From positions 1-45,684 of IMG/VR virus record IMGVR_UViG_3300034684_000191: a stretch of DNA of 45,684 nucleotides; one strand, 5' to 3'. The first letter of the stretch is position 1. Each line of letters begins with the position of its first letter. Both the position numbers and the translations under genes were made by a program. Below the pieces are notes generated by a model that worked only from the letters and a program-made list of their open reading frames with translations, did not search any database and was not told the origin of the DNA. Shown here in pieces: positions 1 through 45,684 of this stretch. Source of the DNA: a virus.

Positions 1-105
1 TGACTTTATATTTTCCGATTTTGGGATGCTGCTGCTATTTATATAGGTAAAGGAGGCGATGAGGAAAAGCGGCTATCTCTCATAGCATACGAAGGGGGTG
101 ACGAT

Positions 106-531
106 ATGCCAACTCCCAAGTCCCACGAACAGGAATTGTGTGAGATGTTTGATAGCTACAGCCGCAGAACAATTTCGAATCTGGGAATGTATGTGCGGCG
201 GAAGTACTTTACGCATAAAAATCGTTTTACATCTATCGACCCGCAGGTGTTGGCCGAAACGGAGGGCGTCGATGAAAGCTACCCCTCCAACAGCTTCGTT
301 GTGTTTGCGGACGAGCTCTATTGCGAGCTCAACCATGAGTTTTTATATAATGCATTCAATGCCATGCCGGTAAACCAACGCAAGGTACTGATTTTGGATT
401 ATTGGCACCACTGGAAGAATACGCAAATCGCTGACTATTTGGGGGTGACTGTACGCACGGTGTACAACCTGAGACAACGTGCCTATCAAACAATTCTTCT
501 ATATGAAAACCGAAAGGAACAAGATACCTGA
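106..531 (+). CDS. sigma-70 region 4-like regulator, conjugative-element type
   Basis: This 141-residue protein resembles the small sigma-like regulators carried by Tn916/Tn1549-type conjugative elements. The C-terminal third (about residues 85-135) reads as a region 4 helix-turn-helix: a 'MPVNQRKVLILDYWH' helix, then 'TQIADYLGVTVRTVYNLR', the turn and recognition helix. Such proteins bind DNA and probably direct transcription of the element. The ATG lies 6 bases after a good GGGGGTGA ribosome site. The next gene starts inside its 3' end in another frame, so the two are likely cotranslated. It lies outside the left end of the prophage and is probably flanking DNA from an older mobile element. 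The family-level call is firm; the specific role is inferred. Confidence 0.7.
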   Translation: MPTPKSHEQELCEMFDSYSRRTISNLGMYVRRKYFTHKNRFTSIDPQVLAETEGVDESYPSNSFVVFADELYCELNHEFLYNAFNAMPVNQRKVLILDYWHHWKNTQIADYLGVTVRTVYNLRQRAYQTILLYENRKEQDT

Positions 532-745
532 TTTATCACTAGATTTGATCAAGCGCGCTACCGCTGGCGAGGAAGAGGCATTGCTGATGCTGCTACGGCG
601 ATATGATGCAGACATTACCCACTGGGCTACTATCGAGGAAACCAACAGCGAGGGCCGCTCCATAAAAAGACTAGATGAGGACCTGAAGGCCGAAATACAG
701 GAACGCTACATCCGGGCAATTCGGAACTGGCGGGAGTTGATATAG
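503..745 (+). CDS. small helix-turn-helix protein, conjugative-transposon type
   Basis: This 80-residue protein opens with 'IPDLSLDLIKRATAGEEEA', the hallmark of the helix-turn-helix domain found beside sigma-like genes in conjugative transposons (HTH_16 family). The rest is charged and helical, ending 'YIRAIRNWRELI'. It overlaps the upstream sigma-like gene by 29 bases in a different frame. No clear ribosome site precedes the ATG at 503, so translation probably depends on coupling; an in-frame GTG at 479 is the alternative start. In Tn916-like elements such pairs sit near the excision and integration genes, but no integrase follows here, so this is probably a remnant. No DNA target is known. 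Confidence 0.65.
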   Translation: MKTERNKIPDLSLDLIKRATAGEEEALLMLLRRYDADITHWATIEETNSEGRSIKRLDEDLKAEIQERYIRAIRNWRELI

Positions 746-885
746 CTTGCGGTGGCGCGGCAATCTGTGTTGACTTCTGTGCAAAAAAGAGGCGTAATTG
801 CCCACACTGCAGCGAGTTTTATATATAGCTATTACGGGCCAAGGCAGCCGACGATGCCCAAAAATTGATGAACGGAGGAACCTCT

Positions 886-1713
886 ATGACGCACACCCAC
901 ACCATGCTCGTGCCGGATCTCTTTGAGTTTGCGTATGTCCCCAATTGGTATGGGCGGCTCGATGAACTGGCGGCGCTGGCCCTGGAGGAGCCGTGGCGAT
1001 TCACCAATCCGGTCTACCTGACCAAAAACCAGTGGACCCCTATACTCGAACGATACATTCATACTGTTTTCCGAAAACAAGCCATTGATTTCAACAATGA
1101 AAATGATGCAATAAAAGCAGGGAGATATTTCTATGTCCGAAACGAAGTCGCGTGCTTTCATACCGGCCTCTACACAGAACGATATAAGCCTATCTACGCA
1201 TGCTTTGACCGAAACAAGCGGACGGATTCCATGCTTCCATGGTATTTCCGTGGATTTGCCGACGAGGTAAACACTTGGATGAAGTACATCGAGCCCCTCC
1301 CCGGCAAGCCCTCTTATGATATGGCACAGTTAGGTGTCAACTATAACCCGGAATGGCCGATTCGCGTCAATGTCGACCACATTCTGCGTGACCCTGAAAA
1401 TATGGAGCGATTGCCCTGCGAAGTGCGAGATAAAGAAAACCTCCCACTCCTATTGGAAACGGCGGTAGAACTGGCACGACGAAAGGCAGTAGTGGACCCC
1501 AGTATTGTCGCTCCACAGGGCTATCAGAACAAGGTGCAATACTTACTGCCAATTTGTCTGACCAACATGACAAAGCCCGACCTTGCCATGACGTTGACCG
1601 TCATGGACGGCTATTATCTTGGCAATACGTGCTTGACGGTCGAAATGTCCTACTTAAACGCGCGTTTGCTACATAGGCCTGTTGCGGCATGGTTGACAGA
1701 CATCGTATTTTGA
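886..1713 (+). CDS. DUF3825 domain-containing protein
   Basis: This 275-residue protein matches my memory of the DUF3825 family, with the N-terminal 'LFEFAYVPNWYGRLDELAALA' region and a C-terminal stretch around 'YLLPICLTNMTKPDLAMTL' and 'GNTCLTVEMSYLNARLL'. Family members are sometimes fused to RNA-binding domains, but the biochemical role is not established. The ATG at 886 is chosen because GGAGG lies 7 bases upstream; a TTG at 865 is possible but lacks a site. A strong terminator follows directly, so this gene ends its own transcription unit. It appears to be flanking DNA rather than phage. No signal peptide or membrane segment is visible. Confidence 0.65.
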   Translation: MTHTHTMLVPDLFEFAYVPNWYGRLDELAALALEEPWRFTNPVYLTKNQWTPILERYIHTVFRKQAIDFNNENDAIKAGRYFYVRNEVACFHTGLYTERYKPIYACFDRNKRTDSMLPWYFRGFADEVNTWMKYIEPLPGKPSYDMAQLGVNYNPEWPIRVNVDHILRDPENMERLPCEVRDKENLPLLLETAVELARRKAVVDPSIVAPQGYQNKVQYLLPICLTNMTKPDLAMTLTVMDGYYLGNTCLTVEMSYLNARLLHRPVAAWLTDIVF

Positions 1714-1722
1714 CAGTTAAGT

Positions 1723-1777
1723 AACGGCGGCATTTGATCGGATGAGGCATCCGGATCGAATGCCGCCGTTTTTTTGT
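1723..1777 (+). terminator. rho-independent terminator after the DUF3825 gene
   Basis: A long, nearly perfect stem has its arms at 1723-1744 and 1748-1770 (the AACGGCGGCAT arm pairs with ATGCCGCCGTT) and is followed by a run of Ts. It closes the left flanking unit and marks a natural boundary before the prophage. Confidence 0.9.
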
Positions 1778-1836
1778 TTTTGAAAACAGGAAAATCGGGG
1801 GGGGTGTATTAACTTCGCCCATTTGAGCGGCGGCAT

Positions 1837-1947
1837 CAGGAGGTGCCGCTATGCTCTGCACTTGTGTTCGACACAAACCGCCATGTTATAACCGAATACG
1901 GCAAGATGCGCCGCGCTTGACCTGCAGGTCGGGCGCGGCGTTTTTTT
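1837..1947 (+). promoter_or_regulatory. candidate leader ORF with intrinsic terminator (attenuator-like) upstream of the sigma-like gene
   Basis: A perfect CAGGAGG site (1837-1843) sits 7 bases before an ATG at 1851. The frame it opens, beginning MLCTCVRHKPPC, stays open all the way into the sigma-like gene at 2058. Inside it, an 8-bp GC stem (1909-1916 with 1933-1940) encloses the palindrome GACCTGCAGGTC (1919-1930) and is followed by seven Ts: an intrinsic terminator in the middle of an open frame. Translation through it would disrupt the hairpin. This is consistent with attenuation but unproven. An overlapping GTG-initiated 25-codon frame (1843-1920) ends inside the stem and is a second possible leader. 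Confidence 0.45.
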
Positions 1948-2007
1948 CTCCGCGAAATTTATCCAATTGTGCTGAATTAGCGGCTTTTTGGGCGCGCGGC
2001 CCGCCGC

Positions 2008-2051
2008 TTCCTTTCTTTCACCCCGGACTCACCTCGGCTGAAAGAAAGGAA
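2008..2051 (+). promoter_or_regulatory. 13-bp inverted repeat covering the ribosome site of the sigma-like gene
   Basis: TTCCTTTCTTTCA (2008-2020) is the exact reverse complement of TGAAAGAAAGGAA (2039-2051), with an 18-base loop. The 3' arm contains the AAAGAAAGGA ribosome site of the gene starting at 2058. In RNA the stem would hide that site; in DNA it could be a protein-binding site. Both are inferences from the sequence. Confidence 0.6.
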
Positions 2052-2057
2052 TGCATA

Positions 2058-2459
2058 ATGAAAAAAGAATACTATGTGACGATAAACGGAGAACGGATTC
2101 CAGTACGTGAAGAAGTGTACCGGGCCTATAAACAGCCCGCGTGGAGGGAGCACAAGCGCCGGACGGCGCGCACCCAAGTCGAACGCTCCCTTGACCTGCT
2201 AATGGAGGACGGCTTTGACATAGTCGACGACCAGAGGCTGGTTGATGAGCTGGTGGCGGACAAGCTGCTCCTCGATGCGCTGCTGGCGGCGCTGAACGAG
2301 CTCACCGACGATGAGCGTGGGCTCGTCGATGCGCTGTACTTCCACGGCTTGACCGAGCGGCAGGCCGCCGAGCTCTTTGACCTCTCACAGAAAGGGGTCA
2401 ATAAGCGAAAGCAGCGTGTACTGGACAAGCTCCGAGATCTTCTGGCCCCTCAGAAATAG
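2058..2459 (+). CDS. small sigma-70 region 4-like transcriptional regulator (early phage gene)
   Basis: This 133-residue protein has a basic N-terminus, an acidic linker and a C-terminal sigma region 4 helix-turn-helix (about residues 80-130). There, 'LTDDERGLVDALYFHGLTER' is followed by 'QAAELFDLSQKGVNKRKQRV'. Proteins of this kind open many clostridial prophages and are annotated as sigma-70 family; whether they act as sigma factors or as activators is not settled. The ATG at 2058 follows an AAAGGA site that lies in a perfect inverted repeat. The frame is open further upstream to 1851, but that part is low-complexity and probably leader. A terminator follows at 2466, so the gene forms its own short unit ahead of the replication genes. 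Confidence 0.75.
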   Translation: MKKEYYVTINGERIPVREEVYRAYKQPAWREHKRRTARTQVERSLDLLMEDGFDIVDDQRLVDELVADKLLLDALLAALNELTDDERGLVDALYFHGLTERQAAELFDLSQKGVNKRKQRVLDKLRDLLAPQK

Positions 2460-2465
2460 GCCGAA

Positions 2466-2503
2466 GCCCCGCTGCCCTTTGCGGGTGGCGGGGCCTCTTT
2501 TTT
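2466..2503 (+). terminator. rho-independent terminator after the sigma-like gene
   Basis: GCCCCGC (2466-2472) pairs with GCGGGGC (2488-2494), with an inner CCC/GGG pairing, followed by CCTCTTTTTTG. It separates the regulator from the replication operon. Confidence 0.85.
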
Positions 2504-2565
2504 GTTTTCTACATCTTTTTTTCAAAAGCGGTACTCAAACCATCTCCTGACTTCCTGTGGGTAGT

Positions 2566-2608
2566 GAGGAGGTTCATCTCCTCCTCGGTAGGTGCGAAAA
2601 ACTGGAGG
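2566..2608 (+). promoter_or_regulatory. competing pairings around the first ribosome site of the replication operon
   Basis: GAGGAG (2566-2571) can pair with CTCCTC (2578-2583). A second anti-ribosome-site segment, CTCCTC (2581-2586), could instead pair with the GGAGG at 2604-2608 that serves the gene at 2617. This gives two mutually exclusive folds, one open and one closed. The elements are short, so the case is weak. Confidence 0.3.
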
Positions 2609-2616
2609 TGATAACC

Positions 2617-2829
2617 GTGAATGAACGATTGCAAACCGCCGCCCTGCAGAATGCAGGTACAACCGAGGAGCTGATTGGCGTTCTCACCGCCATCAGCGTT
2701 GTGTCGGGGCGTATGGCCATGAAGCTAGCTATCCTCAAGCGGCGCACAGCCCGGAGAGGTGGTGAATGGCCTCATGCCCGTGGAGCAACACAGCCTGCCG
2801 CCCATGCCCGTCAAAGCCACCCCCTATAA
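2617..2829 (+). CDS. small conserved phage protein of unknown function
   Basis: This 70-residue protein begins with GTG at 2617, 8 bases after GGAGG. The N-terminal 45 residues ('ERLQTAALQNAGTTEELIGV' then 'LTAISVVSGRMAMKLAI') look helical and are the plausible core. The last 25 residues are basic and low-complexity, and overlap the start of the helicase fragment at 2774 in another frame. Similar short proteins precede SNF2-type helicases in related clostridial prophages, as far as I recall. No catalytic motif is visible and no function is assigned. Confidence 0.6.
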   Translation: MNERLQTAALQNAGTTEELIGVLTAISVVSGRMAMKLAILKRRTARRGGEWPHARGATQPAAHARQSHPL

Positions 2830-2968
2830 GCACCAGCGGGAGGCGTTCGCCTTCGCCTGCAGGCTGTTCGGATTGGCGAAGGGTGGTGATGCCGGTGCGG
2901 ATCAGGTGCGCACAGTGCGGGAAAGAGATACACCGCAAACGCAGCGAGATGGAAAAGCATCACCATAG
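2774..2968 (+). pseudogene. N-terminal fragment of the SNF2-type helicase, cut off by an HNH gene
   Basis: The frame encodes 'KATPYKHQREAFAFACRLFG', the Q-motif-like start expected just before the P-loop of the helicase whose body begins at 3498. After about 40 helicase-like residues ('LAKGGD') the frame runs into the HNH gene and continues 25 unrelated residues to a stop at 2966. The ATG at 2774 follows an AGAGGTGG site; starts at GTG 2762 or ATG 2804 are also possible. It may be a dead fragment, or it may be translated and pair with the C-terminal piece, as in known phage genes split by free-standing homing nucleases. Which applies cannot be decided here. Confidence 0.65.
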
Positions 2969-3479
2969 TTTTTGCTCTCGGGCCTGTGCCTCGGCGTTTT
3001 CTCGTACCGGCCAAGTGGTCACTTGCGACTGGTGCGGTACCGCCTTCTACAAACCGGCCTCCCGGCTCAGGAAACAAAACTTCTGCTCCTACGGCTGCCG
3101 GAACAAATGGCTCGGCAAGGTGAACGTCGAGGTGCGAAACGTCCCCGGCCACAGTGCGGGCCACAAGGCCCCGCATTTGCGCGAACTCAACCAGCGCCGC
3201 AATCCCCTCGGGCGGATGGCAAAGAGGCCAATCCGGGGCACGTCGTCGGCAACGTACCGCAAGGTGGCCGAAGAGATGCTGGGGCGTGCGCTCCGGCCCG
3301 GCGAAGTGGTCCATCACATTAACGGCAACCGCTCGGACAACCGGTATGAGAACCTCGCGGTTCTGCCGGAACAGGAGCACCGCAGGCTCCATATGCATCT
3401 GGCCTGCCGGAAGCTGGAGTTGCTCGAGGAAGGGGGTGGTACCGTATGTCAAAAGAAGAAGCCCTCTCCCGAGGAGTAG
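2889..3479 (+). CDS. HNH endonuclease inserted in the helicase gene
   Basis: This 196-residue protein has two N-terminal zinc-finger-like modules: 'RCAQCGKEIH' with 'FCSRAC', and 'TCDWCGTAF' with 'FCSYGC'. They are followed by an HNH core near residues 125-165, where 'GRALRPGEVVHHINGNRSDN' and 'RYENLAVL' give the paired histidines and the N-x8-ENL element. This is the layout of phage HNH homing nucleases, with zinc fingers for DNA recognition and HNH for cutting. The ATG at 2889 lies inside the helicase N-terminal frame, and the stop overlaps a helicase-like segment at 3446. GGGTGGT occurs at both edges (2881-2887 and 3434-3440). There is no room for an intron core. Confidence 0.85.
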   Translation: MPVRIRCAQCGKEIHRKRSEMEKHHHSFCSRACASAFSRTGQVVTCDWCGTAFYKPASRLRKQNFCSYGCRNKWLGKVNVEVRNVPGHSAGHKAPHLRELNQRRNPLGRMAKRPIRGTSSATYRKVAEEMLGRALRPGEVVHHINGNRSDNRYENLAVLPEQEHRRLHMHLACRKLELLEEGGGTVCQKKKPSPEE

Positions 3480-3496
3480 CCCTTTTGATGGAGTGA
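3446..3496 (+). pseudogene. stranded helicase segment just before the P-loop
   Basis: ATG at 3446 opens 16 codons, MSKEEALSRGVALLME, then TGA. 'ALLME' is what normally precedes 'MGTGKT' in this helicase family, and the body restarts at ATG 3498 in another frame. Removing four bases (TGAG, 3494-3497) would join them seamlessly, so this is a frame break at the P-loop. Alternatives are a genuine mutation, +1 recoding (GAG-U-GAG), reinitiation at the nearby ATG, or a sequencing error. Confidence 0.6.
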
Positions 3497-3497
3497 G

Positions 3498-4799
3498 ATG
3501 GGCACAGGCAAAACCATCACCAGCATCGGCATCGCCGGGGCACTGTACCTCGCCGGCAACATTCGCCGGGCACTGGTCGTGGCCCCCCTCTCCATCCTCG
3601 GCGTCTGGGAGGACGAGTTTGCCAAGTTCGCAGATTTCCACTACACACTGCTGGTGCTCACCGGCAGCGGAACAAAGAAGGCCGATGCCCTTCGACATCT
3701 GGCCGAGTCCCCCCTGCAGGTGGCCGTGGTCAACTACGAATCGGCGTGGCGGCTGGAAAAGGAAATCCTCGCGTGGAAGCCCGACCTCATCATTGCTGAC
3801 GAGGGCCACAAAATCAAGACCCACAACATCGCCGCATCCAAGGCCATGCACCGGATCGGCGCGCAGGCGGCCTACCGGCTACTGCTGACGGGCACCGTCA
3901 TCACCAACAAAGCCATCGATGTGTTTTCGCAGTACAAGTTCCTCAACCCGGCCATCTTCGGCCAGAGCTTTTACTCGTGGCGTAACCGCTATTTTGATAT
4001 GCGCGGCTATGGCAATCACACCCCCGTCCTTAAGCGGTCCATGGAGCAGGACCTCATGCGCCGTCTACACTGCATCGCGTTCCGTGCGACAAAGAGCGAA
4101 TGCCTGGATTTGCCGGAAACCACCGACATCGTGCGATATGTGAACCTCGAACCTGCTGCCGTGAAGCTGTACCGGGATTTGGTAAAGGAGTCCTACGCCG
4201 AGCTCGGCCAGAGCGAGATTACCGTGACCAACATTCTCACCCGTCTGCTTCGGCTGTCTCAGCTCACCGGGGGGTTCCTCGGGGACGACGAGGGCAACGC
4301 TCCGCAGCGGATCAGTACCGCGAAGATGGCGGCGCTGGAGGATATCGTGGACGAGGTGACCCAAGAGGGCAAAAAGCTGGTGGTCATTGCCCGGTTCGTG
4401 CCGGAGATACGGGCTATCTGCCAAATGCTCGAAAAGCGCGGTATCGGCTATTCCTACATCATGGGCGAGGTGAAGAACCGCGACGAACAGGTGGCCGCTT
4501 TCCAAAATTCCCCCGATACGCAGGTATTTGTGGGGCAGATCGCAACCGCTGGCCTCGGAATCACGCTGACCGCCGCCAGCACCATGGTGTTTTATTCGGA
4601 GGATTACAGCATGAGCAACTTTGAACAGGCCAAGGCCCGCATCCACCGAGTCGGACAGAAAGAGAACTGTACCTACCTGTATCTCGTGGCACGCGGCACG
4701 GTGGACGAAAAGGTGCTCAAGGCCCTGCGAGACAAGGCCGACCTTGCCCGGACGCTGGTGGATGATTACCGGCAGGGCCGTAACCCCTTTACAACTTGA
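3498..4799 (+). CDS. SNF2/DEAD-like helicase, main part (N-terminus displaced)
   Basis: This 433-residue ATPase is related to SNF2-type translocases used in phage replication. The P-loop GTGKT is at residues 2-6, motif II DEGH at 101-104, and motif III-like 'RLLLTGTVITN' follows. The C-terminal domain has 'QIATAGLGITLTAAS' and motif VI 'QAKARIHRVGQ'. The reading frame begins exactly at the P-loop, which is abnormal: the expected 50 or so N-terminal residues lie upstream at 2774-2968 and 3446-3496. Either this piece is translated alone from ATG 3498, or it is completed by recoding or by association with the fragment. It leads the replication operon and is followed 17 bases later by a zinc-ribbon gene. 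Confidence 0.85.
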   Translation: MGTGKTITSIGIAGALYLAGNIRRALVVAPLSILGVWEDEFAKFADFHYTLLVLTGSGTKKADALRHLAESPLQVAVVNYESAWRLEKEILAWKPDLIIADEGHKIKTHNIAASKAMHRIGAQAAYRLLLTGTVITNKAIDVFSQYKFLNPAIFGQSFYSWRNRYFDMRGYGNHTPVLKRSMEQDLMRRLHCIAFRATKSECLDLPETTDIVRYVNLEPAAVKLYRDLVKESYAELGQSEITVTNILTRLLRLSQLTGGFLGDDEGNAPQRISTAKMAALEDIVDEVTQEGKKLVVIARFVPEIRAICQMLEKRGIGYSYIMGEVKNRDEQVAAFQNSPDTQVFVGQIATAGLGITLTAASTMVFYSEDYSMSNFEQAKARIHRVGQKENCTYLYLVARGTVDEKVLKALRDKADLARTLVDDYRQGRNPFTT

Positions 4800-4816
4800 A
4801 TCAAGGAGACATCGCT

Positions 4817-5062
4817 ATGAAGAAAAAACTGAAATGCAAGGTGTGCAATGCCCGCTTTGCTCCAAAGAAAGAGGATATGTATCTCGTTGTTGAGCGCGTT
4901 GGCGGCCTTGCTCTACTGGCCGGGACCAATCCCCGGACGTTGGAGTGTTTCGACTGTCCAAGCTGCGGATGTCAGAACATGGTCAACATCCGAGCGACGC
5001 CCATGGACGACAAGGAACCGGACGAGGAGGATACCGACGAGGAGGCGGCTGGCGATGGATAA
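4817..5062 (+). CDS. small zinc-ribbon protein
   Basis: This 81-residue protein has 'CKVCNARF' at residues 7-14 and 'CFDCPSCGC' near residue 45, giving two Cys pairs typical of a zinc ribbon. The tail is strongly acidic ('DDKEPDEEDTDEEAAGDG'). The ATG at 4817 follows AAGGAGA by 8 bases. Its last codons overlap the next gene through ATGGATAA, so the two are translationally coupled. It lies between helicase and polymerase genes, so a role in replication is plausible but not shown. Confidence 0.7.
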   Translation: MKKKLKCKVCNARFAPKKEDMYLVVERVGGLALLAGTNPRTLECFDCPSCGCQNMVNIRATPMDDKEPDEEDTDEEAAGDG

Positions 5063-5471
5063 CGACCGCATGTTTGCGCTGGCCGAGCGGCTCCGGGAAC
5101 TGCGCGAGAAGAAGGACGCTGTCGAGCAGGAGCTCAAAGATATCAACCAAGCCCTCGACGATACCAACTACGAGTTGTCCGAGCTGATGGCCGAGACCGA
5201 AACGCAGAATTTCACCCGTGGCGGGATGATGTTCTATCTCACCACCAAAACGCGGGCTTCGGCGGTGGCCGGTACCAAGGAGGAGCTGTTTGATGCTCTC
5301 CGAGCGCAGGGCTATGGCTCGCTGGTCACCGAAACCGTAAACGCCAACAGCCTCAGTTCCTTTGTGAAGGAGCAGATGGAGGCCAATGGCGAGGCGCTTC
5401 CCGACTGGCTGGAAGGGCTGGTCAGCGTGTTCGACAAAACCCAAGTCGCACTGAAAAAAGCTATGAAATAG
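5055..5471 (+). CDS. coiled-coil phage protein of unknown function
   Basis: This 138-residue protein has residues 5-50 as a heptad-rich coiled coil ('RLRELREKKDAVEQELKDIN' onward). A globular part carries 'ETQNFTRGGMMFYLTTKTRA' and the C-terminus 'LPDWLEGLVSVFDKTQVALK'. The second half, with its 'FTRGG' and 'LVTETVNANSLSSFV' elements, recalls conserved proteins next to polymerase genes in related prophages. The architecture of a coiled coil plus small domain is loosely like Gam-type host-nuclease inhibitors, but no specific motif supports that. It overlaps the zinc-ribbon gene by 8 bases. Confidence 0.65.
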   Translation: MDNDRMFALAERLRELREKKDAVEQELKDINQALDDTNYELSELMAETETQNFTRGGMMFYLTTKTRASAVAGTKEELFDALRAQGYGSLVTETVNANSLSSFVKEQMEANGEALPDWLEGLVSVFDKTQVALKKAMK

Positions 5472-5484
5472 GAGGTTATCCAAA

Positions 5485-6249
5485 ATGGCAGACAAGAAGA
5501 ACGAAACGGCTTTGCAGCCGAAGGAGGGCGGTTTCATACAGCTCGCCAACACCGACATGGCCGCGATGATGGCCGAGGAGCTGGACGGCCTCGATGCCGG
5601 TTTTGAGCGCATCAAGATTCCCAGCGCCGGTTCTACCGTGTTCGAGTTTCCCGGCGAGGACGGCGATACCGAACCGGTGAAGGAGTTTTCGGCGGTCATC
5701 CTGTACCACCATCCGCTGTTCGCTTACTACAAATCCAAGTACACCGGGGGCAATAACCCTCCTGATTGCGGCTCCTATGATGGCATCACCGGCGAGGGCG
5801 ATCCGGGCGGTGAGTGCAAGCGCTGCCCCTACAACCAGTTTGGGTCCGGGGAAAATGGCTCCAAAGCGTGCAAAAACCGCCGCCGCATCTTCGTGCTGCG
5901 AGAGGGCGAAATTTTCCCGCTGTTGCTCTCCCTCCCCACCGGCAGCCTGCGCGAACTGACCAAATACCTCAAGCGGCTGCTGTCCAAGGGCCGCAAGTCC
6001 AACAGCGTGGTGACCCGGTTTTCCCTGCAGAAAGCCACCAATTCGGGCGGCCTTGCCTACTCGCAAGCGCAGTTCACCATCGACCGGCCCCTCACTCCCG
6101 AAGAGTTCGCCTGCGTCGACCGCCTGAGCGCACAGGTCAAGGCGTACAGCAAGCAGGTGGCCTATGACTACGACACAAGCCTCGATGTCGAGCCGGATGC
6201 TCCGGTCATCGACCCCGAAACCGGCGAGCTGGTGGAGCCATTGAAATAA
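5485..6249 (+). CDS. putative single-stranded-DNA-binding-type replication protein
   Basis: This 254-residue protein has an acidic N-terminus and a central Cys cluster (near residues 93, 111, 114 and 128: 'CGSYDG', 'CKRCPYN', 'ACKNRR') that could hold zinc. Next come a beta-rich stretch with 'RRIFVLREGEIFPLLLSLPT' and an acidic C-terminal tail ending 'VIDPETGELVEPLK'. The acidic tail, size and place directly before the polymerase fit a phage single-strand-binding protein, but no OB-fold signature can be read by eye, so this is inference from context. The ribosome site AGGAGG lies 8 bases before the ATG. Confidence 0.5.
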   Translation: MADKKNETALQPKEGGFIQLANTDMAAMMAEELDGLDAGFERIKIPSAGSTVFEFPGEDGDTEPVKEFSAVILYHHPLFAYYKSKYTGGNNPPDCGSYDGITGEGDPGGECKRCPYNQFGSGENGSKACKNRRRIFVLREGEIFPLLLSLPTGSLRELTKYLKRLLSKGRKSNSVVTRFSLQKATNSGGLAYSQAQFTIDRPLTPEEFACVDRLSAQVKAYSKQVAYDYDTSLDVEPDAPVIDPETGELVEPLK

Positions 6250-6265
6250 GCGCCCGGCTTGCGGC

Positions 6266-6292
6266 GGCAGCGCGGCCTTCGGGCCGCCTGCC
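6266..6292 (+). promoter_or_regulatory. GC-rich hairpin with cUUCGg tetraloop before the polymerase gene
   Basis: GGCAG (6266-6270) and GCGGCC (6272-6277) pair with GGCCGC (6282-6287) and CTGCC (6288-6292), with one bulged C and a UUCG loop closed by C-G. There is no T run, so it is not a standard terminator. It may act as an RNA-stability or processing element in the 67-base gap. Confidence 0.6.
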
Positions 6293-6316
6293 CGCTGTAA
6301 GCAGATTGGAGGAAGT

Positions 6317-8242
6317 ATGAGTTACCGATGCGTGACAACGCTTACAGAAATCCAGAAATATCTGGGCGATACCGGGCTGGTATCTTTCGACTATGAGACA
6401 TCCCCAGACGAGGCGTTCCGTGACACGCCCAAGGCGGCGCTCGATCCGCACCGCTCCCATATTGTCGGAGTCAGCTTCTCGGTGGCCGAAGGTGAGGGTG
6501 TCTATGCGCCGTTGGCTCACCGCATAGGGCAGAACGCCGAGGACCCGGATGGTATTTGGCGGTGGCTTGATACCGCCTTTTTCAGCAACACGAACATCAT
6601 CAAGATCGCCCACAACCTCTCTTTCGAAGCCATGTTCACCTACGCAAAAGGCGTGGTGATTCTGCCTCCGGTGTACGACACCATTGCCGCGTCCCAGATG
6701 GCGCTCAAGAGCAACACCAAGTTTCGCAGCCTTGCCGACAGCGGTCTCAAAACACTAGCCCCAGAATTGTGCGGCGTGGAGTTGCCCAGCTTTGGTGAGG
6801 TGACTGAAGGACGGCATTTTGATGAGTTGGACCCACAGGACCCGGAAACGGTGCGCTATGCCTGCGCCGACTCCGATTTTGCCCTGCAGCTCTATAACAA
6901 GATGAACAGCTGGTTTGACCGCTATCTCCCCAAGCATCGTTTCATCGTGGAGCAGATCGAGTCACCCACGGCGGTGTACACCGGCATCATGAAGTACAAC
7001 GGCCTGCTGGTGGACACGGCGCTCATGGAAACGAAGCGGGTTGAGGCTGAGGCAAAGCTCGCGGAACTCCGGGAGGAAATCGCCTTCTTTACAGGCGACC
7101 TCAACATTGGCCAGAACGCCAGCACCTCGGCTTTCAAAAAGTATATGTACGACGATTTGAAGTTACCGATCATGAAGGTGACGGCCAAATATCAGGAGGC
7201 CATGGACGACGAAGCGCTGGTACTGCTCTCAGAGTGCTGCGAGGCCAACCGTGCCGATCTGGTGCCACTGTTCCGGCTGGTGCAGGAGTATCGGCGCTGG
7301 GGCAAAATCAAGTCCACCTACATCGACGGCTATATGGACCATGTGAACACCACCACCGGGCGCATCCATGCTGATCTGATGCCGCTGGCCACCGAGACGG
7401 GCCGTTTTGCTGCGAGGTGGCCCAACCTGCAGAACATGCCCCGCGCCGGAAACGACGATACCGGAGTGCGCAACTTCTTCATTGCCCCGGAAGGCATGGT
7501 GCTGCTGTCGCTGGACTTCTCCCAGATCGAGCTGCGGGTTGGTGCGTTCTATTGCCGCGACCTCAAAATGCTGGACACCTACCGCACGGGCGGCGATATC
7601 CATGCCCAGACCACCTCAGTCATCTATCACATTCCCTTCGAGCAGGCGGCGGATAAAAACGCCATCAGCTACAAAGAACGCAGAACCATTGCAAAAAACT
7701 GCAATTTCGGGACCTTTTTTGGCTTGTTTCCCAAGGGGCTGCAACGGACGCTCAAATTCAAGGCGGGCCTACCCACCCCCCTCGGAGAGTGTGAGCGCAT
7801 CATATCCAACCTAAAAGCCGGGTATCCGGGCCTGACCCGCTGGCAGGAGGAAACCAAGGAGCGTGCCGGGTTCCGGCGCTACTCGGAAACATGGCTCGGA
7901 CGGCGGCGCTATCTGCCTGGCATCCAATCGCAGGATTGGGGCAAGAAGTCCTTTGCCGAGCGGTGCGCACTGAATACCCCCATCCAAGGCACGGCGGCGG
8001 ACATCCTCAAGCTAGCCCTCGGCAGGATCATCATCGGCCTGCCGGAGCGTCCATGGCTGCGACCACTGCTGCAGATTCACGATGAGCTGGTGTTTGAACT
8101 GCCCGAGACCCGTGTGCCGGAGGCGGTATCGTTCATCCGTGCGTGTATGGAGAAACAGCCCTTCCCGGAGTTCGATGTACCCATTGTGGCAGAGGCCGCC
8201 GTGGGACTCCGGTTCGGTGAAATGAAAGAACTGGAGGATTGA
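6317..8242 (+). CDS. family A DNA polymerase with 3'-5' exonuclease domain
   Basis: This 641-residue replicative polymerase of the PolA type lacks a 5' nuclease domain, as is usual in phages. The exonuclease domain starts with 'LVSFDYETSPDE' (D25, E27). Polymerase motif A is 'LLSLDFSQIELRVGAFY' near residue 400. Motif B is 'RRTIAKNCNFGTFFGLFPKG'. Motif C is 'LQIHDELVFEL' near residue 587, with the catalytic aspartate in HDE. All three are intact. The ATG follows GGAGG by 7 bases, and a strong hairpin sits just upstream. It copies the phage genome with the nearby primase-helicase. Confidence 0.95.
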   Translation: MSYRCVTTLTEIQKYLGDTGLVSFDYETSPDEAFRDTPKAALDPHRSHIVGVSFSVAEGEGVYAPLAHRIGQNAEDPDGIWRWLDTAFFSNTNIIKIAHNLSFEAMFTYAKGVVILPPVYDTIAASQMALKSNTKFRSLADSGLKTLAPELCGVELPSFGEVTEGRHFDELDPQDPETVRYACADSDFALQLYNKMNSWFDRYLPKHRFIVEQIESPTAVYTGIMKYNGLLVDTALMETKRVEAEAKLAELREEIAFFTGDLNIGQNASTSAFKKYMYDDLKLPIMKVTAKYQEAMDDEALVLLSECCEANRADLVPLFRLVQEYRRWGKIKSTYIDGYMDHVNTTTGRIHADLMPLATETGRFAARWPNLQNMPRAGNDDTGVRNFFIAPEGMVLLSLDFSQIELRVGAFYCRDLKMLDTYRTGGDIHAQTTSVIYHIPFEQAADKNAISYKERRTIAKNCNFGTFFGLFPKGLQRTLKFKAGLPTPLGECERIISNLKAGYPGLTRWQEETKERAGFRRYSETWLGRRRYLPGIQSQDWGKKSFAERCALNTPIQGTAADILKLALGRIIIGLPERPWLRPLLQIHDELVFELPETRVPEAVSFIRACMEKQPFPEFDVPIVAEAAVGLRFGEMKELED

Positions 8243-8246
8243 TCCT

Positions 8247-8507
8247 ATGACCATACACAAATACCCGCTCAAATGGGAGGAGACGCAGATCATCCACATC
8301 CCCTCCGGTGCGGAGCCGCTGGCGCTGCAACCTCAGAATGGCGTACCGACCCTCTGGGCCAAGGTGGACGAGGACGCGATTCTCGAACCCCGTATGGTGC
8401 GCATCTTCGGTACCGGCGCGCTGATGTCCGCCGATCCGTACCGTTACCTCGGCACCATTCAGGCTGGCAGCTTTGTGTTTCACTTTTTTATGGAGGTGTC
8501 ACTATGA
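8247..8507 (+). CDS. small conserved phage protein (DUF7352-like)
   Basis: This 86-residue beta-rich protein opens 'MTIHKYPLKWEETQIIHIP', followed by 'GVPTLWAKVD' and 'VRIFGTGALM'. The pattern of a 'YPL', 'LWA.VD' and 'GTG' segment matches small phage proteins I know as DUF7352-type. No function is known. It sits 4 bases after the polymerase stop and overlaps the next gene by 4 bases (ATGA), so it belongs to the replication operon. Confidence 0.6.
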   Translation: MTIHKYPLKWEETQIIHIPSGAEPLALQPQNGVPTLWAKVDEDAILEPRMVRIFGTGALMSADPYRYLGTIQAGSFVFHFFMEVSL

Positions 8508-9571
8508 AAACAGGACGTACCCTGCAATCGCTGGCCGAGGAGCTCAACAGGCAGCGGCAGTGCAAGCGGGACTTTATTGTCACGACCGATGCAATGAAAC
8601 TGCAGGAAGGCGCGGAACTTTTCAGCCTGAGCCGCCCGCTGGATAGCCGCATGCGTGAGGTCGAACCCTTTACTATGACGGATTTATTCCACCGGCAGCT
8701 CGGCGCGTCGCTGGGCATTCCGGCCAAATACTATGACAAAATGCGCGAAGAGTTCCCGGAGCTGCTGACCCGAAACATCAACGGCTGGTTGGAACACGGC
8801 GAACCCACAAAACACACCATCCGCACCATGAGCGGCACTGCCCGCGCTTTTTTGTCCGACCGCTACCGCCGCATCGACAACTACGAGGTAGCGGGTGCAA
8901 CCCTGCCTATCATTGCCGAAATGCCCGACGCACGGGTGGAGAGCTGCGAGATCACCGAAACCCGCATGTACATCAAAGTGGTCAACCCCCGCCTCGAGGC
9001 TGAGGTGCAAAAGGGCGACATCGTGCAGGCGGGCATTGTCATCAGCAACAGCGAGGTTGGCCTTGGCAGCGTCCGGGTGATGCCGCTGGTCTACCGGCTG
9101 GTGTGTCTCAATGGCATGGTGGTCAACGACCTTGGCCAGCGCCGGTATCATGTGGGCCGGGAACTGGAAGAAGCATGGGAGCTTTTCAGCGACGAAACCC
9201 TGCAGGCTGAGGATACCGCTTTCCTTCTCAAGCTGGTCGACATCGTGCGCACGGCGGTCGATGAAGCCCGGTTTGGCATGGTGGTGGAGCGGCTCCGGGA
9301 GGCCGCGCGTGTGGAAATTACCGCGCCAGTGCCGCAGGTGGTGGAACTCACTGCCCGGCAGTATGGGCTTAATAAAACAGAAGAGGGCGATATCTTGCAG
9401 CACCTTATCGCTGGCGGCGACCTTTCACTGTACGGACTGTCCAGCGCCGTCACCCGCGCTTCGCAGGATGTGGAGGGTTATGACCGAGCCACGGCGCTTG
9501 AGGGTTTGGGGTGGCAGATTGCCACGATGCCCCGCGACCAATGGCGGTCCATCAACGAGGACCGGCCATGA
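8504..9571 (+). CDS. DUF932 domain-containing protein
   Basis: This 355-residue protein has the DUF932 features seen in many phages and plasmids: 'FLSDRYRRIDNYEVAGATLP' in the middle, 'MYIKVVNPRLEAEVQKGDIV' and 'QAGIVISNSEVGLGSVRVMP' after it, then 'LVCLNGMVV'. The family is linked to phage and plasmid replication or maintenance, but its biochemistry is unknown. The ATG at 8504 overlaps the previous stop (ATGA) and has GGAGG 10 bases upstream. The gene is coupled to the next one by another ATGA overlap. Confidence 0.85.
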   Translation: MKTGRTLQSLAEELNRQRQCKRDFIVTTDAMKLQEGAELFSLSRPLDSRMREVEPFTMTDLFHRQLGASLGIPAKYYDKMREEFPELLTRNINGWLEHGEPTKHTIRTMSGTARAFLSDRYRRIDNYEVAGATLPIIAEMPDARVESCEITETRMYIKVVNPRLEAEVQKGDIVQAGIVISNSEVGLGSVRVMPLVYRLVCLNGMVVNDLGQRRYHVGRELEEAWELFSDETLQAEDTAFLLKLVDIVRTAVDEARFGMVVERLREAARVEITAPVPQVVELTARQYGLNKTEEGDILQHLIAGGDLSLYGLSSAVTRASQDVEGYDRATALEGLGWQIATMPRDQWRSINEDRP

Positions 9572-9993
9572 GCATCAATAAGTACAACAGTGAGGGCTAC
9601 CCGGACCCGACCGCATATGAAGCCCTGACCGCCGTGCAGAGAGAAGAAACCAAAAAACCGTACCGCCCGCTGGTATTTGTCTGCTCGCCGCTGGCGGGCG
9701 CTGTGGCGCAGAACCTCGAAAATGCCCGTCGCTACTCCCGCTTTGCTGTCGACCAAGGCATGATCCCGGTGACGCCGCACCTGCTGTACCCACAGTTCCT
9801 TGATGATACCAACACCGAGGAACGGCAGCTAGGCAGTTTCTTCGGACTGGTGTTGCTGCGCAAATGTGAGGAGCTTTGGGTCTTTGGCTCCGTGATCAGT
9901 AAGGGCATGCGCGCGGAAATCGCCAAGGCCCGCAAGCACGGTATGAAGATAAGGTTTTTCAACGAGAAATGTGAGGAGGTGGCAACGGAGTGA
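9568..9993 (+). CDS. nucleoside 2-deoxyribosyltransferase-like protein (DUF4406/DUF7768 type)
   Basis: This 141-residue Rossmann-like protein has 'PLVFVCSPLAGAVAQNLENA' (the first strand and loop), 'YSRFAVDQGMIPVTPHLLYP' and 'CEELWVFGSVISKGMRAEIA'. This is the layout of the deoxyribosyltransferase/SLOG-like superfamily found in phages. Members may act on nucleotides or bind them, but no phage member of this subgroup has a settled substrate. The gene overlaps both neighbours by 4 bases. Confidence 0.7.
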   Translation: MSINKYNSEGYPDPTAYEALTAVQREETKKPYRPLVFVCSPLAGAVAQNLENARRYSRFAVDQGMIPVTPHLLYPQFLDDTNTEERQLGSFFGLVLLRKCEELWVFGSVISKGMRAEIAKARKHGMKIRFFNEKCEEVATE

Positions 9994-12497
9994 AGCCGGT
10001 AAATATCCCCTTGGAGGAATTCCTTCGCCCCTTCTTTGATCCCGGCGAGCTGGTCTGCCTGCGCGTGTTCGACGACCGCAAGACAGGTGCCGGGGGGCAG
10101 CCTTCTGCCTTTAAGGGTGCCAAGTTGGAGTGCGAGGCGGGTAAAATCGCCGCAATGGAGAAGACTCTCCGAAAGCACAACGCCCAGAATCGGGGCATCT
10201 ATTTTGTCATCAATTACGGCGGACATGAGGACACCGACATCACCCGGATCAACGCACAGTTTGTGGAGTGCGACAGCCTCTCCATGGAGGAACAGATGGA
10301 CCGGATCGAGGCGTTTGCGGTGGAGCCCTCCTTGATTGTGCGAACCCGAAAGTCCCTGCACACTTATTGGTTGATGAAAGATGCCAAGGTTGAGAGCTTT
10401 CGCCGGGTACAAAAGCGCCTGATTGCGCAGTTCCAAGGCGACCGCACCATTATCAACGAGAGCCGGGTGCTCCGGTTGCCCGGCTTCAATCATTGCAAGG
10501 GCGAGCCTTTCCCGGTGGAGTGCGTCAAATTTAACCCGGAACTGCGGTATACCCAAGCCGAGCTCGAGGCCCATCTGCCGGAGGTCGAGGATGAGTCGGA
10601 GGTCAAAGGTCCCGCTCCTCAAGGCACCCGGAAGGGGCTGGCGCTGGTCGGCAAACGCTGTCTTTTTATTCAGCACTGCAAGGAAAACGCCAAGTCGCTC
10701 TCCGAGCACGATTGGTACGCCATGATCGCCAACCTGTCGGTCTTTGAAGGCGGCGACAAAGTGATTCACACGCTCTCCCGGCCTTATCCCGGTTATAAGC
10801 CTGCCGAAACGCAGGAAAAAATCCGGCATTTCCTCGCAAGCGGCACCAAGCCCATCACCTGCGCAACCATTGCCGAAAAGGGCTTTGTATGCCCGAAAAT
10901 GGAGGATGGTTCTTGTCCCTGCCGGTCGCCCGCCGCATTCTGCTTTCAGCCCATGACGGTGGAGGAACTCCGGGAGGCATTGGCGGCACAGCCGGTGGCT
11001 GAGACACAGGTGGAAAATATGCAGACCGCCCAGACCTTTGTCGAGGATTATCTGTACAACATCAATGCGGCGCTGGCGGGTACCTTCATCACCTACGAGG
11101 TGAGTGTTCATTTCGGCATCAAGCCCACCGAAATGCGTTCATTGGCCGCACGACAGCGCAAAGTCTACAAGGAGTACAGCGACAGCAAGGAAACCCGCCG
11201 CGCTTTGGCAAAGAATCCGATTCCTGATTGGTATGAACCCACCGAACGGGGCGCGCTACGCTTCATTCCGGGTTTGTTGGCCGACCATATGACGAAAACC
11301 GTCCATGCCTTTTACGGTGCGGGCAGCTATTTCTTCTACCGGGATGGCGTATACACCGCCGAGGAGGATTTAGCGGCATCGGCCAAGGTGCGCGAGTATT
11401 TGATTCCCCGCTACGCAACAATGCACGCAATTCAGGACACCGTGGGCCAATGGCGCATGCTGATCCGCAAGCCTGTGCGGGAAATCAACTCCAATCCCTT
11501 CATCATCAACGTGAGGAATGGCCTATACAACGTGCTGGACAGTTCCTTCAAGGCCCACACCCCGGAGTATCAATCGACGGTGCAGATCAGCGCCCGATAC
11601 GACGATTCTGCGGAATGCCCGCAGTTCTTGGAGTTCCTCGGCGGCGTTCTTCCTGACACTGAGCATGCGCTGATACAGGAAATCCTTGGGTATTTGCTGG
11701 TGCCAATCAACAAGGCCCAGAAGTCTTTTGTGTTTACCGGCGCGCCCAACGCGGGCAAATCGACGCTGCTTTCGGTGGCGCAGGATGTGCTGCTGGGCAG
11801 CGAAAACGTGAGCAATATCCCGTGGCAGTCCTTGTCCGACCGCTTTAAAACCGCAGAGATTTTCGGTAAGTTAGCGAATATGTTTGCCGACTTGCCCAGC
11901 AAGAGCATGGACGATAACGGCATGTTTAAAGCGCTCACCGGCGAGGACTACATCACTGCGGAGCGCAAAAACAAGGACCCCTTCTCCTTCCGACCTTATG
12001 CCCGAATGCTGTTCTCCTGCAACGAGATGCCCCGCAACTATGGAGATCGCTCGGACGGCTTCTTTCGCCGCCTCATTATCATCCGGTTTGACCGGTCCAT
12101 CCCGGAATGCGACCGCGACCCGGATCTCCGGGAAAAGCTCTCGGTGGAGCGCGATGGTATCCTTATGTGGGCGCTGGCCGGACTGCGCCGCCTCATGGCC
12201 AACAGCTACCGTTTTTCCGAGACATCCCGTACCCGGACGGAGCTGCGGAAATACAAGGTGGAAAGCAACAGCGCTTTATCCTTCGTGGAGGAATGCTGTT
12301 TTGTCAACGCCGACGCAGAGTGTATGCGGGAGGATTTGTTCCAAGCCTACCGCGAGTATTGTCACAAAAACGGCCTGAAGGCGATGTCCCAGGCCAACTT
12401 CAACAAGGACGTCGAGAACTACTACGAAACGGTCGAGCGGGGCCTCGAACGGGTCAGTCGCCGCAAAACGTGGAAAGGCATCCGGCTGGAGGTATGA
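9990..12497 (+). CDS. P4-type primase-helicase (primase domain plus SF3 helicase)
   Basis: This 835-residue protein starts with GTG at 9990, 10 bases after GAGGAGG, overlapping the previous stop. The N-terminal 200 residues look like an archaeo-eukaryotic primase/RepB-like domain ('QFVECDSLSMEEQMDRIEAF', 'SLHTYWLMKD', 'RVLRLPGFNHCKGEPFPVEC'). The C-terminal half is a superfamily 3 helicase of the D5/P4 type. Walker A is 'FTGAPNAGKSTLL' near residue 583, Walker B is 'LANMFADLPS', and motif C is 'RMLFSCNEMPRN' followed by the arginine-finger region 'SDGFFRRLIIIRF'. It would unwind and prime at the origin, and a candidate origin lies directly downstream. Confidence 0.92.
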   Translation: MKPVNIPLEEFLRPFFDPGELVCLRVFDDRKTGAGGQPSAFKGAKLECEAGKIAAMEKTLRKHNAQNRGIYFVINYGGHEDTDITRINAQFVECDSLSMEEQMDRIEAFAVEPSLIVRTRKSLHTYWLMKDAKVESFRRVQKRLIAQFQGDRTIINESRVLRLPGFNHCKGEPFPVECVKFNPELRYTQAELEAHLPEVEDESEVKGPAPQGTRKGLALVGKRCLFIQHCKENAKSLSEHDWYAMIANLSVFEGGDKVIHTLSRPYPGYKPAETQEKIRHFLASGTKPITCATIAEKGFVCPKMEDGSCPCRSPAAFCFQPMTVEELREALAAQPVAETQVENMQTAQTFVEDYLYNINAALAGTFITYEVSVHFGIKPTEMRSLAARQRKVYKEYSDSKETRRALAKNPIPDWYEPTERGALRFIPGLLADHMTKTVHAFYGAGSYFFYRDGVYTAEEDLAASAKVREYLIPRYATMHAIQDTVGQWRMLIRKPVREINSNPFIINVRNGLYNVLDSSFKAHTPEYQSTVQISARYDDSAECPQFLEFLGGVLPDTEHALIQEILGYLLVPINKAQKSFVFTGAPNAGKSTLLSVAQDVLLGSENVSNIPWQSLSDRFKTAEIFGKLANMFADLPSKSMDDNGMFKALTGEDYITAERKNKDPFSFRPYARMLFSCNEMPRNYGDRSDGFFRRLIIIRFDRSIPECDRDPDLREKLSVERDGILMWALAGLRRLMANSYRFSETSRTRTELRKYKVESNSALSFVEECCFVNADAECMREDLFQAYREYCHKNGLKAMSQANFNKDVENYYETVERGLERVSRRKTWKGIRLEV

Positions 12498-12543
12498 TAT
12501 GACAGCGGACAGGGTCAATTTGCCCTTAATTGCGAACCACTGC

Positions 12544-12753
12544 GAACGGGGCGCGAACCACTTGGATCGCCGTAAACCCACGGAATGGCCCATGGTGAAC
12601 GGGTTGAACGGGTTTTTCCTATTCCTTACGTTATTAAATATCCAAGGGGTTACTGTTATAGAAAAATAATATATATATAAAAGACTGTGGAATACTGGTT
12701 CACCCGTTCAAATGCAGTAACGTCGTGGTTTTTACCCGTTCGCTGACCCGTTC
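12544..12753 (+). other. candidate replication origin: inverted GAACGGG iterons around an AT-rich core
   Basis: Three copies of GAACGGG (12544-12550, 12597-12603, 12606-12612) face three inverted copies, CCCGTTC (12703-12709, 12735-12741, 12747-12753). Between them is a strongly AT-rich stretch including an ATAATATATATATAAAA run near 12665-12682. No gene fits in this 288-base gap. Iterons around an AT-rich unwinding region directly after the primase-helicase are the classic arrangement of a phage origin. The repeats are seen directly; the function is inferred. Confidence 0.6.
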
Positions 12754-12785
12754 GGCTCTTCATCGACGATGCAGGAGGACCGCCC

Positions 12786-13100
12786 ATGTTAGAGAAAGAC
12801 ATCGTCGCCGCCATCATGCGGCATCTAAAGTCTGTCCCCATGTGCTTTGCTTGGAAGGAGCACGGCGGCATGTACGGAACAGCCGGTTTACCGGACATCA
12901 TCTGCTGCTACCGTGGCAGGTTCGTCGCCTTCGAGGTGAAGGTGCCGGGCAACAAACTGACAAAGCTGCAGGAAACTATGATTACGAAAATTGAAGCCGC
13001 CAAGGGTAAAGCCTACAAGGTCACGAGTGTCGAGGAAGTGAGGTCCATTCTCGATTCCTTGGAGGTAACGCCTTATGACGATAGCTTGGATATATCTTGA
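12786..13100 (+). CDS. VRR-NUC domain nuclease
   Basis: This 104-residue single-domain nuclease has the VRR-NUC pattern: 'MLEKDIVAAIMRHLK' with the leading Glu, 'TAGLPDIICCYRGRFVAFEV' with the G-x-PD and E-x-K active-site residues, then 'KVPGNKLTKLQ'. Members are PD-(D/E)xK-type enzymes that cut branched or flapped DNA, probably resolving replication or packaging intermediates. GGAGG lies 7 bases before the ATG. Its 3' end overlaps the next gene by 26 bases. Confidence 0.9.
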   Translation: MLEKDIVAAIMRHLKSVPMCFAWKEHGGMYGTAGLPDIICCYRGRFVAFEVKVPGNKLTKLQETMITKIEAAKGKAYKVTSVEEVRSILDSLEVTPYDDSLDIS

Positions 13101-13524
13101 TAAACGCGGTGCGACCATCGACGCACTGAAAGACTACGCCAGCATGGAGTTCATTGTCCAGAACCAACCCGACGAGCTGGCCGAAGCCGAGGAACGGTTG
13201 GTGTCCGTTCGCTCTTTCGTTCCCACCGGCATGCCCCGCGCTCATAACCCCCACGCCGGGGAATCTCGGTTGGCGGCGTCGCTGGACGAGATCGACGTTC
13301 TGAAAGAACGATACAGGCGGGCGCTGGAGTACATGGAGTGGTTCCAGCCTGCGTGGGATGCGCTTACCGGCGACGAGCGGTATGTGCTGACGGAGTTTTA
13401 TCTCAACCAGCAGGAGGACGCGGTTTCCAGTATCTGCGCCCACTTCACCATTGAACGGTCATCGGCCTACAACAAAAAGAACCGGGCATTGGCCCGGCTC
13501 GCACTCCTGTTGTATGGGAAGTGA
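13075..13524 (+). CDS. ArpU/sigma-like late-gene regulator
   Basis: This 149-residue protein ends with a sigma-region-4-like helix-turn-helix ('ALTGDERYVLTEFYLNQQED' then 'AVSSICAHFTIERSSAYNKK'). Its middle section 'EIDVLKERYRRALEYMEWFQ' is a helical linker. Proteins of this size and pattern lie just before HNH and terminase genes in many Firmicute phages and are classed with ArpU/RinA-type activators of packaging and lysis genes. The stop codon lies inside the first copy of a duplicated promoter-like element, which suggests the protein acts on it. It overlaps the nuclease gene by 26 bases. Confidence 0.75.
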   Translation: MTIAWIYLDKRGATIDALKDYASMEFIVQNQPDELAEAEERLVSVRSFVPTGMPRAHNPHAGESRLAASLDEIDVLKERYRRALEYMEWFQPAWDALTGDERYVLTEFYLNQQEDAVSSICAHFTIERSSAYNKKNRALARLALLLYGK

Positions 13525-13580
13525 GTAATATCGTGGACGACTTTTCGGTTTGGATGTGGTACACTGGTATTGTCAAACAA
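13521..13580 (+). promoter_or_regulatory. late promoter-like element, copy 1
   Basis: GTGAGTAATATCGTGGACG is followed after one mismatch by CTTTTC and, 39 bases from the repeat start, by ATGTGGTACACT, a -10-like box (TACACT 13560-13565). The gap from GTGGAC to this box is 21 bases, too long for ordinary sigma-70, so activator dependence is likely. A GC-rich hairpin follows (about 13582-13618). Confidence 0.55.
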
Positions 13581-13630
13581 AGCACCCTCGGATCTCTGGT
13601 TCCGGGGGTTTTGCTTTGCCGTAGATGAAA

Positions 13631-13690
13631 GTGAGTAATATCGTGGACGGCTTTTCAGATTTCATGTGATATACTATTATCATCAAAAGA
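13631..13690 (+). promoter_or_regulatory. late promoter-like element, copy 2
   Basis: The same 19-base start as copy 1 recurs exactly 110 bases later. ATGTGATATACT (TATACT 13670-13675) stands at the identical offset of 39 bases. The better -10 box makes this the stronger candidate promoter. It also leads into a hairpin (CGCCCC...GGAGGCG) before the terminator at 13732. Confidence 0.6.
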
Positions 13691-13731
13691 GTGCGCCCCG
13701 GTTCTGCCGGAGGCGCTTCTTGTTTAGCTGG

Positions 13732-13764
13732 CCCTTGGAGTGTAACGCTCCGAGGGTTTTTTCT
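13732..13764 (+). terminator. rho-independent terminator upstream of the HNH/terminase genes
   Basis: CCCTTGGAG (13732-13740) pairs with CTCCGAGGG (13748-13756), with one T-G wobble, followed by six Ts. Because it lies between the duplicated promoter-like elements and the packaging genes, late transcription must read through it or start differently. Confidence 0.75.
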
Positions 13765-13784
13765 CTTTCCGGGAGGTGATGAAC

Positions 13785-14141
13785 TTGCCGAAGCGACCAA
13801 AAAGACCGTGCAGTTATCCCGGCTGTCCTGAGCTGACGGATGGCAGGTTCTGCCCGGTCCATGAAAAGCAGGAAGCGCAGCGGTATGAAAAGTACCAGCG
13901 CGACCCCGCTACCAAAAAACGTTATGGCCGTGCGTGGAAACGCATCCGAGACCGGTATATCGCAGCCCACCCTTTGTGCGAGCAGTGCCGCAAGGACGGC
14001 AAGCTTACACCCGCCCAAGAGGTACACCATATCGTGCCTCTCTTAGCAGGCGGCACCCATGACGAGCGGAACCTGATGAGTTTGTGTACCTCCTGCCACT
14101 CCGAGATCACCGCGCGTGAGGGTGGCCGCTGGGGAAAGTAA
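13785..14141 (+). CDS. HNH endonuclease of the packaging module
   Basis: This 118-residue protein has an N-terminal Cys/His group ('PCSYPGCPEL' and 'FCPVHEK') and the HNH core 'CEQCRKDGKLTPAQEVHHIV' followed by 'HDERNLMSLCTSCHSEIT'. HNH proteins beside terminase genes in cos-type HK97-like phages help the terminase cut the genome ends. The TTG at 13785 is favoured because it sits 8 bases after GGGAGG and gives the usual 'MPKRPKRPCSYPGC' start; the ATG at 13779 would be only 2 bases from the site. It lies just before the small terminase. Confidence 0.88.
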   Translation: MPKRPKRPCSYPGCPELTDGRFCPVHEKQEAQRYEKYQRDPATKKRYGRAWKRIRDRYIAAHPLCEQCRKDGKLTPAQEVHHIVPLLAGGTHDERNLMSLCTSCHSEITAREGGRWGK

Positions 14142-14282
14142 AAGCTTTCCTCTCCGAGGGAGGGGGCGTCTCGATCTCTACAGCTTTCTCTTCGTGGAAC
14201 GGGCATGGGCTCTCGCGCAAAACTTCGCGGTTTCAAACGGGGTATATCCCCGTGCTTTTTTTACACAAAGGAGGTGGTGTGT

Positions 14283-14834
14283 TTGTCGAAAGACGGTACA
14301 AACCGAGGCGGTGCTCGGCCCGGTTCCGGGCAAAGAAAAAAGCCCCTACATGACAAGATTCTGGAGGGCAATCCGGGCAAGCGACCTTTGACGGTTGTGG
14401 AATTCAAAGACACCGCCGACCTGCAGGGCCAGACCATGCCCCCGCCCCGCGAGTTTCTCAAATCTACGCAAAAGAACGGCAAGCAGTCTTTAGCGGTTGA
14501 GATTTACGAGGGCACATGGCAATGGCTTCACGAACGCCGATGCGCACATCTGATTCCGGCGCAGCTTCTGGAGCAGTACGCGCAAAGTGTGTCTCGGTGG
14601 ATACAGTGCGAGGAATCCATCACTGAGTTTGGTTTTTTAGCCAAGCACCCGACCACCGGGAATGCCATCCCCAGCCCCTATGTGGCGATGTCCCAATCGT
14701 TTATGAAGCAGGCCAACAACCTATGGTTTCAGATTTATCAGGTCGTAAAGGAAAACAGCGCAGCGGATTATCGCGGAAACACCCCACACGACGATGCAAT
14801 GGAGCGGCTGCTCAATGCGCGGAGGGGTGTCTGA
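14283..14834 (+). CDS. terS: terminase small subunit, P27 family
   Basis: This 183-residue DNA-recognition subunit of the packaging motor starts 'SKDGTNRGGARPGSGQRKKP' and 'LEGNPGKRPL', typical of the P27 family, with a helical body to 'DDAMERLLNARRG'. The start is TTG at 14283, 8 bases after a perfect AAAGGAGG; upstream in-frame codons are leader. It binds the packaging site and hands DNA to the large subunit. Unusually, the large-subunit gene is 7 kb downstream, after a block of accessory genes. Its stop overlaps the PP-loop gene's ATG by one base. Confidence 0.88.
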   Translation: MSKDGTNRGGARPGSGQRKKPLHDKILEGNPGKRPLTVVEFKDTADLQGQTMPPPREFLKSTQKNGKQSLAVEIYEGTWQWLHERRCAHLIPAQLLEQYAQSVSRWIQCEESITEFGFLAKHPTTGNAIPSPYVAMSQSFMKQANNLWFQIYQVVKENSAADYRGNTPHDDAMERLLNARRGV

Positions 14835-15535
14835 TGAGATATATCGCAAATGTGAGTTTCGGCAAGGACAGTCTTGCGATGCTGCTGATGCTTATTGAAA
14901 AACAGTATCCGCTTGATGAGGTGGTTTTCTTCGATACTGGAAAAGAGTTTCAAGCTATCTATAATCTGCGTGACAAACTAAAGCTGCTTCTTGAAGATAT
15001 GGGGATTACTTTCACAGAATTGAAACCGGCTAAGTCTTTTGATTATCTGATGTTTGGACATCAGACCAAGAGCGGTAAAATCGGATATGGCTGGTGCGGC
15101 GGGCTTTGCCGCTGGGGTACGGCATACAAAACCGCCGCACTGGATAAACACACCAAGGGTGCGCGTGTGTATGTTGGAATTGCCGCTGATGAGCATAAAC
15201 GGCTGCAAAAGAACTACGGCAACACGAAATCGTTCCCTCTTGCTGAATGGGGGTTAAGCGAGCAGGACTGTCTGGATTATTGCTATGCCAAAGGCTACCG
15301 TTGGGATGAAAACGGCGTCGAGCTTTACACCATCCTCGACCGCGTTTCCTGCTGGTGCTGCCGGAATAAAAATCTGCGGGAGTTAAAGGGCATGTACTTG
15401 TACTTGCCGGATTACTGGCAAAGGCTGAAAGATATGCAAACACTCTTACCGGCTCCTATGAAGGGCGATGGTAAGAGTGTTTTTGATTTGGAATCCCGGT
15501 TTGAAGCGGAATACCGGAAAGGAACGTGTCTATGA
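14834..15535 (+). CDS. PP-loop ATPase of the PAPS-reductase family
   Basis: This 233-residue protein has the PP-loop 'SFGKDSLAML' at residues 8-17, 'DEVVFFDTGKEFQAIYNL' (the adenylate-pocket strand), and a Cys-rich C-terminal half with 'YGWCGGLCRWG' and 'RVSCWCCRNKNLRELK'. It belongs to the PAPS reductase/ATP-pyrophosphatase superfamily, which adenylates substrates and often moves sulphur (related enzymes include DndC). No dnd or ssp partners are present. It is coupled to the small terminase upstream and by ATGA to a methylase downstream, so a role in DNA or nucleotide modification is likely but unproven. Confidence 0.85.
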   Translation: MRYIANVSFGKDSLAMLLMLIEKQYPLDEVVFFDTGKEFQAIYNLRDKLKLLLEDMGITFTELKPAKSFDYLMFGHQTKSGKIGYGWCGGLCRWGTAYKTAALDKHTKGARVYVGIAADEHKRLQKNYGNTKSFPLAEWGLSEQDCLDYCYAKGYRWDENGVELYTILDRVSCWCCRNKNLRELKGMYLYLPDYWQRLKDMQTLLPAPMKGDGKSVFDLESRFEAEYRKGTCL

Positions 15536-16800
15536 ATATACAAAAAATCAAGGCGGAGCAACTAAACCCCGCTGCGTATAATCCACGAAAGGATTTGAAA
15601 CCCGGTGATAAGGAGTATGAGAAATTAAAACGCTCCATTGAGGAGTTCGGCTATGTGGAACCAGTCATCTGGAATCAGCGTACTTGCAATATCGTCGGCG
15701 GCCATCAGCGATTTAAGGTTCTCGCAGCTTTGGGTTACGATGAGGTGGATTGCGTGGTGGTCGATTTGGATGAGCAGCGCGAAAAGGCGCTCAATGTGGC
15801 GCTCAATAAAATCAGCGGCGAGTTCGACATCCCGCTGCTCACCGACCTTCTCCGCGATCTGAACGAGGATGGTTTCGATGCTACCCTCACCGGCTTTGAT
15901 GCTGCTGAGATGAACGAGCTGTTCAGCGATCCGCCTTCTGGCAAAGTCAGGGAGGACAATTTCGATACGGATAAGGCGATTGCGGAAATAGAAATGCCGA
16001 CCTCGCAGCGCGGCGATGTATGGCTACTGGGCAGGCATCACTTGATGTGCGGTGACAGTACCTCACAGACTGACGTGCAAAAACTGATGGGCGGTGCACG
16101 AGCGCAGTGTGTATTTACCGATCCGCCGTGGAACGTGGATTACGGCGCGGATGCCAAGCATCCGAGTTGGAAATCCCGACAAATCCTTAATGACAAAATG
16201 AGCACCGAGCAATTCGGTGCTTTTCTTTTTGCCGCTTTTGAGGCAATGAAGAATGTCTGTGAACCCGGTTGCATGACCTATGTGGTTATGAGCGCTCAAG
16301 AATGGGGTAATATCATGAATTCCATGAGAAACACCGGATACCACTGGTCCTCTACCATCATCTGGGCCAAGGACTCCCTCGTTCTCTCGCGTAAGGATTA
16401 TCATACGCAATATGAACCCATTTGGTATGGCTGGCTGGAGGGCGATACAAAGGCCAAGCGGCTATGCCCGCTTAAGGACCGAAAGCAATCCGATCTCTGG
16501 CAAATCCCCCGCCCCAAGGTGTCGGCGGAACACCCGACTATGAAACCAGTGACACTAGTCGCCAAGGCGCTGATTAACAGTTCCAAAGCCGGCGATGTGG
16601 TGCTCGACCTCTTTGGGGGCTCCGGTACCACGCTAATTGCATCGGAGCAATCCGGCCGCGATTGCTATATGATGGAGCTCGACCCCAAATACTGCGATGT
16701 AATCGTTAAGCGGTATATTGAGCAAAGCGGTAGCGACAGCGGCATATTTCTTTTACGGGATGGCCGGAAATCACCCTATGTGGAGGTGATTGGGCCATGA
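15532..16800 (+). CDS. ParB-domain/DNA methylase fusion (N4/N6, beta class)
   Basis: This 422-residue protein opens with a ParB/sulfiredoxin-like domain (residues 1-130): 'LNPAAYNPRKDLKPGDKEYE' and the nucleotide-contact 'IVGGHQRFKVL' at 54-64. A DNA methylase follows with the catalytic DPPW at 197-200 ahead of the SAM-binding 'LDLFGGSGTTLIA' near 358-370, the motif order of the beta class. It methylates adenine N6 or cytosine N4; DPPW does not decide which. Such fusions are common in phages and protect DNA from host restriction. It overlaps both neighbours by 4 bases, making a three-gene coupled set. Confidence 0.9.
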   Translation: MNIQKIKAEQLNPAAYNPRKDLKPGDKEYEKLKRSIEEFGYVEPVIWNQRTCNIVGGHQRFKVLAALGYDEVDCVVVDLDEQREKALNVALNKISGEFDIPLLTDLLRDLNEDGFDATLTGFDAAEMNELFSDPPSGKVREDNFDTDKAIAEIEMPTSQRGDVWLLGRHHLMCGDSTSQTDVQKLMGGARAQCVFTDPPWNVDYGADAKHPSWKSRQILNDKMSTEQFGAFLFAAFEAMKNVCEPGCMTYVVMSAQEWGNIMNSMRNTGYHWSSTIIWAKDSLVLSRKDYHTQYEPIWYGWLEGDTKAKRLCPLKDRKQSDLWQIPRPKVSAEHPTMKPVTLVAKALINSSKAGDVVLDLFGGSGTTLIASEQSGRDCYMMELDPKYCDVIVKRYIEQSGSDSGIFLLRDGRKSPYVEVIGP

Positions 16801-18911
16801 CTAACCTGACAATGGGTTCTTTATTCGATGGCTCCGGTGGCTTTCCTGTTGGTGCGTTGATCAATGGCATCATTCCGGTTTGGGCAAGCGAAATTGAGCC
16901 GTTTCCCATCCGGGTGACAACCAAACGCTTACCGTTCATGAAACACTATGGCGATATATGCGCGATGAACGGTGCGAACATAGAACCGATTGATATTATC
17001 ACCTTTGGTTCGCCTTGCACCAACCTATCGATAGCCGGACGGCGGGAAGGGCTGGATGGCAAGGAGTCTTCGCTGTTTTATCAGGCTGTTCGCGTCATAA
17101 AAGAAATGAGGTGTGCGACTTATGGAAAATATCCGCGATTTATCGTGTGGGAGAACGTGCCGGGCGCATACAGTTCGGCAGGAGGACGGGACTTCCAACA
17201 AGTCCTCACCGAAATCCTCCAAATCAAACAAGAAGCCGCTGTTGTTCCTATGCCTGAAAAAGACAAATGGATGCCAGCAGGCGAAATCGTGGCAGAAGGT
17301 TTTTCCGTCGCTTGGAGAACACTCGATGCTCAATATTGGGGAGTCGCCCAACGTCGTCGTCGCTGCTACCTTGTCGCAGATTTTGCAAGCGAACGTGCCG
17401 GAGACATACTATTTAAGTTCGAAGGCATGTCAGGGTATACTCCGCAGATCAATAAAGCGCGGCAAAGAACTACCGGAGATGCTGAGGCGGGCACTGGAAG
17501 CGCAGGCCGCACAGTCTTAAACGATCAGGGCGGCAGCCGTATGGATATTACCGATGATGTAACTAGTACACTTCGCGCAGAGGCACACCATCCGCCCTGC
17601 GTTATACAGGCAAGTGGATTTTGCACCGAGCACAGTGCCAAAAGCCGCAGTGTGGGATATGAAAAAGAGAAAAGCCCCACACTTCGTGCCGGTGTTGTTC
17701 CGGGAGTAGCGATTGAAAACCATCCCGCCGATAGCCGAATAAAGCTGGATAAAATCGGCACAATGCAAACCCTGACCGGACGCATGGGAACAGGCGGCGG
17801 GAATGTTCCGCTCATTATGGATGAGCGGGCGTTGAGCCAGTCCATCCGTGATGATGTGGCCTGCGCACTGATCGCTACCGATTATAAAGGAGCACAATGT
17901 GTATTCGAGCCTACCCCCAAAACCTTAAAAATAAGGGCGGGCTGCGAAGGCGGCGGAAAAGGTGCGCTGATACAGGAAAATCAATCGGCAACACTATCGT
18001 GCAACAATGACCAGACTGTTTTTGTTCCTTTTAGAAAAGGCACGCGCCCTCATAACAAAGATGAAGGTCAAAAATGGGAGCAAAAAGAAACAGCCAACAC
18101 CTTAAATACTTTTGATGTCGGTGAAGGCCGATGTAATGAGCTTTGTGTGCGTGCATACGGGATATCTTCCGACCAGAGCAACGCCATGCTGTCGGAAAAT
18201 CCGCATAGCGGGATTTACGAGGCGGATACCAGTCGGACGCTTGATCGTTCCGGCGGCAATCCTTCCTGCAACCAAGGCGGTATCGCTGTAGTGCAAAGTT
18301 ACGCTCTCCAAGGAAATATGATTGGACGGGCGGAAAAGAATGGTCCGCAGGGCGATGGTGTCAATAAGGACTTATGCTTTACTCTCAACACTGCTGACCG
18401 CCACGCAGTGGCTTATGACTGCCGCAATCACTGCGCTTCCGATATTAGCGCTACCTTACAGGCAAAGAATAACGGTGGACAGAGCCTAAATTACATTAAC
18501 CCAGTGTTTGAAACCTACCAAAACACCACGGGACCTCTCATGGCCAATTCCCATCCCGGCAGCTACAGCGGGCAGGACGCTTATCAGGATATGTTTGTCA
18601 CCATGCCATATCGCGTGCGTCGGTTGACCCCCACCGAGTGTGCTTTGCTGCAAGGGTTCCCAAGGGACTGGTGCGCTGGGCTTGGGATTCCCGACCCCTC
18701 CGAGGAAGATATCGCATGGTGGAAAGATGTATTTGAAGCACATCGAAGAACCATGGGAACTTCCTCAAGGCCAAAGAGCCGCAAGCAGATTATAAAGTGG
18801 CTGAATGATCCTCATTCAGATTCGGCAGAATATAAGATGTGGGGAAACGGCGTGGCTCTTCCCTGTGTATGCTTTGTTATGGCTGGAATCGTATGGGTCT
18901 CAGGCATGTAA
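16797..18911 (+). CDS. cytosine-C5 DNA methyltransferase with a long repeat-filled insertion
   Basis: This 704-residue protein has all the C5 catalytic motifs: I 'GSLFDGSGGFP' (7-17), IV 'FGSPCTNLS' with the catalytic Cys74, VI 'WENVPG' (118-123), VIII 'AQRRRRCYLV', IX 'RRLTPTECALLQGFP' (608-622) and X 'WGNGVALP' near 685. Between VIII and IX, where the target-recognition region sits, there are almost 400 residues (about 210-603). They hold about ten degenerate repeats of the form 'S/N-x-TL...GG...V', for example 'TSTLRA', 'SATLSC', 'ANTLNT', 'SRTLDR' and 'SATLQA'. Long C5 enzymes in phages can carry several recognition domains, so multispecificity is plausible. It is coupled to the ParB-methylase by ATGA. 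Confidence 0.9.
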   Translation: MTNLTMGSLFDGSGGFPVGALINGIIPVWASEIEPFPIRVTTKRLPFMKHYGDICAMNGANIEPIDIITFGSPCTNLSIAGRREGLDGKESSLFYQAVRVIKEMRCATYGKYPRFIVWENVPGAYSSAGGRDFQQVLTEILQIKQEAAVVPMPEKDKWMPAGEIVAEGFSVAWRTLDAQYWGVAQRRRRCYLVADFASERAGDILFKFEGMSGYTPQINKARQRTTGDAEAGTGSAGRTVLNDQGGSRMDITDDVTSTLRAEAHHPPCVIQASGFCTEHSAKSRSVGYEKEKSPTLRAGVVPGVAIENHPADSRIKLDKIGTMQTLTGRMGTGGGNVPLIMDERALSQSIRDDVACALIATDYKGAQCVFEPTPKTLKIRAGCEGGGKGALIQENQSATLSCNNDQTVFVPFRKGTRPHNKDEGQKWEQKETANTLNTFDVGEGRCNELCVRAYGISSDQSNAMLSENPHSGIYEADTSRTLDRSGGNPSCNQGGIAVVQSYALQGNMIGRAEKNGPQGDGVNKDLCFTLNTADRHAVAYDCRNHCASDISATLQAKNNGGQSLNYINPVFETYQNTTGPLMANSHPGSYSGQDAYQDMFVTMPYRVRRLTPTECALLQGFPRDWCAGLGIPDPSEEDIAWWKDVFEAHRRTMGTSSRPKSRKQIIKWLNDPHSDSAEYKMWGNGVALPCVCFVMAGIVWVSGM

Positions 18912-19115
18912 CTATTTCTTGCGCGGAGGCTTCACGTTTCTGTCCGGCTTTAATGTGCCGTCGATTTCGCCATGCTTTGCTTCGTAGTTTGCAATATTAT
19001 CGCGAATCAGCACAAGAATGTGGCTGTTAACTGATCTGCCTTCGTAGTCGGCGACAAAATTGATTTTGTTCAGCATCTCCTCTTCAATGCGGATGGATAC
19101 GCTTTTAACTGCCAT
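18912..19115 (-). CDS. ribbon-helix-helix DNA-binding protein
   Basis: This 67-residue protein has the N-terminal strand-helix-helix 'KSVSIRIEEEMLNKINFVAD' then 'YEGRSVNSHILVLIRDNIAN', the Arc/MetJ-like dimeric fold, followed by a basic tail 'KPDRNVKPPRKK'. It is the only convincing minus-strand gene in the phage. It converges head-on with the cytosine methylase (stop codons adjacent) and diverges from the SLOG gene. GGGGTG lies 6 bases before its ATG. The palindromes CGTATACG (19132-19139) and GATATACTGTATATC (19184-19198) in the divergent gap are likely operators, so it may repress itself and the cargo to the right. It could also be a lone antitoxin. Confidence 0.75.
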   Translation of the reverse strand: MAVKSVSIRIEEEMLNKINFVADYEGRSVNSHILVLIRDNIANYEAKHGEIDGTLKPDRNVKPPRKK

Positions 19116-19164
19116 AAAATCACCCCTTTTTCGTATACGGTGTATTTATTCTAATGGCAGCACC

Positions 19165-19198
19165 TGCTATAATGTTGTAAATGGATATACTGTATATC
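19165..19198 (+). promoter_or_regulatory. extended -10 promoter with palindromic operator for the SLOG gene
   Basis: TGCTATAAT (-10 box TATAAT 19168-19173) is an extended -10 element. Starting 11 bases after it is the perfect palindrome GATATACTGTATATC (19184-19198), over the expected start of transcription. The divergent RHH protein is the natural candidate to bind it. Confidence 0.6.
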
Positions 19199-19226
19199 TA
19201 AAAAGGCATAAAAGGAGCGATGTTGG

Positions 19227-19580
19227 ATGAAGGTTGCTGTGATCGGCTCAAGAGGTCTTGTGATTGATATATTGGAGGCATTTATCCCTCCGGAAACAAC
19301 GGAAATTGTATCAGGCGGAGCAAAGGGTATTGACACCTGCGCCCGCAAATTTGCCGAAGAGAACGAATACAGATATACGGAATTCCTGCCGGACTATAAA
19401 GCACTTGGGCAAGCGGCGCCCTTGCGCCGGAACGATCAAATTATTGAGTACAGCGATCTGGTTGTAGCGTTTTGGGACGGCAATAGCCGTGGTACGAAAT
19501 ACGTCATCGAACGCTGCAAAGAGTTGAGCAAACCCATAAAGGTGTATTTAAACAATAACGCCTATCCTTCGGATTATTAG
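19227..19580 (+). CDS. SLOG-family protein (DUF2493/YspA type)
   Basis: This 117-residue Rossmann-like protein has 'MKVAVIGSRGLVIDILEAF', the diagnostic 'TEIVSGGAKGIDTCARKFAE' (GGAKGID nucleotide loop), 'YKALGQAAPLRRNDQIIEYS' and 'DLVVAFWDGNSRGTKYVIE'. SLOG proteins bind nucleotide-derived ligands and appear as sensors in several defence and conflict systems; small stand-alone members are common on mobile elements and have no proven role. It has its own promoter and operator, and is transcribed away from the RHH gene. Confidence 0.85.
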   Translation: MKVAVIGSRGLVIDILEAFIPPETTEIVSGGAKGIDTCARKFAEENEYRYTEFLPDYKALGQAAPLRRNDQIIEYSDLVVAFWDGNSRGTKYVIERCKELSKPIKVYLNNNAYPSDY

Positions 19581-19666
19581 AACATATAACGATGGATCGA
19601 TGTGGTTATCGTTTTCTTTTGCTTCTTACAGGAGAGTGTGTTGCTATCCTCCGGTGATTTTGCCAT

Positions 19667-19695
19667 GGTAGTACCTACCAAATTGAAAGGTAGGT
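19667..19695 (+). promoter_or_regulatory. mutually exclusive hairpins at a ribosome site
   Basis: ACCTACC (19673-19679) pairs perfectly with GGTAGGT (19689-19695), the ribosome site for the ATG at 19703. The same ACCTACC can instead pair with GGTAG (19667-19671) just upstream, freeing the site. This is a compact two-state layout; its function is inferred. Confidence 0.4.
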
Positions 19696-19702
19696 GCATC
19701 CC

Positions 19703-19978
19703 ATGGATGAAAACCTGTGTAAAGCCCGTGAGGAGTTAATTACCCAGCGTATCAATTATCATCGAAAAAACGAGCCACCCGATGTAAATGCCGCTTACAT
19801 GGAAATGCGGCGGTGTGCTGAAGAATTGCAAGCAACACTCTCCCCGGAGCAAGCTATCCTGCTCCACAAGCTTGAAAACGTCTACCACTCGTCTGACGGC
19901 GAGAGCGGGCGTTTTTTCTATACGGCGGGAATGTGCGACGCATTGGCGCTCTTGTTGGACGGGAGGGCGGATAAATGA
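19703..19978 (+). CDS. small helical protein of unknown function
   Basis: This 91-residue protein is rich in helices ('AREELITQRINYHRKNEPPD', 'AAYMEMRRCAEELQATLSPE') and ends in 'FFYTAGMCDALALLLDGRAD'. I do not recognise the family. The ATG at 19703 follows GGTAGGTG by 6 bases, in a region able to fold over that site. The stop overlaps the next ATG by 4 bases, so the two genes are coupled. It lies in the accessory block between terminase genes. Confidence 0.6.
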   Translation: MDENLCKAREELITQRINYHRKNEPPDVNAAYMEMRRCAEELQATLSPEQAILLHKLENVYHSSDGESGRFFYTAGMCDALALLLDGRADK

Positions 19979-20304
19979 AACTGCCTACCGCCTTTTTTGT
20001 CAACCTCCCGTTCACCATTCGTGATCTGCGCCGCTTACATCCGATCGACCAGCGTCGTCCTTATATTATTGAAGCAACAGTGACTTTAGCGCCGATAGAT
20101 TATGAGAACTTCTCAGAGGATCTCACACAATGGCGTCAGTTCATCGAAGATCATATGCGGCAGTGTTATGTGGACAAGGACGGCGTTTGGCATTGCATCT
20201 TAGTTCAGCGATGGGGACATGCAGACGGCATACTGGTTATGACCGAGGGTGAGGAATGGCCAAAGTGGGCGGCCTATTACTCTCCTGATACGGCAGATAT
20301 CTAA
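19975..20304 (+). CDS. hypothetical protein in the accessory block (possibly DUF6329-like)
   Basis: This 109-residue protein has 'FFVNLPFTIRDLRRLHPIDQ', 'YIIEATVTLAPIDYENFSED' and a Trp/His-rich end with 'VWHCILVQRWGHADGILVMT' and 'PKWAAYYSPD'. This recalls a small Firmicute family I tentatively know as DUF6329; the assignment is uncertain and no function is known. It is translated in coupling with the upstream gene, and a strong terminator follows, so the SLOG transcript appears to end here. Confidence 0.6.
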   Translation: MKLPTAFFVNLPFTIRDLRRLHPIDQRRPYIIEATVTLAPIDYENFSEDLTQWRQFIEDHMRQCYVDKDGVWHCILVQRWGHADGILVMTEGEEWPKWAAYYSPDTADI

Positions 20305-20322
20305 ACCGCCCAAAAGAATTAG

Positions 20323-20356
20323 GGAGCACCTCGCGGCTGTGAGGTGCTCCGTCTTT
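20323..20356 (+). terminator. rho-independent terminator closing the SLOG unit
   Basis: GGAGCACCTC (20323-20332) pairs perfectly with GAGGTGCTCC (20341-20350), followed by GTCTTTTG. Confidence 0.85.
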
Positions 20357-20475
20357 TGTTAGCACACAAAAGGTTGCGCACATTTTTGTTAATGATTATC
20401 TCATGATTGACTTGCTTTTCTACAAAAACAGAGCGAACATGTGCGTACAAAAAGAAAAGAAAGGCGGTTTGTAAA

Positions 20476-21222
20476 ATGAACGCCCAATTTACGCAGAAAA
20501 TCACAGGGAGCGGTGAGCGCAAGGCGCTGCTTGCTCCCATCGCGCAACAGGCTGGACAGAGCGTACAATATGCGGGGGTGCCCTCCTTCGCATATACGGC
20601 TGCCGGCTGGTCGGTTGACAAGAATAACATGGTTTTTTCCCCAGTCTTTGAAATCGAAAACGAACTGAAGGAAAATGCCGCTCTCGCGGAGTTGCTCAAG
20701 GACGCAGGTGCAGTTTCCGAGGGTCAGCTTATGGTAACCATCATACCCGACCATGTGGATGAGGATAAGGCTATCATCATGCAGGCACTGTTAAGGAGTA
20801 AGGAAACCTTGATTCGATCGGCTTTTGGCACCGATAAAGAGCCAGCAGTCACGGCAAGCGGCACAGGATACAGCTTTGCGTTCTACAACGCTACGCTCGA
20901 TCACGCCTATATCACGGCAGCAATCCAGTTCGCTTACTGCATTCATGAGCAGTCCTTCCAGCAGAAACGGGTCACATCCAAAGACAATCCGGTTGAAAAC
21001 GAAAAATACGCCTTCCGTTGCTTTCTGCTGCGCATTGGCATGATTGGCAAGGAATACAGCCTCGCACGAAAGACGTTGCTGGCTCCGCTTTCCGGCAACA
21101 GCTCCTTTAAGAGCGGCGAACGCAAACAGGAGACGGACTCTTCCGAGTTTACCGCCGCAGAACTAAACCACGGGTTTAATGCACCGGTCGAAACGGCTGG
21201 CGGCGAGGAGGTGACAGCATGA
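20476..21222 (+). CDS. conjugative-element 'virulence-related' family protein
   Basis: This 248-residue protein matches a family annotated 'virulence protein' in Tn1549-like elements. It has 'KITGSGERKALLAPIAQQAG', 'VQYAGVPSFAYTAAGWSVDK', then the conserved C-terminal 'KRVTSKDNPVENEKYAFRCF' and 'LLRIGMIGKEYSLARKTLLA'. The name is historical and no virulence role is shown. The ATG at 20476 follows AAAGGCGG by about 10 bases. It is coupled by ATGA to a DUF4314 gene, a pair also typical of conjugative elements, which suggests cargo swapped from an ICE into this phage. Confidence 0.7.
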   Translation: MNAQFTQKITGSGERKALLAPIAQQAGQSVQYAGVPSFAYTAAGWSVDKNNMVFSPVFEIENELKENAALAELLKDAGAVSEGQLMVTIIPDHVDEDKAIIMQALLRSKETLIRSAFGTDKEPAVTASGTGYSFAFYNATLDHAYITAAIQFAYCIHEQSFQQKRVTSKDNPVENEKYAFRCFLLRIGMIGKEYSLARKTLLAPLSGNSSFKSGERKQETDSSEFTAAELNHGFNAPVETAGGEEVTA

Positions 21223-21473
21223 AATATAACGGTTACGGTGCCGATACACCGGCGAAATTTCCGCCAAAGGAGATTGTTGACCGGCTCAAGGCTGAGTACC
21301 CACCCGGCTGCCGGGTGGAGTTGGTGTCGATGAACGATCCATACACCACGCTAAAGTCCGGCGACCAAGGAACGGTCTCACAGGTGGATGATATCGGTAC
21401 CGTTCATGTGGCTTGGGACAATGGCTCAAGCCTTGGCGCGGCTTACCGTGAAGACGCGATTAAGCGTATATAG
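21219..21473 (+). CDS. DUF4314 domain-containing protein
   Basis: This 84-residue protein has the DUF4314 signature 'LKAEYPPGCRVELVSMNDPY' followed by 'LKSGDQGTVSQVDDIGTVHV' and 'WDNGSSLG', a small SH3-like beta barrel by its look. The domain is widespread on conjugative elements and phages, but its role is unknown. It overlaps the upstream gene by 4 bases and is followed by a perfect 14-bp hairpin. Confidence 0.85.
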   Translation: MKYNGYGADTPAKFPPKEIVDRLKAEYPPGCRVELVSMNDPYTTLKSGDQGTVSQVDDIGTVHVAWDNGSSLGAAYREDAIKRI

Positions 21474-21479
21474 ATGTGT

Positions 21480-21517
21480 AAAGCACACAAAGGTGCATCG
21501 GCCCCTTTGTGTGCTTT
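21480..21517 (+). terminator. perfect 14-bp hairpin after the DUF4314 gene
   Basis: AAAGCACACAAAGG (21480-21493) pairs with CCTTTGTGTGCTTT (21504-21517). The T run after it is short, so it may be bidirectional or weak. The stretch 21518-21733 holds no gene I can support. Confidence 0.7.
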
Positions 21518-21733
21518 GCTTCTCAGAAGGACTTGGATATTGCGAGCTGGTGGTATTTTTTGAGGAAAACCGTGACTGGTACGTCCGTTTATCCTCTCCG
21601 GCGACCAGAACTGATCTCCGATTCCGGCATCGTATAGAAGCAACCCTCAAGGTGTTTGTTTTTCGCAGAAATGACGGTTTTTGAGGACTCTCTTATATCC
21701 ATTGACGATGATTAACTAAATCGCATGATATTC

Positions 21734-21770
21734 AAAGGCCACGCCAAGGCAAAACGGCGTGGCCTTTCTT
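21734..21770 (+). terminator. rho-independent terminator before the large terminase
   Basis: AAAGGCCACGCC (21734-21745) pairs with GGCGTGGCCTTT (21756-21767), followed by CTTC. With the hairpin at 21480 it fully insulates the accessory block from the virion genes. Confidence 0.8.
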
Positions 21771-21803
21771 CATTATATATTATCCTGCCGTATCGGGAAG
21801 GAG

Positions 21804-23417
21804 GTGACGGCACTGCGGAAGCTCAAGAAATACAAGCCCACGCTCTACATGGCGGACGGCTCCGTATACAACAAGGTGGCGGCGGATAATGCTGTCACCT
21901 TTATCAATTGTCTAAAACATACCAAGGGCGAATGGTATGGCAGCCCTTTTGACCTGATTGACTGGCAGGAACAAATTGTTCGGGATTTATTTGGCATTCT
22001 CAAGCCCAACGGATACCGCCAGTTTAATACTGCTTATATAGAAATCCCCAAAAAGATGGGTAAAAGCGAACTCGCCGCCGCCATAGCCCTTCTGCTTACA
22101 TGCGGAGACTTCGAACATGGCGGCGAAGTATATGGCTGCGCCTCTGACCGGCAACAGGCCAGTATTGTCTTTGATGTGGCTGTGGAAATGGTTGAGCAAT
22201 GTCCGGCGCTTAAGCAACGTATCCGGCCGATGCTGTCTCAAAAGCGCTTAATATATAAGCCCCTTGGTTCTTTTTATCAGGTGCTTTCTGCAGAAGCGTA
22301 TACAAAGCACGGTTTGAATGTCCATGGCGTTGTTTTTGATGAACTGCACGCCCAGCCGAACCGCCAGCTTTACGATGTCATGATGCATGGCTCGGGCGAT
22401 GCGCGCAAACAGCCGCTTTTTTTCCTGATTACAACGGCCGGTACCGACCGCCACTCTATCTGCTGGGAGGTGCATTCCAAAGCGCAGGATATCATTGAAG
22501 GCCGTAAAGTGGACCCCGCTTTTTATCCGGTGATATACGGAGCACCGGAGGAGGCGGACTGGACGAGTGAAAAAGTGTGGAGGCAGACCAACCCCTCTTT
22601 GGGGATTACCGTAGAGATTGAAAAACTTCGTGCTGCCTGTGAAAACGCCAAACAGAACCCCGCTGAGGAAAACCTGTTCCGGCAGCTTCGGCTCAATCAG
22701 TGGGTAAAACAAAGTGTGCGCTGGATGCCCATGGCCAAGTGGGATGCCTGCGGGTTCCCGATTGACCCAGAGAACCTTCGAGGCCGCACTTGCTACGGCG
22801 GCCTCGACCTCTCCAGCACGACAGACATTACGGCTTTTGTACTGGTATTCCCGCCACTGGACGATGGTGACAAGTTTCAAATCCTGCCCTTCTTCTGGAT
22901 TCCTGAAGATAATATCGGTCTGCGTGTGCGGCGCGACCATGTGCCTTATGATACCTGGGCGAAACAAGGCTTTATATATACCACCGAGGGTAATGTGGTC
23001 CACTACGGTTTCATTGAAGAATTTATCGATGAACTCGGTACCAAATACAACATCCGTGAAATCGCCTTTGACCGCTGGGGTGCGGTGCAGATGGTGCAAA
23101 ATCTTGAGGGCTTGGGCTTTACGGTTGTGCCCTTCGGTCAGGGCTTTAAAGATATGTCCCCGCCGACCAAGGAGCTTATGCGTCTTACATTGGAGGAGAA
23201 TCTTGCTCACGGTAGTCATCCGGTGCTGCGCTGGATGGTGGACAATATCTTCGTGCGAACCGACCCTGCCGGGAATATCAAGCCCGACAAGGAAAAATCA
23301 ACAGAGAAAATTGACGGTGCAGTGGCAACTATCATGGCTTTAGACCGGGCAATCCGGCACCTTGGTGGTGGCGATGGCGGCAGCGTCTATAGCGAAAGGG
23401 GGCTACTGATATTATGA
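21804..23417 (+). CDS. terL: terminase large subunit
   Basis: This is the packaging motor ATPase and nuclease, about 537 residues long. The ATPase P-loop is 'IEIPKKMGKSELAAA' (K-K-M-G-K-S near 83-88) and Walker B is 'VHGVVFDELHA' near 178. The nuclease domain has 'CYGGLDLSSTTDITAFVL' and 'IREIAFDRWGAVQMVQ' with the metal-binding aspartates. The start is uncertain. GTG at 21804 lies inside the AAGGAGGTGA site, while CTG at 21813 has the proper spacing and gives the usual '(M)RKLKKYKPTLYMADG' start. No ATG fits. The gene overlaps the portal start by 4 bases. Confidence 0.92.
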   Translation: MTALRKLKKYKPTLYMADGSVYNKVAADNAVTFINCLKHTKGEWYGSPFDLIDWQEQIVRDLFGILKPNGYRQFNTAYIEIPKKMGKSELAAAIALLLTCGDFEHGGEVYGCASDRQQASIVFDVAVEMVEQCPALKQRIRPMLSQKRLIYKPLGSFYQVLSAEAYTKHGLNVHGVVFDELHAQPNRQLYDVMMHGSGDARKQPLFFLITTAGTDRHSICWEVHSKAQDIIEGRKVDPAFYPVIYGAPEEADWTSEKVWRQTNPSLGITVEIEKLRAACENAKQNPAEENLFRQLRLNQWVKQSVRWMPMAKWDACGFPIDPENLRGRTCYGGLDLSSTTDITAFVLVFPPLDDGDKFQILPFFWIPEDNIGLRVRRDHVPYDTWAKQGFIYTTEGNVVHYGFIEEFIDELGTKYNIREIAFDRWGAVQMVQNLEGLGFTVVPFGQGFKDMSPPTKELMRLTLEENLAHGSHPVLRWMVDNIFVRTDPAGNIKPDKEKSTEKIDGAVATIMALDRAIRHLGGGDGGSVYSERGLLIL

Positions 23418-24649
23418 GTGTATTTTCCCGGCTGTTCCGGTCGTGGGATAAACCGGAGAGTCGGCTTGGCTCGACGGCCAGCTTTTTCTTCGGCAGTACG
23501 AGTTCCGGCAAGTCGGTGAATGAACGCACCGCAATGCAAACTTCGGCAGTATATGCCTGCGTGCGCGTCTTATCTGAAACCCTTGCCTCGCTACCGCTGC
23601 ATATATACAAATATCTCGACAACGGTGGCAAGGAAATGCAACCACAGCACTACCTGTATCCCATCCTGCACGATAACCCAAACCCGGAAATGACATCCTT
23701 TGTGTTTCGAGAAACCCTGATGAGCCATCTGTTGGTTTGGGGCAACGCCTATGCACAGATCATTCGTGACGGCCGGGGCCGGGCGCTGGCGATGTATCCG
23801 CTGCTGCCAAACCGCATGGCTGTGGATCGCGCTCCATCCGGGGCATTGGTGTATTCCTACCGGCTAAACAGCGATGATCCGCAATACAAAAAAGACACCA
23901 TACTCACACTCGGGGCGGACGATGTGCTACACATCCCCGGCCTTGGTTTTGACGGACTCGTCGGCTACAGTCCAATTGCCATGGCGAAAAATGCCATCGG
24001 CATGGCGTTGGCCACTGAAGAGTATGGCGCGACCTTCTTTGCGAACGGCGCAAATCCCGGCGGGGTCTTGGAGCACCCCGGAGTAATCAAGGACCCCCAA
24101 AAGGTTAGGGATTCGTGGAACAGCGCTTATCAGGGCGCAGGCAAGGCTCACAAAGTAGCCGTGCTTGAGGAAGGTATGACGTATAGAACCATCGGTATCC
24201 CCCCGGAACAGGCTCAATTCTTGGAAACACGCAAGTTCCAGCTTAACGAAATCGCACGCATTTTCCGTGTACCGCCTCATATGATTGGCGACCTCGATCG
24301 TTCCAGCTTCTCGAATATTGAGCAACAGGGGCTTGAGTTTGTTAAATATACGCTGGACCCGTGGGTCATACGCTGGGAGCAGGCGCTTCAAAAATCTCTT
24401 GTCTTGCCGTCCGAGAAGAACTCACTTTTTGTGAAGTTCAACGTGGACGGTCTTTTGCGTGGCGATTACAGCAAGCGCATGAGCGGTTACGCATTGGCTC
24501 GGCAAAACGGCTGGATGTCCGCAAACGATATTCGCGAGATGGAGAATATGAATCAAATCCCGGCAGAGGAAGGAGGCGACCTGTATCTCGTCAACGGCAA
24601 TATGACGAAGTTGGCCGACGCCGGGGCGTTTGCTACCAAGAAAAAATGA
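23414..24649 (+). CDS. HK97-family portal protein
   Basis: This 411-residue portal forms the ring through which DNA enters the capsid and the tail attaches. Typical landmarks are 'SAVYACVRVLSETLASLPLH', 'LMSHLLVWGNAYAQIIRD', 'FFANGANPGGVLEHP', 'QFLETRKFQLNEIARIFRVP' and 'PHMIGDLDRSSFSNIEQQ'. Length and order fit the family. It begins within the large-terminase stop and is followed 14 bases later by the protease gene. Confidence 0.95.
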   Translation: MSVFSRLFRSWDKPESRLGSTASFFFGSTSSGKSVNERTAMQTSAVYACVRVLSETLASLPLHIYKYLDNGGKEMQPQHYLYPILHDNPNPEMTSFVFRETLMSHLLVWGNAYAQIIRDGRGRALAMYPLLPNRMAVDRAPSGALVYSYRLNSDDPQYKKDTILTLGADDVLHIPGLGFDGLVGYSPIAMAKNAIGMALATEEYGATFFANGANPGGVLEHPGVIKDPQKVRDSWNSAYQGAGKAHKVAVLEEGMTYRTIGIPPEQAQFLETRKFQLNEIARIFRVPPHMIGDLDRSSFSNIEQQGLEFVKYTLDPWVIRWEQALQKSLVLPSEKNSLFVKFNVDGLLRGDYSKRMSGYALARQNGWMSANDIREMENMNQIPAEEGGDLYLVNGNMTKLADAGAFATKKK

Positions 24650-24663
24650 ACGGAGGAACCCCT

Positions 24664-25428
24664 ATGAGAAAATTCTGGAATTGGGCGCGTAATTCCGACA
24701 ACGAGCGCACCCTCTATCTAAACGGCCCGATTGCCGAGGAGACATGGTGGGGCGACGAGGTTACCCCTCAGATGTTCAAGGACGAGCTTCTGTCCGGTAC
24801 CGGCGATATCACTGTTTGGATCAACTCGCCCGGCGGGGATGTTTTTGCCGCCGCGCAGATTTACAACATGCTAATGGAGTACAACGGACAGGTCACCGTC
24901 AAAATTGATGGAATCGCTGCCAGTGCAGCCTCGGTGATCGCTATGGCGGGCGGCGAGGTACACATGTCTCCGGTATCCATGCTGATGATCCACAACCCGG
25001 CTACCATCGCCATTGGAGATTCCGTAGAGATGGTGCGGGCTAAGGAACTACTGGACGAGGTGAAGGAGTCCATCATCAATGCCTACGAGCTGAAAACGGG
25101 ACTGCCGCGCCTAAAGCTGGCACGCCTGATGGATGCTGAAACATGGATGAATGCAAAAAAGGCCGTGGAGTTGGGCTTCGCAGACGGCATCCTATATGTC
25201 GAAAAAGAAGAGTCGCTATCGGGCAATCGGGTAGAGGCTCTTATTTTTTCGCGCATGGCAGTTACCAATTCAATTTTGAGCAAGTTCCCCAAGCCCCCCG
25301 ACAGCACCAAGGGTGCTGCGCTTGATCCAAAAGAAGCTGAACGGAATACGTCCACCCCGGCAGGCACGCCGGAGAAAGGCACCCCAATTGAGTCGCTTTA
25401 TAAGCGGCTTTCTTTAATTTCCCACTAA
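24664..25428 (+). CDS. ClpP-like head maturation protease
   Basis: This 254-residue prohead protease has the ClpP fold: 'VWINSPGGDVFAAAQIYNML', the nucleophile region 'IDGIAASAASVIAMAGG' (Ser87 the likely nucleophile) and 'SMLMIHNPA' with the catalytic His110. The C-terminal 60 residues are Pro/Lys-rich and may serve as a scaffold or linker. It processes the capsid during assembly. GGAGG lies 8 bases before the ATG at 24664. Confidence 0.93.
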   Translation: MRKFWNWARNSDNERTLYLNGPIAEETWWGDEVTPQMFKDELLSGTGDITVWINSPGGDVFAAAQIYNMLMEYNGQVTVKIDGIAASAASVIAMAGGEVHMSPVSMLMIHNPATIAIGDSVEMVRAKELLDEVKESIINAYELKTGLPRLKLARLMDAETWMNAKKAVELGFADGILYVEKEESLSGNRVEALIFSRMAVTNSILSKFPKPPDSTKGAALDPKEAERNTSTPAGTPEKGTPIESLYKRLSLISH

Positions 25429-25447
25429 TTTAAAGGAGGACTTTACT

Positions 25448-26641
25448 ATGAGCAAGATTCTGGAAATGCGCGAGAAGCGCGCCAAGGCATGGGAGGCTGC
25501 CAAGGCTTTCCTCGACACCAAGCGTGGCGATAACGGCCTGCTTTCCGCAGAAGATACCGCCACCTACGACAAGATGGAGGCCGATGTGGTTTCTCTGGGC
25601 AAGGAAATCGACCGCCTTGAGCGGCAGGCCGCCATCGACATGGAGCTGTCCAAGCCCACCGCAAACGCTATCTTGGGCAGACCCGAAACTCTTACTGACA
25701 ACAAGACCGGCAGGGCTTCCGCTGCCTACAAGGCTGCATTCTGGAACAATATGCGCGGCAGAAGCAACCCCGAGGTGCTGAATGATCTAAAAATCGGTGC
25801 TGATCCCGAGGGCGGTTACCTTGTGCCGGATGAGTTTGAAGCCACACTGGTAGAGGCGCTATTAGAGGAAGATATCTTCCGCAGGTATGCCACCATCATC
25901 ACCACCTCCAGCGGCGACCGTAAGATTCCTCTGGTGTCTGCACGCGGCGAAGCGTCCTGGGTAGACGAAGAAGGTGCCATTCCCTCCAGCGACGAGACCT
26001 TCGGCCAAATCACCATTGGAGCACATAAGTTGGCCACGCTCATTAAGGTGTCCGAGGAGCTTTTAAACGACAGCGCTTTCAATATGGAGACCTATATCTC
26101 CCGCGCCTTTGCTAAACGCATCGGCACCAAGGAGGAAGAAGCGTTCATCGCAGGTGACGGTGTTGGGAAACCCATAGGTTTGCTGGCAAATACCGGTGGC
26201 GCGGAACTCGGCGTGACTACAGCGGGTGCAGCCGACATCAAAATCGACGAGGTGCTTGATCTGTTCTATAGTCTGCGTGCGCCTTATCGAAATAAAGCGG
26301 TCTTTATGATGCACGATCTGACTGTCAAGGCCATCCGCAAGCTTAAGGATTCCAACGGTCAGTACCTATGGCAGCCCTCCATCAAAGAAGCGACGCCGGA
26401 TACCATTTTGGGCCGTCCGCTTCTCACCTCCACCTATATGCCGGAAATCGCCGCCGAAGCCAAGACCATCATGTTTGGCGATTTCAGCTATTACTGGATT
26501 GCCGACCGCCAGGGCCGCATTTTCCGGCGCCTCAACGAGTTGTATGCCGAAACCGGGCAGGTTGGTTTTCTTGCCACTCAGCGAGTAGATGGCCGCTTGA
26601 CGCTCCCTGAAGCTGTGAAGTACCTGCAACAGAAAGCCTAA
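25448..26641 (+). CDS. HK97-fold major capsid protein
   Basis: This 397-residue protein has residues 1-65 as a coiled-coil delta domain ('MREKRAKAWEAAKAFLDTKR') that the protease would remove. The capsid domain follows, with 'GGYLVPDEFEATLVEALLEE', 'FGQITIGAHKLATLIKVSEE', 'EEAFIAGDGVGKPIGLL' and 'GRPLLTSTYMP'. This matches the phage capsid HK97 family. It has a strong AAAGGAGG site and is likely among the most highly expressed late genes. Confidence 0.95.
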   Translation: MSKILEMREKRAKAWEAAKAFLDTKRGDNGLLSAEDTATYDKMEADVVSLGKEIDRLERQAAIDMELSKPTANAILGRPETLTDNKTGRASAAYKAAFWNNMRGRSNPEVLNDLKIGADPEGGYLVPDEFEATLVEALLEEDIFRRYATIITTSSGDRKIPLVSARGEASWVDEEGAIPSSDETFGQITIGAHKLATLIKVSEELLNDSAFNMETYISRAFAKRIGTKEEEAFIAGDGVGKPIGLLANTGGAELGVTTAGAADIKIDEVLDLFYSLRAPYRNKAVFMMHDLTVKAIRKLKDSNGQYLWQPSIKEATPDTILGRPLLTSTYMPEIAAEAKTIMFGDFSYYWIADRQGRIFRRLNELYAETGQVGFLATQRVDGRLTLPEAVKYLQQKA

Positions 26642-26659
26642 TAAGGAGGTGCTGGCGGC

Positions 26660-26968
26660 ATGACGGATTTACTTGATAAAGTCAAAGAAAACCTCATATT
26701 GGAACACGATACGGACGATGCGCTTTTACGGGGCTACATCCGTGCCGCTGTTGCATATGCGGAAAGCTATCAACACAAGCCGGAAGGCGCATATAAGGAA
26801 GCCATGCCGCCCACCACTGAACAAGCCATCGTCATGCTGTCGTCCCACTTTTATGAAAGTCGGGACGGCAGCACAGGCGGCTTTTTTGCGGATAATGTTC
26901 AGGCTGGTCAGCAGGTTTGGAATACAGTCAATTTGCTTCTGCGTCTCGACCGGGATTGGCAGGTGTGA
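26660..26968 (+). CDS. head-tail connector protein (gp6-like)
   Basis: This 102-residue, mostly helical protein has 'LLDKVKENLILEHDTDDALL' and 'RGYIRAAVAYAESYQH', then 'MPPTTEQAIVMLSSHFYESR', the pattern of HK97 gp6/phage connector proteins that sit under the portal. Its place directly after the capsid gene is standard. It has a strong AAGGAGG site. Confidence 0.9.
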   Translation: MTDLLDKVKENLILEHDTDDALLRGYIRAAVAYAESYQHKPEGAYKEAMPPTTEQAIVMLSSHFYESRDGSTGGFFADNVQAGQQVWNTVNLLLRLDRDWQV

Positions 26969-26971
26969 GAA

Positions 26972-27307
26972 GTGAGCTTTGGCAAAATGAACACGTTTAT
27001 TGAGCTCATCTCCACCGAGCAGATCAAAGACGACGAAGGTTTTGTGAACTCCGGTGATACTGTCCTCGCTAGCATGCGTGCATATAAAGAGGATCGGCAT
27101 GGTAACGAACGATGGGCTAATCGCGCGGTCTTTTCCATGGCCACCGCACTGTTCCGCTTCCGCAAAATGCCGGGGCTGGCTGTGACCACCTCCCATTTCA
27201 TCGTCTGCGAAGACGGGCGCTACCGCATACACAGCGTGGAGGATGTGAAGGGGCGCGGCATGTACATTGAGGTGCTGGCCGAAAAAGAAGAACCGACTGT
27301 GAGGTGA
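26972..27307 (+). CDS. head closure protein (head-tail adaptor)
   Basis: This 111-residue beta-rich protein has 'FGKMNTFIELIST', 'VLASMRAYKEDRHGNERWAN' and 'HFIVCEDGRYRIHSVEDVKG', the signature of SPP1 gp16-type head closure proteins that seal the connector. It starts with GTG at 26972, 9 bases from AGGTGTGAG, 3 bases after the previous stop. The order portal, protease, capsid, gp6, adaptor, gp10 is canonical. Confidence 0.88.
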   Translation: MSFGKMNTFIELISTEQIKDDEGFVNSGDTVLASMRAYKEDRHGNERWANRAVFSMATALFRFRKMPGLAVTTSHFIVCEDGRYRIHSVEDVKGRGMYIEVLAEKEEPTVR

Positions 27308-27313
27308 TTTGGT

Positions 27314-27778
27314 ATGGCTAAGGTTCAAATTAAAATGCCTGCGGATTTTTTGCTAAAGGTCTCCAAGCTGGGCGATAAGACAGATGAAATCGTCGAGTCC
27401 TGTCTGGAAGCGGGTTCCGAAGTGGTGCTTTCCAAGGTGCGAAGCAACCTCAGTTCCGTCATTGGCGGCGGTACCAAATATCTCTCCGAGAGCACGGGTG
27501 AACTGGAAGCATCGCTGGGCGTCACCCCCGTCAAGGTGGATAACAAGGGCGTTCATAATGTGAAAATCGGCTTTAACGAGCCGCGCCGCCGCCAGTACGC
27601 CGCCAAGGGCAAGCGCAGCTACTACACCATCACCAACGCTATGATCGCTAACGTCATCGAGCACGGCAAACACGGGCAGCCGCCTAAGCCGTTTTTGAAA
27701 CCGGCGCGGACTTCTTCCCGCAAGCCCGCAATCGAGGCGATGAAGCAGAAATTGGACGAGGAGATTGGGAAGTTATGA
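27314..27778 (+). CDS. HK97 gp10-family tail-neck protein
   Basis: This 154-residue protein has 'DEIVESCLEAGSEVVLSKVR', 'STGELEASLGVTPVKVDNKG' and 'ANVIEHGKHGQPPKPFLKPA', the conserved end of the HK97 gp10 family at the neck. It overlaps the next gene by 4 bases (ATGA). Confidence 0.9.
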   Translation: MAKVQIKMPADFLLKVSKLGDKTDEIVESCLEAGSEVVLSKVRSNLSSVIGGGTKYLSESTGELEASLGVTPVKVDNKGVHNVKIGFNEPRRRQYAAKGKRSYYTITNAMIANVIEHGKHGQPPKPFLKPARTSSRKPAIEAMKQKLDEEIGKL

Positions 27779-28119
27779 GTATACTGCGCGAATTAAATAC
27801 ACTAATCACCCGTCTCGGCATTCCTGTCGAGACGGGTGTTTTTAAGAGCAAAGCTCCGGATGAGTACGCAGTCATCACTCCGATGGCCGATGTTTTCGAC
27901 GGCTTTGCGGATAACCGGCCTTACTTTGAGACACAGGAGGCCCGCATTTCCCTGTATTCCAAAAACAACTACCAGCAACAAAAAAACGCCATCGTCAAGG
28001 CGCTGCTGGCCGAGGAGTTCGAGATCACCGACCGGCGTTATATCGGCCATGAAGATGATACCGGCTACCACCACTACGGCATTGATGCCGCAAAACTCTA
28101 TGAACTGAAGGAGGACTGA
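27775..28119 (+). CDS. tail completion/terminator protein (DUF3168-like)
   Basis: This 114-residue protein has 'LGIPVETGVFKSKAPDEYAV' and 'ARISLYSKNNYQQQKNAIVK', ending with 'GYHHYGIDAAKLYE'. Its size, its position between gp10 and the major tail protein and the 'ISLYSK' strand fit the tail terminator (gp17-like) group that caps the tail tube. By-eye similarity is moderate, and position carries most of the weight. Confidence 0.75.
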   Translation: MSILRELNTLITRLGIPVETGVFKSKAPDEYAVITPMADVFDGFADNRPYFETQEARISLYSKNNYQQQKNAIVKALLAEEFEITDRRYIGHEDDTGYHHYGIDAAKLYELKED

Positions 28120-28122
28120 CCT

Positions 28123-28719
28123 ATGGCAACTATCGGTCTTGACCGGTTGTATTACGCGCCGATTACCGAAGCCGAAATCACCGGGGATGAAACCTACGGC
28201 ACCCCGGTCATGCTTGCCAAGGCCATCTCTGCCGAGCTCTCGGTGGAGCTGGCTGAGGCCACACTATATGCCGACGATGGCGCAGCAGTGATTATTAAGG
28301 AATTTAATAACGGCACGCTCTCTCTGGGCGTGGACGATATCGGGCGTGCCGCCGCCGAAGAGCTGACCGGTGCGACCACCGACGACAACGGCGTACTGGT
28401 GTCCGCGAGCGAGGATGGCGGCAATCCTGTCGCCATCGGTTTCCGGGCGAAGAAAGCCAACGGCAAATACCGCTATTTTTGGCTGTACAAGGTGAAGTTC
28501 GGCGTGCCGAGCACCAACCTTGCCACCAAGGGTGATTCTATCACCTTTTCGACCCCTACCATCGAGGGGACGGTGTCGCGGCGCAACAAACTGGATGGTA
28601 ACGGCAATCACCCTTGGAAAGCGGAAGTCAACGCCGATGATCCGGGCGTGGCTGCCGCCACCATTTCCGGCTGGTACGACGAGGTGTACGAGCCGTCGTT
28701 CGCAAACGAAGGGGGTTGA
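28123..28719 (+). CDS. major tail protein (phi13 family)
   Basis: This 198-residue tail-tube subunit has 'IGLDRLYYAPITEAEITGDE', 'LYADDGAAVIIKEFNNGTLS', 'VAIGFRAKKANGKYRYFWLY' and 'ITFSTPTIEGTVSRR', the typical order in the phi13-type family. It assembles into the tube around the tape measure. GGAGG lies 8 bases upstream of the ATG. Confidence 0.92.
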   Translation: MATIGLDRLYYAPITEAEITGDETYGTPVMLAKAISAELSVELAEATLYADDGAAVIIKEFNNGTLSLGVDDIGRAAAEELTGATTDDNGVLVSASEDGGNPVAIGFRAKKANGKYRYFWLYKVKFGVPSTNLATKGDSITFSTPTIEGTVSRRNKLDGNGNHPWKAEVNADDPGVAAATISGWYDEVYEPSFANEGG

Positions 28720-28725
28720 TGATCT

Positions 28726-29190
28726 ATGGAAGATAAGGTGTTGAATACTGCCACTGCCGAGGCAGCGGTTGGAGGTACACCCGCAACCGAGGTTGCTGTG
28801 CCGGAGATTGCGGCTGGTCTAAATGAGCGCAGCGCCATTATTGACATCGGGAGCGAGGAGTTCGAGTTGATGCTCACTACCCGTGCTACTAAAGAAATCG
28901 GCAAACGCTACGGTGGGTTGGAGAACTTGGGCGATAAGCTGATGAAGTCCGAGAATTTCGAGATGGCCTTGGATGAAATCGTGTGGCTCATTACCTTGCT
29001 GGCCAACCAGCCCATCATGATTTACAACATCAAGCACAAGGACGCGCCAAAACCCCTGCTGACTGAGGAGGAGGTCGAGCTTCTGACCTCCCCTCTGGAG
29101 TTGGCGCTGTACAAAAATGCGATTATGGCCTCCATGCAGCGTGGCACCAGCCGTCACATTGAGAGCGAGGCGGACCCAAAAAACGCGTAG
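28726..29190 (+). CDS. tail assembly chaperone gpG
   Basis: This 154-residue product of normal decoding has a low-complexity Ala/Thr/Val start, then 'FELMLTTRATKEIGKRYGGL' and 'LANQPIMIYNIKHKDAPKPL', as in phage tail chaperones. Its stop TAG (29188-29190) directly follows an AAAAAAC slippery heptamer. It coats the tape measure during tail assembly together with the longer frameshift product. Confidence 0.9.
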   Translation: MEDKVLNTATAEAAVGGTPATEVAVPEIAAGLNERSAIIDIGSEEFELMLTTRATKEIGKRYGGLENLGDKLMKSENFEMALDEIVWLITLLANQPIMIYNIKHKDAPKPLLTEEEVELLTSPLELALYKNAIMASMQRGTSRHIESEADPKNA

Positions 29191-29387
29191 GTCGGGTAAG
29201 CGATGAAGAGTTGTTTACCCGACTGATTTATTACGGCACCGTGCAGCTTCGGCGCACGGAAGAAGAAACGTGGTTCATGCCCATCGGGTACCTCTTGGAT
29301 CTTTGGGAATGCCACAAACAGTTCCTCGGTATTGCAAAACCAAAGAGGGAGCTGTTCATCGACGAGATAATCCCGGACGGGATTTGA
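28726..29387 (+). CDS. tail assembly chaperone gpGT made by -1 frameshifting
   Basis: After slipping at 29178-29184, reading continues in the -1 frame as 'RVGRVSDEELFTRLIYYGTV', then 'TWFMPIGYLLDLWECHKQFL', and stops at TGA 29385-29387. The fusion has 220 residues, 67 of them from the new frame. The 'LLDLWE' segment is typical of the T part of gpGT in this phage group. The T frame has no ribosome site or start of its own, so frameshifting is the only sensible route. As in lambda, a small amount of the fusion would recruit the tape measure. Confidence 0.88.
29178..29223 (+). promoter_or_regulatory. programmed -1 frameshift signal (A AAA AAC plus hairpin)
   Basis: The slippery heptamer A-AAA-AAC (29178-29184) is in the right phase with the gpG codons CCA AAA AAC. 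Six bases later, a perfect 9-bp stem (GTCGGGTAA 29191-29199 with TTACCCGAC 29215-29223) can stall the ribosome. This is a complete, classical signal. Confidence 0.92.
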
Positions 29388-29462
29388 CGCGGCGATTGAG
29401 AACAGCTTCCGGCATCGCCGCGCTGCTCTCTTTCGCTGCTTTCATTTTGCAGCGAAAGGAGG
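29388..29462 (+). promoter_or_regulatory. two perfect hairpins before the tape measure gene, one overlapping its ribosome site
   Basis: CGCGGCGAT (29388-29396) pairs with ATCGCCGCG (29414-29422). CTTTCGCTGC (29430-29439) pairs with GCAGCGAAAG (29449-29458), whose last bases are part of the AAAGGAGG site (29455-29462). The second stem would limit translation of the tape measure, which is needed in few copies. Confidence 0.7.
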
Positions 29463-29471
29463 CGGTGTAGC

Positions 29472-31934
29472 TTGTCGGATAACTTTGGGCTGAAAATTGG
29501 CATTGAGGGCGAGCGCGAGTTTAAGGATGCATTGCGCGACATCAACCAGTCCTTCAAAGTTTTGGGCAGCGAGATGAAGCTGGTATCCTCTGAATTTGAT
29601 AAAAACGACAAAAGCGTTCAAGCAGTAACTGCGCGCAATGAAGTCCTAAACAAAGCCATTGATGCGCAAAAGGATAAAATCTCCACCCTCGAAGCCGCGC
29701 TTAAGAATGCCTCCGAGTCCTTTGGTGAGAACGATAAACGCACGCAGAATTGGGCCATCCAGCTCAATAACGCCAAGGCCGAGCTCAACGATATGGAGCG
29801 GGAGCTGGACGAAACCGCAGAAGAAGCGGACGACCTTGGCGATGAGCTCAAGGAAACCGGCGACGAAGCGGAAAAGTCGGGAGGCAAATTCGAAAAGCTC
29901 GGCGGTGTCCTAAAGGGCATTGGAGCGGCTATGGGTGCGGTCGCGGTCGCTGCCGGAGCTGCCGCCATCAAGCTCGGTAAAGAGGTCGTTCAGCAGTTCG
30001 GCGAGCTCGAACAAAACCTCGGCGGGTCAGAGGCCGTCTTTCAGGAATATGCCGATCACATGCAAAAAATAGGCGAAGATGCCTATAAAAACATGGGCGT
30101 GTCGCAGTCGCAGTATTTGGCGACTGCCAACAAGATGGGCGCGCTGTTTCAAGGATCAGGGCTGGATGTTCAAAAATCCGCTGATCTGACCGAAAAAGCG
30201 ATGCAGCGTGCGGCGGATATGGCTTCCGTCATGGGAATCGACATGCAGATGGCACTCGATTCTGTGGCCGGGGCCGCTAAGGGAAACTTCACGATGATGG
30301 ATAACTTGGGCGTCAGCATGAACGCCACATCCATCCAAGCATATGCCGCCGCAAAAGGGCTGGACTTCATTTGGGCGAGCGCGTCACAAGCGGAAAAAGC
30401 CGAAGTCGCTATGCAAATGTTCTTCGAGCAGACTGAACAGTACGCGGGCAACTTCGCTCGTGAAAGTACAGAGACCGTTACCGGCTCACTTGGCTTACTC
30501 ACAGCCGCAACGCAATCTTTTGTGGCGGGGCTTGGCAATGCCGACGCCGATATGACGAATTTGACCGCGAATCTCGTGGACGCTTTCCAAGCCGTAGTCA
30601 AAAACATTGTTCCGGTCTTGGAAAATGTCGTGGCTGCGCTGCCCAAAGCCATGGATGCAATATTGAAGGCGGTTGGCGACCTGCTGCCCATGCTGCTGGA
30701 GACGGTTATCAGCATTTTTACGCAGATGCTGAACACGATTTTATCGCTACTACCAAAGCTCATCCCGGTGGCGGTCGATGCGGTGATGACTGTTGTGGGG
30801 GCGCTCATTGAGAATCTCCCGCTACTCATTGCTGCCGCCATCCAGCTCATCACGGCGCTCGTCAGCGGTATCGGCACTGCGCTTCCGCAGCTTATTCCTG
30901 CCGCCGTAAGCGCGGTGATGGCCATTGTGCAGGGCTTAGTCGACAGCCTACCCATGCTGCTTGACGCGGCGCTTCAGCTTATACTCGGCTTGGCGCAAGG
31001 TCTGTTGGCCGCACTTCCCGAGCTGATTGCGGTGCTCCCGGTTCTGATTCAGTCGATACTGGACTTCATCATCAGCGCCATTCCCCAAATCATCGATGCC
31101 GGGTTTCAGCTTTTTGTGTCACTGGTAACTGCACTGCCTGAGATTATCGCCCAGATCATCGCGGCCATTCCCCAGATTATTTCTTCGCTGGTGACAGCCA
31201 TCATCCAGTCTATCCCGATGATCATCCAGGCGGGAATCGACCTGCTGATTTCGCTGGTTCAGGCTTTGCCCCAGATCGTCACCCAAATCGTGGCGGCTAT
31301 CCCAATTATCATTAATGGGCTGGTGACGGCCATCCTCGGGAACATCGACAAAATCATCATGGCCGGGGTGCAGCTTCTGGTATCACTCATAACCAACCTC
31401 CCGAAAATCATTGTCGAGGTGGTCAAGGCCGTGCCGCAAATTGTTGCAGCCCTAGTCAGGGGTTTCGCCGACAACATAGGCAAGATGGTGGACGTTGGTT
31501 CTAACCTTATTAGGGGATTGTGGCAGGGAATCAACAATGTGACTGACTGGCTGTGGGGTAAAATCTCCGGCTTCTTCGGCGGTGTGGTTGACAGGATAAA
31601 GAACTTCTTTGGTATCAAGTCCCCATCCACGCTTTTTGCCGAGATCGGCAGCAACATGGGCGAAGGCATCGGTGTGGGCTTCGAGAAAGCCATGCAACAT
31701 GTCAGCGAAGATATGCAAAACGCCATCCCCACAGACTTCGATGTGGATGCTGGGCTTAACATTCGCAGCAATGTTGCTGGTGGCACTGGCGGTTGGGCGA
31801 CTGCGAGCGGTCCGTTGGTGGTCGTGCAGCAAATGATCGTGCGCACTGAGGACGATATCCGGCGTGTCTCGCAGGAACTTTACAACCTGATGGAAACTGG
31901 CTCTCGCGCACAGGGTCGGTTTAGCCCGGCATAA
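29472..31934 (+). CDS. tape measure protein
   Basis: This 820-residue protein sets tail length. Residues 1-130 form a coiled coil ('MKLVSSEFDKNDKSVQAV' onward), then a Gly/Ala segment, a globular part ('GNFTMMDNLGVSMNATS'), and a long hydrophobic section (about 427-660). That section is built from 22-residue repeats beginning 'LPxLI' and then 44-residue double repeats. The C-terminal 'DRIKNFFGIKSPSTLFAEIG' followed by 'NMGEGIGVGFEKAM' is a common tape-measure ending. The start is TTG at 29472, 9 bases after AAAGGAGG, which lies partly inside a perfect hairpin. It is translated after the chaperones in the tail operon. Confidence 0.93.
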   Translation: MSDNFGLKIGIEGEREFKDALRDINQSFKVLGSEMKLVSSEFDKNDKSVQAVTARNEVLNKAIDAQKDKISTLEAALKNASESFGENDKRTQNWAIQLNNAKAELNDMERELDETAEEADDLGDELKETGDEAEKSGGKFEKLGGVLKGIGAAMGAVAVAAGAAAIKLGKEVVQQFGELEQNLGGSEAVFQEYADHMQKIGEDAYKNMGVSQSQYLATANKMGALFQGSGLDVQKSADLTEKAMQRAADMASVMGIDMQMALDSVAGAAKGNFTMMDNLGVSMNATSIQAYAAAKGLDFIWASASQAEKAEVAMQMFFEQTEQYAGNFARESTETVTGSLGLLTAATQSFVAGLGNADADMTNLTANLVDAFQAVVKNIVPVLENVVAALPKAMDAILKAVGDLLPMLLETVISIFTQMLNTILSLLPKLIPVAVDAVMTVVGALIENLPLLIAAAIQLITALVSGIGTALPQLIPAAVSAVMAIVQGLVDSLPMLLDAALQLILGLAQGLLAALPELIAVLPVLIQSILDFIISAIPQIIDAGFQLFVSLVTALPEIIAQIIAAIPQIISSLVTAIIQSIPMIIQAGIDLLISLVQALPQIVTQIVAAIPIIINGLVTAILGNIDKIIMAGVQLLVSLITNLPKIIVEVVKAVPQIVAALVRGFADNIGKMVDVGSNLIRGLWQGINNVTDWLWGKISGFFGGVVDRIKNFFGIKSPSTLFAEIGSNMGEGIGVGFEKAMQHVSEDMQNAIPTDFDVDAGLNIRSNVAGGTGGWATASGPLVVVQQMIVRTEDDIRRVSQELYNLMETGSRAQGRFSPA

Positions 31935-31946
31935 GGAGGTGACGGC

Positions 31947-32714
31947 ATGGGCTTCATCTACAACGGCATTTCTTCCCAGAGCATGCGGGTGAAGGCGCGC
32001 CTGTCGAACTGGCAGGCGGTGCCGTCCCTTCGCAACTCGTTTGTGACGGTTCCCGGCAGACCGGGCGTCGCGGACTTTGGCACCGACAGCGCCGAGAAAG
32101 TCATCACGGTACATTGTAATATCTACCCCCAGCGCAGTTTCGCGGAACTCGTACGGGTACTGGACGAGATGGCCGACTGGCTCAACCCGGACTTTGGTAC
32201 CCAACGGCTCATATTGGACGATGTGCCGGATAGGTACTTCTCCGCCCGGCTGTATGAGGCAGTAGATTGTGAACGACTCATCCGCTCTGCCGGTTCCTTT
32301 GACCTTCGCTTTGTTTGCCCGGACCCACACGCTTATGCGCTGACCGACGAAACCTATACCATCGCCACAACGGGAACGCATTCGCTCCAGCGCGAAAAGG
32401 GCAACACTGTCTCGGAGCCGGTATATTTTCTGCGGGGTGTGATCCTCATCGGCGCAAAAATCTTCCTTACCACCAATGATGAAGAGCTGCAGGTGGTCGG
32501 TCCGCTGGCAGACGGCGAGACACTGATCATCGACTCCGGTCTTGTGACCGCCAAGGTAATGAACGAGGAAGGCGAAACCCTGCGCAATGGGCTACCCTGC
32601 CTGAAAGAGCTAAATTTCCCGGCCCTGTACAAAGGAACCAATACCGTGAAAGTGGCTGTCGAGAACGCCACCTTCGTGGATTTGAATATAGAGGCGCACA
32701 GCCGATGGAGGTGA
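31947..32714 (+). CDS. distal tail protein (Dit)
   Basis: This 255-residue protein has an N-terminal Dit domain ('MGFIYNGISSQSMRVKARLS', 'RNSFVTVPGRPGVADFG', 'ITVHCNIYPQRSFAELVRVL', 'DRYFSARLYEAVDCERL') and a C-terminal beta domain. It forms the hexameric hub joining tail tube to tip. It follows the tape measure by 12 bases with an AAGGAGG site and precedes Tal, the standard order. Confidence 0.9.
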   Translation: MGFIYNGISSQSMRVKARLSNWQAVPSLRNSFVTVPGRPGVADFGTDSAEKVITVHCNIYPQRSFAELVRVLDEMADWLNPDFGTQRLILDDVPDRYFSARLYEAVDCERLIRSAGSFDLRFVCPDPHAYALTDETYTIATTGTHSLQREKGNTVSEPVYFLRGVILIGAKIFLTTNDEELQVVGPLADGETLIIDSGLVTAKVMNEEGETLRNGLPCLKELNFPALYKGTNTVKVAVENATFVDLNIEAHSRWR

Positions 32715-32718
32715 TTGC

Positions 32719-35238
32719 ATGGCAGTTGTGCTGACTTTAAACAAACAAGAGCAGTTCACCGGCGAATTTCCGGTGACCCCGCAAACGGGTGCCATGTGGC
32801 GCTTCAATGAGGCGACGCCTATGGTGGTAGACGGTGTGAACTATGTGCTGGATTCGTCCGGCAGAGGCCGCCATTTCGAGGTGAAAAAGTGGTCCGGCAC
32901 CACCGCTGCACTTGTGAACGGGCGGCATGGCCGGTATATCCGCATCAACACCAATAACCCTACTACCGAGCAGACCTACCTATACGCCAAGAACGACGGC
33001 TCCTTCTTTTCCAATCTGGGCGACCGGATCGCTGTGGGCGGCTGGATCAACCCCACCACCTACTCGGTGGGTAACACCTACTGCCCGATTTTCAATACGC
33101 GCGCTGGCCCCGGTCAGCCGCTTTTATATATTTCCCTCATTTCAGGCCGCCCGCGCATGATGCTGTACAACAGCACCGGGGGTTTGATTTGCGACCAGTC
33201 CGAAACGCCTACCATCACCTTCAAAAACAATGGTTGGTATTTTATGGGCAATATCATCGACCTTGTGGCGAACACCACGCAGTATGTCATTGGTGACCGG
33301 AGCACCGGCGAGCTGTGGTTCGGCCCGTTGCGTGCCATCACGGGAACGCTGAATCCAAACTGTGTGGCCGATATCGAGATCGGCCGCCACACCACTACCT
33401 ACTGGTATGCGGGCGGTTTCGACGACTGGTTCTTCGAGACGGAGAGCCAACTCACCGTCGATGATTTGGCGCGGTATTTCAAACAGTCTCTCATAGCCAA
33501 CGGCGGCGATACTTCCGAGAATGTGGATGCAATTTCCCAGCCCGGAAAGGTGGTGCTGCGGCGCTCCGGTACATACCCGGAGTCCGGCGAACTGCTGACC
33601 ATTGCCTCGGAGTATGCCTTGGAGGGCGAGGGCCGGGTGGCCGTTACCTCAGAATACACGCCGGGTGTGACCGCCATTTCGCTGGTGGAAACCGCTACCT
33701 CCTACGATTTCGAGGAATGGTCGGAATGGACTGCTACGGGTAACGAAGGCGCTCTTATGTCGCCGCCCGGCACTTATATCAGATTCCGAGTGACGCTCAC
33801 CACCAGCGACTTCGATTTGACCCCACGGTTGGTGGATATTCAGCTACACGATATCCCGCCGCCTGCTCACCGCAAGAAGCTCGGTTTCGAGCGTCCCATG
33901 GTGATGACCCCTGATGGCCAGTGGGAGGCAGTCCTGGAGCGGGCCTACGACATCATCGTCACCAGCGAGGTCAACGGTTCCGACACGCTGGACTTTAAGC
34001 TGCCCTTTGAGGATGGAAAGCGGCTGTCACTGGAAAACGAGCGCATGGTGCAAGTGGGCGATGAGGTCTACCGCATCCGCACTATCACTGACGAAAAGGC
34101 ATCAGACGGCAGCATCGTGACTTCGGTGTATGCCGAGGCTGCGTTCTATGATCTGACCTACTCTGCGGAGAAGGAACCGCGTGAATTTAACGCTGCCCTG
34201 GCCGACGAACCCATGCAGTGGGCCTTGGAAGGCACGGGCTGGGAAGTTGGCGATGTGAAAGTAAGCACGCTGCGCTCATGGACCTGTGAAGAGAAGAACT
34301 CCCTCGCCATCCTGCGCATGGTGCAATCAATTCACGGCGGCGATCTCGTTTTCGACAATAAAAACCGGCTGGTGCATTTGTATGTGTTCTCGGGCAAGGA
34401 GTCCGGGGCGCTGTTTGCCTACCGAAAGAACCTCAACAACATCAAGCGCGTTGTAGATACCCGCAGCCTGATCACCCGGCTGTACGCCTACAGCAAGGAT
34501 GGCATCAACTTTGCCAGCATCAACGAGGGCAAACCCTATGTGGAGGATTACACCTATACCAGCGAAATCCGGGTGTCCACCCTTGACCTCTCGAATTTCA
34601 CCAATCCCTATCAGATGTTGGAATTCACCCGGATGCGCATGGCTGAATATGGCAAACCTCGTGTTTCTTATGTGCTGTCGGTTATGGACCTCTCGGTGCT
34701 CACCGGCTACGAGCACGAGGATTGGGAACTGGGCGACATCGTGACGGTGGATGACCGCGATCTCGGCCTCACCATCAATACGCGCGTCATCCGCAGACAA
34801 TACAATGTGCAAGAGCCGTGGAAAACGGTGCTGGAGCTCTCCAGCAAGCTGCGGGAGTTGGGCGATTCTTCAAACAGCGCCATTGCCGACCAACTCGACC
34901 AGTCCAATGTCATGTCGCAGGAAATCAAGGATATGGTGCCGTTTAACCTGCTGCGCAACAGCCGCGCTGACAACGGATTCGCCTATTGGACCAACTCCGG
35001 CTTTGAGTTGGAGTCCAGCGGCGTGAGCGGCAATGCCTCCTTCAAGGCGGTGGGTGTGTCGGGCAGCACCAAAAGCATGTATCAGACCATCTATCCCGCC
35101 AATCGCCGCAGCTACACCATTTCGGCGCAGATTGGCTCGGATGATCTTCAAAAAGGCCCCAATGGGCAGGTTGGTATTGAGGTGGTATTCGAATTTGAGG
35201 ACGGGACCACCGAAACGAGGTTTATTGATTTGTATTAA
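32719..35238 (+). CDS. tail-tip/Tal protein with N-terminal LamG-like domain
   Basis: This 839-residue protein has residues 20-260 like a concanavalin/LamG sugar-binding fold ('MWRFNEATPMVVDG', 'GDRIAVGGWINPTTYSVG', 'GGFDDWFFETESQLTVDDLA'). Residues 390-740 match the phage minor structural/Tal family ('SEVNGSDTLDFKLPFEDGKR', 'RTITDEKASDGSIVTSVYAE', 'RVIRRQYNVQEPWKTVLELS'). The C-terminus starts a carbohydrate-binding-like module ('NLLRNSRADNGFAYWTNSGF') that stops abruptly at TAA 35236. The matching rest of that module is encoded in the same frame a few codons later (35254-35448), so the protein appears split. Confidence 0.88.
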   Translation: MAVVLTLNKQEQFTGEFPVTPQTGAMWRFNEATPMVVDGVNYVLDSSGRGRHFEVKKWSGTTAALVNGRHGRYIRINTNNPTTEQTYLYAKNDGSFFSNLGDRIAVGGWINPTTYSVGNTYCPIFNTRAGPGQPLLYISLISGRPRMMLYNSTGGLICDQSETPTITFKNNGWYFMGNIIDLVANTTQYVIGDRSTGELWFGPLRAITGTLNPNCVADIEIGRHTTTYWYAGGFDDWFFETESQLTVDDLARYFKQSLIANGGDTSENVDAISQPGKVVLRRSGTYPESGELLTIASEYALEGEGRVAVTSEYTPGVTAISLVETATSYDFEEWSEWTATGNEGALMSPPGTYIRFRVTLTTSDFDLTPRLVDIQLHDIPPPAHRKKLGFERPMVMTPDGQWEAVLERAYDIIVTSEVNGSDTLDFKLPFEDGKRLSLENERMVQVGDEVYRIRTITDEKASDGSIVTSVYAEAAFYDLTYSAEKEPREFNAALADEPMQWALEGTGWEVGDVKVSTLRSWTCEEKNSLAILRMVQSIHGGDLVFDNKNRLVHLYVFSGKESGALFAYRKNLNNIKRVVDTRSLITRLYAYSKDGINFASINEGKPYVEDYTYTSEIRVSTLDLSNFTNPYQMLEFTRMRMAEYGKPRVSYVLSVMDLSVLTGYEHEDWELGDIVTVDDRDLGLTINTRVIRRQYNVQEPWKTVLELSSKLRELGDSSNSAIADQLDQSNVMSQEIKDMVPFNLLRNSRADNGFAYWTNSGFELESSGVSGNASFKAVGVSGSTKSMYQTIYPANRRSYTISAQIGSDDLQKGPNGQVGIEVVFEFEDGTTETRFIDLY

Positions 35239-35253
35239 GGAAGGAGGCCGCCT

Positions 35254-35448
35254 GTGGCATATTTTCAGCAGGTGGCCCGCAGCGCCTCGCCGCAAGGCTA
35301 TGGCAACGTGCGGGCCATTACCATCCGACTCTGTGTCATCGACTGCACCGGCATGGTGTATTTCACCGATGTAATGTTTCAGGCGGGTTCCATCGCCACC
35401 GGTTGGGTGGGTCATGCGAGCGAAATCCAGTGGACGCTGGATGGGTAA
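35254..35448 (+). CDS. C-terminal module of the Tal protein as a separate ORF
   Basis: This 64-residue protein carries 'VRAITIRLCVIDCTGMVYFT' and 'DVMFQAGSIATGWVGHASEI', which in related tail proteins finishes the carbohydrate-binding module begun at the end of Tal. It lies in the same frame as Tal, separated only by TAA and five codons, and has its own GGAAGGAGG site before a GTG start. It could be made by reinitiation, by readthrough, or be the product of a nonsense mutation. Its core resembles residues 20-55 of the next tail protein (36605-37174). Confidence 0.7.
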   Translation: MAYFQQVARSASPQGYGNVRAITIRLCVIDCTGMVYFTDVMFQAGSIATGWVGHASEIQWTLDG

Positions 35449-35452
35449 ATGG

Positions 35453-35502
35453 ATAGACCCAAACAATAGGTTTGGTTCAAAAAAAGTTTGGGTCTATTTT
35501 TT
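35453..35502 (+). terminator. rho-independent terminator before the HTH cargo gene
   Basis: ATAGACCCAAAC (35453-35464) pairs perfectly with GTTTGGGTCTAT (35486-35497), followed by six Ts. It shields the cargo gene from tail transcription, and would also cut late transcription unless antitermination occurs. Confidence 0.85.
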
Positions 35503-35503
35503 A

Positions 35504-35540
35504 TTGAACCATTGACATTCAACGGTTCAATATGTATAAT
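35504..35540 (+). promoter_or_regulatory. strong sigma-70 promoter with inverted operator for the HTH cargo gene
   Basis: TTGACA (35512-35517), a 17-base spacer and TATAAT (35535-35540) form a consensus promoter. ATTGAACC/GGTTCAAT arms flank the -35 box (TTGAACC 35504-35510, GGTTCAA 35524-35530), and a further GGTTCAA lies at 35474-35480. These are likely operators, perhaps for the HTH protein itself. Confidence 0.85.
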
Positions 35541-35572
35541 GATGGTATAAAATCAAGACTGGAGGACAGAGC

Positions 35573-36538
35573 ATGTCACGGCAATTCGATGAATATATGG
35601 CAGATAAGTTTGAGCTATACGGAGAAGCTCATTCACTGATTGAACCAGGCAGTTTTGAAGAGCTCATAAAAGCAATACAGGTTAAGGATGTTATTCAAAC
35701 GGCAATTAGCAGCTTAATGCACGATGAGGATTCCAGTGGGTGGGACGATTTGCTGCAAACCCAAAACGACTTTATCCATGAGTATCTTAGTTCCCTTGGT
35801 GAGTTCGATAACAGTTTTCTCGTCAACAACATTAACTACATGGCGAAGAAGAGCGATCTCCGTATAGGAGACCTTGAAAAACTTCTTGGTATTAGTGCGG
35901 GATATATTTCCCGTACAGCGAAAGAAAACTCAGCCAAGAAATTAAGTGTTGATGTTGTCTGGAAAATCGCTAAACTTTTTGAGACAGATATCAAGGTATT
36001 GCTTGAAACAGATTTACAGATACCGAATTCCAACACAGAAATGGCTGCGAAATTTCTACAAAAGACATATGGTCAAACTGCGGATGGGACGATTGAATGG
36101 ATCAATAATGGTGGTGTCGAGTGCGAACTTGATGAAAGGATAAAGGGTACAAAATTAGTGACTGAAGATGATGCGGTCACTTTATATCATCCCATGCGTT
36201 TAAGCCGCGATGCAAGGTTCATTCTTGTGGATGACATTTTTACATGCGAAAACATTAACCTCGAAAAAGAGGTGCTTATTATCCCGTTCAGACTTGAGAA
36301 ATCCGATAAGATTAATTATGATTTCATTCTTCGCTGGTCGGAAGATGATGAGAGCAACCCGGACTATGGGAAGAACTATTTTCAAAGAATGTTCAATACG
36401 GTCGACGACCCCTTTGGCGGACTTGATGTTTATGCCAATAATCTGTATCAGCTCATCAAAAACCGTGAGTATGATACAAGGATATCGCCTGAGGTTAAGG
36501 ATATAATCACTGATTACCTTAAAAGTGATACCAACTAA
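35573..36538 (+). CDS. HTH-domain cargo (moron) protein of unknown function
   Basis: This 321-residue protein has an N-terminal helical part (1-85), then an XRE-like helix-turn-helix at about 88-145 ('KKSDLRIGDLEKLLGISAGY' then 'DVVWKIAKLFETDIKVLLE'). A C-terminal domain I do not recognise contains 'VLIIPFRLEKSDKINYDFIL' and 'MFNTVDDPFGGLDVYANNLY'. The gene is much more AT-rich than its neighbours, and has a consensus promoter with repeated TTGAACC sites and terminators on both sides. This is the mark of a moron expressed from the silent prophage, so superinfection immunity, defence or host-gene control are plausible. There is no signal peptide and no nuclease motif. It interrupts the tail module. 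Confidence 0.75.
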   Translation: MSRQFDEYMADKFELYGEAHSLIEPGSFEELIKAIQVKDVIQTAISSLMHDEDSSGWDDLLQTQNDFIHEYLSSLGEFDNSFLVNNINYMAKKSDLRIGDLEKLLGISAGYISRTAKENSAKKLSVDVVWKIAKLFETDIKVLLETDLQIPNSNTEMAAKFLQKTYGQTADGTIEWINNGGVECELDERIKGTKLVTEDDAVTLYHPMRLSRDARFILVDDIFTCENINLEKEVLIIPFRLEKSDKINYDFILRWSEDDESNPDYGKNYFQRMFNTVDDPFGGLDVYANNLYQLIKNREYDTRISPEVKDIITDYLKSDTN

Positions 36539-36555
36539 ATATTACCTATCGTACA

Positions 36556-36582
36556 AAAAGGCCGCTTCGGTGGTCTTTTTTT
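36556..36582 (+). terminator. rho-independent terminator after the HTH cargo gene
   Basis: AAAAGGCCGC pairs with GTGGTCTTTT around a TTCG loop (36566-36569), including two G-U pairs, followed by more Ts. It completes the self-contained cargo cassette. Confidence 0.8.
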
Positions 36583-36604
36583 CTTGTCTTGGAGGTGACG
36601 TGCC

Positions 36605-37174
36605 ATGGTAGATAATTTCATCCGGTTCGTGGAGCCCATCAAGCTCCGCGAAGAAGAAAAGCGTGTGGTGAGCATCACCGTCCGGCTGTTGATCAGCGAT
36701 TGCACCGGCACAATCTACTATACCGACCTGCAGCTTCAAGAAGGCGACCGGCTTACCGGTTACACCCCGCACACCTCTACCATGCTCCGAGACCCCCACG
36801 GTCCGGTCATATGGCGCAACGGGATCATCCGGCACGGGGCTACCATCCTGCTCAATGTCCCCGGACAAACCAGCACCGGCCTCGACTATTATTTATATCC
36901 CTTGGACAGTATGGCCGCTGAAAGCATCCACCTTGCCACCGAAACTGGCTCCCACAAGGCCACCTTCCGCTCGGCGGCCAATGCGGGCGACGAGTTCGCC
37001 CTGCTCGCCTCGGGGCGGCACTGCTTGCGCAATGGAAGCCCTACGCCTAAGTGGGGCTTTTTTCAATACGCGGCGGCCTACGATTCCAAGTACAAGGTGG
37101 AGCTGCAGCAAGGCACCTCGGCCCGGCTGTACGTTGAGTTCCGGGAGATGCAGGAAGGAGAATCGAAGCCATGA
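36605..37174 (+). CDS. tail structural protein, carbohydrate-binding-like
   Basis: This 189-residue protein carries near residues 20-55 'RVVSITVRLLISDCTGTIYY', 'TDLQLQEGDRLTGYTPH', clearly like the module end at 35254-35448, so the two are duplicates or halves of a repeated tail module. The rest ('HGATILLNVPGQTSTGLDYY', 'SHKATFRSAANAGDEFALLA') is beta-rich. It probably links Tal to the fibre. GGAGGTGACG precedes its ATG; it overlaps the fibre gene by 4 bases. Confidence 0.65.
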   Translation: MVDNFIRFVEPIKLREEEKRVVSITVRLLISDCTGTIYYTDLQLQEGDRLTGYTPHTSTMLRDPHGPVIWRNGIIRHGATILLNVPGQTSTGLDYYLYPLDSMAAESIHLATETGSHKATFRSAANAGDEFALLASGRHCLRNGSPTPKWGFFQYAAAYDSKYKVELQQGTSARLYVEFREMQEGESKP

Positions 37175-39630
37175 GCAATTATCTGAAAGGCAAGCGCTGC
37201 ATGGTGTGGGCCTTCATGCAGAATGCCCGGATGTACGAGGCATTTGAGAAATATGGCGACCGTCTCGACACGGTGGGTATTTTCACCTTTGAGGTGGACA
37301 GCACCGGGACCATCACCGAAACCGGCACCCCGATTGCCAATATGATGCCCTACATCAACAAGTGGCCCCACATTAAGTGGATGCTGACTGTGATGAACCA
37401 CGGCTATGCCTCCATTTTCGCAGCCCTTCGGAATAATACGAACGGCGCAAAGACCAAGTTCCTCTCGGAACTCACCCGCATCATACAGAAGTACCCGTGG
37501 TGCGCCGGGGTCGACATCGACCTCGAGCAAGGCGGCGGGTACGAAAACCGGCAGGCGGCGAATGAACTGTTCCGGGATATCTACAACACAGTTAAAACCT
37601 ACAACCGCGCAAAGCTCGTCAACATCTGCCTACCCGGTATGACCGGCGTGCAGGGCTCGGTGGGTGGCGAGAACTGGTGCGTGTACGCCGACCTCAATCC
37701 CTACTGCGACACCGCCGCCATCATGAGCTACGGTATGGCATGGGCGGGCTCCGCGCCCGGCCCGGTGTCGCCCCGAAGCTGGCTGGAGGGCATCTACAAC
37801 TACGCCACGCAGGTCATGACCCCGAGCAAGGTGTACTTGGGCTTTCCGGCCTACGGCTGGGAGTGGCAGATCTTCGACACTCCGGCCAATCAGGGGAAGC
37901 AGTATCGCGGCACCTCCAACACCTACTACGCCGCTGAGATTTGGCAGAAGGGCGGGTACAACTTTGCCTCCCGGCAGCAGTACATCCCGTTCGTTTCCTA
38001 TTGGGACGATTATGATAAGGGGCCGTATATATTGCCTTTCATCTACGACTACATGGAGGGGCAAGATTCGGTTTCGAGAACTGGTCCGCTCATAGGCGAC
38101 ACCTATAACCGCCGCCGTTATCTGACCTGTTACGGCAAGGAACAAAGCAGCTCCTTCGGCACCATATACATCGACCGGGACGGCAAGCCGGACAGCTACA
38201 CTGGCAACATGATCATTGGCGATACCACCGCCGCTGTCGCCGCCAATGGCACGGCGACCTACAATTTCTCGGTACCGGCCACCGGCGTGTATGATGTGGC
38301 GGTGCGCATCGGCTTTCCTTTCTGGGATAAAAACGGCATCAACCTGACGCTGGACGGCAGCGCGGTTTCCTTCAACGAAAACCGGATGTGGTGGCCTTAC
38401 TGGAAGCAGAGCCACTGGCGGGCGCTGGCCACCGGGCGCACGCTGTCGGCGGGCCAACACACCATCGTCATCACGGGCGGCGTCCCCGGTTCGGTGTTTT
38501 ACGGCTTTCGGGTGTGCAACAGCTTTTCGCAGGAGTGTTCGGCGGGCAGCGCCAGCTATTCTCTCAAACCGCGCTACTTTAAGGATGTCAACGGCCAGAT
38601 GCGCGCTCCGGCAGAAGGATTCCGGCTCACCACCGAGGTGCTGCGGCGCAAGCCTGACAGCGCATTGGCGTGGTATGAGGACTTTCGCGATCAGCCGCCG
38701 CTTCAAGATTCTTATTGGACGACGCTTTCCGGCAGTTGGCAGGTGTGGCGCGATCCCGATGATTGGACATCTAACCGGCCCTATTGCCAACTTGAGGGTT
38801 CCGGCCAGCTTGCATGGAAGTACAGCGGCTTTTCCGATGTGCACCTTCGGGCGAGGCTGGCGTTCCCGTCCAATGATGCCGGGCGTGCTGGGGTTTTCAT
38901 AGGAAACCTATTCTGCTGCATCAATATCGACAGCCAGCGTGTGGAGCTCTATCAGGGCAGTACGCTGCTAGGGAGCTGGCAGGGCGAGTATTCACGCACC
39001 TCCGATGCCAACATCCGCATAAATCCCAGCATGTATTTGATTGAAATGCGCAAACGCGGTAATCGTGTGCGGGTTTACTCCGGTTCAAGCAATACACTGC
39101 GCTTTACGGCTACTGTTTCAGCTACCTCTGGGTATTGCGGGTTCCAATCGGACGGTCCAGTCAAATGCGAATTATTGCGGCTGGGCGATGCCTGGACATA
39201 CGAACCCTATGAGGCGTTTGATGTGCGGATGCCGGACGGCACAACCAAATCCTATGGCCGGATTGCCCGCAGTGACGTAACATGGGACAACGAGTTTCAA
39301 GTATTCACGCTTTCCTCAGATGTGGAGGAACTATCCACGCGCAGCGAAGAAATCTCCATGGACTATGATTTCTATCACTCGGACGCAATCCGGGTAGCTT
39401 GTGGTGGCAATTATACCGCTGCTGTAATTCCAAGGGATATCAATGTCTGGATATCCCGGCTGTTCTTTGGGGATGCGGACGGCTTCTGTATTGTCTATTA
39501 TCAGGACGTGGACAGCATGGTGTATTGGGCGAATCAAGCAGCCTATCGCTGGGGGCTACGGGGTGTGGCGATCTGGTCGCTGGGACAGGAGGATATGCGG
39601 CTCTGGGAACACATGCCCAAACAAATATAA
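37171..39630 (+). CDS. GH18-like tail fibre/glycoside hydrolase with an internal domain insertion
   Basis: This 819-residue protein has residues 1-300 as a glycoside hydrolase 18 barrel: 'VWAFMQNARMYEAFEKYGDR', the catalytic strand 'CAGVDIDLEQ' (D115, D117, E119 as acid), 'TAAIMSYGMAWAG' and 'PSKVYLGFPAYGWEW'. The barrel does not finish there. A stretch of about 470 residues follows, with two beta-sandwich-like sugar-binding modules ('ATYNFSVPATGVYDVAVRIG' and 'HLRARLAFPSNDAGRAGVFI'). The last 50 residues, 'MVYWANQAAYRWGLRGVAIW' then 'SLGQEDMRLWEHMP', look like the missing final GH18 strand and helix. It probably binds and trims cell-wall glycans at the host surface. Confidence 0.82.
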   Translation: MSNYLKGKRCMVWAFMQNARMYEAFEKYGDRLDTVGIFTFEVDSTGTITETGTPIANMMPYINKWPHIKWMLTVMNHGYASIFAALRNNTNGAKTKFLSELTRIIQKYPWCAGVDIDLEQGGGYENRQAANELFRDIYNTVKTYNRAKLVNICLPGMTGVQGSVGGENWCVYADLNPYCDTAAIMSYGMAWAGSAPGPVSPRSWLEGIYNYATQVMTPSKVYLGFPAYGWEWQIFDTPANQGKQYRGTSNTYYAAEIWQKGGYNFASRQQYIPFVSYWDDYDKGPYILPFIYDYMEGQDSVSRTGPLIGDTYNRRRYLTCYGKEQSSSFGTIYIDRDGKPDSYTGNMIIGDTTAAVAANGTATYNFSVPATGVYDVAVRIGFPFWDKNGINLTLDGSAVSFNENRMWWPYWKQSHWRALATGRTLSAGQHTIVITGGVPGSVFYGFRVCNSFSQECSAGSASYSLKPRYFKDVNGQMRAPAEGFRLTTEVLRRKPDSALAWYEDFRDQPPLQDSYWTTLSGSWQVWRDPDDWTSNRPYCQLEGSGQLAWKYSGFSDVHLRARLAFPSNDAGRAGVFIGNLFCCINIDSQRVELYQGSTLLGSWQGEYSRTSDANIRINPSMYLIEMRKRGNRVRVYSGSSNTLRFTATVSATSGYCGFQSDGPVKCELLRLGDAWTYEPYEAFDVRMPDGTTKSYGRIARSDVTWDNEFQVFTLSSDVEELSTRSEEISMDYDFYHSDAIRVACGGNYTAAVIPRDINVWISRLFFGDADGFCIVYYQDVDSMVYWANQAAYRWGLRGVAIWSLGQEDMRLWEHMPKQI

Positions 39631-39650
39631 CGGTTTTACCTTGGTATAAG

Positions 39651-39680
39651 CGCTTGCTGAATGACGGCAGGCGTTTTTTT
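39651..39680 (+). terminator. rho-independent terminator between fibre and lysis genes
   Basis: CGCTTGC (39651-39657) pairs with GCAGGCG (39667-39673), with one T-G pair, followed by seven Ts. Lysis genes may thus be dosed lower than tail genes. Confidence 0.75.
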
Positions 39681-39709
39681 ACGCAATAAATCAATAGGAG
39701 GTTTTGAGA

Positions 39710-40120
39710 ATGAAGGAAATTTGGAACTGGATTCAAGGTGTTTTTGCTGTCGCTGGGGGCTTTCTCGGCTGGTTTCTAGGCGGGATGGATGGGCTCCTCT
39801 ACGCACTCATCGCATTTGTAGTGGTCGATTACCTAACCGGCGTGATGTGCGCCATTGTAGACAAGCGCTTGTCGAGCAATGTGGGATTTAAAGGGATATT
39901 TCGCAAAGTGCTCATTTTCGTGATGGTTGGCATTGGCCATCTCATCGACAGCCAGATCATTGGTAACGGCAGTGCGCTGCGCACAGCGGTCATCTTCTTT
40001 TATCTGAGTAATGAGGGAATCTCGCTGTTGGAGAACGCCGGGCACATTGGCCTGCCTATTCCCGAAAAACTACGCGACATACTGTCGCAACTTCACAGCT
40101 GCGAGGAGGATGACAAATGA
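39710..40120 (+). CDS. phage holin (TcdE/toxin-secretion family)
   Basis: This 136-residue membrane protein has hydrophobic segments near residues 8-25 ('GVFAVAGGFLGWFLGG'), 28-45 ('LLYALIAFVVVDYLTGVM') and 68-82, with the conserved 'DYLTGVMCAIVDKRLSSNVG' motif of the Clostridium TcdE-type holins. It forms membrane holes that trigger lysis. The ATG at 39710 is 8 bases after ATAGGAGG; TTG at 39704 is too close. It overlaps the endolysin gene by 4 bases. Confidence 0.93.
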   Translation: MKEIWNWIQGVFAVAGGFLGWFLGGMDGLLYALIAFVVVDYLTGVMCAIVDKRLSSNVGFKGIFRKVLIFVMVGIGHLIDSQIIGNGSALRTAVIFFYLSNEGISLLENAGHIGLPIPEKLRDILSQLHSCEEDDK

Positions 40121-41781
40121 AGATATCCTTGCGAATGACTCGCGCAGAGAACACTGCGCATTATGGTGCAGGGCCGGTTACGCTGGACATTGAGGAGTAT
40201 CTTTGCGGCGTCTTGCCCGCCGAGATATACGAGTCCTCCCATATGGAGGCGCTAAAAGCGCAGGCTATTGCCGCTCGAACCTTCGCAGCAAAGCGGGCGC
40301 TGGCAGGAACCGTGATGGATGATACCACCTCATTTCAAGCTTTCCGCTGCTCGCTGCTAAAAAGCAGTCCACGAAGCAGGCAGGCTGTCGAGGAAACGCG
40401 CGGTCAGGTACTCTGCTATGACGGCTCCATCATCGACTGCTTCTATTCTGCCTCAAACGGCGGCGTGACCAAGCGCAGTGGCGATGTATGGAGCCGTCAC
40501 TATCCCTACTATGTGAATAAGACCGACGAATGGGACGCCGCTGCCAATGCGGAAAAGCCCACAAAGGCCAGCCACGGCATTGGACTTAGTCAGATTGGTG
40601 CGATGTGGGCAGCTAAGCAAGGCATCTCCAGCATACAAATTCTAGCTTTTTATTACGACGGCACCGCCATTGTCGGAGATTACGGCAATGGCGGTGTTTT
40701 GTCTCCCGACGAGGGAAATGAAGAAGAAGGAGAGCACAAGATGAATCTGCACAAGCTCATTTTCGTCAACAATGCCTGTTATAAGGCAGGACGCACCATC
40801 ACGCCCCAAGGTATTATGATCCACTCGACCGGCGCGAACAACCCCAACCTTAAAAGATACGTTGGGCCGGACGACGGGTTGCTCGGCAAAAACCAGTATA
40901 ATAATCACTGGAATCAAGATAAGCCGGATGGACGGCAGGTCTGCGTCCATGGCTTCATCGGCAAATTGGCGGACGGTACCATAGCGATCTACCAGACATT
41001 GCCTTGGAACCGCCGGGGCTGGCATGCCGGAGGAACCGCCAACAATACGCACATCTCTTTCGAGATTTGTGAAGATAACCTTACGGATGCATCCTATTTC
41101 AATAAGGTCTATCAGGAAGCGGTGGCGCTCTGCGCCTATCTTTGCAGGATGTACGGTCTGAATGAGAGCAACATCATCTGCCATAGCGAGGGCTACAAAG
41201 AGGGCATAGCGTCCAATCACGCTGATGTCATGCATTGGTTCCCCAAACATGGCAAGTCGATGGACACCTTCCGTGCCGCTGTCAAACAGGCATTGGCCAG
41301 TGGCGGTGGCGTTGTCCCGGAGCCCGAACCCGAACCTGCACCAAATGAAATTGAAGAAGGCGCGCTGGTGGAATTCAAGAGCGATGCCGTTCGGTATTAT
41401 CCCGGCAGCAAGGAAATCCCCGGCTGGGTTATTTCTGATTACTACCACCGTGTGACACAGATAACTTCGGGTGGCAAAACCGTCATCAAAGGCAAGAATC
41501 CTTGTGTACTGCTCGGTAAAAAAATCAAGAAGTCTGGCGGCACTGAGGAAGCGGGCATCAATACATGGGTAGACCGCGAGGTATTAAAAATTGTCAGCAG
41601 TTCCGGAGATTCGACCACCGCTGGCGTCCTTACCTATACTGTGAAAAAGGGCGATACCCTTTGGGGCATTGCCGCTGTAAAACTCGGAAGCGGTACTCGC
41701 TACCCAGAGATTAAGGTGCTCAACGGGCTTACGAGTGATACCATCACGATAGGCCAAAAACTTAATATTCCTAAGAAATGA
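40117..41781 (+). CDS. endolysin: SpoIID-like domain, amidase, LysM
   Basis: This 554-residue lytic enzyme has residues 1-200 as a SpoIID/LytB domain, 'EEYLCGVLPAEIYESSHMEA' with the likely catalytic Glu36, and 'HGIGLSQIGAMWAAKQG'. SpoIID relatives cut glycan strands in sporulating bacteria. Residues 209-400 are an N-acetylmuramoyl-L-alanine amidase with 'GIMIHSTGAN' (zinc ligand His236), 'RRGWHAGGTANNTHISFEIC' and 'HADVMHWFP'. Then come a Pro/Glu linker, an SH3-like part and a C-terminal LysM ('YTVKKGDTLWGIAA'). A strong internal ribosome site suggests a second, shorter product from ATG 40741. It is coupled to the holin. Confidence 0.9.
   Translation: MKISLRMTRAENTAHYGAGPVTLDIEEYLCGVLPAEIYESSHMEALKAQAIAARTFAAKRALAGTVMDDTTSFQAFRCSLLKSSPRSRQAVEETRGQVLCYDGSIIDCFYSASNGGVTKRSGDVWSRHYPYYVNKTDEWDAAANAEKPTKASHGIGLSQIGAMWAAKQGISSIQILAFYYDGTAIVGDYGNGGVLSPDEGNEEEGEHKMNLHKLIFVNNACYKAGRTITPQGIMIHSTGANNPNLKRYVGPDDGLLGKNQYNNHWNQDKPDGRQVCVHGFIGKLADGTIAIYQTLPWNRRGWHAGGTANNTHISFEICEDNLTDASYFNKVYQEAVALCAYLCRMYGLNESNIICHSEGYKEGIASNHADVMHWFPKHGKSMDTFRAAVKQALASGGGVVPEPEPEPAPNEIEEGALVEFKSDAVRYYPGSKEIPGWVISDYYHRVTQITSGGKTVIKGKNPCVLLGKKIKKSGGTEEAGINTWVDREVLKIVSSSGDSTTAGVLTYTVKKGDTLWGIAAVKLGSGTRYPEIKVLNGLTSDTITIGQKLNIPKK
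40727..40743 (+). promoter_or_regulatory. internal ribosome site and start within the endolysin gene
   Basis: AAGGAGA (40727-40733) is spaced 7 bases from the in-frame ATG at 40741. Translation from here gives 346 residues, exactly amidase plus linker plus LysM without the SpoIID domain. The preceding codons encode an acidic linker, so the boundary is a true domain border. Confidence 0.65.
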
Positions 41782-41801
41782 TGCGGAAAGGATAATACAT
41801 G

Positions 41802-41837
41802 GAGGGCGGTTCTTTATGAGCCATCCTCTCTCTTTTT
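41802..41837 (+). terminator. probable terminator after the endolysin gene
   Basis: GAGGGCGGTTC (41802-41812) pairs with GAGCCATCCTC (41818-41828) at 10 of 11 positions counting G-U, followed by TCTCTTTTTA. It ends the lysis unit. Confidence 0.6.
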
Positions 41838-41858
41838 ATCCCCATGGAGGTGATTGCC

Positions 41859-42296
41859 ATGACAGGCGAACAAAAACAGCGCATACAGGATATGCGGCTT
41901 CAGGGGACGACTTACTCACAGATTGCTGAAACGCTCAGCCTTTCGGTGAACACGGTTAAGTCGTTCTGCCGCAGGAATTCCATTAATGCCTGCAACGCTT
42001 CCAACGATACGGGGAACGAAGATAACAAAGAAACATGCAAACAATGCGGCAATCGATTGGTGCAGCTCGCAAAGGGAAAAACCAGAACCTTCTGCAGTGA
42101 CCGGTGCCGATATGCTTGGTGGAATAGCAACCGACACCAGCCGAACCGGAAAGCCTCGCACCGGCTGATCTGTGCTTATTGCGGCAAGGAGTTTATCAGC
42201 TACGGCAATCCGAGCCGTAAATACTGCAGCCACTCCTGCTATACTTCCCATCGTTTTGACCGGAGTCCGGCTGGCAAAGAGGCGGTGCGCTTATGA
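41859..42296 (+). CDS. HTH and zinc-finger protein ahead of the recombinases
   Basis: This 145-residue protein has residues 1-45 as a sigma-region-4-like helix-turn-helix ('EQKQRIQDMRLQGTTYSQIA', 'ETLSLSVNTVKSFCRRNSI'). Two treble-clef-like zinc fingers follow ('CKQCGNRL' with 'TFCSDRCRYAWW', 'ICAYCGKEF' with 'KYCSHSCYTSH'). Such proteins regularly precede SHOCT-like and serine recombinase genes on Firmicute mobile elements and may control or assist recombination. The ATG at 41859 follows GGAGGTGATT by 8 bases; ATG 41844 lies upstream of that site. It is coupled to the next gene by ATGA. Confidence 0.75.
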   Translation: MTGEQKQRIQDMRLQGTTYSQIAETLSLSVNTVKSFCRRNSINACNASNDTGNEDNKETCKQCGNRLVQLAKGKTRTFCSDRCRYAWWNSNRHQPNRKASHRLICAYCGKEFISYGNPSRKYCSHSCYTSHRFDRSPAGKEAVRL

Positions 42297-42463
42297 CAGG
42301 CGAGCAATTCGACCGCGAAAAAAACTATGGCGCGGCGATGGCGATCACGCGTTTGATGCTCTCTAAGGGGCTGATCAGCGAGAAAGACTACCGTAAAATT
42401 GATACAATTTACAAGGCAAAATATCGCCCTGTAATCGGCGCTTTACCATCGGAAAACCCTTGA
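42293..42463 (+). CDS. SHOCT-like small protein
   Basis: This 56-residue protein begins 'MTGEQFDREKNYGAAMAITR' and has 'MLSKGLISEKDYRKIDTIYK', the short-helix pair of SHOCT domains, ending 'YRPVIGALPSENP'. Small proteins like this commonly lie directly before tandem serine recombinases on gut Firmicute elements. Their function is unknown; oligomerisation or accessory recombination roles have been suggested for the domain. It overlaps the upstream stop by 4 bases. Confidence 0.7.
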   Translation: MTGEQFDREKNYGAAMAITRLMLSKGLISEKDYRKIDTIYKAKYRPVIGALPSENP

Positions 42464-42536
42464 CTTTTCGGGCTTTCAGAGTGATGAATGTAATGCAGAA
42501 TCATTCGATTCAAGCACCCGGAAAGGAGGTTTTTTT

Positions 42537-43889
42537 ATGCGAGTGATAACGAAACTCGAACCCATAGCGCCGCCTATGCCAAGGCGAAAACGCGTGGCTG
42601 CTTATGCTCGCGTTTCAAGCGGAAAAGATGCGATGCTCCACTCATTGTCCGCTCAGGTCAGTTATTACAGCGACTATATCCAGCGGCACGGCGAATGGGA
42701 GTATGTCGGCGTATATGCCGATGAAGCGTTTACCGGTACAAAGGATGACAGACCGGAGTTTCAGCGGTTGGTAAACGACTGTAGAAACGGAGAAATCGAC
42801 ATGGTCATTACCAAGTCCATCGCAAGGTTTGCGCGTAATACGGTGACCATGCTGGAAATCGTTCGAGAGCTAAAGCTGCTCAGTATCGACGTCTACTTTG
42901 AAAAAGAGAATATTCACTCTCTCAGCGGGGATGGCGAGTTAATGCTCACCATCCTCGCTTCTTACGCACAGGAGGAAAGCCGCTCAGTTTCTGAAAACTG
43001 TAAATGGCGAATCAGAAAACGCTTTGCCCAAGGCGAACTGGTCAGCCTGCGTTTTATGTTTGGTTACCGCATTGAAAAAGGCGAGGTAGAAGTTGACCCG
43101 GAGACGGCGGATATCGTTCGGATGATTTTTGAGGACTATATCGGCGGTATGGGTGGAAGCTTGATTGCCAGAAAGTTGCGTGAGATGGGCGTACCTGCCC
43201 TGCGTGGCGGGACTTGGAACGCAGAGCGTGTGGTGGCGATTATTAAGAATGAAAAATATACCGGAAACGCGCTTTTGCAGAAAAAATATGTAGCTGACCA
43301 CCTGGCGAAAAAGGAGGTCTGGAATAAGGGGCGGCTTCCGCAGTATTATGCTGAGGATACACATCCCGCCATCATCGATATGGAAACCTTTGAGATGGCG
43401 CAGGAAATTATGGAGCGACGCAGGAGCCGGTTTGGGAACAAAAAAGGGGTAACGCCCAAAAGCTACCCTTTCACCGGAAAAATCGTCTGCGAAGGTTGCG
43501 GAAAGAACTACAAACGGAAGGTCGCCGGGGACAAACCGTACTGGCAATGCTCCACCTTCCTTCAAGAAGGCAAGGATTGCTGCCCCGCCAAGCAAATTCC
43601 CGAGGATATCCTCCATACAGTGACCGCAGAAGTTCTCGGGCTTATGGATTTTGAAGCTGAGACGTTTACAGATCGTATTGCCGGGATACGGGTACCGGAA
43701 GCAAACAAGTTAGTGTTCGTATTCCGCGACGGGCATTTGACGGAGCAGGTCTGGCACGATCGTTCCCGTGCCGATAGCTGGACGGAGGAAATGAAGCAAA
43801 TTGCCCGTGACCGTATGACGCCCGAATTGCGCGAGGCTTCCCGCCAGCGCATGCATGAAATTAATAGGAACAGGAGGAAGCGCATATGA
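42537..43889 (+). CDS. large serine recombinase 1
   Basis: This 450-residue protein has an N-terminal resolvase domain with 'VAAYARVSSGKDAMLHSLSA' (Ser27 the nucleophile) and 'ITKSIARFARNTVTMLEIVR'. A recombinase domain follows ('FGYRIEKGEVEVDPETADIV'), then the zinc ribbon 'IVCEGCGKNYKRKV' with 'YWQCSTFLQEGKDCCPAKQI'. The C-terminus is short, without the long coiled coil of the second enzyme. These enzymes cut and join attachment sites. GGAGG lies 8 bases upstream. The stop overlaps the second recombinase by 4 bases, so both are made together. Confidence 0.92.
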   Translation: MRVITKLEPIAPPMPRRKRVAAYARVSSGKDAMLHSLSAQVSYYSDYIQRHGEWEYVGVYADEAFTGTKDDRPEFQRLVNDCRNGEIDMVITKSIARFARNTVTMLEIVRELKLLSIDVYFEKENIHSLSGDGELMLTILASYAQEESRSVSENCKWRIRKRFAQGELVSLRFMFGYRIEKGEVEVDPETADIVRMIFEDYIGGMGGSLIARKLREMGVPALRGGTWNAERVVAIIKNEKYTGNALLQKKYVADHLAKKEVWNKGRLPQYYAEDTHPAIIDMETFEMAQEIMERRRSRFGNKKGVTPKSYPFTGKIVCEGCGKNYKRKVAGDKPYWQCSTFLQEGKDCCPAKQIPEDILHTVTAEVLGLMDFEAETFTDRIAGIRVPEANKLVFVFRDGHLTEQVWHDRSRADSWTEEMKQIARDRMTPELREASRQRMHEINRNRRKRI

Positions 43890-45469
43890 GTCAGGCACGG
43901 GTTACGGTAATACCGCCAAGGTTAAATTTGCAACTGGTTCCGTTTAGCACGGAATATGTGAGAAAGCGTGTGGCTGCCTATGCGCGTGTTTCCACCGATA
44001 CCGAGGAGCAGCTTTCCAGCTACGAGGCGCAGGTTGACCATTATACCCGCCATATACAGGCAAACGATGAATGGGAATTCGTGAAGGTCTACACCGATGA
44101 GGGTATCTCAGCGACCTCCACCGCCAAACGGGACGGCTTCAAGCAGATGGTACAGGATGCGCTGGACGGCAAAATCAACCTCATCATCACAAAGTCGGTG
44201 AGCCGGTTTGCCCGAAACACGGTGGACAGTTTGACCACCGTCCGGCAGCTAAAGGAAAAAGGTGTGGAGGTTTATTTCGAGAAAGAAAATATCTACACGC
44301 TGGACAGCAAGGGCGAGCTACTCATCACCATCATGTCGTCGCTGGCACAGGAAGAAAGCCGCTCCATTTCAGAAAACGTTACATGGGGGCAGCGTAAGCG
44401 GATGCAGGACGGCAAAGTCACCCTTCCATACAAACGCTTCCTCGGTTACGAAAAAGGTGAGGACGGTCTGCCAAAGATTGTGGAATCCGAGGCAGTCACT
44501 GTCCGGATGATTTACAGGCTGTTCCTCGAAGGGAAAACGCCTTCATGGATTGCAAAGCATCTGACCGAGGTAGGCATTCTGACGCCAGCGCGTAAAACAG
44601 TCTGGCAGTCCACCACTGTTCTCAGTATTCTGCAAAACGAGAAATACAAGGGCGATGCGATTCTGCAAAAGACATTCTGCGTGGATTTTCTCACAAAAAA
44701 GATGAAGGTAAACGAGGGCGAAGTTCCACAGTATTATGTAGAAAACAGTCATCCGGCTATCGTCACGCCGGAGACCTTCGATATGGTGCAGCACGAACTC
44801 AGCCAGCGCAAAGACAACCGGGGATACAAAGCCAGCGACAGCCCGTTCTCCGGCAAAGTTATCTGCGGCGAGTGCGGAGGGACTTACGGCTCGAAGGTCT
44901 GGCATTCCACCAGCAAATATCGCCGCACCGTTTGGCAGTGCAACCATAAATACAAAGGCAAAAAGTGCAGCACGCCGCACCTCTATGAAACCGCACTGCA
45001 GAAAGCTTTTGTGGAGGCGTTCAATCAGCTCATTGAAAATAAGGACGAGGTTTTACAGGATTATGAAGCTGTGATTTTGACGCTGACCGATACCTCCTCC
45101 CTTGAAAAAAGACAAGCGGAGCTAAAAAGCGAATATGATATCGTCATGGAACTTATGCGAAAAAGCGTGGAAGAAAACGCCCGCACCGTTCTCGACCAAA
45201 ATGAGTACAACCAGCGATATACCGCTTTGATGGAACGCTACGAGGCCGCGCAAACCGGCATTGCTGACATCAACGATAAAATGCTGGAGCGCACCGCCAA
45301 GCGGGAGAAGATAACACGCTTTCTTGATAATATGAAATGCCACGATAAGCTGCTTACCGAGTTTGATGAAAAACTCTGGCTTGCCACCGTCGATTCGGTG
45401 ACTGTCCACTCCGAAAGCGAAATGACAGTTACCTTTAAGGACGGCAGCGAGGTCACGGTGGAGATATAG
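43886..45469 (+). CDS. large serine recombinase 2 (likely the main integrase)
   Basis: This 527-residue protein has a resolvase domain 'RVAAYARVSTDTEEQLSSYE' (Ser36) and 'ITKSVSRFARNTVDSLTTVR', a recombinase domain 'VESEAVTVRMIYRLFLEGKT', and the zinc ribbon 'KVICGECGGTYGSKVWHS' with 'WQCNHKYKGKKCSTPH'. The C-terminal coiled coil (about 395-480, 'KRQAELKSEYDIVMELMRKS') matches the control arm that large serine integrases use for direction. Its position at the element's edge, before a terminator, fits integrase next to an attachment site. Both recombinases look intact. Confidence 0.93.
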   Translation: MSQARVTVIPPRLNLQLVPFSTEYVRKRVAAYARVSTDTEEQLSSYEAQVDHYTRHIQANDEWEFVKVYTDEGISATSTAKRDGFKQMVQDALDGKINLIITKSVSRFARNTVDSLTTVRQLKEKGVEVYFEKENIYTLDSKGELLITIMSSLAQEESRSISENVTWGQRKRMQDGKVTLPYKRFLGYEKGEDGLPKIVESEAVTVRMIYRLFLEGKTPSWIAKHLTEVGILTPARKTVWQSTTVLSILQNEKYKGDAILQKTFCVDFLTKKMKVNEGEVPQYYVENSHPAIVTPETFDMVQHELSQRKDNRGYKASDSPFSGKVICGECGGTYGSKVWHSTSKYRRTVWQCNHKYKGKKCSTPHLYETALQKAFVEAFNQLIENKDEVLQDYEAVILTLTDTSSLEKRQAELKSEYDIVMELMRKSVEENARTVLDQNEYNQRYTALMERYEAAQTGIADINDKMLERTAKREKITRFLDNMKCHDKLLTEFDEKLWLATVDSVTVHSESEMTVTFKDGSEVTVEI

Positions 45470-45489
45470 AAAACCAATGAAACAATGAT

Positions 45490-45535
45490 GCCCGTGAAAA
45501 TGGCGAAAACGCCACTTTCACGGGCCCTTTTTGTT
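45490..45535 (+). terminator. strong rho-independent terminator after the recombinases
   Basis: GCCCGTGAAA-TGGC (45490-45504) pairs with GCCA-TTTCACGGGC (45511-45526), followed by CCTTTTTG. It probably marks the right end of the prophage genes. Confidence 0.9.
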
Positions 45536-45541
45536 TTGAGA

Positions 45542-45596
45542 TTGACAAAAATCGAGTTTATGATATAATAATAACATTGACAACGTTGTTATCAAT
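45542..45596 (+). promoter_or_regulatory. right-flank promoter with near-palindromic operator
   Basis: TTGACA (45542-45547), a 16-base spacer and TATAAT (45564-45569) form a consensus promoter. Six bases later lies ATTGACAACGTTGTTATCAA (45576-45595, the final T at 45596), an imperfect 21-bp palindrome like TetR-family operators. No ORF over 26 codons follows in the 88 bases to the window end, so the controlled gene is outside or was separated by integration. Confidence 0.7.
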
Positions 45597-45684
45597 GGAG
45601 TGTATTCGAAAACTAAGAAAAGAAATGAAGAAAACGGGCAATACAACAACAATAAACAGCAAAGCAACCCCGTGATCTGAAATT

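Follow-up and report, generated by a model that had tools for sequence, protein, structure and literature searches.

How can a functional helicase be made from a gene that is interrupted by a stop codon within the P-loop, the most conserved motif of the protein? This question is raised by a 45,684-bp viral DNA (IMG/VR virus record IMGVR_UViG_3300034684_000191), taken here over its whole length and referred to as the window; among the relatives, the window locus is labelled L008. A first-pass annotation had described a helicase gene split by a free-standing HNH nuclease gene, a GGGTGGT motif at both edges of that gene, and a 4-nt frame break, TGAG, at the P-loop. All the pieces were found where it had placed them, as were the two edge motifs, GGGTGGT and GGGGGTGGT (Table 1).

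Anatomy of the interrupted gene

Table 1. Features of the interrupted helicase locus (positions in the window)
Feature	Position	Strand	Remarks
N-terminal helicase fragment (MPVEQHSLPPMPVKATPYKHQREAFAFACRLFGLAKGG; MPVKATPYKHQREAFAFACRLFGLAKGG...)	2774..2968	+	ATG 2774; stop at 2968 within the HNH gene
GGGTGGT	2881..2887	+	Helicase-coding; also resembles a ribosome-binding site for ATG 2889
HNH endonuclease gene, 196 aa	2889..3479	+	ATG 2889, TAG 3479; Pfam HNH_3 E=2e-12
GGGGGTGGT	3432..3440	+	Likely ribosome-binding site for ATG 3446 of the 16-codon ORF
16-codon ORF MSKEEALSRGVALLME	3446..3496	+	ATG 3446, TGA 3494-3496; predicted to supply the strand preceding the P-loop
5' arm TGTCAAAAG of the 5' stem-loop	3447..3455	+	From stem comparison across relatives
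3' arm CTTTTGATG of the 5' stem-loop	3482..3490	+	Ends directly before the take-off codon
Take-off codon GAG (Glu)	3491..3493	+	From allele comparison
4-nt insertion TGAG	3494..3497	+	Stop TGA 3494-3496, landing codon GAG 3495-3497
Helicase body from MGTGKT	3498..4799	+	ATG 3498; SNF2-related domain and Helicase_C

The body carries an SNF2-related domain (SNF2-rel_dom PF00176, E=5e-29) and a Helicase_C domain (PF00271, E=1e-11), and the solved structure nearest by sequence, using the intact relative L001 as a query, is 1z63, an Snf2/Rad54-family helicase. Judged from these matches, the window body is an SNF2-type phage helicase. The HNH protein bears an FCS-type zinc finger at its N end in addition to the HNH_3 domain. 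In other HNH loci, a Shine-Dalgarno sequence and ATG equivalent to those of the 16-codon ORF are found downstream of the HNH gene, while in L005, which has no HNH gene, GGAGGTGATG stands at the place equivalent to GGGTGGT.

The N-terminal helicase fragment is kept 5' of the HNH gene in most HNH-bearing relatives and is continuous with the body in intact relatives. The first-pass annotation had remarked that an active helicase lacking its Q-motif region would be unusual; in most HNH loci, a Q-like N-terminal region is retained as a separate ORF, and the fragment that it encodes would work in trans. As a separate observation, a TAA closes the N-terminal ORF of L283-L285, L313, L314, L317-L319 and L324 about 70 nt ahead of the body, and the ORF that follows (ISKEEAKSKGVALLME or ISKEQ...) carries ATC at the place of the ATG of other loci; this junction could reflect either a further site of recoding or a scar of HNH origin.

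Intact genes, which the annotation had suggested seeking, exist among the relatives, and these do not begin at MGTGKT without an upstream part. They read LLM-GAR-ATG-GGN-ACN-GGN-AAR without a gap. Compared with them, the window has four extra bases, TGAG, and its junction reads GGAGTGAGATG; the frame break is thus real.

P-loop insertions across the helicase family

Relatives were gathered from viral contigs and genomes, giving about 181 loci after dereplication. Of the 169 loci gathered first, 116 had an intact gene and an insertion in the P-loop was present in about 50 (duplicates included), the uninterrupted P-loop being the state of most relatives. Dereplication left 49 insertion-bearing loci with 34 different alleles, 4-10 nt long and located within the P-loop codons ALLM-E/M/G/T-G/KT (slashes mark insertion points). 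Four positions are used: after GAR (E/M class, the window type), after ATG (M/G class), after GGN (G/T class) and, once, after the GGT of TGK, so that the take-off tRNAs are those for Glu, Met and Gly. The rare fourth position (TGAC after the second P-loop glycine codon, GGT-TGAC-AAR) is shared by two distant loci, L028 and L303.

On a FastTree phylogeny, the insertion state changes at least 25 times. It should be noted that the alleles are partly kin by descent and that allele-level p values overstate their independence. Because insertions are present in records titled as named strains and in one complete genome (e.g., L103, L122-L125), they cannot as a whole be put down to faulty assembly. 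Moreover, since insertions of this kind, short and in most cases containing a stop, are found again and again at a small set of codons, and frame breaks elsewhere in the helicase bodies are rare (flagged in 4 loci), TGAG exceeds what chance would give. What had been taken for a lone break in the window is hence a genuine insertion and one allele of a family, many of whose loci have no adjacent HNH gene. The body of L149 has a single in-frame stop at residue 266, in a variable loop between DPRP and LVSS.

A megablast search with 3.5 kb around the site gave no match among annotated phages; in protein searches, the best identity was 50% in phages and at most 31% in plasmids. Pattern matches in L182, L186, L190, L191 and L197 were discarded as lying outside the family, with no relative of the helicase body, and those in L199/L200 as distant helicases without a stop at the match.

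The insertions follow common rules. A stop codon opens 32 of the 34 distinct insertions, directly after and in phase with the preceding codon, where 1.6 would be expected. Their last triplet pairs with the tRNA of the take-off codon at two or three positions in all 34 alleles, and at all three in 16, about half of the landings being 2-of-3 matches only; when landings were permuted among alleles (20,000 permutations), the mean was 18 and the maximum 27 of 34. In the 16 alleles with three pairs, codons that are identical or read by the same tRNA stand a few nucleotides apart on either side of the stop; the window allele, GAG-T-GAG, has TGA between matched codons. L076 (AGAA) and L142 (CCACG) fit the landing rule and lack the immediate stop codon. 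We also observed that the base after the stop is C in 22 of the 32 stop-first alleles; in E. coli, termination is known to be less efficient in such a context.

An HNH homologue lies adjacent and upstream in 33 of the 181 dereplicated loci, i.e., an HNH-domain protein is encoded in or beside the interrupted gene. The canonical uninterrupted MEMGTGKT occurs in none of these 33 loci compared to 59 of 138 loci without HNH (p=2e-7, kinship ignored), and a tree-aware test of HNH against insertion (independent pairs) gave a median p of 0.016. L092 turned out to carry a 5-nt insertion, TAGAC, rather than a substitution, and in the remaining HNH carriers, which have no insertion, the motif contains GKS, AEM or MDM. 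In three HNH-bearing loci (L038, L050 and L121), the ORF that begins downstream of HNH continues directly into a GKS helicase body. These loci display the normal unit of translation, which is broken elsewhere by the insertion. L172 and L196 retain the leader ORF and the insertion, the HNH gene being gone. By inspection, the long HNH form goes with E/M and the short form with G/T or M/G, in a cassette-like manner.

The lack of the canonical site in HNH-bearing loci is as would be expected if the insert gave immunity to the nuclease. Carriers are without an intact site as far as canonical MEMGTGKT is concerned; this pattern suggests that the HNH protein would cut the intact P-loop DNA, its recognition site being presumed to lie there. 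The HNH gene and the insertion would then form a homing cassette, in which an insertion or a substitution changes the presumed cleavage target in the P-loop DNA.

The upstream stem-loop and selection around the gap

A third feature, detected at the family level, is a 5' stem-loop upstream of the take-off codon. The stem is typically of 8-13 bp, with loops of 6 to 26 nt, and its 3' arm ends 0-2 nt before the take-off codon. Folding of the 60 nt upstream of the take-off, compared to shuffled sequences, gave a mean z of -1.58 for insertion loci (n=45) and -0.06 for intact loci (n=116). Under the same constraint, none of the 116 intact genes reaches, in any register, the median stem score of the insertion genes, and stem scores differ between insertion and intact genes in the three main classes (MWU p 8e-6, 5e-7 and 2e-12). 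In each of these classes the 3' arm lies directly against the take-off codon, the stem register moving with the insertion site, and the arms differ by class (TGTCAAAAG/CTTTTGATG, TTCCATAAG/CTTATGGAA and CATTTCCA/TGGAAATG).

Covariation was observed between the synonymous wobble position of the Glu codon and its partner, with 25 A:T and 5 G:C pairs, no mismatch and one unpaired case. Stem positions are paired in 90% of cases, compared to 39-49% when the stem is slid, and the covariation score lies above those of all 500 shuffles. Within the window's insertion class, TTGATGGA in the 3' arm is invariant. The window stem is not significant when taken alone (z -0.55 for the dinucleotide fold, arm shuffle p 0.085), and the case for the stem therefore rests on the family; the stems of L076, L210, L211 and L142 are weak by shuffle. 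RNA structure downstream of the site does not differ between insertion and intact loci, and a GGG/CCC mini-hairpin across the stop, seen by eye in some alleles, is not general. No Rfam match was found in the window locus, L003, L150 or L304. The body of L150 (GYGN/.../TPVMK) is broken by an insert of about 150 nt with a stop, and contains another long insert that keeps the frame.

A divergent subfamily (GFGxLFEMGCGKT, 45-48% identity), found by further genome searches after the three rules had been formed, provided a held-out set. It comprises TAGTA after GAA in L302, TGAC after GGT in L303, two insertions in the single P-loop of L304 (TGACGCCCCATAGAA after GAA and, a few codons further downstream, TGAAAACCGGA after GGT), and TAGGA after GGT in L305; four of the five alleles are new, because L303 repeats the L028 insertion. 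All five begin with a stop, and in all five the landing pairs at two or three positions. Each is preceded by a stem of 7-13 bp that ends 0-1 nt before the take-off, and the arms are unrelated in sequence (shuffle p values of 0.033, 0.083, 0.046, 0.054 and 0.0015). An HNH frame lies upstream in L302 and L304. The two successive stop-bearing insertions of L304 measure 15 and 11 nt, and the 5' arm of the second stem lies within the first gap.

We then considered whether the interrupted genes are still in use. Within groups sharing an insertion, the omega of the body is 0.03-0.3 (mostly <0.15), similar to that of intact genes; for the L052-L122 pair, for example, dS is 0.49 and dN 0.014. Such dN/dS values rule out simple P-loop pseudogenes, and by this measure the helicase genes with an insertion are alive, their body being under purifying selection. 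Codons just before the stop show a pN/pS of 0.13-0.21 in frame and of 0.8-2.4 out of frame; for the 16-codon ORF of the E/M class (SRGVALLME), the values are 0.14 in frame versus 1.2-2.4 in the others. Selection on both sides of the gap suggests that the two ORFs are joined in one polypeptide. The AlphaFold model of the intact relative L001 (mean pLDDT 74) puts a strand at residues 43-47, just before the P-loop, and a body starting at MGTGKT would therefore lack this strand.

Probable reading across the gap

We consider it quite probable that programmed ribosome hopping over the stop ('stop-hop'), assisted by the 5' stem-loop, restores MEMGTGKT. In the window, the ribosome would start at ATG 3446 and translate MSKEEALSRGVALLME up to GAG 3491. 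As TGA enters the A site, the peptidyl-tRNA(Glu) would release and re-pair with GAG 3495-3497, and decoding would restart at ATG 3498 to give ...GVALLMEMGTGKT..., as in uninterrupted relatives, with GVALLMEMGTGK as the junction peptide. The stem would close fully only as the ribosome advances, thus giving a forward bias, as proposed for T4 gene 60. Re-pairing at the last triplet yields an uninterrupted product at every insertion length; plain readthrough is excluded, as lengths of 4, 5, 7, 8, 10 and 11 nt change the frame.

For the window's class, reinitiation is a real rival because ATG 3498 follows the insertion there. The 16-codon ORF would end at TGA and translation would restart one base later to produce a body beginning MGTGKT, the insertion improving the GGAG-to-ATG spacing. 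Reinitiation close to a stop is ordinary, and the native ATG is kept after the insertion in all main-set E/M alleles. However, 27 of the 34 alleles have no ATG, GTG or TTG between the stop and the P-loop Lys, and 18 have no usable body-frame start at all, while sharing the same stop, landing and stem features. Moreover, the amino-acid constraint on SRGVALLME would be unneeded for a mere leader, and the product would be without the strand that precedes the P-loop. We thus regard reinitiation as unlikely.

An alternative to which we give equally little credence is that stem and stop act as a regulatory switch that normally halts helicase synthesis, hopping being rare or induced. The stem does pair with the start region in the E/M class (its 5' arm includes the TG of ATG 3446), and T4 bypassing is itself about 50% efficient (PMC11194080); nevertheless, any full product in the G/T class would still require hopping.

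The first-pass annotation had proposed recoding of GAG-U-GAG by a +1 shift. Recoding is indeed favoured here, in the form of a hop with take-off at GAG over the stop TGA to the landing GAG, because the gaps of other alleles reach 12 nt. For the window allele alone, a 4-nt insertion is compatible with a shift at the stop, GAG-U-GAG being read as Glu-Glu to give MEEMGTGKT (peptide GVALLMEEMGTGK); a +1 shift cannot, however, cross the 2-12 nt gaps of the sister alleles and would place an extra residue in a conserved P-loop, making it very improbable. Simple mutation, also put forward, is unlikely given the recurrence, the purifying selection and the shared stop, landing and stem features. Finally, that the insertions are loss-of-function scars, i.e., mis-repaired nuclease cuts in dead helicases, is scarcely credible: although they sit where the nuclease target would be and have microhomology-like ends, the body 3' of the insertion is under purifying selection (e.g., L052-L122), 32 of 34 start in phase with a stop, and the covarying stem is in register with translation.

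Returning to hopping, it is likely that these genes form a large natural family of short-distance stop-hops, in which helicases of phages of Clostridia and relatives repeatedly gain P-loop inserts of 4-15 nt, each consisting of a stop and a landing codon and linked to a 5' stem-loop beside the take-off codon. The inserts would confer immunity to HNH homing nucleases and also travel as their cargo, and two hops would follow one another in at least one gene. Our findings suggest that recoding sites evolve time and again at the most conserved motif of a protein, driven by homing nucleases. Gene callers would split such genes at the stop. The dozens of natural alleles in this family differ in gap (1-12 nt), take-off tRNA (Glu, Met or Gly), landing (exact or near-cognate) and stem, so that the roles of the stop codon, codon matching and 5' stem can be tested separately.

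Evidence for the bypassing of coding gaps has so far come from T4 gene 60 and from yeast mitochondria, together with a small number of candidates that are unconfirmed, and short natural stop-hops had been predicted without a known example (PMC5009743); we found no report of this helicase case in the limited collection of literature searched. In Magnusiomyces capitatus mitochondria, many short byp inserts in coding genes are bypassed harmlessly and 2-of-3 pairing is accepted (PMC5009743). These elements belong to mitochondria and are described as not depending on mRNA context, whereas the present ones are confined to one motif of phage genes and accompanied by a stop and a stem. As with free-standing HNH homing endonucleases, an HNH_3 protein lies beside a gene whose intact site carriers lack; its cleavage of that site is here a prediction from sequence.

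The synthetic E. coli 'stop-hops' of Weiss et al. (1987; summarised in PMC5009743) resemble the present case in that matched codons flank a stop, the hop is short and the product has a single residue there. Natural occurrences of hopping over an in-frame stop were not known according to a 2016 review (PMC5009743); the helicase alleles, in contrast, are natural, evolutionarily maintained and equipped with a dedicated 5' stem.

The closest parallel in overall organisation is T4 gene 60/mobA, where an HNH gene splits the parent gene, matched codons flank the gap, a stop follows the take-off codon and a 5' stem-loop is thought to drive forward movement (PMC5009743, PMC3014915, PMC11194080); the helicase family likewise has an HNH gene, matched codons, a stop and a 5' stem-loop. 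The two differ in scale: gene 60 has a gap of ~50 nt with an A-site take-off stem-loop, for which the 1-12 nt gaps of the helicases leave no room, and the KKYK peptide motif of T4 is absent from the window leader. Unlike gene 60, the helicase family comprises dozens of alleles at several P-loop positions, often with 2-of-3 landings, and concerns an SNF2 helicase rather than a topoisomerase, with two predicted hops at one locus.

Follow-up and report, generated by a model that had tools for sequence, protein, structure and literature searches.

A Moron in the Tail Operon of a Clostridia Phage Encodes a Predicted Autorepressed Early-Operon-Type Regulator That May Repress Incoming Phages in Trans

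Introduction

Morons are usually single genes with their own promoter and terminator, located between genes that are adjacent in related phages (PMC4378225). A moron-borne defence is known for Pseudomonas phage JBD26, whose Tab protein, encoded on the minus strand, blocks virion assembly (PMC10884400). In the Cluster A mycobacteriophages, superinfection immunity is based on operators and a repressor that each phage encodes as its own immunity gene (PMC6550527).

The locus described here lies in a viral DNA stretch of 45,684 nt (the window, meaning the whole stretch that was analysed) and encodes a 321-residue protein, P0001. The P0001 unit resembles the described morons in its insertion site, its own promoter and terminator, and its deviating base composition, and it differs from them in carrying a phage-type, apparently autorepressed early regulator together with its operator, plus an additional upstream terminator (PMC4378225). 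Like Tab, P0001 is encoded by a single gene that has its own promoter and lies in the late operon region; unlike Tab, which blocks virion assembly, it is a predicted DNA-binding repressor with an operator-defined target and a possible role in defence (PMC10884400). P0001 is also predicted to bind matching operators of an incoming phage, as the Cluster A repressors do, whereas its family is native to other phages and its carrier shows no operators other than that of the P0001 gene itself (PMC6550527). These comparisons are meant as likeness only, and membership in the superinfection immunity (PMC6550527) or defence-moron (PMC10884400) class is not claimed. The literature searched contained no precedent for a moron that consists of a foreign repressor taken up by a phage, which does not prove that there is none. 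We tentatively propose, with a confidence that falls a little short of even, that the unit is a moron with an autorepressed early-operon-type regulator, which would repress incoming operator-bearing phages in trans.

Results and Discussion

Insertion of a Single-Gene Unit between Tail Genes

The inserted unit spans positions 35449-36604 (plus strand), from the stop codon of a 64-aa tail ORF (35254-35448, plus) to the start codon of a gene for a 189-aa tail protein (36605-37174, plus). In seven relatives, namely six contigs (L009-L014) and the complete 64.8-kb genome NatCom_35866, this 1.16-kb, one-gene insert is missing at the same site, and the flanking orthologues are adjacent and 51-67% identical. 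The 64-aa ORF shares 61-63% identity with its orthologues in these relatives and the 189-aa protein 51-56% with its own. The genes for the 839-aa, 64-aa, 189-aa, and 819-aa tail proteins are consecutive in all six contigs, and the two small ORFs either overlap, as TAATG in L009 and L010, or lie approximately 10 bp apart. NatCom_35866 has the same tail order with 8 bp between them, and for nearly all of the window's late genes that were tested it has an orthologue, with the gene order kept, P0001 being the exception. Because the seven relatives have the same tail operon without P0001, the unit is an insertion (moron) in the window phage, located between otherwise adjacent genes and furnished with a predicted promoter and terminators and a deviating composition. 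An earlier note on this DNA had proposed such an autonomous cargo gene in the tail operon, which agrees with this comparison. Its description of the flanks as duplicated tail modules applies only in part: the 64-aa and 189-aa ORFs have a stretch of 39 residues in common (46% identity), but the two tail proteins of approximately 820-840 aa fall in different PHROGs and are not duplicates. Record L039, which starts at window position 35468 inside the upstream hairpin, was considered as a variant of the site and rejected; it is 100% identical throughout, pointing to an assembly break.

The P0001 gene (35573-36538, plus) has a G+C content of 40.0%, compared with 53.7% for the whole window, and a GC3 of 41.9% versus 71-74% in the adjoining tail genes, so that its reported AT-richness is evident. 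It is preceded by a Shine-Dalgarno sequence, GGAGG (35561-35565, plus), and by a sigma-70 promoter, TTGACA-17-TATAAT (35512-35540, plus), which matches the consensus at 12 of 12 positions and is the sole perfect one within the scanned 5 kb (33500-38500). An intrinsic terminator with a 12-bp stem, a 21-nt loop, and a U-run lies upstream (35453-35502, plus). Its hairpin (35453-35497) has a predicted energy of −19.4 kcal/mol and a z-score of −4.1, which was equalled by 0 of 200 shuffled sequences. The downstream terminator (36555-36585, plus) consists of a hairpin at 36555-36580 (−13.3 kcal/mol, z −3.3) followed by a U-run. The consensus promoter and the flanking terminators recognised in the earlier note were thus recovered, the latter as predicted hairpins with U-runs on both sides. 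At the new right border of the insert, the downstream 189-aa gene has a good Shine-Dalgarno sequence, GGAGGTGA (36591-36598, plus). If late transcription did not pass through them, both terminators would be polar on the genes for tail, lysis, and recombinase functions; the late genes located downstream require antitermination, read-through, or an undetected promoter.

Domain Structure of P0001

P0001 was divided into an N-terminal helical region (residues ~28-75), a helix-turn-helix (HTH) domain (80-150), and a C-terminal β-sheet domain with flanking helices (~154-321). Residues 86-145 gave a weak match to the Pfam families HTH_3 and HTH_26, of which the HTH_3 score (16.8 bits) is under the 23-bit cut-off. 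A homologue in a Clostridiales genome (L003) passes this cut-off with 24.5 bits, and P0001 was counted as an HTH_3 member on the basis of this match and its SinR fold (Z 9.4). The DNA-binding domains of SinR, ImmR, and P22 c2 (PDB 3qq6, 7t8i, and 3jxb) share the HTH fold of residues 80-150, with Z-scores of 8.4-9.4 and rmsd values of 1.9-2.2 over 64-69 residues, at a sequence identity of just 14-22%. This is consistent with the XRE-like domain that had been placed in the middle of the protein. Unlike these three proteins, the P0001 family has an extra N-terminal helical region and a C-terminal β-domain for which no usable match was obtained. CBASS CapH was examined as a candidate and rejected, since the match to capH is weak (E 1.7e-4) and limited to the HTH (residues 86-164), and the neighbouring genes are tail genes rather than CapP and a cyclase operon.

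The full-length model of P0001 was of moderate quality (pLDDT 76, pTM 0.48), while the C-terminal domain modelled alone was good (pLDDT 84, pTM 0.76). A structure search with this C-terminal model gave no usable match, the best being a VIA Z-score of 4.9 (cystatins), and no Foldseek hit had an E-value below 0.2. None of the libraries Pfam, PHROGs, NCBIfam, and PADLOC contains a full-length model of the P0001 family. The C-terminal domain, described earlier as unrecognised, is hence still without a library or structural counterpart. No S24 self-cleavage domain or other known CI C-terminal domain was detected in P0001 by scans against Pfam, NCBIfam, and PHROGs. Many CI-type repressors have no S24-type C-terminal domain, and its lack rules out the S24 type only.

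A Putative Autoregulatory Operator

A dyad, TTGAACC-13-GGTTCAA (35504-35530), encloses the −35 box of the P0001 promoter. Its arms at 35504 and 35524 are 14 nt each, 93% complementary, and flank this box. A third half-site, GGTTCAA (35474-35480, minus), is located 30 bp upstream of the dyad, a position (29-31 bp) that is maintained in 7 of 10 relatives, and a fourth, TTGAACC (35640-35646, plus), lies within the coding sequence, is not found in the relatives, and is probably incidental. The insert accordingly holds four half-sites where ~0.2 are expected, three upstream (35474, 35504, and 35524) and one in the coding sequence (35640), compared with the three sites of the earlier note. Over the whole window, TTGAACC was found 6 times against 6.05 expected, and the two occurrences outside the insert (27322 and 39082) are unremarkable. 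No second operator dyad was found in the 45.7-kb window, whose sole dyad is at the promoter of P0001 itself.

The same or a near-identical operator is present at the own promoter of 10 homologues, which belong to other phages and one mobile element. Alignment of their upstream regions gave a common arrangement, in which GGTTCAA is followed after 30 bp (29-31) by TTGAACC-13-GGTTCAA, with the spacer starting near the −35 box. The dyad, the 20-bp half-site spacing, and the embedded TTGACA are kept in the homologues, apart from a right arm that is imperfect in L003. As to the third half-site, it is displaced in L003, cannot be recognised in L021, and differs by one base in L035. In L018, both arms of the dyad are altered together (TTGTACC...GGTACAA). 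The 20- and 30-bp spacings would place the half-sites on the same face of the helix.

Operator searches covered 2.9 million viral contigs (IMG/VR). A blind search with the dyad plus the −35 box returned 11 contigs, and a family homologue was located immediately downstream in all 11; six of them had been missed earlier by protein-pattern searches. The operator of this family is so conserved that DNA alone finds the family. A looser search without the −35 box gave 43 further contigs, in which every site (43/43) falls in an open coding frame and neither a −35 box nor a family homologue was found at the locus. Many of these sites apparently encode one recurring motif, judged by eye to be methyltransferase-like LEPF-GSGST. 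Further target promoters elsewhere were hence rejected as an explanation of these 43 sites. Each phage record has one dyad, which is at the family gene's own promoter, and in both the window and the homologues the dyad overlaps that promoter. These observations argue for the dyad as a dedicated autoregulatory operator and for P0001 as a member of an autorepressed regulator family. The dyad is read as a repressor operator from its position only, which favors repression over activation.

Homologues, Native Context, and Alternative Roles

Ten distinct, near full-length homologues with 43-55% identity to P0001 were collected, one from the Clostridiales genome L003 and the rest from IMG/VR contigs. 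Phages of the Heliusvirales encode distant relatives, in which the similarity lies mostly in the HTH and extends only slightly into the C-terminal part. Besides L003, no full-length homologue was found in the genomes of its order (188), class (391), or phylum (398), nor was any P0001 homologue found in a plasmid collection. The kin of P0001 are phage early-operon genes, and the signs of a known chromosomal regulator captured by chance, against which the earlier note had cautioned, were not seen.

In L018 and L020, the top-scoring promoter match on the plus strand is that of the regulator, and it is separated from the replication genes by no more than a single weak terminator-like site (L018, 6538). 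Further downstream in the native copies examined are genes that we take from their translations to be DUF2800/DUF2815-like and DNA polymerase genes. From this arrangement, the native family copies appear to head the early/replication operon of another Clostridia-type phage group. A small ORF of ~58-72 aa follows the native phage copies and is absent at the window and L003 copies. One type of it (~58-69 aa, RPIRNLHSDK...-like) overlaps or directly follows the regulator in L018 (5951-6160), L019, L020, L021, L035, L036, and L042; the L018 ORF has no PHROG match, and in L038 and L043 the small ORF after the regulator is of another kind. Genes for 627-aa proteins were observed upstream of the regulator in L018 (2934-4817, phrog_4031) and L007 (3574-5457). 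The L018 protein contains an ImmA-like region and an HTH, and phrog_4031 has no function assigned. A short palindrome, CGGACAT...GTGTCCG, follows these 627-aa genes and also occurs at L020, L035, L036, and L042.

Autorepressed HTH proteins are commonly antitoxins, and a member of the same family, A0A8S5MN69 of Siphoviridae sp. ct89Z21 (61% identity over 323 alignment columns), is named 'Protein HipA' in BFVD, which would suit P0001 as the antitoxin-type regulator of a toxin-antitoxin pair. This role is nevertheless extremely improbable, as the insert holds a single gene without a toxin partner, the partner ORF of the native copies is absent here, and neither Pfam nor NCBIfam gave a HipA match for P0001. 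The name of A0A8S5MN69 is probably a transferred annotation. A HipBA toxin-antitoxin system was likewise rejected, with no HipA kinase match and no toxin gene adjacent in the single-gene insert.

The location of P0001 in the late operon, the third half-site within the hairpin of the upstream terminator, and the early lytic operon to which native family copies belong would also fit a regulator that acts mainly after induction and tunes late transcription, for example, via this half-site-bearing terminator. We regard such a lytic-cycle role as improbable; a perfect sigma-70 promoter should function in any state, and the overlap is peculiar to the window. The half-site is inside the terminator loop (35453-35502) in the window copy, whereas in the native copies that have this half-site it lies downstream of the terminator and not in the loop.

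The immunity function deserves separate attention, since the earlier note had suggested that P0001 may be the true immunity repressor, there being no CI-like gene elsewhere. P0001 is indeed the sole HTH_3-type protein found in the window, and two large serine recombinases indicate that the phage is probably temperate. The window also gave no other CI-like and no ImmA match. As the window is a fragment of a larger genome, and thus incomplete, this absence is uninformative and the argument fails. In the complete relative NatCom_35866 (64.8 kb), the part that matches the window is flanked by ~20 kb on the left and 6.5 kb on the right, and outside this part there are minus-strand genes that include an annotated excisionase/transcriptional regulator. 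Moreover, the native homologues coexist with separate CI-type XRE and ImmA proteins: an XRE repressor and an ImmA-type protease are encoded on the opposite strand in G571 and G574, and additional HTH_3 genes occur in G565 and other carriers. The syntenic relatives are without P0001 at this site, and the only dyad in these 45.7 kb of an incomplete genome belongs to the P0001 promoter. P0001 is probably not the immunity repressor, and its origin as the window phage's own CI-type repressor, moved to the tail operon, is very improbable.

Predicted Action in Trans

The reading that we tentatively favor is repression of incoming phages in trans. A P0001 dimer would bind the TTGAACC/GGTTCAA dyad, cover the −35 box and spacer, and block RNA polymerase, and cooperativity may come from the third half-site, which lies on the same face of the DNA 30 bp farther upstream. 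Self-repression would keep P0001 low and constant when expressed from the prophage. When a phage with the same type of operator enters, P0001 could pre-occupy its early promoter and stop its replication genes, amounting to a heterotypic, operator-matched immunity. All 11 family proteins share the conserved segment GYISRT[A/V]K, and for this reason P0001 should be able to read the operators of other phages. Comparison of the sequences establishes that the unit was inserted, that P0001 is homologous to regulators of phage early operons, and that the putative operator around the −35 box is conserved; lysogenic expression and a defence-moron role of P0001 are plausible. A useful effect in trans, of which we are less sure, is suggested because the window has no other operator and promoter-placed operators were found only before the family's own genes. 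In its fullest form, the early autorepressor of a rival group would have been acquired along with its operator and terminators, and the lysogen would make just enough of it to silence the rival's early promoter, with self-limiting expression; this is possible, though we consider it doubtful. The native gene resides inside an early operon, and its function may be a Cro-like feedback that fails to block infection.

The absence of a second operator dyad in the window is also compatible with a passenger or host-directed regulator, which was captured with its operator and is expressed and autorepressed, and whose selected effect is on host genes or does not exist. The C-terminal domain matches no known fold or function, which leaves room for this alternative in the window phage, a phage of gut-type Clostridia. 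It is somewhat unlikely, since the ORF is intact with its family-conserved residues, promoter, operator, and both terminators retained, and the other solo copy, in L003, also retains the operator and adjoins defence genes. The gene tree places the window copy, without strong support, among the early-operon copies, whereas L003 groups with the L038 and L043 copies with support; by this placement, the two solo copies appear to have been captured separately.

Repression in trans, if true, would mean that a single mobile gene can carry heterotypic immunity from one phage to another, and that the blocked phages are predictable from a 27-bp site. At L003 (8001-13861), the solo regulator adjoins genes for AbiTii, Schlafen/AlbA_2, and DUF4062 proteins, with relaxase- and integrase-like genes alongside, and this region of a mobilisable element is a candidate defence island. 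Its position next to AbiTii and defence-type genes is suggestive only as a hint of a defence role, and it would be a second instance of stolen-regulator immunity.

Other Features of the Window

The two large serine recombinases (450 and 527 aa) are encoded by adjacent genes at 42537-45469 and are paired in NatCom_35866 too. Between the endolysin and the recombinases, a 150-aa HTH-type protein (41844-42296; phrog_2308, function not assigned) is encoded, which is also conserved in NatCom_35866. No Rfam family, tRNA, or tmRNA was found in the window. The early region encodes a DUF3825 protein (865-1713; phrog_11623, function not assigned). A 47-bp direct repeat with 85% identity was observed at 13519-13565 and 13629-13675, the two copies being 110 bp apart.
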